DNA of 27,882 bases from a virus. The stretch lies in the IMG/VR virus record IMGVR_UViG_3300032435_000062, positions 1 to 27,882 of that record, one strand, 5' to 3'. Every line of letters starts with the position of its first letter. Positions within the stretch are counted from its first letter, which is position 1. Position numbers and translations under genes: made by a program. The notes beneath the pieces were generated by a model that did not search any database, was not told where the DNA came from, and was given only the letters and a program-made list of their open reading frames with translations. Positions 1 through 27,882 of the stretch are shown in pieces.

Positions 1-46
1 AGTTACACCTACCCCCCTGTTGTAGTTACACCTACCCCCCTGTTAA
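1..46. repeat. 23-bp iteron-like direct repeats, left end of contig
   Basis: Two head-to-tail copies of a 23-bp unit that begins AGTTACACCT, has a run of six C, and ends CCTGTTGT. The first copy (1-23) is perfect; the second (24-44) matches for 21 bases and then runs into AT-rich DNA. The same unit occurs three and a half more times at 27803-27882. The C-rich core stands out sharply in an AT-rich genome. Contiguous copies with a 23-bp period, an AT-rich flank and a nearby initiator-like gene (501-1190) are typical of iteron origins. That role is inferred; a packaging site or a plain tandem repeat is also possible. Confidence 0.85.
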
Positions 47-113
47 CTATTAAATCATCTATCAACACCAATAATCAATTAATTAACTATAAGTTATGTA
101 AACTATTATTTTT

Positions 114-140
114 ATTTAAATTATTTAAATTATTTAAATA
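114..140. repeat. Three tandem AT-only 9-mers
   Basis: ATTTAAATT occurs at 114-122 and 123-131, then ATTTAAATA at 132-140, exactly in tandem. Short AT-only tandem repeats beside iterons are the usual form of a DNA unwinding element in iteron replicons. In DNA this AT-rich the pattern could also arise by slippage, so the function is inference. Confidence 0.5.
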
Positions 141-213
141 AGTGATAAAGATAACACTATCAACTAGTTACACTAATACCTTATTTAGAATGAATATAAA
201 TAATATATAAATG

Positions 214-244
214 TTGACAAAACACAACTTTTAATGTATCTTTG
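214..244 (+). promoter_or_regulatory. Early promoter, Bacteroidota housekeeping type
   Basis: TTG at 214-216 (within TTGACA), 20 bases, then TATCTTTG at 237-244, a full match to the Bacteroidota -7 box TAnnTTTG with the expected spacing. Transcription would start near 250 and read the gene at 300 and those after it. It fits use by the host housekeeping sigma factor soon after infection. Confidence 0.7.
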
Positions 245-299
245 TGATATATATAAGAGTAAGCAATTACAAATAACGTAAACTAAAATAAAAAACAAA

Positions 300-488
300 A
301 TGGTAAGTAATAAAAATAACAGATGGATTTTAATGTTAAATGGTGTTGAAATCTATAGAGCACCTTCAATCGAATTAATAGCGAATGAAGTAGGGTGTAG
401 TAGATACTATATTTATAAGCAAACTAAAGAGAAAAGTAGTTTTGTTTATAAAAAAAATAACTATCAAATTATCGATAGATTGGCGTAA
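300..488 (+). CDS. Small HTH-like early protein
   Basis: A 62-residue protein, first gene after the early promoter. Residues about 22-42 (IELIANEVGCSRYYIYKQ) look like a helix-turn-helix: small residues at the turn and a YYIYKQ recognition-helix pattern. This resembles the short DNA-binding modules (NUMOD1-like) seen in phage proteins. The N-terminus (NNRWILMLNGVEIYRAPS) resembles the beta-hairpin often placed before such modules. The ATG follows an A-rich leader with no Shine-Dalgarno site, as is normal for this group. A role in early gene regulation or replication is a guess; the family is not identified with certainty. Confidence 0.6.
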   Translation: MVSNKNNRWILMLNGVEIYRAPSIELIANEVGCSRYYIYKQTKEKSSFVYKKNNYQIIDRLA

Positions 489-500
489 TATTAATTTAAA

Positions 501-1190
501 ATGGAAAGTAAAACAAATACTAACGAAAACTTCACGAAGGTTTATGATAAAATAAGAACAGTACCAGTTAAAGTAATAACACCAGCAGAGAAGATATTCT
601 TTGCTTGGATTATCGGATGGCAAGAAAATAATAAAACAGTTACTGCATCAAACAAATATATCGCAGATGAATTAGGTTATTCTGTTGATGGTGTTAGAAC
701 TATGATTAAAAAATGTAATGAGAAATTTAATTTCTTCACTTCAATACAGAATGAAATAACTAGCGATAATAATAATAAATACAGTTCATCTCACACTATA
801 AATATTGATGAAGTTAAATTAGATAAATTTATTGATTCACTTAAAGATAACACTTCAACAGAGAATAAAGTTGTTAAGAAGGTATCTAAAGTAGTTGAAG
901 TTAAAGTTGAACAAACTACACCTATCAAACAAGAAGTATTGGTAGAAGCAGTTAAAACAACTAAACCAACCACTTCAAATAAAAGTAAGGTAATTGCGAC
1001 CAAAGAAAAATTAATGCTTATATTTGATACCTACACAGATAAGATAGATTTGGGGGTTATGGTTGATATTAAAACAAAAATAATCACAACCCAAGATTTT
1101 AATTATACCTCAGATTTGGTTAAGTATTTGGATGATAAATACCAAGAACAAGAAGAAGTTAAAGAAATTATGTTAAACTATAAATATTAA
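501..1190 (+). CDS. Replication-initiator-like protein with N-terminal winged helix
   Basis: A 229-residue protein. Residues about 27-75 (PAEKIFFAWIIGWQENNK, then ASNKYIADELGYSVDGVRTM) form the winged-helix pattern found in phage replisome organisers and plasmid Rep proteins, in which a 'stay-on' helix precedes an IADELGYS-type HTH. A low-complexity Lys/Val/Glu/Thr linker (about 115-165) leads to a small C-terminal domain of about 60 residues. The gene lies just downstream of the 23-bp repeats and the AT-rich zone, the usual position for an iteron-binding initiator. The phage shows no polymerase or helicase, so this protein probably recruits host replication enzymes. It could instead be a transcription regulator. 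The wHTH is visible; the initiator role is inferred. Confidence 0.6.
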   Translation: MESKTNTNENFTKVYDKIRTVPVKVITPAEKIFFAWIIGWQENNKTVTASNKYIADELGYSVDGVRTMIKKCNEKFNFFTSIQNEITSDNNNKYSSSHTINIDEVKLDKFIDSLKDNTSTENKVVKKVSKVVEVKVEQTTPIKQEVLVEAVKTTKPTTSNKSKVIATKEKLMLIFDTYTDKIDLGVMVDIKTKIITTQDFNYTSDLVKYLDDKYQEQEEVKEIMLNYKY

Positions 1191-1192
1191 TT

Positions 1193-1534
1193 ATGAGTAA
1201 ATACAAAGAGCTAATGGAACAGCTGAATGCTGCTTCAAAACAAAAGCAAGAAGAACTATTAAATGAACAATACCTCATCGTCATCAAAATACCGTCACAA
1301 CCAAATACTTTGCGTTTAACCTACGCAAGCTACAAGAAAGGTAGAATCATTCAAATAGATGAGTTAGATGCAGCAGATAAACTTATATCAACATCAGAGT
1401 TTAAAGGAAAAGGTTGCGAAGGGTTTTGCTCGTCAGATATAAAAGATATGAAAGTTCTACTTAATCAACTCAAACCTAAAGATTTTAAAGATAATAAAGA
1501 AATTGTTGTTGAAGAATATTTTAAACAAAATTAG
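1193..1534 (+). CDS. Hypothetical early protein, 113 aa
   Basis: It starts two bases after the stop of the initiator-like gene and is therefore cotranscribed, probably translationally coupled. The N-terminus (about 1-25) is a charged helix rich in Gln/Glu/Lys. The middle has alternating hydrophobic strands (YLIVIKIPSQP, LRLTYASYKK), and a GCEGFC motif with two close cysteines lies near residue 77. The end is acidic and lysine rich. I do not recognise the family. Its place behind the initiator-like gene suggests a replication accessory or early host-takeover role, but nothing in the sequence proves this. Confidence 0.65.
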   Translation: MSKYKELMEQLNAASKQKQEELLNEQYLIVIKIPSQPNTLRLTYASYKKGRIIQIDELDAADKLISTSEFKGKGCEGFCSSDIKDMKVLLNQLKPKDFKDNKEIVVEEYFKQN

Positions 1535-1562
1535 GAATAACAAAATATAATATGTAACTTTA
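1531..1562 (+). promoter_or_regulatory. Probable host-type promoter
   Basis: TTAG at 1531-1534, exactly 20 bases, then TAACTTTA at 1555-1562, one base off TAnnTTTG. The same TTAG-N20 layout is found at 1883-1914, which supports both. It would drive the gene at 1579. Confidence 0.45.
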
Positions 1563-1578
1563 CAAAAAAAAAGAAATT

Positions 1579-1812
1579 ATGAAAATTGAAAAAGAAGAAC
1601 AAGAAGAAATAAATAAAATTTTTGGTAGTGTTAAATCTAATACTACAGATTTATCTATCAGCTGTTATAACAACACACGCAATGAGATATTTATTGCAAT
1701 AGGTGATATAGATGTTGATATACTAAATTATATGTGTATAGCTTTAACTAAAGAAAATGCAATCGAATTATTGGAAGAATTACAAAAAAGTATTAAATAC
1801 TTATTAGACTAA
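1579..1812 (+). CDS. Hypothetical small acidic protein, 77 aa
   Basis: A 77-residue protein with its own probable promoter and an A-rich leader. It starts with a Lys/Glu-rich helix and continues with beta-like stretches (DLSISCYN, EIFIAIGDID). It ends with an amphipathic helix (KENAIELLEELQKSIKYLL) of a kind common at the C-terminus of small phage proteins. No catalytic motif, membrane segment or known family is apparent. An early role is suggested only by its position before the sigma factor gene. Confidence 0.55.
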   Translation: MKIEKEEQEEINKIFGSVKSNTTDLSISCYNNTRNEIFIAIGDIDVDILNYMCIALTKENAIELLEELQKSIKYLLD

Positions 1813-1882
1813 TTTAAAAATATAATTAGAAAATAATACCAATATTAATTTTGTATTTATTTTAAAAAAAAGTGCAATTAAA

Positions 1883-1914
1883 TTAGGTTAATCAAAAAAC
1901 AATACATATCTTTG
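1883..1914 (+). promoter_or_regulatory. Host-type promoter before the 33-residue ORF
   Basis: TTAG at 1883-1886, 20 bases, then TATCTTTG at 1907-1914. The -7 box is identical to that of the first early promoter (237-244). Transcription would begin near 1920, giving a leader of about 30 A-rich bases before the ATG at 1952. Confidence 0.6.
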
Positions 1915-1951
1915 TTACAACAAATAAAAACAACTAAAAAAAATAAAAATT

Positions 1952-2053
1952 ATGAATGAAGTAGACCAATACACGAAAGAAGAAATAGCAATTATGGAAG
2001 CGGAGCACCTATTAGAGATGGAAATGTGGTTTTGGATGAATCAAGAAAGTTGA
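1952..2053 (+). CDS. Small acidic peptide, 33 aa
   Basis: ATG at 1952 to TGA at 2053, 33 residues: a single predicted helix starting MNEVDQYTKEEIAIMEAEHL, then MEMWFWMNQES. It is strongly acidic with an aromatic patch near the end. It has its own good promoter (1883-1914) and a hairpin terminator behind it (2118-2143), so it forms a one-gene transcription unit. That is why I believe it is real despite its size. Small acidic early phage peptides often bind host enzymes; no function can be read from this sequence. Confidence 0.5.
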   Translation: MNEVDQYTKEEIAIMEAEHLLEMEMWFWMNQES

Positions 2054-2117
2054 TAATAATTTAGGTTTACAAAAACTTTAACATATTTATAATAAAAATA
2101 AATAAAAATAATAAATA

Positions 2118-2143
2118 AAGTGTATAGAATATATACTTTTTTT
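2118..2143 (+). terminator. Hairpin with U tract after the 33-residue ORF
   Basis: AAGTGTATA (2118-2126), loop GAA, TATATACTT (2130-2138): nine pairs including one G-T, followed by a T run through 2143. The stem is AU-rich and so weak, but it has the form of an intrinsic terminator and separates the small early unit from the sigma factor gene. Confidence 0.5.
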
Positions 2144-2152
2144 GTTTTACAT

Positions 2153-2162
2153 TATATTTATA
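2153..2162 (+). promoter_or_regulatory. Candidate phage-type promoter motif before the sigma gene
   Basis: TATATTTATA ends ten bases before the sigma factor ATG and lies right behind the terminator. The ATTTATATT core is also found before 6601 and, on the minus strand, before 27182, with related AT-only forms at 3540, 20832 and 22493. Given the base composition this is suggestive only. Confidence 0.3.
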
Positions 2163-2172
2163 TTAAAAGAAA

Positions 2173-2754
2173 ATGATGATAATAACAAAAGATGAAGAAA
2201 ACCGCACGCTTGTAGCTAACAAAAACTTTGATAAATTACTAAAAAATAATAAGCGGTATATCACCAAACTATTAAATAAATATGGACCAAAAAATCACGA
2301 TGACCTTAGACAAGAAGCTGCGTTAGGATTGCTTGAAGCAATGAATCGATTCAATCCAATCGAAGATATCGCATTCATCACCTATGCAGCAATTTGGATG
2401 CGTAAGTACTGTAATCATTATTTGAATAATAATGCTCGCACAGTCAGATTACCAAAAAACAAAATACAAGAAGAATATTTACATATTGAACAATCATTAG
2501 ATAATACACACCATCAAATTAAAAATGATGAGGAAGATGATGATAGTGATGATGACCATTTAATTACACTTAAAGCGGTTGTAATGAAACATTTTAACTC
2601 TTTGAAAGAATCCTACCAAATAATAATAAAAGGTATTGTAATCGATAAAAAAACATTCAATGAATTAAGTAATGAACTTGGCATTAGCAAACAAGGATTA
2701 AATCAACGGTACAACTTAGCCATAAAAAAATTAAAACAATTAATGGAGGTTTAA
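2173..2754 (+). CDS. RNA polymerase sigma-70 family factor
   Basis: A 193-residue sigma factor of the short two-domain type. Residues about 22-100 match region 2: YITKLLNKYGPKNHDDLRQE with the DLRQEA core-binding pattern, then ALGLLEAMNRFNP, FITYAAIWMRKY, and NNARTVRLPKN, which resembles the -10 recognition and linker segment. An acidic Asp-rich spacer (about 117-127) follows, then a region-4 HTH at about 155-190 (TFNELSNELGISKQGLNQRY). It should bind host core RNA polymerase and redirect it to phage promoters. It stands alone after a terminator, with an AT-only promoter-like motif close upstream. The AT-only motifs ahead of later gene blocks are candidate targets. The family is clear; the target promoters are inferred. 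Confidence 0.85.
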   Translation: MMIITKDEENRTLVANKNFDKLLKNNKRYITKLLNKYGPKNHDDLRQEAALGLLEAMNRFNPIEDIAFITYAAIWMRKYCNHYLNNNARTVRLPKNKIQEEYLHIEQSLDNTHHQIKNDEEDDDSDDDHLITLKAVVMKHFNSLKESYQIIIKGIVIDKKTFNELSNELGISKQGLNQRYNLAIKKLKQLMEV

Positions 2755-2810
2755 CACATAAAAAACTACATTAACAAATATATTTTCATTTATTTTCAAA
2801 AAAACTAGAA

Positions 2811-2843
2811 CTTTTATAATAATTCAAATATTTATTATAAAAG
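2811..2843. promoter_or_regulatory. Perfect 12-bp inverted repeat just upstream of the nuclease gene
   Basis: CTTTTATAATAA (2811-2822) and its exact reverse complement (2832-2843) flank a nine-base spacer. The repeat ends eight bases before the ATG at 2852. No T run follows, so it is not a normal terminator. It could be an operator for a dimeric regulator or an mRNA hairpin that controls access to the start codon. Confidence 0.5.
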
Positions 2844-2851
2844 AACTAAAT

Positions 2852-3370
2852 ATGAATGACTACGAAAGAAAAGATGAAGAAGGAAGAGTAATCTTTAAAA
2901 AAATGTGTGAACAACAAAAATGGTGCAAATATAAAAAAGCAGCAATAGATAAATATAGCCAATGGGATGTTGCATTCAATGATGAAAAACATATGGTAAT
3001 TGGTGAAATAAAATATAGACATCAATACGATTCAAATAACTTTTCAAATTGGTTAATTGAAATGGATAAATACAATAGTTTAAAAGCATTACAAGCATCT
3101 TATGTAGCAAAGAATATAGATGTAAAGATATACTACATTAATCACTTTAGAAACAATTATTCATTAATTTGGGATTTAGATTCGATTAACCTAAATGATT
3201 ACCAAATAAAAAAAGTATTACTTCAAAAGAATGATTTTGATGAACAACAAGTAATGAAAGATGTAATTTATTTGGAAAGGTATGCAGCAAAATATAAAAT
3301 AGAAAGTGATGAAGAGTTATCAGTATTTAAAAAAATAATAGAAGAAGATGAAGATGATTTACCATTTTAA
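2852..3370 (+). CDS. Putative PD-(D/E)XK nuclease with an SSB-type C-terminal tip
   Basis: A 172-residue protein. Residues 35-55 show a PD-(D/E)XK-like active site: SQWDVAF with Asp39 in a strand, then MVIGEIKYR with Glu52-x-Lys54. An upstream charged helix and a later helix-strand pair (KALQASYVAK, VKIYYI) fit the Holliday junction resolvase/restriction endonuclease fold. The C-terminus is acidic and ends EEDEDDLPF. This is the classical SSB C-terminal tip (Asp-Asp-Leu-Pro-Phe in many bacteria), which binds repair and replication proteins in a groove. No OB fold is present, so this is not an SSB. Likely role: a DNA nuclease in replication, recombination or host DNA attack that docks on SSB-binding host proteins. 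The motifs are visible; nuclease activity and docking are inferred. Confidence 0.6.
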   Translation: MNDYERKDEEGRVIFKKMCEQQKWCKYKKAAIDKYSQWDVAFNDEKHMVIGEIKYRHQYDSNNFSNWLIEMDKYNSLKALQASYVAKNIDVKIYYINHFRNNYSLIWDLDSINLNDYQIKKVLLQKNDFDEQQVMKDVIYLERYAAKYKIESDEELSVFKKIIEEDEDDLPF

Positions 3371-3409
3371 TAAAAAAAAATAGTATCTTCAATAAAAATA
3401 AAAACAAAT

Positions 3410-3487
3410 ATGACAGAAAAAGAAAAAATAATTGAAATGCTAAATATATTATTTAGTATTGCTGATGACGAAGATGAAGAAGAATAA
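3410..3487 (+). CDS. Small acidic peptide, 25 aa
   Basis: ATG at 3410 to TAA at 3487, 25 residues: a hydrophobic helix (MTEKEKIIEMLNILFSIA) followed by a tail made only of Asp and Glu (DDEDEEE). It lies between the nuclease gene and a strong terminator, after an A-rich leader. A weak promoter-like TATCTTCA is at 3384-3391. No family is recognised. It could be a genuine micro-protein or a chance reading frame. Confidence 0.35.
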   Translation: MTEKEKIIEMLNILFSIADDEDEEE

Positions 3488-3494
3488 ATAAATT

Positions 3495-3528
3495 AAACTC
3501 ACCTATTAAATAGTGTGAGTTTTTTTTT
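3495..3528 (+). terminator. Intrinsic terminator closing the early region
   Basis: AAACTCAC (3495-3502) pairs with GTGAGTTT (3515-3522). An inner CTAT/ATAG stem caps it, and a run of nine T follows from 3520 to 3528. It is a convincing Rho-independent terminator and marks the border between early genes and the packaging/structural block. Confidence 0.8.
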
Positions 3529-3539
3529 AAACAATAATG

Positions 3540-3557
3540 TACTATTTTATATTTTAA
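3540..3557 (+). promoter_or_regulatory. Candidate late promoter before the terminase genes
   Basis: TACTATTTTATATTTTAA lies between the early terminator and the small terminase start (3575). It closely matches TACTATTTATATTTAA at 6553-6568. A new promoter is needed here because the terminator lies just upstream. The motif lacks the TAnnTTTG form, so the phage sigma factor is a candidate reader. Confidence 0.4.
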
Positions 3558-3574
3558 TTATATAACATAGTATT

Positions 3575-3991
3575 ATGGCCCGAAAAACAAACCCGAAGTA
3601 TAAAAAAGAGGAATTAGTTAAGATGATTGTAGATTGGACAATCGATGGAGTACCTCACGCAACAATAAAAAACAACATCAAAAGTTTTGGATATGAGGTA
3701 TCTTATTTTTATTTACTAAAAAAAGAAGCAAAAGCATTAATTAAAGAAGCACTTATTGGTGTTGCTGAAGATAGATTAGCACCAACGATAATCGAAATGG
3801 AAGAACAATATACTTTAGCATTAGATGAAGGTGATAGGAAGCTTGCTAATGAAATAAGAAAAGAGATTAATAAAATAAGTGGTTTGCATATAGTTAAAAC
3901 AGATATAACAACAAATGGTGATAGCATAAATAATATTAGCGTAATAAAAATAATTGAAATAAAAAGAGAAGAAGATGAAACTGAAAATTAA
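3575..3991 (+). CDS. Terminase small subunit
   Basis: A 138-residue protein. Its N-terminal half (about 1-50) is a basic helical DNA-binding domain (KKEELVKMIVDWTIDG, ending SYFYLLKKEAKALI). The central helix EDRLAPTIIEMEEQYTLA and LANEIRKEINKISGLH match the oligomerisation and C-terminal pattern of Bacteroidota phage small terminases. It lies at the head of the late block, three genes before the large subunit. Its role is to recognise the packaging site and load the large subunit on concatemeric or circular phage DNA. The last 17 bases overlap the next gene. The assignment rests on sequence pattern and context. Confidence 0.65.
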   Translation: MARKTNPKYKKEELVKMIVDWTIDGVPHATIKNNIKSFGYEVSYFYLLKKEAKALIKEALIGVAEDRLAPTIIEMEEQYTLALDEGDRKLANEIRKEINKISGLHIVKTDITTNGDSINNISVIKIIEIKREEDETEN

Positions 3992-4196
3992 AGAAGAATT
4001 AAAAGGATTAACAATCACAATAACTAATATGAGTATTGGTCAAATAACATTTGATAGTAATAAAGTAGATGAAGCAAATTATATCAATTTTTATAATTTA
4101 GGTTTTAGTGAAATATTTGAAGTGTTGGAAGAAGAAACACCAGTAAAAAAATTATTAATTGAAAATAAAATAAAACGAAAAAACAATGGAAAATAA
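3975..4196 (+). CDS. Hypothetical protein between the terminase genes, 73 aa
   Basis: A 73-residue protein that overlaps the small terminase by 17 bases and the next gene by 11. The genes are tightly packed and probably translationally coupled. It has short beta-like segments (LTITITNMSI, ITFDSN) and a helix (FSEIFEVLEEE), and ends in a basic tail (KIKRKNNGK). No known family is recognised. Its place inside the terminase cluster suggests a packaging or capsid-completion accessory, which is inference only. Confidence 0.5.
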   Translation: MKLKIKEELKGLTITITNMSIGQITFDSNKVDEANYINFYNLGFSEIFEVLEEETPVKKLLIENKIKRKNNGK

Positions 4197-4515
4197 TCTT
4201 GAATATTTTTTAGCATTAAGAGTGAGAGTTGGATTTGATTTTGAAGGTACTTTATCAGCAAATGCAATACAAACAATTACCAATCAATTAATAATTGCTG
4301 GAGGTACTGAAGTTTATATTATATCCTCATTAGATAATGCAGCTTCTTTATATTCATTATCACTTAAATTTGGTATACCAATGACAAGAGTATTTGCAAT
4401 GGGTAGTGATGAAGAAAAGATAAGAAAAATAAAACAATTGGGTATAAACATATTTTTTGATGCTAACCAATCAATAGTTAATAAGTTACCTAATATAGGA
4501 AGAAGGTTAAACTAA
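4186..4515 (+). CDS. HAD-superfamily-like protein
   Basis: A 109-residue protein with the order of motifs of the haloacid dehalogenase fold: VGFDFEGTLS (nucleophile Asp18; motif I is usually DxDGT), VYIISS (motif II, Ser47), Lys78 in SDEEKIRKI (motif III), and NIFFDAN (motif IV, Asp92). The second motif I Asp, the usual general acid/base, is Glu20. Motif IV has one Asp, and no cap domain is present. A minimal HAD phosphatase would act on small phosphate compounds or DNA ends; catalysis may be weak or lost. It sits directly between the terminase subunits, and the large subunit ATG follows the stop with no gap. The fold is well supported; substrate and activity are unknown. Confidence 0.6.
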   Translation: MENNLEYFLALRVRVGFDFEGTLSANAIQTITNQLIIAGGTEVYIISSLDNAASLYSLSLKFGIPMTRVFAMGSDEEKIRKIKQLGINIFFDANQSIVNKLPNIGRRLN

Positions 4516-6513
4516 ATGGAATTACAATTAAAAACCACCAAGGTATTCAGTAAAAATTATGATGCATTATATAATAGTCAAATCAGATTTATTGTTAATC
4601 AAGGCGGAACTCGTAGCAGCAAAACTTACAGTCTATGCCAAATGTTAATTGTATATGCTCTACAAAATAAAAATAAAAATAAAACAATCTCAATCGTACG
4701 TAAAACATTTCCAGCTTTAAGAAGTTCGGTTATGAAAGATTTTTTTGAAGTGTTAAGAGATTTAAATATTTATGATGAAAAATACCACAATAAAACTGAA
4801 CACATTTATAAATTTCCAAATGGCAGTACTATATCATTTTTCTCATTAGATGATGCACAAAAAGTGAGAGGTAGAAAACACAGTATAGTGTGGTGCAATG
4901 AAGCAAACGAGTTAACCTTTGAAGATTTTAATCAATTAAATTTTAGGTGTGAAGAGAAGATGTATTTCGATTTCAATCCATCAGACACTGAGCATTGGCT
5001 ATATGGTATAATAGATAGGGAAGATGCAATTAAAATACATTCAACCTACAAAGATAACAGTTTCCTTCCAAAATCGCTTATAAAGCAAATAGAAGAGTTA
5101 ATACTTGTTGACCAAGATTATTATAATATCTATGCTTTAGGGTTACCATCTAAATCAACTCACACAGTATATAACCATCAACAATTTTATTCAGTTAGAC
5201 CAGAATGTAAAGAAACAATTCTTGGTTTGGATTTTGGCTTTACGCATCCTTCAGCTTTAGTCAGATGTGATTTTAGAGAAAATGAAGTATATGTAAAAGA
5301 ATTGATTTATGAAAGTTATTTAACAACACCAGAACTAATTGAAAAAGTAAAAGAAAAACTAATTGAAGAAGGTTTATTAACTTCACAGCTTATTGTTTGT
5401 GACTATGCTAGACCCGAAATCATCAGTGAGATGAATTCTGCTGGACTGAATTGTGTTAATGCTATCAAGAATGTAAAGGAAGGAATTGATGCTGTTAAAT
5501 CAAAAGTATTTTTTGTAGATGAAACCTCATCAAATATCAAAAAAGAACTGGCCAACTATAAATGGAAATCTCAAGGTGAAAGAATTCTTGAAGAAGTTAT
5601 TAAACAATGGGATGATGCTTGTTTTGTTGGAGATACTATGATTACAACTATAAATGGTCAAGTACCAATGAAAGATATAATAGTTGGTGATATGGTATTA
5701 ACATCACAAGGTTATAAAAAAGTATTATTAAAACATAATAACGGAACGCATCTAGTATCAAAATACTCTTTACTTTCCGATACTAATTTAGTATATTTAA
5801 CTTGTACTAATAATCATAGAATAAAAACAATAGAAGGATGGACGGAGATTTCAAAATTACAATCGGAACAGACAATTTACCAACACAAACATTTAACGGA
5901 AGAACATATAAATTATATCCCAACCGAAAATATTTCACACAACACAAACATCATATGCACCAACAAGTTTGGGAATTTCATAATGGACCAAGAAAAAAAG
6001 GTTATCACATCCATCACATCAACGAAAACAGATGGGATAATAGAATTGAAAACTTGGAAGAAAAAGAAGCGTCTAAACATTTATCTGAACATTCAAAAGA
6101 AAGATGGGATAATAAAAGTGAGGAATCTAAAAAGGAATTTCATTCAAAAGGTATTGAAGCAGCAAAGATATGGCATAAAAGTGAAGAGGGTAAACAATGG
6201 CACAGTGAACACGGTAAAAAATCTTGGATTAATAGGGTTAAAACCATTAAACAATGTGAACAATGTGGAAAAGAATATGAAACTCACATTCCAACCAGAA
6301 GTAAATACTGCCATAACAACTGTAAAGCTAAAGCACTTAGAGCAAGGAGAAAGCTGGATGGAGGAAGTGTATGATTTAACTATCGAAGATTGTAGTGAAT
6401 ATTTTGCTAATAATGTATTAGTACATAATTGTGATGCTGTTAGATACGGTGTGTTATATTATAAAAGAAATAATACCCAAGCTAATTTTGAATTTGTTTC
6501 ATTTACTTTTTAA
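4516..6513 (+). CDS. terL: Terminase large subunit interrupted by an intein
   Basis: An ORF of 665 residues that would give a 395-residue packaging motor and nuclease after removal of a 270-residue intein. N-extein: Walker A-like GGTRSSKT (30-37) and Walker B HSIVWCNEANE (122-132, with Asn128-Glu129 at the catalytic end). The RuvC-like nuclease has Asp239 (LGLDFGFTHP) and Asp296 (LIVCDYARPE). The third Asp is in the C-extein motif CDAVRYG (639-645), immediately behind the intein. Splicing would join WDDA to CDAVRYG, restoring the conserved motif III. The enzyme would translocate DNA into proheads with ATP and cut it. Only 27 residues follow the intein. Until splicing, the nuclease site is split, so packaging depends on splicing. 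Confidence 0.9.
   Translation: MELQLKTTKVFSKNYDALYNSQIRFIVNQGGTRSSKTYSLCQMLIVYALQNKNKNKTISIVRKTFPALRSSVMKDFFEVLRDLNIYDEKYHNKTEHIYKFPNGSTISFFSLDDAQKVRGRKHSIVWCNEANELTFEDFNQLNFRCEEKMYFDFNPSDTEHWLYGIIDREDAIKIHSTYKDNSFLPKSLIKQIEELILVDQDYYNIYALGLPSKSTHTVYNHQQFYSVRPECKETILGLDFGFTHPSALVRCDFRENEVYVKELIYESYLTTPELIEKVKEKLIEEGLLTSQLIVCDYARPEIISEMNSAGLNCVNAIKNVKEGIDAVKSKVFFVDETSSNIKKELANYKWKSQGERILEEVIKQWDDACFVGDTMITTINGQVPMKDIIVGDMVLTSQGYKKVLLKHNNGTHLVSKYSLLSDTNLVYLTCTNNHRIKTIEGWTEISKLQSEQTIYQHKHLTEEHINYIPTENISHNTNIICTNKFGNFIMDQEKKVITSITSTKTDGIIELKTWKKKKRLNIYLNIQKKDGIIKVRNLKRNFIQKVLKQQRYGIKVKRVNNGTVNTVKNLGLIGLKPLNNVNNVEKNMKLTFQPEVNTAITTVKLKHLEQGESWMEEVYDLTIEDCSEYFANNVLVHNCDAVRYGVLYYKRNNTQANFEFVSFTF
5620..6429 (+). 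other. Intein in the large terminase (residues 369-638)
   Basis: The Hint-type splicing domain is visible at both ends. The N-terminal block starts at Cys369 (CFVGDTMITTINGQVPMKDI) with the typical IVGDMVLTSQGYKKV. Block B is LTCTNNHRIKTIEGW, with TxxH-type Thr and His. At the C-terminus, VYDLTIEDCSEYFANN is followed by VLVHN, and Cys639 is the +1 residue. Cys1, the terminal His-Asn and Cys+1 are the residues needed for standard protein splicing. The middle 170 residues or so, in this frame, look like no known endonuclease and are Lys/Asn/Thr/Ile rich. They coincide with an HNH gene in the -1 frame (5838-6374). Confidence 0.9.
5838..6374 (+). CDS. HNH homing endonuclease nested out of frame within the intein
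   Basis: A 178-residue protein in the -1 frame relative to the terminase/intein. Residues about 20-75 are a clear HNH endonuclease of the HNH_3 type: FNGRTYKLYPNRKYFTQ, VWEFHNG, KGYHIHHINENRWDNRIENL (His-His, then Asn-rich, then Asn). A Lys/Glu/His-rich helical stretch follows. A C-terminal zinc-ribbon-like CEQCGKEYETH and KYCHNNCKAK end it. The ATG lies within the Gly-Trp codons (GGATGG) of the intein block B. The stop lies within the codons of VYDL in the C-terminal intein block. An in-frame stop at 5817-5819 bounds the frame upstream. It would cut intein-less terminase genes to spread the element. How it is translated is unclear. Confidence 0.75.
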   Translation: MDGDFKITIGTDNLPTQTFNGRTYKLYPNRKYFTQHKHHMHQQVWEFHNGPRKKGYHIHHINENRWDNRIENLEEKEASKHLSEHSKERWDNKSEESKKEFHSKGIEAAKIWHKSEEGKQWHSEHGKKSWINRVKTIKQCEQCGKEYETHIPTRSKYCHNNCKAKALRARRKLDGGSV

Positions 6514-6552
6514 TATTTATTTTTCAATTTATTGGTCGTTTCAAAAGTTTCA

Positions 6553-6568
6553 TACTATTTATATTTAA
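6553..6568 (+). promoter_or_regulatory. Candidate late promoter before the second sigma-like gene
   Basis: TACTATTTATATTTAA, nearly the same as the motif at 3540-3557, in the 87-base gap after the large terminase. An ATTG about 21 bases upstream could act as a -33 element. Confidence 0.35.
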
Positions 6569-6600
6569 ATAATAACAATTACATTAAATAAAAAGTAAAA

Positions 6601-7215
6601 ATGAAATTAAACTATAAAAAAATAATTGATGAATTTATAAAACAAAGATACGCTTACTTAATTGAATGCAGTACTAATATATTAAAACAAAATAAAAGTT
6701 TATCACCCGAAGATTTAGTTAGTGAATTATGTATATATTTATATACCAATAAAGAAAAGGTAACAACATTTATTAATATGAATAAGTTGGAAGCGTTTGC
6801 AGTAAGTTGGATGAATATTCAAGGAAGATATAAAACATCACCAATCAATAAAAAATACGCTAACAATTTTGATGACATAAATGATTTCACAGAATACGGA
6901 TTAGATACCACAAACTTTTCAGATACAATTGATAAAAGTGATTATGAAAATGAATTAGCTTTAAGTTTTAATGATGAACAAATAGTTAAAATTCTTAAGA
7001 TAAAAAATGTTAAAAACTTATTAAGTAAATCAGAACAAATATTATATAATGCTTATTTTATAGAAAATTTATCTTATGATAAAATAAAAATTAAATATAC
7101 ATTTTACAGAGTTATTGATGGTAAAAGAATTAATTACAAAAGTAAGAACTCCATTTATCAAATGATGAAAATAATGAAAGAAAAAATAAAATACTATATA
7201 AATGATAATAATTGA
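6601..7215 (+). CDS. Sigma-like protein, divergent
   Basis: A 204-residue protein with a sigma-factor-like plan. Residues about 33-75 (LSPEDLVSELCIYLYTNKEK, then LEAFAVSWMNIQGRY) resemble region 2. Residues about 140-200 (LLSKSEQILYNAYFIENLSY, later SIYQMMKIMKEKIKYYI) resemble region 4, with an inserted basic loop (KRINYKSKN) before the last helix. It is more diverged than the factor at 2173 and may be a late-acting sigma, an anti-sigma-like decoy, or a DNA-binding protein that kept only the fold. It follows the terminase after a promoter-like motif, and its end overlaps the next gene by 14 bases. Confidence 0.5.
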   Translation: MKLNYKKIIDEFIKQRYAYLIECSTNILKQNKSLSPEDLVSELCIYLYTNKEKVTTFINMNKLEAFAVSWMNIQGRYKTSPINKKYANNFDDINDFTEYGLDTTNFSDTIDKSDYENELALSFNDEQIVKILKIKNVKNLLSKSEQILYNAYFIENLSYDKIKIKYTFYRVIDGKRINYKSKNSIYQMMKIMKEKIKYYINDNN

Positions 7216-7459
7216 ATTAGCTTGTCTAAGCTTCTTATTTGTTAACGCTGAACCTCTGATACTATTCAAGAGGTTTTGTGGTTACAGAGAGGAGCAAATG
7301 CATACATATAGCAAAATAAAACAATTTATACATAAATTAATTTACTGTTGTTTATGTTCTGCGTTTTGGATTGGATTAATATTTACTGGTTCAATTTTAA
7401 AAGCAGCATTAATATCAGTTTTAGCCGAAATAATATCAAAAATAAATAACAGATTATGA
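7202..7459 (+). CDS. Small membrane protein with a CCLCSAFW motif
   Basis: An 85-residue protein with a hydrophobic N-terminus (IELACLSFLFVNAEPLILF) and a second hydrophobic pair at about 45-75. The motif YCCLCSAFWIGLIF (Cys-Cys-x-Cys, then Phe-Trp) leads into the latter. The C-x-C...W arrangement in a membrane helix resembles DUF1360-like phage and sporulation membrane proteins. This type is often found between terminase and tail genes in Bacteroidota phages. The start overlaps the previous gene by 14 bases, and the stop overlaps the next ATG (ATGA). Function is unknown; a structural or membrane-modifying role is possible. Confidence 0.55.
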   Translation: MIIIELACLSFLFVNAEPLILFKRFCGYREEQMHTYSKIKQFIHKLIYCCLCSAFWIGLIFTGSILKAALISVLAEIISKINNRL

Positions 7460-7698
7460 CACCACAATTAGCACAATTATTATCAGAACTTACATTAGAT
7501 AATGTGACGGAAAAAACACAAATACTTATTGATGAAATAGGAATTACAAATTATACCAATAGTTTACAAACTGAGTTAATGTTTGCGTATAACAACTTAT
7601 TATTCCCTCAAGCACAAGAACACGGTAAAAGCTGTGGAACGTGTCGTGGAAGGGTTTATAATCGATTAGTAAACCATTTAAAAACAAATATAGAATAA
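7456..7698 (+). CDS. Hypothetical protein with a CGTCRGRVYN motif
   Basis: An 80-residue protein, mostly helical, whose C-terminal part contains SCGTCRGRVYNRLVNHLK. A CxxC followed by Arg/Val/Tyr is a pattern I associate with small proteins near the tail genes of Bacteroidota phages. It could bind zinc if another pair of ligands (for example His55, just upstream) takes part. It starts with a 4-base overlap on the membrane protein gene. No function is known to me. Confidence 0.5.
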   Translation: MTPQLAQLLSELTLDNVTEKTQILIDEIGITNYTNSLQTELMFAYNNLLFPQAQEHGKSCGTCRGRVYNRLVNHLKTNIE

Positions 7699-7712
7699 TA
7701 AATATTATAAAT

Positions 7713-8387
7713 ATGAGTATTAAAAAAAATATAATTAAAACTTGGGCTGATGTTAAACTATACCAACTGCAAGAATTAGAAGGTTTGAGTGAATATGAGA
7801 ATCAAATAGATTTAGTAGTTGAACAACTTTCTATTTTAATGGAAATGGACCCATCAGAAGTTCAAAATATGGCGGTTACTGATTTAATGATTGAAATAGA
7901 TAAATGGAAATTCATTAAAGAAAAACCTATTGAAGCTAAAAGAATTAATTTATTTAAAATGGAAGGTAAAAGATTTGGTTTTATTACATTAAATGAACTT
8001 ACTTTAGCCCAACTTGTTGATATTGAATTTTATGTTGGTGATGGATTAATGAAAAATGCACATAAAATAATGAGTATTCTTTATTTACCAGTAAAAAAAT
8101 ATAACCTCATCACTAAAAAATATACACTAGAAGAATATTCGTCAGATGAAGATAGACAAAATCTATTCAAATTAGTAACTATGGATGTTTTATACCCTCA
8201 GATGCTTTTTTTTTGGAATATCGTAAAAATTTATTTGAAAGATATAGAATCATCTTTCGAAATGAAGATGAACAAACTGACGACGAATATGGAGATGAAC
8301 AATATGACGATGGAACAAAAACAAGTAATGATTCAAAAACTGAAGAATCTACAAAACTTAACCAAAAATGGAATTGGTATGGAATAA
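7713..8387 (+). CDS. Tail assembly chaperone, short (G-like) product
   Basis: A 224-residue protein, helical in the N-terminal two thirds (ADVKLYQLQELEGLS, LIVEQL-type helices, FKMEGKRFGFI). It resembles the chaperones that load tail tube subunits on the tape measure protein in siphophages. Near residues 164-167 the gene contains nine T (8206-8214) in slippery phase, and the -1 frame is open to 8497. The continued zero frame ends in a Met/Asn/Lys-rich, low-complexity tail (about 180-224). The pair corresponds to the gpG/gpGT system of lambda. It lies well upstream of the tape measure gene, which is unusual, but among tail completion genes. Confidence 0.65.
   Translation: MSIKKNIIKTWADVKLYQLQELEGLSEYENQIDLVVEQLSILMEMDPSEVQNMAVTDLMIEIDKWKFIKEKPIEAKRINLFKMEGKRFGFITLNELTLAQLVDIEFYVGDGLMKNAHKIMSILYLPVKKYNLITKKYTLEEYSSDEDRQNLFKLVTMDVLYPQMLFFWNIVKIYLKDIESSFEMKMNKLTTNMEMNNMTMEQKQVMIQKLKNLQNLTKNGIGME
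8206..8214 (+). promoter_or_regulatory. Slippery T9 site for -1 ribosomal frameshift
   Basis: Nine consecutive T read as C TTT TTT TTT TGG in the zero frame. A slip of one base back gives TTT TTT TTG GAA and enters the frame that stays open to 8497. Tail assembly chaperone genes of siphophages use just such a site. I did not find a clear downstream hairpin by eye. A sequencing error in the homopolymer would mimic this. Confidence 0.55.
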
Positions 8388-8497
8388 TTAATCAACTAGC
8401 AAATGATGATATCCTTAAAATGGATGAGGTAGTTAAACTACCAGCATTGCAATGCTTAACTTACCTAAAATATAAAATAGAAACTAATAATAAATAA
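8213..8497 (+). CDS. Tail assembly chaperone C-terminal (T-like) extension, -1 frame
   Basis: About 94 codons in the -1 frame relative to the gene at 7713. No ATG opens it (the first possible start is a TTG inside the slippery site), so it is most likely made by frameshift, giving a fusion of about 261 residues. It contains LEYRKNLFERYRIIFR, then an acidic Asp/Glu/Gly/Tyr linker, and then NWYGIINQLANDDILKMDEV with ALQCLTYLKYKI at the end. This C-terminal pattern is one I know from Bacteroidota phage tail proteins and has normal codon use, unlike a shadow frame. The fusion should recruit tail tube protein to the tape measure. Confidence 0.55.
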   Translation: MEYRKNLFERYRIIFRNEDEQTDDEYGDEQYDDGTKTSNDSKTEESTKLNQKWNWYGIINQLANDDILKMDEVVKLPALQCLTYLKYKIETNNK

Positions 8498-8498
8498 T

Positions 8499-8942
8499 AT
8501 GGCACAAGTAACTTATAATCAACTAATTAAAGCTTTTGAAACAATTGGATATAATCATTTTCAGATTAATAGATTTGGTAATGGGGTTGTTGAAGATGTT
8601 AATACTTTTAGTCCAGATTCAAATGGGTTCCCAATTTTATGGGTAGCTCCACAGGGTGTTGAATTGGGAGATAACAGTATGATATATACTATGAGAGTTT
8701 TAGTATTTGATATTGATAAAAGCAATGATAGTTTAAGGAATGAAATTCTTTCAGATTGTTTATTGATATTAAATGATGTGATTCAAATATTAAAAAACGA
8801 TACTGATAATTATACTGTAAGTAATAATCCGCAAGCAATTCCTTTCAATCAAAAGTTTGTTGATTATTGTACTGGATGGTTTGCTGATGTTAATATTGAA
8901 ACAGATATATTAAATACACTTTGCGTAATTCCTAGAGTATAA
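8499..8942 (+). CDS. Putative tail completion/terminator protein
   Basis: A 147-residue alpha/beta protein: an N-terminal helix (YNQLIKAFETIGYNHFQINR), then strands with FPILWVAPQGVEL, TMRVLVFDIDK, and a helix SLRNEILSDCLLILNDVIQILK. The C-terminal strand pair is GWFADVNIETDI. The strand-helix plan with a VFD strand and a long central helix fits tail terminator (gpU-like) proteins, and the family is common next to HK97-gp10-like genes in Bacteroidota phages. It is followed directly by the gp10-like gene with a one-base stop/start overlap (TAATG). The fold is inferred from pattern and position. Confidence 0.5.
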   Translation: MAQVTYNQLIKAFETIGYNHFQINRFGNGVVEDVNTFSPDSNGFPILWVAPQGVELGDNSMIYTMRVLVFDIDKSNDSLRNEILSDCLLILNDVIQILKNDTDNYTVSNNPQAIPFNQKFVDYCTGWFADVNIETDILNTLCVIPRV

Positions 8943-9376
8943 TGGAAGATAAATTTGATATCATTTCTATACTGCAAGAACTTGGTGACGATATAGTTGC
9001 TGATATGCAAAAAATTATTCAGATGAATGGTTCAATCGGAACTGGTCGCTTATTAAATAATATAAAAACAAAAGCAGTTGAAAAGAATGATAAATATAAT
9101 TTAATTATTTCATATCCTTTCTATGGTAAGTTTGTTGATGAAGGAAGGAAAGCTGGTAAGATGCCACCACTTGATGATATAATCGCTTGGACGAAGTTAA
9201 AAGGTATTCCAGCAAGTGCAGCGTTCCCTATAGCTAAATCAATCGCTAAGAACGGAACAAAGGGTATTAACTTTACAAAACCTTTCTATAATGACATTAA
9301 AGTAATTGCGGATATTTTAGGTGATAAATATTCAAAACACATAATAAAAGTAATAACAAAAGAATTAATTAATTAA
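8942..9376 (+). CDS. HK97 gp10-like head-tail/tail completion protein
   Basis: A 144-residue protein with the HK97 gp10 pattern: an N-terminal helix (ILQELGDDIVADMQKIIQ), a small GTGRL turn, NLIISYPFYGKFVDEGRKAG (the typical Y..FvdeGRk.GkmPP core at about 60-78), IIAWTKLKG, and FPIAKSIAKNGTKGINFTKP. This last part corresponds to the R-I-hGI..kpF region in the family. Proteins of this type connect head and tail or finish the tail tube. It overlaps the previous stop by one base. Confidence in the family is good. Confidence 0.7.
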   Translation: MEDKFDIISILQELGDDIVADMQKIIQMNGSIGTGRLLNNIKTKAVEKNDKYNLIISYPFYGKFVDEGRKAGKMPPLDDIIAWTKLKGIPASAAFPIAKSIAKNGTKGINFTKPFYNDIKVIADILGDKYSKHIIKVITKELIN

Positions 9377-9384
9377 ATAAAAAT

Positions 9385-11106
9385 ATGCCACTTTCACTTT
9401 CAATAGTAAAACAACCAGCAGCATCGCTAACTCATAAGATATTACCAGTATATAATGGTTTACCTTTTATCGTTACATCAAATAACTTTAATAGACAAAA
9501 TTTTAAATATGTAGCTGATATTTATGTTAATAATAAATTAGTGACAACTTTAAAACATAATAAAGATATCACCGCATTAAACTATGGTATTTTTGATATT
9601 GGTAGAGTTGTTGAAAACTTTATTAAAACACCACCAACAATAATTGGCTCAAATGGATTTACAACAAGTAACCAATCAGCTACTGCTTTATATCAAATAA
9701 AGTTTGGAGCTGAGTATGAAAGATATATTGAGTTTACTTCTATATCAAATAATGCTGGTAATTCTAGATTATCAATTAATAACTCATTAAATGGTCAACA
9801 CGATGTTGTTGCTGGTGATTACATTACAATTCAAAACGCTTCTAACAATTATTACAACGGAACCTTCTTAGTTATATCAGTAACCACTTTAACTATTACT
9901 ATATCAAAACCATTTACGAATACAGCAAGTGGTTTATTAATTGAAGGAGAAGGATTCTTTGATAACTATTATGTTAATAATATTGGGTTAGGTGGTGTAG
10001 TTGGATTTGCAATTTCTAACTCTAGACCAAGTAAAATAAATATTGGTGATTTAGTTGTTGTTCAACAAAATAGTAATGCAACAATTAAAGGGTATAATGG
10101 TGAGTGGTTAGTTGTTGATAAATTATCTAACGTAAATATTGGTGGTGCTTTTTATACTGTTATAGTAACAAATTGTCCGTTTTTTGGAAGTACACCAATT
10201 AATGGTGGGAGTATTTATTCTAAATCAAAATACAAATATAGAAATACAGTTACCTCATCAGTTGAATATGCTTGGGATGCTGCTTTACAATATAAAGAAG
10301 CATTAGTTTGGAACCCCTCAGTACACTCAATGAATGTAACAAATAAAGGAGCATTCTTAACTAGAGCACCAATAGCTAAAAATATTAGACTTAATGAGAT
10401 AGATTCACTTTCTTTTTTCAATACATCTATCACTGGTGGACCTTCGGTGTCTAAGGGTGTATTTAAAACATACAATGCAGCTAATTCTTTGATAACTAGC
10501 GCATCTTACTTTATGCCAATAACTAGTTTAATTAGAATTGATTTAATGACTGGAACAAAAAACATATTTGTATCGGTACCATTAAATGGTGTTAGTTACT
10601 ACACAGTTGAGTTACAAGATTCTGCATCGAATAGGTTAAGTGAAATACGTAGATATAATTTAGATAGAGTTTGTTACAGATATTCACAGTATCGTTTTAA
10701 ATGGTTAAATAGATTAGGTGGATGGGATTACTTTACATTCAATTTAAGAAGTGATAAATCAGTAAGTGTACAAAGAAGTTTATATAGTGGTCAATTAAAA
10801 ACTTATCAACCAAATAATAGTACATTCAATTATAAAATGGGTGATAGTACTAATAGAGTATATAATGTGAAAGCAAATGATTCTGAAGTAGTATTTAGTA
10901 ATTGGTTAACAAATGCTGAATCATCTTGGTTAGAAGAATTATTTACTAGTCCAGAGGTTTATATGTTAATTGGTGATACGACAGACACTTTACCAATTAT
11001 ATTAACTGATACTGATTATACAATAGGTGAAAAAGAAAATATAGGTTTATTACAATATAAAATAGGATTTAAGTATTCTAATAACAAAGTTATTCAAAGA
11101 GGTTAA
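9385..11106 (+). CDS. Tail/baseplate structural protein
   Basis: A 573-residue protein. The ends match a family I know from Bacteroidota phage tail regions. Near residue 65, ALNYGIFDIGRVVENFI. Near 440-460, YRFKWLNRLGGWDYFTFNLR. At 505-525, FSNWLTNAESSWLEELF with SPEVYML. Between about 110 and 290 lie two related beta modules: GDYITIQNASNNYYNGTF with TLTITISKPF, and GDLVVVQQ with YNGEWLVVDK. These look like carbohydrate-binding or oligomerisation inserts. It probably forms part of the distal tail or baseplate together with the next gene, four bases downstream. The exact position in the virion is inferred. Confidence 0.6.
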   Translation: MPLSLSIVKQPAASLTHKILPVYNGLPFIVTSNNFNRQNFKYVADIYVNNKLVTTLKHNKDITALNYGIFDIGRVVENFIKTPPTIIGSNGFTTSNQSATALYQIKFGAEYERYIEFTSISNNAGNSRLSINNSLNGQHDVVAGDYITIQNASNNYYNGTFLVISVTTLTITISKPFTNTASGLLIEGEGFFDNYYVNNIGLGGVVGFAISNSRPSKINIGDLVVVQQNSNATIKGYNGEWLVVDKLSNVNIGGAFYTVIVTNCPFFGSTPINGGSIYSKSKYKYRNTVTSSVEYAWDAALQYKEALVWNPSVHSMNVTNKGAFLTRAPIAKNIRLNEIDSLSFFNTSITGGPSVSKGVFKTYNAANSLITSASYFMPITSLIRIDLMTGTKNIFVSVPLNGVSYYTVELQDSASNRLSEIRRYNLDRVCYRYSQYRFKWLNRLGGWDYFTFNLRSDKSVSVQRSLYSGQLKTYQPNNSTFNYKMGDSTNRVYNVKANDSEVVFSNWLTNAESSWLEELFTSPEVYMLIGDTTDTLPIILTDTDYTIGEKENIGLLQYKIGFKYSNNKVIQRG

Positions 11107-11110
11107 TAAA

Positions 11111-14050
11111 ATGGAATATAATATAATAGTACAATCGCAGGATAAAAATCAAACTTTTAAATTAGATTTATTTGGTAATGAACAAATATCAGTTATATTT
11201 AACGTAGTTGATGTAAGAGCACCAGAATCATTAAAAAGTAATTATACAAAAGAATTTATTATACCAGCAACAAAGGAAAATAATAAATTCTTTGAAGGTA
11301 TTTTATATGAAGGATATACAACTAATAAATTCAATCCAAATTTAAAAGTATCTTGTCAATTAAATTATGATAACACGACACTTATTGATGGATTTTTACA
11401 AATAGTTAAAGTTAATAAAAATGATAATAAACTAGATAGTTACTCAATCATTATATACGGTGAACTATCAAATGTATTTAAACAAACTGAAGGTTTATAT
11501 TTAAACGATTTAGATTTATCTGAATATAATCACATATGGTCATATGAAAATGTTGTACATAGTTGGGATATTTCAGTAATAAAAAACAATATACCAGTTC
11601 CTTTTATAAAGGGTAATGGTTACGTTTATCCTTTTGAGCATCGTGGTCAATCTGGTTCAGAGGATACTGCTAGTTTGGATGTAATGAATGTTGAAAACTT
11701 TTTCCCATCAATTTATGTTAAAACCATTATTGATAGTATTTTCACTAAAACAAATAATAAATATAATTCAAAATTTTTTAATAGTTCTTTTTTCAGAGGT
11801 TTAGTATTACCTTATACAAAGGGGCATATGTATATTGATGAAGAAGCAAAAAAATTAAAAGAGTTTTCTGCTGTAAAAACTAGTGAACAATTCGTATTTA
11901 AATTTAGAGCTACTGTTCCAACAACATCACCCACCAATTTTATTACATTTCAAAATAAAGTTGACCCAGGTAATATATTTCTAAATCAAATATCGCTTCG
12001 TCCAAAAAATAAACAATCCTCATTATATGCTATAAAACTTAAGCTTAAATTAAATTTTAGAGCAGCTGTTAGTCCATCTGCACTATGGAAAATTATTGGT
12101 CCAGAATTCATAGCTAATGTATATTTAAAAAACTCAACAACTGGTGTAATAATTGCATCCAATAATATTAGTATTCCTTATCCAAAAGCAACTGCCATTG
12201 GACCAGCTGGTATGGCGGACGCAACAATTGATTTAATATTAGATTATAATGGTTACTTTGCTGAATTAAACAATCATATAATTAACGTAACCTTTACTAT
12301 GCCAGATGGTCCCGAAAATTCAAAATTTATATCAATAAATGGTGGTGATGTTAATGGTGAGATTAACTGTTTTGTAATGCCAGAAAGTGAAGTTGTTTTA
12401 GCAACGACTGATTCTTGGTTATTTGAAGGTGATAAAATTGTTATTTCAAGTACACTTCCAGATAATATTTTAATTAAAGATTTTTTAACGTCATTGAATA
12501 AAATGTTTAACCTTTATTGGGTTGCAAATAAAGATGGAGGTTTTGATATAGAACCACGTGATACATTCTATAACAAAAGTGATGTTAGAATATTAGATTG
12601 GACCCAAAAGATTGATGAAACGCAAGAAATCACTATATCACCTTTACAAGAAATTGATGCTAAAACTTACTTCTTTCATAAAACACCAGATAATGATTAT
12701 TACAATAAGCTTTATACTATATCAAATAAAGAAATATATGGTGAACGTAAGATTGAAGTTGAAAATGATTACGTTACTTCAACCAAAGAAATTGTACCTA
12801 TCTTTTCACCAACAATATTATTATCTTATAAAGGTACAGATAGAATAGTGAATACAATTGCTGATTATGCTGATGGATTTTTTGAAACATATGATGGTAA
12901 TATTAGAATATCACAATATGGTGGTGTTAAATCAACATCTCAACCTTGGCTATTTAAACACAAAGGAAATTCTGATGGTGCACAATATAGTAAATACCCA
13001 TATTCTGGCCATTACGATGACCCTATGGTACCAACAAAGGATATAAACTATGGTCAAGCTAAACATTATTTATATAGTTGGAAAAATACAACAACAAGTA
13101 ATCTATATAATGATTTTTGGAAAAATACTATTAATGATTTAACAGCAATTGATTCACATATCTGGAAAGGTAAAATGCGTTTAAAGTATTTTGATATTAT
13201 TGATTTTAATTTATTTGATACAATTCAAGTTAATCAAGTTTATTATAAAATTAATAGTGTTAGTTACAATGCAATAACTGAAATAGCAGAAGTTGAATTG
13301 TTTAAAGCTAATTCATTTGGTGGAACTCCTAGTAAATTAGGTATTCCAGTAACAACAGTTAGTGAAGTATATACAGATTTTAGACAAGAAACAGAACTAC
13401 GTAAAATAACTGGATGGCAATCAACAACATTTAAAAATAAATTTGTTAATCTAAACGAAGATGTTCTTCGACCTACTGGTATCTATCGTGATGTAATTAG
13501 ATGGCAAAGAGATACAACTGGTGGTGTTCTAGCATTTAAAAATAATGAATCAATGACAAAAGCTGGTAATATACAACAAAAATCATTTGGAATTGGTCCA
13601 AACATTCAACGTAATGTAAACGCAAACATATACGAGAAAGGAGCTTTTATTGAATTGAATGGTGTTAATAATAATGTTGGTCCACAATCATCAAGTATCA
13701 AAGCATTAGGTAATAACAACCAAATACAACAAAGATGTAAAAACATTTCAATCGTTGGAAATAATAACTTTATTGATGCTGGATTAACTAATGTTACTGT
13801 TATTGGTGATAATCAATACATTACAAAAAGTAATACTTCATATATTAATGGTACAGTTATTAGTAATGGTTTTATAACACAAGATTTTAACTTTATAAAT
13901 GCAAGTGTTAATGAAGTTCAAAACCCATTTGAAAGTAGTGTTAATGGAAACTTCATTCAATGTGGTAAAAATGCTGTTCAAAATATTGGTGGAGTTACAA
14001 AAAAAAATAAGATAATTTCACCAGTATTATTTGACACAAACAGAATTTAA
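11111..14050 (+). CDS. Large baseplate/tail hub-like protein
   Basis: A 979-residue protein. The N-terminus (1-60: FKLDLFGNEQISVIFNVVDV, SNYTKEFIIPATKENNKFF) is a hallmark of tail hub-type proteins in Bacteroidota phages and prophages. The central part has ILIKDFLTSLNKMFNLYWVA and GGFDIEPRDTFY, followed by beta-rich hub-like segments (FDTIQVNQVYYKINSVSY). An insert of about 170 residues (about 270-440) is beta-rich. The last 150 residues contain Asn/Gly/Val/Ile-rich short repeats (SIVGNNNFID, VTVIGDNQYI, GTVISNG), consistent with a beta-helical or fibre-like tip. It probably links the tail tube end to the fibres encoded next. Catalytic cell-wall motifs are not visible. Confidence 0.6.
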   Translation: MEYNIIVQSQDKNQTFKLDLFGNEQISVIFNVVDVRAPESLKSNYTKEFIIPATKENNKFFEGILYEGYTTNKFNPNLKVSCQLNYDNTTLIDGFLQIVKVNKNDNKLDSYSIIIYGELSNVFKQTEGLYLNDLDLSEYNHIWSYENVVHSWDISVIKNNIPVPFIKGNGYVYPFEHRGQSGSEDTASLDVMNVENFFPSIYVKTIIDSIFTKTNNKYNSKFFNSSFFRGLVLPYTKGHMYIDEEAKKLKEFSAVKTSEQFVFKFRATVPTTSPTNFITFQNKVDPGNIFLNQISLRPKNKQSSLYAIKLKLKLNFRAAVSPSALWKIIGPEFIANVYLKNSTTGVIIASNNISIPYPKATAIGPAGMADATIDLILDYNGYFAELNNHIINVTFTMPDGPENSKFISINGGDVNGEINCFVMPESEVVLATTDSWLFEGDKIVISSTLPDNILIKDFLTSLNKMFNLYWVANKDGGFDIEPRDTFYNKSDVRILDWTQKIDETQEITISPLQEIDAKTYFFHKTPDNDYYNKLYTISNKEIYGERKIEVENDYVTSTKEIVPIFSPTILLSYKGTDRIVNTIADYADGFFETYDGNIRISQYGGVKSTSQPWLFKHKGNSDGAQYSKYPYSGHYDDPMVPTKDINYGQAKHYLYSWKNTTTSNLYNDFWKNTINDLTAIDSHIWKGKMRLKYFDIIDFNLFDTIQVNQVYYKINSVSYNAITEIAEVELFKANSFGGTPSKLGIPVTTVSEVYTDFRQETELRKITGWQSTTFKNKFVNLNEDVLRPTGIYRDVIRWQRDTTGGVLAFKNNESMTKAGNIQQKSFGIGPNIQRNVNANIYEKGAFIELNGVNNNVGPQSSSIKALGNNNQIQQRCKNISIVGNNNFIDAGLTNVTVIGDNQYITKSNTSYINGTVISNGFITQDFNFINASVNEVQNPFESSVNGNFIQCGKNAVQNIGGVTKKNKIISPVLFDTNRI

Positions 14051-14082
14051 AAATAATATACTTTAAATAAAACTAAAAATAA

Positions 14083-16188
14083 ATGAGTGGATTAAATATT
14101 CAGAATTCTAGAATCACCCTAAAATATTCAACATTAACTGGTGATACACCAACGATAGCACCATCACTTGACCACACAGATGGTACTTGGAATGCAAATG
14201 ATATTTATATTGGTGAGGTAATGATTAACGTTGCTACAGATGCAATGTGGTTTCGTTCTTTAAATGGTATAATTCCGATTACATCTGGAACAACTACAAT
14301 AGATAGCACAGCATTTTTAAATACTAGTGGTGGTACTTTAACTGGTCCACTTTTTGGTCCATCAATTTCAGCAACTACTATTTCAGCAACTACTTTTTAT
14401 TCCCCATCATTTAATGGAACTTTCTTTGGTGATGGTTCTAATTTAACTGGAATAACTGCAACAGTATTTACTGGAGGAACTATATCTGGTCCAACTATCT
14501 TTACTAACAATGTTGATTTATGTGGTGCTGTAGTGACCATAGAATCACTTTCTGGATGTGGTGGTACATCTATTCAATTTTTCTCTAGCATTGATGCTGT
14601 TGGTCATTCTATTTCAGCAACTACTTTCTTTGGTGATGGTTCTGGTTTAACTAATTTACCTTATATGTCTGGTGTTACTTTACAAGAAGTATTAGATTTA
14701 GGTGACACATCTACCAATGGAAGTATAGTATTGCAAAATGGAAATATAATATTAGATTCTGGTACTTTCTTTGGTGATGGTGCTGGTTTAACTAATATTC
14801 CATTTGGTCCAACACCAACATTAGAAGATGTATTGTTAATTGGTAATGTTTCAACAAACTCATCTATCCTATTAACTAATGGGAGTATTGTATTAGATAA
14901 TGGTATTTTTTATGGTGATGGTTCTGGTTTGTCTGGGTTAACTGTAACTGCTGATTTTACTGGAGGTACTGTTACTGGTTCAACTAATTTTACTAATGGA
15001 ATAACAGCAACAACTATATCCGCAACAACATACTTAAATTTACCAACTGCTGAAACACTGCAACAAACATTAGTCGCTGGCAATACAACTGGTAACAATT
15101 GGATTGAAAGTTCTAATCTATATGGTATGAGAAGTGTAAATGGTCTAGATGATAGAAGATTTACGTTTAATCCAGATGCAATAAATATTTCAGCAACAGA
15201 CGATATTGGAAATGGTGAAATTGAAATTAATAATAGTGGTGTTATTACATTGTATTCAAGTAGTGGATTCTATCATACGTTAGAAGATGGTGGTGGTAGT
15301 AATGCTGATTTCGTTATTAGAGGTTATACTGGTTTTAAAGGAGCTGAATACTTTGCAGATTATAGTGCAGATTATACAAACAGAAGTTTAGTTGATAAAG
15401 GATATGTTGATAGTAATATATCTGCAATTACATTTTTACAAGATAGTGGAACAACAAGAAATTCAATTATAAAAGTAGATAGTAATGGAAATGCTACGGG
15501 AACAAAAGTTGCCAATAATGCCACACCTACAACTTATTCTGAATCTATATTTTCTGATGATTTTTATCAATTAAAAACAACGGATGTAGATTTCACTACA
15601 ATTTTTGGTGTTGCTGCTGGTGGTATTAATATAGAATGTAAGAATACTACAACATTAGATGAATCTGCTGTTTATATAAATACTAATAAAATTGAAACCT
15701 TTCTCTGGAATGCTGAAACTACTAAATCTGGTTATTATCAAATAATAAAAGAATTAAGTTCAGCTACTCAAACTGTTGGTGTTTCAATACAAGAAAGTAT
15801 TGGTGCTACATCTGTATATAAATTTTCCAGAAGTATATTACAAAATGCTAGTACAACAAACATTCTTTTATTTTCAACAAGATTAGGGGCTGGAATACCT
15901 AGCGATAATTTAGTTTTTGTTGAAATTAAACTTATGGGTAGTAACTTATCAGATGGGAATAAAGTTTATATGGGTGATATAAAACAAGGGTTACGTTGGC
16001 TAGGTAATACTCCAACATTAATCGGTACCGCTATTTCTAGTGTTTTTTCAACAACTGAAGCTGGAACTAAATTTTCATTAACAACAGATGCTACACATTT
16101 AATACTTAACGTAGACAATGCTGAATTATCTTCTGCACAAATGGATTGGTCTGCTCACATTACATTAACACTTAAACTTAAATTATGA
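14083..16188 (+). CDS. Tail fibre / receptor-binding-like protein
   Basis: A 701-residue Ser/Thr/Gly-rich protein of fibre type. The N-terminal domain (1-60) includes PTIAPSLDHTDGTWNANDIY and GEVMINVATDAMWFRS, which resemble attachment segments. Then comes FLNTSGGTLTGPL and repeated ISATT and FFGDGSGLTN motifs (residues about 115-290), including a 47-residue tandem unit. Such GDGSGLT motifs are common in phage fibre and adhesin stalks that trimerise. The C-terminal 200 residues are beta-rich with no repeat and may be the receptor-binding tip. The stop overlaps the next start (ATGA). No chaperone or DGR is present. Confidence 0.6.
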   Translation: MSGLNIQNSRITLKYSTLTGDTPTIAPSLDHTDGTWNANDIYIGEVMINVATDAMWFRSLNGIIPITSGTTTIDSTAFLNTSGGTLTGPLFGPSISATTISATTFYSPSFNGTFFGDGSNLTGITATVFTGGTISGPTIFTNNVDLCGAVVTIESLSGCGGTSIQFFSSIDAVGHSISATTFFGDGSGLTNLPYMSGVTLQEVLDLGDTSTNGSIVLQNGNIILDSGTFFGDGAGLTNIPFGPTPTLEDVLLIGNVSTNSSILLTNGSIVLDNGIFYGDGSGLSGLTVTADFTGGTVTGSTNFTNGITATTISATTYLNLPTAETLQQTLVAGNTTGNNWIESSNLYGMRSVNGLDDRRFTFNPDAINISATDDIGNGEIEINNSGVITLYSSSGFYHTLEDGGGSNADFVIRGYTGFKGAEYFADYSADYTNRSLVDKGYVDSNISAITFLQDSGTTRNSIIKVDSNGNATGTKVANNATPTTYSESIFSDDFYQLKTTDVDFTTIFGVAAGGINIECKNTTTLDESAVYINTNKIETFLWNAETTKSGYYQIIKELSSATQTVGVSIQESIGATSVYKFSRSILQNASTTNILLFSTRLGAGIPSDNLVFVEIKLMGSNLSDGNKVYMGDIKQGLRWLGNTPTLIGTAISSVFSTTEAGTKFSLTTDATHLILNVDNAELSSAQMDWSAHITLTLKLKL
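14626..14940 (+). repeat. 141-bp (47-residue) repeats in the fibre gene
   Basis: Two full units start at 14626 and 14767, and a partial third at 14908, each with FFGDG or FYGDG at its start. The units share the pattern GDGSGLTN-P, TLQEVLDLGDTSTNGSIVLQ or TLEDVLLIGNVSTNSSILLT, then NG-I-LD-G. The exact 141-base spacing keeps the frame. Copy number could change by recombination and alter stalk length. Confidence 0.75.
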
Positions 16189-16793
16189 ATATTTTAAATG
16201 GAAGTAGCTTATCAGCTACAACAATAACAGCAGGTAGCTTTTTTGGTAACGGTGCTAATATCACTGGAATAACCCCAGGTGCTGGTGGTTCTACTCTAAT
16301 TGCAATGACTGAATTAAGTGCCGCAGCTTTGGTAACACATACAGTTGTAACATCTTTAACAGCAACGGCGATTAACTTAAATAGCGATGGAACAAATAGA
16401 TTTGCTAAGGTAGTATTTATTGCTCCTTCAAGTTGTAAAGTAAGTGTAAAAATGTATTTCGACGCTATACTTACCAATAGTGCAACTAATCTTCGAATTG
16501 GGTTACATAATGCATCTACATCAACTACAACACCAACTAACGGGTGGTTTAGAGTAAACGGTGACGATGATGCATCAAGTAATGGTTATACTGCTGAATT
16601 TATTTTAACTGGTTTAACAGCTGGAACATCTTATACCAGATATTTTGTAGCAGCATCTGATTTTAGTGCAACTTTAATTAGAGCATCTCGAGCACAAACT
16701 GGTGTATTTGCTGTAAGTGATTTACCTCAGCCATTGAGAATAAAGGTTGAAGATTTAGGTAGTATTAGTATTTTAGCTAATCCTTCATCTTAA
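16185..16793 (+). CDS. Second fibre-like/adhesin-like protein
   Basis: A 202-residue protein that starts inside the stop of the fibre gene (ATGA, 4-base overlap). Its N-terminal 25 residues (LSATTITAGSFFGNGANITG) are a copy of the fibre stalk motif, so it may co-assemble with the long fibre or be a split-off distal part. The rest is a beta-sandwich-like domain rich in Ala/Thr/Ser, with TAINLNSDGTNRFAKVVFIA, and later EFILTGLTAGTSYTRYFVAA of fibronectin/C1q-like look. It may bind the host receptor. The shared stalk motif could allow recombination that exchanges tips. Confidence 0.5.
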   Translation: MNILNGSSLSATTITAGSFFGNGANITGITPGAGGSTLIAMTELSAAALVTHTVVTSLTATAINLNSDGTNRFAKVVFIAPSSCKVSVKMYFDAILTNSATNLRIGLHNASTSTTTPTNGWFRVNGDDDASSNGYTAEFILTGLTAGTSYTRYFVAASDFSATLIRASRAQTGVFAVSDLPQPLRIKVEDLGSISILANPSS

Positions 16794-16831
16794 AAACAAT
16801 AAGTAACAAAAAAATATTCAAATAAAGAGAT

Positions 16832-19744
16832 ATGGCTAAAGAAACGGTAAATATAGATTTAATAATTAATGCTTCACAATCTGCAAAAACATTAAAGGAA
16901 CAGAGGGAAGCATTAAAATCAATTCGAGATGGATTAGATAACGTTAAAGAAGGTTCTGGTGCATTTGAGTTATTAAATGAAGAAGCGACTAGATTAACAT
17001 CTTCAATGGATAATCTTACTTTATCGTTTGAAGATGTTTATGGACAAGGTGTTAAACCACTTAGTTCTCAATTAGGTGAACTAGAAGATAGAATGTATCA
17101 AATGGCATTAGCTGGTGATACAACATCAGATAGTTTCAAAGAAATTCAACAAGAAGCGATTAGAATGCGTAAAACCATTATTGATGTTGATGCTTCAGTT
17201 GATGCATTTGCTGATAAGGGTGCTAGGTTAAATTCATTTATTGGTATTGTTTCTGGTATTGCTGGTGCTTTTGCTGTTGCTCAAGGTGCGGCTGCATTAT
17301 TTGGTAGTGAGAATGAAGAAGTTCAAAAAAGTTTATTAAAGGTTCAAGCGGTACTAGCTATATTGAATGGTTTACAAGAAATAAATAGGTTAATTACAGA
17401 GAAGAATATTATTGTACAAAAGATACTTAACTCAACAATGTTGAAGAATCCTATTTTTATTATACTTGCTGTTTTAACTGCTGTAACAGCTGCTTGGGCT
17501 TTATTAACTAGAGGTATTGATAACAATGAAAAAGCACTTAAAAAACAATCAGAAACTAATATTAAAGTTATTAGTGATTTAAAAAGAGAAGAAGAACAAA
17601 ATAAAAAGCTTGGTTTAAGTATTGATGAGGTTAGAGATAAAAGAATTGCTGCTGAAAAAGTTCAAATTAAAATTCAAGAAAAACAATTAGCTAAATTAAT
17701 TAACGATTTAAAAATAGCTGAAATAGCATATCAAACAACACAAGATAATTTAAATTCATCAATCCCAGAAGCAATATGGTTTAGACTATTTGGTACTTCT
17801 AAAAAAGATTTAACTGATTTAAAAGATAAATTAAAAGAAACATCTGATGCTTATAAAGATTCTTCTAATTCTGTATTAGTTGATGAGAAAACTGCAGCTG
17901 ATGAAAAAATACAAATATTAATTAATCAACTTGAAAGAGAAAGAGCTTTACAAGAAACTCGTGGAAAAGAAACAATAGCACTTGATAGAAGAATCTTAGA
18001 TTTAAAATTAACATTATACAATAAAGATAGTCAAGAATATAAAAACGTTATAAATGAAAAATCAATTCTTGAAGTAAATTATACTAAAAAGATTAAAACT
18101 CAAACAGAAGATAGAATTAAACTTCAAGAAGAATATCAAAAAAAATATTTAGATATTATTGAAAATATTAATGATAGAGAAAAAGATTTAACTAACGAAT
18201 TATATTTAAATCTTGAAGAAGGTGTTGCTAAAGAGTTAGCGTTAATAGAAGTTGCTTATGGCGAAAAACTTGATTTAATAGAAGAACAACAAAAAAATGA
18301 TATTGCTGAAGCTGAAAAAGCTGGTAAGGGTTTATTAGATATTAACAAAAAATATAGTGATATTTTATTAATGGAAACTGCGCTATTTAAAGATAAATAT
18401 AAAACAACTATATTATTATCATTAACAGAAAGTAATGACCAATTTTCAAGTGATATGGATAAAAACACAAAATTATCATTAAGAAGAATTGAATTGGAAG
18501 TTAGCAAAAGTATTGATATAGTAAATGAAGGTATTAAGGATGGTACAGTAGATTACGAAGCTGGTGAAGTTAAAAAAATAGCAATATTAGAAGTGGCTTC
18601 AAAATCTAAGCAAACAATATTAGATGAATCATATGAAGAACAGACGAAAGCATTAAAAAGTAACTCAGACGTATATATAAAGATAACTAAAGATAGACTA
18701 CTTAAAGCTCAGAAAGAAGAAGAAGAAGCACAAAATCGATTAAACGAAGCTACTGAAATTGGTGAAAAAATGGCCATAACGGGAGCTGAATTAAATTTTT
18801 CTAAGAAAACAGCTATAACCAAAGAATTAAGTGCTGAACTTGTAAAATTAGAAACTGAAAATCGTAATAATTTATTAACGATAGAAGAAGATTACTATAA
18901 TAAAAGTAAAGATAATGCATATGATTCTTTTGAAGCACTTAAAGAAATTGCTAAAACTGCCACAGAAGAAACTATTAATTTTATATCTCAAATAACAATT
19001 AATTCTTTAAATTTAATTAACTCAATTCAAAATAGCATAACTCAAAATAAATTATCCAACATTGAAAGAGAAAGAACATCAGCGTTAGAAGCTGTAGAAG
19101 CTGAAGAAAATGCTTATAATAAATCAATTGAAAACAAAACAAATAAAGAAAAAGCTCAAGAGATAATTGCTGAAAAATTTGAAAATAAGAAACGTGCAAT
19201 TGAAAAAGCTGCAACTTTAGAAAAAAATGAAGCTGAATATAAAGGGCAAATTCAATCTTGGGAATTTAGTAAAGCACAAGCTATTGTTAACTTGAGTAAT
19301 GCTGTTTTAAAAGCTGCGCCTAATCCTTTTTTAGTTGGTACAACGATTGCTTTAGGTTTTGTGGAGTTAGCTACTATAACAGCAAATAAACCAGTTAAAA
19401 ACTTTGCAACTGGTGGTTTGGTATTGGGTGAAGGAACTGGAACATCTGATTCAATTCCAGCTAATTTATCGAATGGAGAATTTGTAATTAATGCTAAAGC
19501 AACTGCGGCTAACTTACCTATCTTACAAGCAATAAATAAGAATGGTGGTAAATCTCAAATAGTTAATACACCTCAAAGTAGTAATAATAATATGGTTCAA
19601 GTAGCTCAAGTAATTGATACAAGTAGATTGGAAGCTTTAATTGAAATGGTTATTGATAGACCAATTAAAACCTACGTAGTTTCGTCTGATATCACCTCAT
19701 CTCAAAATAGTGATAATAGATTAAAAGATAGAATAACATTCTAA
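16832..19744 (+). CDS. Tape measure protein
   Basis: A 970-residue protein, mostly predicted long helices and coiled coils of Lys/Glu/Ala/Ile/Leu. Two hydrophobic stretches occur at about 135-157 (FIGIVSGIAGAFAVAQGAAA) and 205-225 (NPIFIILAVLTAVTAAWALL), the usual place and number for siphophage tape measure proteins that insert in the host membrane. The C-terminal part has another Ala/Ile-rich hydrophobic segment (PFLVGTTIALGFVELATITA) and Gly-rich loops (ATGGLVLGEGTGTSDSIPAN) that resemble the usual 'GGxVxGPG...DSIPA' tape-measure motif. By the usual rule of 0.15 nm per residue, the tail would be about 145 nm, a rough inference. It is by far the longest helical protein here. Confidence 0.85.
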   Translation: MAKETVNIDLIINASQSAKTLKEQREALKSIRDGLDNVKEGSGAFELLNEEATRLTSSMDNLTLSFEDVYGQGVKPLSSQLGELEDRMYQMALAGDTTSDSFKEIQQEAIRMRKTIIDVDASVDAFADKGARLNSFIGIVSGIAGAFAVAQGAAALFGSENEEVQKSLLKVQAVLAILNGLQEINRLITEKNIIVQKILNSTMLKNPIFIILAVLTAVTAAWALLTRGIDNNEKALKKQSETNIKVISDLKREEEQNKKLGLSIDEVRDKRIAAEKVQIKIQEKQLAKLINDLKIAEIAYQTTQDNLNSSIPEAIWFRLFGTSKKDLTDLKDKLKETSDAYKDSSNSVLVDEKTAADEKIQILINQLERERALQETRGKETIALDRRILDLKLTLYNKDSQEYKNVINEKSILEVNYTKKIKTQTEDRIKLQEEYQKKYLDIIENINDREKDLTNELYLNLEEGVAKELALIEVAYGEKLDLIEEQQKNDIAEAEKAGKGLLDINKKYSDILLMETALFKDKYKTTILLSLTESNDQFSSDMDKNTKLSLRRIELEVSKSIDIVNEGIKDGTVDYEAGEVKKIAILEVASKSKQTILDESYEEQTKALKSNSDVYIKITKDRLLKAQKEEEEAQNRLNEATEIGEKMAITGAELNFSKKTAITKELSAELVKLETENRNNLLTIEEDYYNKSKDNAYDSFEALKEIAKTATEETINFISQITINSLNLINSIQNSITQNKLSNIERERTSALEAVEAEENAYNKSIENKTNKEKAQEIIAEKFENKKRAIEKAATLEKNEAEYKGQIQSWEFSKAQAIVNLSNAVLKAAPNPFLVGTTIALGFVELATITANKPVKNFATGGLVLGEGTGTSDSIPANLSNGEFVINAKATAANLPILQAINKNGGKSQIVNTPQSSNNNMVQVAQVIDTSRLEALIEMVIDRPIKTYVVSSDITSSQNSDNRLKDRITF

Positions 19745-19777
19745 AAGAACAATAACAGCTAAAATAATAATTAAATT

Positions 19778-20827
19778 ATGAAGAAAATTATACCAACTTA
19801 TCGAATAGTAGTTAATGAAGAAGATGAATCTGGCGTATATGCAGTTAGTTTGGTTGATGAACCAGCGATAGAAGTTAATTGGATTCACTTATCTAAGATT
19901 GTTGAAATGGAATTTGCTGCAAATAAAGATAAACAAATGTTATTTGGTCCATTGCTTATCCCTAATAAATTAATTTTTAGACGTGATGAAAAAGGTAATG
20001 AATATAATATAATGTTTGATGAAGATACAATTCAAATAATTGCAGATAAATTCAATTCAAATAAATTGGGTGATGTATTTAACTTTCAACATTCAGATAA
20101 AACGGTTGAAGCTATTTTATTACAAAACTGGATTACTGGTGATATAGATAAATCTCAAGAGTATGGTTTTAGTTTACCAAAAGGAACTTGGTTTGGTGGT
20201 GTAAAGGTTAAAGATAAATCATTTTGGTTAAATGATGTTAAAAGCGGAAAAGTTAAAGGTTTTTCTGTAGAAATAAAAGCTGGTATTGAACTGGTAGAAT
20301 TAAATAAAACAAATATAAAAACAAAACTTATGGAAATTAAAAGAAATGATGGTGTATCAATTTACTATGATGGTGAATTGGCATTAGGTACTTCACTATT
20401 TTTGGATGAAGCAATGACAGAAGCAGCACCAGAAGGTGAGCACACATTAGAAGATGGAAGAATCATCTTAATTTTAGAAGGTAAATTAGATGAAATTAAA
20501 GATGCAGTTGAGCTTGCAGATGTTTCTAAAGAAGAAGATGCAGTTGACACTAAATTAGAATTGAATGCTGAAGAAGTAATGGCAATTGTTCAACCAGAAT
20601 TGGAAGCAATCAGAAATGGTATGGTTGAAATTCTTGCAAAATTGGCTGAATTGGAAGCTTCATTATCTAATGACAATGATAATGCAATTGAAGAACTTAA
20701 ATCTCAAGTAGAAAAGTTATCTAGTTTACCAGCAGTAACTTCTATCTCAATCAAAAATGATAAAGTAGCGGCTAAAAATGTTATGTTATTAAATAAAATT
20801 AACACGTTCAAAAAAAGCACAAAATAA
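19778..20827 (+). CDS. Prohead protease of XkdF type fused to scaffold-like region
   Basis: A 349-residue protein. Residues about 1-170 match the XkdF-like prohead protease pattern: YRIVVNEEDESGVYAVSLVD, VFNFQHSDKTVEAILLQNWI (His in a conserved strand), GTWFGGVKVKDKSFW, and SGKVKGFSVEIKAG (the GFSVE serine motif). A second domain (about 185-245; DGVSIYYDGELALGTSLF, EGEHTLEDGRIILILEGK) is a small beta module common in these fusions. The C-terminal part (about 265-325) is a coiled-coil scaffold-like region. The major capsid gene follows at once. The enzyme would release the scaffold and mature the capsid. His and Ser are plausible catalytic residues, not proven. Confidence 0.7.
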   Translation: MKKIIPTYRIVVNEEDESGVYAVSLVDEPAIEVNWIHLSKIVEMEFAANKDKQMLFGPLLIPNKLIFRRDEKGNEYNIMFDEDTIQIIADKFNSNKLGDVFNFQHSDKTVEAILLQNWITGDIDKSQEYGFSLPKGTWFGGVKVKDKSFWLNDVKSGKVKGFSVEIKAGIELVELNKTNIKTKLMEIKRNDGVSIYYDGELALGTSLFLDEAMTEAAPEGEHTLEDGRIILILEGKLDEIKDAVELADVSKEEDAVDTKLELNAEEVMAIVQPELEAIRNGMVEILAKLAELEASLSNDNDNAIEELKSQVEKLSSLPAVTSISIKNDKVAAKNVMLLNKINTFKKSTK

Positions 20828-20831
20828 TAAG

Positions 20832-20851
20832 TATTTATAATTTAATTATAA
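20832..20851 (+). promoter_or_regulatory. Candidate promoter/palindrome before the capsid gene
   Basis: TATTTATAATTTAATTATAA matches the 3540 motif in its right part and contains a 17-base AT palindrome (TTATAATT-T-AATTATAA, 20835-20851). It lies in the 67-base gap before the major capsid start, the widest gap in this part. A dedicated promoter for the most needed protein would make sense. Confidence 0.3.
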
Positions 20852-20894
20852 GTTAAAAAACTAACAAAAAAAAAATAAACAAACAAATTTTATT

Positions 20895-21800
20895 ATGGAA
20901 AATTTTAAATTAGCGTTCACAGATTCAACAGTTTTCACTGGAAAGGATTTAGCTGGATTTTATTCAAACGCATTACTTACTGGTGCTGCAACAAGTTCTT
21001 TCAGATTGTTACCAGATGTTAAATCTTCAGCGAAAGTTGCAAGATGGAATTTAGGTGCAATTATTCAAGATGATGACTGTGTATTCCAAGCAACTGGTGA
21101 AGGTACATTAAACCAAAAAACAGTTAATGCAAATGATATTAAAGTTAACTTGCAGTATTGTCAAAAAACTTGGGAACAAAATTACTTATCTCAAGTAATG
21201 CGTCCATCTAGTTCTGAATTGATGCCAGCATCAGTTGAAGAATTCTTAATAGATGCAGTAGCTAAAAAAATCTCAAATGATTTAGAGATTATCGCATTCC
21301 AAGGTTCTGGTGCAACTGTATCAGCTAACTTCACTTCTGAGATTGGATTAGAAGCTAAATTACTTGCTGATGCATCTGTAATTGATGTTGCTTCTGTTAC
21401 ATTAACTTCTGCAAACATTATCGCACAATTAAACAGATTATTTGACGCTATTCCAGCGACTATTAAAAACAGTCCAGAATTAGTAATTTATATGAACACA
21501 AGAGATTCTGGTTTCTACAAACAAGCGTTAGCTGCTGCTTACACTGGTTTCTATACTGAATCTCAAAAATTAACATTCTTAGGTATTCCTATCATTGAAA
21601 CTGGTGGTTTGACTGCTGGTAAAATGATTGCTGCTGAGAAATCTAACTTAGTATTGATTACAGATATCTTATCTGATTTTGAAGATTTATTGATATTGCC
21701 AATGCGTTCAGTAACTGGAGCACCAGTTGTTAATATGGTACTTTCTGCTAAATGGGGTGTAGATTTCGTTTACGGTAATGAGATTGTTTACTACAACTAA
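20895..21800 (+). CDS. Major capsid protein
   Basis: A 301-residue protein placed right after the protease/scaffold gene. Typical features: an N-terminal helix with FTGKDLAGFYSNALLTGA, LLPDVKSSAKVARWNLGA, DDDCVFQATGEGTL, a motif with NLQYCQKTWEQNYLSQ (an HK97-type E-loop/spine like region), and a long P-domain with EFLIDAVAKKISNDLEIIAF. A terminal beta tongue includes GVDFVYGNEIVYY. The codons are slightly richer in GC and in preferred codons, as expected for the most expressed gene. A strong hairpin follows (21819-21843). Fold: HK97-like, inferred from order and pattern. Confidence 0.75.
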   Translation: MENFKLAFTDSTVFTGKDLAGFYSNALLTGAATSSFRLLPDVKSSAKVARWNLGAIIQDDDCVFQATGEGTLNQKTVNANDIKVNLQYCQKTWEQNYLSQVMRPSSSELMPASVEEFLIDAVAKKISNDLEIIAFQGSGATVSANFTSEIGLEAKLLADASVIDVASVTLTSANIIAQLNRLFDAIPATIKNSPELVIYMNTRDSGFYKQALAAAYTGFYTESQKLTFLGIPIIETGGLTAGKMIAAEKSNLVLITDILSDFEDLLILPMRSVTGAPVVNMVLSAKWGVDFVYGNEIVYYN

Positions 21801-21818
21801 AATTAATTAAACACATAT

Positions 21819-21843
21819 AAAGGGGGTTTTTTTAAACCCCTTT
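21819..21843. terminator. Strong hairpin after the capsid gene
   Basis: AAAGGGG (21819-21825) pairs with CCCCTTT (21837-21843); an additional TTT/AAA pair and a bulged G extend the stem around a T loop. It is a very G/C-rich stem for this genome. The T run after it is short (TTTATT), so it may be a leaky terminator or an mRNA 3' protector rather than a full stop. Confidence 0.7.
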
Positions 21844-21889
21844 ATTATAACAAATAAATAACAAAAACAAAATTAAATAAAAAATAATT

Positions 21890-22414
21890 ATGGCATTATG
21901 TGAAGCATTAATAGGTACAGACGCAAATTGTGAAAGCAATTCTGGTGGTCTATTAAAAATATATATCGCTCAATACGGTTTAATCACTAGCACAACAGAA
22001 GTTGCTGGAAGTTTATCTACGATAACTACGGCTGGTGGTGCTGCAGTATTTCACGAGTTTTCGTTTAACAGAAATACTTGTTCTTACACTGAAACTGCAA
22101 ACATTTCAATTGAAAATGGTTCTCAGTTTGTTTCTCAAAGTATTAGTTTAAACCTTGCAAGAAGAGAAAAAGTGAAAAGAGGAGCAATCCAAAAATTAAT
22201 GGATGGTATTCAAAAATTAGTTATTATTGTAAGAGATAGTAATGGATTATTTTGGTACTTTGGATTAACTGATGGTGTTACGGTAACTGCTGTTGAAGGT
22301 GGTTCTGGTGTAGCAAAAGGAGATGCAAACGCTTACGTTATTACGTTTTTAGGCGAAGAACCAACATTCGCACCAGAGGTTTCATCTTCAATTATTTCAG
22401 CATTGATTGTTTAA
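21890..22414 (+). CDS. Major tail tube protein
   Basis: A 174-residue beta-rich protein directly downstream of the capsid gene. The Bacteroidota phage tail-tube family pattern is visible: FHEFSFNRNTCSYTETANIS, then ENGSQFVSQSISLNLARREK, KRGAIQKLMDGIQKLVIIVR with DSNGLFWYFGLTDG, and NAYVITFLGEEP near the end. These give the two-sheet tube fold, with the conserved final strand before a GEEP turn. It has its own hairpin after the gene (22439-22469). It should polymerise around the tape measure. Codon use resembles the capsid gene. Confidence 0.7.
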   Translation: MALCEALIGTDANCESNSGGLLKIYIAQYGLITSTTEVAGSLSTITTAGGAAVFHEFSFNRNTCSYTETANISIENGSQFVSQSISLNLARREKVKRGAIQKLMDGIQKLVIIVRDSNGLFWYFGLTDGVTVTAVEGGSGVAKGDANAYVITFLGEEPTFAPEVSSSIISALIV

Positions 22415-22438
22415 TAATAAGAATAACAAAAATTTATT

Positions 22439-22469
22439 AAAAAGGTACTCAATATGGGTACCTTTTTTT
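22439..22469 (+). terminator. Intrinsic terminator after the tail tube gene
   Basis: AAAAAGGTAC (22439-22448) pairs with GTACCTTTTT (22458-22467), plus a T-G and a C-G pair around an AATAT loop. A seven-T run covers 22463-22469. A clean intrinsic terminator, probably partial because portal and lysis genes lie beyond, unless the motif at 22493 starts a new transcript. Confidence 0.8.
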
Positions 22470-22492
22470 ATTTAAATAAACAAATATTATAA

Positions 22493-22510
22493 ATTTTATA
22501 TTTTAAATAA
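22493..22510 (+). promoter_or_regulatory. Candidate promoter before the portal operon
   Basis: ATTTTATATTTTAAATAA resembles the 3540 and 6553 motifs and comes just after the terminator. A new start of transcription is needed for the genes from 22519 on. The 8-base distance to the ATG would leave almost no leader. Confidence 0.3.
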
Positions 22511-22518
22511 ATACAAAA

Positions 22519-22914
22519 ATGATAATAATAAACAAAGGAATGTTGAATAAGGTAGCGTTGACACTTACTGAAAAAAGTACTTTATATCCTTTTACAACAT
22601 ATAATTTATTTGTACTTAAAAATGAATCTAATTCTCAACAATATGTATTCACCGCAACTGATATAAGTAATTATAAAGCAAGATTTAATCTATTCAATAT
22701 AAGTGAAAACTTTTTAACTGAAGATGCTTTAAATGGTATAATTAGTTTAAGTGGTAATACTTCTCAATGGAGCTACCGAATATTTGAATCATTAACACCT
22801 TATAGTGCCAATACTCTTTCTATCTCATCAACTACTGGTGTTGTTTTGGAAAGAGGAAGATTAATACTAAATGGTTTCGAACAAAATAACACTATAAATC
22901 AAATATATTTATAA
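22519..22914 (+). CDS. Structural-type hypothetical protein, 131 aa
   Basis: A 131-residue beta-rich protein. The pattern NKVALTLTEKSTLYPFTTYN, LFVLKNESNSQQYVFTATDI, YKARFNLFNI, GIISLSGNTSQWSYRIFES and VVLERGRLILNG is a family I recall from Bacteroidota phages near portal and tail genes. Its role is not known to me; it may be a minor head or tail component. It starts after a terminator, and one base separates it from the portal gene. The family assignment is from memory of pattern, not from a search. Confidence 0.55.
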   Translation: MIIINKGMLNKVALTLTEKSTLYPFTTYNLFVLKNESNSQQYVFTATDISNYKARFNLFNISENFLTEDALNGIISLSGNTSQWSYRIFESLTPYSANTLSISSTTGVVLERGRLILNGFEQNNTINQIYL

Positions 22915-22915
22915 A

Positions 22916-24340
22916 ATGGGAATATTTAATTTCAGAAAAGAATTAAAAATACAAGAAAAAGAAATTGAAACTGGTGCAACAATTATTGATAATGTAATAA
23001 GATTAGCAGCTTCATCAAACTTACCAAGAATTATTGAAAATAAAAATAAAGAATGGGTTGAATATGGTAACGATAATAACTATCCAAACTTTTTGGAAAC
23101 ATTATTCAATTCATCACCAACACACCAAGCTATTGTTAATTCTAAAGCACTTATAACAGCTGGTGATTCAATAACCTTCAATGAAAATAAAGTAATGTTA
23201 GAACAAAACAATTTATTAAATCAGATGATTTATTTTATTGATGGTAAAATGACACTCGAAGAACTTATTCAATTAATAGCATTAGATTCTGAACTATACG
23301 GAGCATTTGCTTTACAATTAATTTGGTCAATTGATAAAACAAAAATTGTTAGTGTTGAAAGAATTTCACCTAAACATATTCGTTCTGGTAAATTTGAAGA
23401 TGGCAAAATAAAAGAATATTTTTATTCTAGAAACTGGTCAGACCGCAAGGAAGAAATATCACAAATTGCAGCATTCGATACAAATGATAAAGAAAATCTT
23501 AGACAGTTACTTTATGTGCCTATTGCATTAATTACAAACGAATACTATGGTGAGGTTAGTTATTTAGCTTCGATAAACTGGATAAGTTTAGAATCGCAAT
23601 GTGGTGAATATTACAAATCCCTTTTGGATAATAATTTCTCTCCTTCAATGATTGTTAAGTTTTTCAGAAAACCAGCGAATAATGAGGAAAAAGATATGAT
23701 TGTTAGTGGATTAAAAGAATCATTCGGTGGTACCAAAAATGCTGGAAAAGTTATTGTTAGTTTTTCTAGTGATAAAGATAGTGCTCCCGAAATTACACCA
23801 ATTGATGTATCTAATGTTGATAAACAATTCTTAGTATTATCTGACCAAATTCAATCAAAAATACTTACGGGTGGCAGAATTACAACACCAGAGCTTTTAG
23901 GTATCGCAATACCAGGTTCATTGGGTGGTGCTGATTTTGCATCACAAGTAGAAGCATTTCAAAAATTTGTTATCAGACCAACACAAAAGAAAATAGAAAT
24001 TATTTTAAATAAAATATTTATTATCAATGGATTAGATATTAATATTGAAATTAAACCTTATATTTTAACAGCAAATAAAGTTGATGAAACCTCATCAATA
24101 GCTAGTCCAGTTCAATCTGAAACAGTAATTGATATTGAAGCACAAGCTAAAGCATCATTAAAAGGTTCAGTTGGTGGTGTACAAGGTATACTTTCTATCC
24201 AACAATCAGTAGCTGCTGGTACAACAGATTACCTTAGTGCTTTAGCTATTTTGGATTTAATTTACGGTATAAGTGAAATAGAAGCGAGAAGAATTTTAGG
24301 TTCACCATTAAATAACACACAAAATAATACTATAATATAA
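22916..24340 (+). CDS. Portal protein
   Basis: A 474-residue protein of portal size. Features: YGNDNNYPNFLETLFNSSPT near the N-terminus (the wing/clip start often seen as 'YGxxNxxP...'), AIVNSKALITAGDSI, and LIALDSELYGAFALQLIWSI. A long stem region with WISLESQCGEYYKSLLDNNF and GTKNAGKVIVSFSSD follows. Near residue 318 comes ILTGGRITTPELLGIAIPGS, the typical helix-before-crown motif in Bacteroidota phage portals. It would form the dodecameric ring at one capsid vertex through which DNA passes. Its position here, after the capsid and tail tube genes and about 16 kb from the large terminase, is unusual. Confidence 0.8.
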   Translation: MGIFNFRKELKIQEKEIETGATIIDNVIRLAASSNLPRIIENKNKEWVEYGNDNNYPNFLETLFNSSPTHQAIVNSKALITAGDSITFNENKVMLEQNNLLNQMIYFIDGKMTLEELIQLIALDSELYGAFALQLIWSIDKTKIVSVERISPKHIRSGKFEDGKIKEYFYSRNWSDRKEEISQIAAFDTNDKENLRQLLYVPIALITNEYYGEVSYLASINWISLESQCGEYYKSLLDNNFSPSMIVKFFRKPANNEEKDMIVSGLKESFGGTKNAGKVIVSFSSDKDSAPEITPIDVSNVDKQFLVLSDQIQSKILTGGRITTPELLGIAIPGSLGGADFASQVEAFQKFVIRPTQKKIEIILNKIFIINGLDINIEIKPYILTANKVDETSSIASPVQSETVIDIEAQAKASLKGSVGGVQGILSIQQSVAAGTTDYLSALAILDLIYGISEIEARRILGSPLNNTQNNTII

Positions 24341-24891
24341 TGACATTTCAATCATTTTGCACGCAAGCATATTTAAAATCATTTACACCAATCAACGGTA
24401 ATGTTGACGTAAATGAATTAGATAGTCATTTGGAAGCGACTGAATTAATTTACACTAGAGAATTAATCGGAAAGAATCTTTATGACGATATCAAAACTAA
24501 ATTTATAGCACAAATATTATCACCAGATGAAATCATTTTAGTTGGTTTTTTAAAGCAGCACATAGCTTATCGCACAACATATGAAGCAATACCTTTCCTT
24601 AACGTTAAAATGGTCGCTAAGGGTCCATCAAAGCTACGTGGTGAGTTTAGTGAACCAGCATCTTTGAAAGATGTTCAGTGGTTACAATCCTCATTAGGTA
24701 ACAGAGCTGAATATTTTGAACAAAGAATAGTTGATTATTTATGTTTGAATGGTAATTTGTTTCCATTATATTCAACTAGTGATGATGTAACTGGTATATT
24801 ACTAACAAATACAAATCAATTTGATTCAGATATTTATTTGGGTGATAATATTCACAACATTAATAATAACAGAAGATTCTTTAATTTTTAA
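24340..24891 (+). CDS. Head-tail connector/adaptor-like protein
   Basis: A 183-residue protein directly behind the portal (TAATG stop/start overlap). It has a helical bundle pattern: ELDSHLEATELIYTRELIGK, NLYDDIKTKFIAQ, EIILVGFLKQHIAYRTTYEA, and a later EPASLKDVQWLQSSLGNRAE and YFEQRIVDYLCLNG. The DUF6712-like family of Bacteroidota phages looks like this and is usually placed next to the portal, acting as a gp6/gp15-like adaptor between portal and tail. The last 30 residues are low complexity. The adaptor role is inferred from neighbours. Confidence 0.55.
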   Translation: MTFQSFCTQAYLKSFTPINGNVDVNELDSHLEATELIYTRELIGKNLYDDIKTKFIAQILSPDEIILVGFLKQHIAYRTTYEAIPFLNVKMVAKGPSKLRGEFSEPASLKDVQWLQSSLGNRAEYFEQRIVDYLCLNGNLFPLYSTSDDVTGILLTNTNQFDSDIYLGDNIHNINNNRRFFNF

Positions 24892-24893
24892 TT

Positions 24894-25385
24894 ATGAAAA
24901 CATACCTATTAACACTATATTCAAAATTGAGTTGGAAAACTTTTATGCTACCTTTTTTAGCATTTATAGCTCCCATTAAGTTCATTCTTTTACTAGTTGG
25001 AGCTTTTATAATTTTTGATACTTATTTAGGTATTAAAAAAGCTAAAAAACTTAAATTAAAAATAAGCTCAAGAGCTTTATCTGCAATTATATCAAAAATG
25101 TTATTGTATCAAACTTGTGTTATCACAGCTTATATGCTAGAGATTTACCTATTGGGTGATATAATTTCACTTTTATTTCCTTCTGTACCTTTATTATTGA
25201 CAAAATTAGTTGGTCTGTCGCTCGTAGGTGTTGAGTTAGTGTCAATTTCAGAAAATTCAAAAATAATTTATGGCGTTAATTTATGGCAAAAGATGAAACA
25301 ATCGTTTAGAAGAGCTTCTGATACTAGTAAAGAAGTTTCTGATATTATAAAAGAAATAAAGGAAAATATTCCAAAAAAAAAATAA
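24894..25385 (+). CDS. Phage holin
   Basis: A 163-residue membrane protein with three to four hydrophobic segments: about 17-42 (TFMLPFLAFIAPIKFILLLV), 62-100 with ISKMLLYQTCVITAYML, and 105-118 with LLTKLVGLSLVGVELV. After the first comes FDTYLGIKKAKKLK with ISSRALSAIISKM, and later SISENSKIIYG. The D..LGIKKA and SISEN motifs match the Phage_holin_4 (PF05105-like) family. A basic C-terminal tail (SFRRASDTSKEVSDIIKEIK) is cytoplasmic. It makes holes in the inner membrane at the end of infection and lets the peptidase encoded next reach the cell wall. The lysis pair is close, with 11 bases between genes. Confidence 0.75.
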   Translation: MKTYLLTLYSKLSWKTFMLPFLAFIAPIKFILLLVGAFIIFDTYLGIKKAKKLKLKISSRALSAIISKMLLYQTCVITAYMLEIYLLGDIISLLFPSVPLLLTKLVGLSLVGVELVSISENSKIIYGVNLWQKMKQSFRRASDTSKEVSDIIKEIKENIPKKK

Positions 25386-25396
25386 AGTTTTAAATT

Positions 25397-25864
25397 ATGA
25401 TTACAACTAAACAATTAATTCAAAAATACGGTAAACCAACCCTAAACGGTGAAGATTACTTGGTTAGAATAAAATTACCCTATCCAATGAGATTAGCGTG
25501 GGATTTAAACGTTAAGGTTAATAGAATAGCTGTTCACAAAAACATCCAAGATAACTTTTTAGGTGTATTTACGGACCTTTTAGAGTGTTACGGGTATGAT
25601 AGGTTGGTTGAGTTACAGATAGACGTTTTAGGAGGAACTTTTAATTTTAGAAAGATGAGAGGTGGTTCTGATTTTTCTAGACATTCTTGGGGTGTAGCAA
25701 TTGATTTGGACCCAACAAGAAACTTATTAAAAGAAACAAATCGAACAGCAATATTTGCTAGACCAGAATATAAAGATATGATTGATATATTTTACAAATG
25801 GGGTTTTGTTAGTTTGGGTAGAGAGAAAAATTACGATTGGATGCATTTTGAAATTAAAAACTAA
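25397..25864 (+). CDS. Endolysin: peptidase M15-type (D,D- or L,D-) carboxypeptidase/endopeptidase
   Basis: A 155-residue protein without signal peptide. The zinc site of family M15 is present: RHSWGVAIDLDPTRN gives His96 and Asp103 (H-x6-D), and DWMHFE gives the third ligand His150, with Asp147 likely catalytic. Upstream, GGTFNFRKMRGGSDF carries the conserved Arg. The enzyme would cut peptidoglycan stem peptides after the holin opens the membrane. No export signal or cell-wall-binding domain is visible, consistent with a holin-dependent Gram-negative endolysin. It ends the rightward block; a terminator follows. Confidence 0.85.
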   Translation: MITTKQLIQKYGKPTLNGEDYLVRIKLPYPMRLAWDLNVKVNRIAVHKNIQDNFLGVFTDLLECYGYDRLVELQIDVLGGTFNFRKMRGGSDFSRHSWGVAIDLDPTRNLLKETNRTAIFARPEYKDMIDIFYKWGFVSLGREKNYDWMHFEIKN

Positions 25865-25913
25865 TGGAAGATGATGACGAGTACTACCCAGATTTTTCAA
25901 TATAATAGGTAAT

Positions 25914-25946
25914 AAAAAAAGGAGTAACTTATAGCTACTCCTTTTC
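25914..25946. terminator. Bidirectional terminator between converging blocks
   Basis: GGAGTA (25921-25926) pairs with TACTCC (25936-25941); CT/AG pairs inside and A7 (25914-25920)/T4C outside extend it. On the plus strand it ends the late block with a T run after the stem; on the minus strand the A7 becomes a T7 tail. It can therefore end both the late block and the leftward genes at 26077-27182. Confidence 0.75.
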
Positions 25947-26076
25947 TACTAAAAAAATAAGTTATGTCAAACTTATCAACCAAAATGAAAATAAATAACT
26001 TTAATTTTAATCATTGTTATTTTTTTATTTCCATATACTAAAACAAATATACTAATAATTTATTAAAAAGCAATAT
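25947..26076. other. Intergenic gap with no gene seen
   Basis: AT-rich stretch between the bidirectional terminator and the first minus-strand gene end. It holds only chance short frames (for example a 25-codon one at 25964) with no promoter or hairpin that I would call. Confidence 0.4.
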
Positions 26077-26370
26077 TTATAAGTACTTTTTATACATTAT
26101 TTTTAAAACATCATTATTTTGTTTAATAAAATTTCTGTATAATGTTTGAGTTCTCACACCAGTTGCAGTTGATAGTATTTTTGCACTATCTAATAAAAAT
26201 AAAGTAACTGTATCTCTAACAATAGCAGCTTCTTCGTATTTCTCTTTTAAGAGTAGTATAATAACTATTTGAGCATTCTCTATTATCGTTGTACTTACCT
26301 CATCACTGATAGCTTCTAAATACACTTTATCGCTAATTATTTCATTTATTACTTTCATCATTGTTTCCAT
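26077..26370 (-). CDS. Hypothetical protein with possible C-terminal HTH, 97 aa
   Basis: A 97-residue all-helical protein on the minus strand, last of three leftward genes. The C-terminal part SAKILSTATGVRTQTLYRNF looks like a helix-turn-helix (ILSTATGV-RTQTLYRNF, like the TetR 'TGVSxxTLYxxF' core). It lacks the full TetR ligand-binding domain. It may be a small regulator, perhaps of the leftward or early genes. The N-terminal helices (ISDKVYLEAISDEVSTTIIE, AQIVIILLLKEKYEEAAI) could form a dimer bundle. HTH assignment is by pattern only. Confidence 0.55.
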   Translation of the reverse strand: METMMKVINEIISDKVYLEAISDEVSTTIIENAQIVIILLLKEKYEEAAIVRDTVTLFLLDSAKILSTATGVRTQTLYRNFIKQNNDVLKIMYKKYL

Positions 26371-26387
26371 TTTCTTAAAGTATTTAA

Positions 26388-26522
26388 TTATTGATTATTG
26401 TTATTATTTAATAAATTTTTTATCTTAGATTGAGTATTCATTAATTTCTGCGTAGCGTTTATAAGTTTTAATGTAATTAATAGTTGTTTAATCTCTTCAA
26501 TTTCTTTTTGTTCTGGTTTCAT
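26388..26522 (-). CDS. Small coiled-coil protein, 44 aa
   Basis: A minus-strand frame of 44 residues from ATG at 26522 to TAA at 26388: MKPEQKEIEEIKQLLITLKL, then a helix with INATQKLMNTQSKIKNLL and a poly-Asn end. It is predicted to be a single amphipathic coiled-coil helix. Its leader (the 35 bases before the ATG) repeats that of the 188-residue gene at 27182, with the same AACTAAAACTAAAAA stretch. This shared leader, and the 17-base distance to the next gene, support that it is real. Function unknown; it could bind one of its neighbours. Confidence 0.55.
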   Translation of the reverse strand: MKPEQKEIEEIKQLLITLKLINATQKLMNTQSKIKNLLNNNNNQ

Positions 26523-26540
26523 AATTTTTAGTTTTAGTTG

Positions 26541-26561
26541 ATTGTTATATTAATAAATATC
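26541..26561 (-). promoter_or_regulatory. Leader/promoter module of the 44-aa gene
   Basis: On the minus strand, GATATTTATTAATATAACAAT then AACTAAAACTAAAAA before the ATG. This matches the leader of the gene at 27182 closely. The TATTTAT core resembles the plus-strand candidate phage promoters. Confidence 0.4.
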
Positions 26562-26615
26562 TGGGTATTCTGAAAAATACTAGTTTATCAAAAAATAAAT
26601 GTAAATAAATTAATA

Positions 26616-27182
26616 TTACCTAGGTACACATCTAGTCCCGTAAACTCTAAGATTTGGATTAGTACAGTACCAAGTACCTCCTGCACCGTTTCTACCACCC
26701 TTATGTACTGCGTTGGTTGGTGTAACATCATTTACTGCATTTAAGTTGGGTACGGTAGCATTATATTTAATTGCGCAGCCAGTTGTATTTAATTGAGTTA
26801 AAGTTAAACCAGTATTTTGTGATACATAAGTTTGAACACATCTCATACATTTTTGATATGTACCTTGTAAGTTATTAACTAAACTACCACAAATTCTTTC
26901 ATATAAAAAATTCATTGATATATTAACTATAATAGGTGGTGGTGTTGTTATAGTAGTTGTATACACTATATTTGTTTTTATTTTTGTTGATTGAAGTATT
27001 TCTAAAGGATTATTAGTTACAAAAATTCTTGCTGGTGGATTAGTAACATTATTATTAATATAAACAGTTAGTTCTTGTTTTTCCTCATTTGACATATTAT
27101 ACAGTAATTGAGCAATAGTTTGAATGTAATTTCCGTTTATAAGTGGTACGTTGTCTGGCACGTTGTCTGCTAAGTTGTTCAT
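26616..27182 (-). CDS. Cysteine-containing hypothetical protein, 188 aa
   Basis: A 188-residue minus-strand protein with no family I recognise. The N-terminal part has a helix (IQTIAQLLYNMSNEEKQELT), then Thr/Pro/Ile-rich beta-like segments (IVYTTTITTPPPIIVNI). The C-terminal half has six cysteines at 98, 112, 115, 136, 173 and 185, including CMRC, and ends with Gly/Asn/Arg-rich NPNLRVYGTRCVPR. Six cysteines are unusual in this genome and suggest zinc binding or disulphide bridges, perhaps on the cell surface or in the virion. There is no signal peptide. It is the first gene of the leftward block and is preceded by the repeated leader module. Confidence 0.55.
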   Translation of the reverse strand: MNNLADNVPDNVPLINGNYIQTIAQLLYNMSNEEKQELTVYINNNVTNPPARIFVTNNPLEILQSTKIKTNIVYTTTITTPPPIIVNISMNFLYERICGSLVNNLQGTYQKCMRCVQTYVSQNTGLTLTQLNTTGCAIKYNATVPNLNAVNDVTPTNAVHKGGRNGAGGTWYCTNPNLRVYGTRCVPR

Positions 27183-27205
27183 AGTTTTTAGTTTTAGTTT
27201 AATTG

Positions 27206-27221
27206 TTATCTAATATAAATA
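27206..27221 (-). promoter_or_regulatory. Leader/promoter module of the 188-aa gene
   Basis: On the minus strand, TATTTATATTAGATAA, then AACTAAAACTAAAAA and the ATG at 27182. TTTG lies 20 bases upstream of TATTTATA. The module repeats that of the 44-aa gene, and the core matches 6553-6568. Confidence 0.4.
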
Positions 27222-27802
27222 TCAAAAAACATTAACTTATTCAAATTATTTTAATTTTATTTTCTTAACATAATTGTTAAAATATTAACAAATGGTAGGT
27301 TTAACTCCTTTAGGTATTGAAGATTGCTAACGCTTGTTGAGTATTATTATTTAAATGAATATCTTTTACGTTTTAATGATGCCTAAGGAACTTTATCTTG
27401 CTTGAAGTATGTTTATATGTAAATAGATTATTCTATACCTTAAATCAAATAAAATAAATTAAGTTGAAGTTATTATGTCATTAAATAGATTAACAAATAA
27501 ATAAAAATACTACGTAGTTGAGTTATTGTTTAATTATTAGTTAATAAGATAATATATCAAATAAGATTATCTAAGAAACTATTTCTATTTAAATGAATCA
27601 ATGTATTACTTTATAATTATAATCCATTAGAAGTTAAATAAAAGGTACTACGGTTAATTGAATTAGTTTGTTTTAAGTTATAAGAAAGATATAATTCAAT
27701 TCAATAAATTAAAAAGAAATTCTATCAACAAATGTTATTGTATTTATAGTATTATTACTAATTTTATTTCTAATCTAATTACTAATCTAATATAAGGGGT
27801 TC
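27222..27802. other. Long non-coding region beside the repeat array
   Basis: About 580 bases without a credible gene; stop codons are dense in all frames. It holds imperfect repeats: ACTACG preceded by AAATAAAA-type A-rich DNA at 27509 and 27647, with about 50 similar bases behind each, and ATTTAAATGAAT at 27349 and 27587. Also seen: a palindrome ACTACGTAGT (27509-27518), an inverted repeat AGATAAT/ATTATCT (27547-27572), and 12-bp repeats at 27770-27793. It borders the 23-bp array and probably belongs to the origin or a regulatory/packaging region. A non-coding RNA cannot be excluded. Confidence 0.45.
27770..27793. repeat. Two AT-rich 12-mers flanking the iteron array
   Basis: CTAATCTAATTA (27770-27781) followed directly by CTAATCTAATAT (27782-27793), nine bases before the first 23-bp repeat. 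Together with the 9-mers at 114-140 they give the iteron array AT-rich tandem repeats on both sides once the molecule is circular. Confidence 0.5.
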
Positions 27803-27882
27803 AGTTACACCTACCCCCCTGTTGTAGTTACACCTACCCCCCTGTTGTAGTTACACCTACCCCCCTGTTGTAGTTACACCTA
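27803..27882. repeat. 23-bp iteron-like direct repeats, right end of contig
   Basis: Three perfect copies (27803-27825, 27826-27848, 27849-27871) and the first 11 bases of a fourth (27872-27882). These 11 bases equal the first 11 bases of the window. Joining the ends by this overlap gives a continuous array of at least five units. The real copy number is uncertain because assemblies end or collapse in such repeats. Confidence 0.9.

Follow-up and report, generated by a model that had tools for sequence, protein, structure and literature searches.

The analysed window, the whole 27,882-nt stretch of IMG/VR virus record IMGVR_UViG_3300032435_000062, carries a large terminase (TerL) gene of 665 aa whose reading frame has no interrupting stop, including across a contiguous intein in which a second gene is embedded out of frame (Table 1). 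The intein sits in the C-terminal nuclease-domain motif of TerL, NH^xxDAxRY, where the junction in the window departs from the family norm by having WDDA rather than NH before the intein; the intein-free TerL of locus L123 (WDDL^CDAMRY) aligns with the window C-extein. All splicing residues are present (Cys1, block B Thr63-x-x-His66, His269-Asn270 and the +1 Cys), with Thr63 and His66 invariant across the intein alignment and the +1 residue either Cys or Ser in relatives. The model of the intein matches many solved inteins in Foldseek, including gp41-1, DnaB and RecA (E down to 5e-7, TM(target) 0.7-0.8), of which gp41-1 is the closest by profile. Phage group I introns commonly carry HNH genes, and it can be envisaged on such general grounds that the insert is a group I or II intron removed at the RNA level, with only an incidental resemblance to Hint. 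That reading is barely credible in view of the complete Hint fold, the conserved splicing residues and the absence of any Rfam match to a ribozyme core in 4500-7300 at E<=1.

Table 1. Features of the terminase-intein locus in the window, and of the split relatives
Feature	Position	Strand	Evidence or remark
Large terminase (TerL) gene with contiguous intein	4516..6513	+	Terminase_3 PF04466 E=1.3e-29; TIGR01547 E=5.8e-42
TerL N-extein, 368 aa	4516..5619	+	Intein-free relatives align through the junction
Intein, 270 codons, Cys1 to His269-Asn270	5620..6429	+	Intein HMM blocks; AF2 and Foldseek Hint fold
Hint N-terminal half, residues 1-91	5620..5892	+	AF2 pLDDT 86-97; profile match to gp41-1 intein 6qaz, E=1.6e-15
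A-rich leader of the HNH start, no Shine-Dalgarno	5818..5837	+	A at -3, -6, -11 to -15, -18
HNH homing-type endonuclease gene, 178 aa, -1 frame relative to TerL/intein	5838..6374	+	PF13392 HNH_3 E=2.8e-13; phrog_15471 E=7e-20
Intein-frame linker, residues 92-230, DNA shared with HNH core, predicted unfolded	5893..6309	+	AF2 pLDDT <50
HNH_3 catalytic motif (HIHH...N...H)	5952..6074	+	Pfam match to residues 39-79
CxxC...CxxxC zinc-binding-like C-terminal part of HNH	6255..6323	+	Invariant C140, C143, C158, C162
Hint C-terminal half, blocks F and G, residues 231-270	6310..6429	+	AF2 pLDDT 82-96; TIGR01443 intein_Cterm
TerL C-extein (CDAVRY...), +1 Cys at 6430	6430..6513	+	Aligns with intein-free TerL
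Split TerL with HNH between the halves	L038 455-2771; L092 445-3805; L271-L290

The embedded gene is a complete HNH ORF in the -1 frame, as a sequence-only reading of the locus had proposed, and its two ends are formed from conserved intein codons in the way claimed there: the ATG consists of the block B codons GGA-TGG (Gly73-Trp74) read out of phase, and the TGA arises from the Tyr-Asp codons of block F, 58 nt short of where the intein ends. The catalytic residues H59, H60, N68, N72 and H81 of the HNH motif are invariant. In AF2 models, for which alignments comprised the window and selected loci with phage-collection rows left out, the HNH frame folds with a mean pLDDT of 89.6, and its best Foldseek match, albeit weak, is the homing enzyme I-HmuI (prob 0.63, E=0.09). 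Comparison of the HNH profile with the PDB returned only two weak matches, both to very large multi-domain proteins, which we took as chance. The folded Hint is overlapped only by the ends of the HNH gene (about 19 N-terminal and 22 C-terminal codons), and the HNH core shares its DNA with a linker for which the models predict no structure. Being a single ORF, the intein is not of the split type, with IntN and IntC in separate ORFs; nor is it a canonical large intein with the endonuclease in frame in the same polypeptide, as the HNH lies in the -1 frame here and in all nested relatives.

We classified 24 of the 25 first relatives and then about 100 loci from a profile scan. Wherever an HNH lies between Hint-N and Hint-C, the intein is in the HNH+1 frame with zero stops, and this nested layout recurs in at least 58 sequence clusters and at least 108 distinct HNH DNA sequences without a single intein-frame stop; the cluster counts are lower bounds from the matches listed per scan, and most relatives are metagenomic. 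An HNH-independent scan was run with the last 59 residues of the intein of locus L008 plus its C-extein as query; the Hint N-block alignment was too divergent for scanning the collection. All 59 complete inteins among the matches listed carry an HNH in the same shifted frame, none of the 59 lacking it, one further intein that is ended by a contig edge has the same layout, and 20 loci are intein-free. Among all loci searched, no HNH was found in the intein frame or in the +2 frame. Two of the three observations that would have overturned the sequence-only reading, relatives with an in-frame HNH or a pair of indels that place it in frame, are thus not borne out: 108 distinct sequences keep the frame open, which rules out sequencing error as the cause of the shift. 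The nested form is also present, with the HNH unannotated, in the cultured Tetrasphaera phage TJE1 and Acinetobacter phage Highwayman and in the Rhodobacteraceae phage LS06 genome. Separately, Brevundimonas phage Poludnitsa has an unannotated HNH ORF of the same family (2423-2995) between terL and portal.

An open second frame might reflect chance, error or decay, with only one of the two products of consequence, and in GC-rich relatives (e.g. L031, L093 and L110) such a frame is indeed expected. The sequence-only reading had put the odds of 178 stop-free codons below 1 in 10,000 from base composition; this figure comes from an unsuitable test, because the HNH protein by its nature has few codon pairs that would create a stop in the intein frame. 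We therefore held the HNH protein fixed and either redrew its synonymous codons from local usage or permuted each gene's own synonymous codons. For the window alone, redrawing predicts 5.5 intein-frame stops where none is observed (0 of 4000 redraws were as low), and permutation gives only p=0.006 for the open frame. Across the 58 nested clusters no stop occurs, where redrawing predicts 268 and permutation 135, whereas 13 non-nested relatives have 65 stops against 54 or 64 expected, respectively. Conservation of the open frame across the overlap, as the sequence-only reading required, hence goes far beyond chance; with 108 distinct sequences in agreement and both products folding confidently in their own domains, the reading of chance, error or decay is hardly tenable for the window and is refuted at the family level. 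By comparison with the +2 frame of the HNH family, which contains 20-30 stops in AT-rich loci, the +1 frame is naturally stop-poor, a scarcity that may explain why it was this frame that could be opened.

Substitution rates were compared in both frames, for few pairs and by a simple counting method. In 11 independent close pairs, dN/dS is about 0.19 for HNH and about 0.56 for the intein frame at HNH-changing sites, and stop-creating changes number 0 against 5 expected; a larger, non-independent set of pairs agrees with these rates. Close pairs were chosen because multiple hits in divergent pairs (<90% identity) overcount stop changes, and more divergent pairs yield 0.34 (0.23-0.43) for HNH and 0.81 (0.56-1.05) for the intein frame. 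The linker residues 92-230 come out as near-neutral in the intein frame. As far as such sequence counts can tell, HNH is under purifying selection and the overlapped intein peptide is under little, except against stops. The earlier inference that both frames are selected is borne out by the stop counts and dN/dS values; over the HNH core, however, the intein frame is mainly kept stop-free, with amino acids that look close to neutral.

The HNH start itself resembles the other gene starts of the window. Only 2 of 29 window genes have a 4-nt Shine-Dalgarno core, about the random rate, so that these genes do not use Shine-Dalgarno sequences, and their leaders are A-rich, with A at -3 in 86% of the 29; A-rich leaders without Shine-Dalgarno sequences are typical of Bacteroidota phages. 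The score of the HNH ATG leader falls among those of the window's own gene starts and is reached by 5.4% of 552 other ATGs, and the leader has A at each of the positions -3, -6, -12 and -13 at which A promotes initiation in Flavobacterium (PMC6847099). The start codon is ATG in 29 of 29 canonical inteins, although the amino acid ahead of Trp differs among them (Gly, Glu, Lys, Ser, Thr or Ala); A occupies only a third of TerL third-codon positions, though the HNH ATG is kept. In other lineages a strong Shine-Dalgarno sequence stands at good spacing before the HNH start (TAAGGAGG in L112, AAGGAGG in L107, GGAGG in L029 and AAGGAG in L119). The HNH might instead be reached by -1 ribosomal frameshifting out of the intein frame, producing a TerL-HintN-HNH fusion, as an A-rich stretch encoding IKT (ATA/ATT AAA ACN) lies just 5' of the HNH start in many relatives and a slip anywhere within the first HNH codons would likewise yield a fusion. 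We regard this as improbable because of the stops in the HNH frame directly upstream, which in most canonical relatives precede the ATG by 0-6 codons and in L008 abut it; moreover, IKT stretches with ATT for Ile read TAA in the -1 frame, and both the invariance of the ATG amid varying surrounding codons and the strong Shine-Dalgarno sites of other lineages count against it.

Occupied and empty alleles of the insertion site occur side by side. The TerL genes of L008, with an 807-bp intein, and L252, which is intein-free, have flanks that are 90% identical over 899 bp and 89% identical over 197 bp, with an exact junction at which the +1 residue is Leu when empty and Cys when occupied; 17 other intein-free alleles complete the comparison. 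Many other TerLs, those of window relatives L120-L146 included, are also intein-free at the same site. The intein-free TerLs nearest to that of the window are 66-69% identical to it; the near-identical empty-site pairs come from relatives and not from the window. The Acinetobacter phages Highwayman and BP10 were considered as an empty-site pair and rejected, their TerLs being too different. Conversely, intein and HNH can share about 70% identity when the TerLs that carry them share only 27-29%. Taken together, the near-identical alleles with an empty site and the similar inteins in distant TerLs indicate, on comparison of sequences alone, that the element is mobile. A different role has to be considered for the enzyme, namely that it is a packaging-associated phage nuclease which happens to be stored in an intein: packaging HNH proteins of the HK97 gp74 type occur beside terminase and portal genes, and the non-nested relatives of the present HNH likewise adjoin such genes. 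We consider this role unlikely, given a Pfam assignment to HNH_3, a best (if weak) structural match to I-HmuI, the presence of HNH in every one of the 59 inteins found without an HNH query alongside many close TerLs that lack both, and the joint movement of intein and HNH across distant TerLs.

We favor, with a probability of roughly 85%, the reading that the locus is a mobile intein in the TerL nuclease domain whose homing endonuclease is a separate overlapping gene and not part of the intein protein. The anatomy, its conservation, selection on both frames, the mobility pattern and the empty sites are observed; splicing, internal initiation with separate translation, cleavage and homing are inferred, in the absence of protein, ribosome or DNA target data. 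In the proposed mechanism, the TerL frame would be translated straight through and the Hint domain (residues 1-91 and 231-270) would fold, cut itself out along with the unstructured 140-residue linker, and ligate the exteins. Ribosomes would start independently at the ATG in the block B Gly-Trp codons, through an SD-free A-rich leader in the window lineage and a Shine-Dalgarno sequence in others, to make the 178-residue HNH enzyme, which would cut intein-free TerL alleles and so allow the whole 810-bp element to be copied in.

The same components occur in two other layouts. In Lactobacillus phage CL2 (L038) and about 20 IMG/VR loci, TerL-IntN, the HNH gene and IntC-TerL-C are separate ORFs, as expected of a split intein (L038, L092 and most of L271-L290). 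The CL2 annotation lists a 482-aa TerL and the HNH, and misses the IntC-TerL C-terminal ORF (2487-2771). In all split loci except L275, IntC lies in the HNH+1 frame with its ORF opening inside the HNH ORF, as in nested inteins, while the frame of IntN varies. Seven relatives in the split-type subgroup are contiguous mini-inteins without HNH, and L296 (671-1769) is a contiguous intein of this subgroup with the HNH nested out of frame, which may mean that nesting arose independently there or that this locus connects the forms. In L111 (1168-3642), TerL has a contiguous mini-intein and the HNH is a separate gene just downstream. The layouts interleave with few changes in HNH trees, whose deep branches are weakly supported and which are unrooted. 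With the overlap between HNH 3' end and IntC fixed at +1 in nested and nearly all split loci, loss or gain of stops in one of the frames would interconvert contiguous and split forms; we judge the odds to be even that the nested, split and adjacent forms represent phases of a single system and pass into one another. If so, they would provide a direct DNA-level route to the origin of split inteins, with splicing uncoupled from endonuclease expression. As a side observation, L092 has a second, contiguous intein at the TerL Walker A (445-2958, ending HHN^TGKT), and hence one terminase with both a whole and a split intein.

Inteins are textbook one-polypeptide mobile elements, with the endonuclease normally in frame with the splicing domain. 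Fractured genes, in which split inteins have a homing endonuclease gene between their halves, were reportedly described by Dassa et al. in 2009, as, it is said, was the gp41-1 intein. They resemble the present system in that a gene of its own, placed between IntN and IntC, encodes the endonuclease, and the window Hint is nearest to gp41-1; they differ in that the window halves are joined by an uninterrupted frame that traverses the endonuclease gene. The literature searched, from which subscription papers were excluded, yielded no description of an intein whose endonuclease is encoded in a different frame. The closest described case is the ShiLan element (Arsenault, Gosselin and Gogarten 2025, PMC11855218), in which a mycobacteriophage DNA methylase gene harbors an HNH in a shifted frame. 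ShiLan, and likewise the Pacc40 gp60 insertion, shares with the TerL inteins an out-of-frame HNH, an insert open in the host-gene frame and a scattered, homing-like distribution. ShiLan has no splicing domain, however, its insert is thought to be retained in the methylase, and its HNH starts with GTG, whereas the TerL intein encloses its HNH in a complete Hint domain and is inserted in a terminase nuclease domain. The earlier remark that no characterised example was known therefore needs a correction, as an out-of-frame HNH inside a phage gene has this precedent, albeit one without an intein splicing domain. The dCTP deaminase intein of cyanophage CL131, which spliced in E. coli (PMC6293099), similarly combines HintN and HNH_3 in one insertion in a phage gene, but as one polypeptide in one frame, unlike the window HNH with its own start and stop in the -1 frame. 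Mycobacteriophage TerL inteins, some with active homing endonuclease, have the same kind of host gene but occupy seven sites in the N-terminal ATPase domain (PMC5050341) and not the C-terminal nuclease-domain motif used in the window.

Overall, these loci form a large, widespread family in which splicing and endonuclease functions are encoded in different frames, so that their expression can be changed separately while DNA linkage is kept. They provide a long, conserved same-strand gene overlap with a function assignable on each side, and a selfish element whose codons are under constraint from the gene that hosts it. Endonuclease genes of this kind are hidden from annotation, as in phages TJE1, Highwayman and LS06, where the records name only TerL, and the accompanying split-intein sister group makes the origin of split inteins testable. 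Elsewhere in the window, the gene that follows terL (6601-7215) matches no Pfam family, and 2173-2754 is a phage gene with a sigma-70 region 2 (PF04542, E=5.7e-9).
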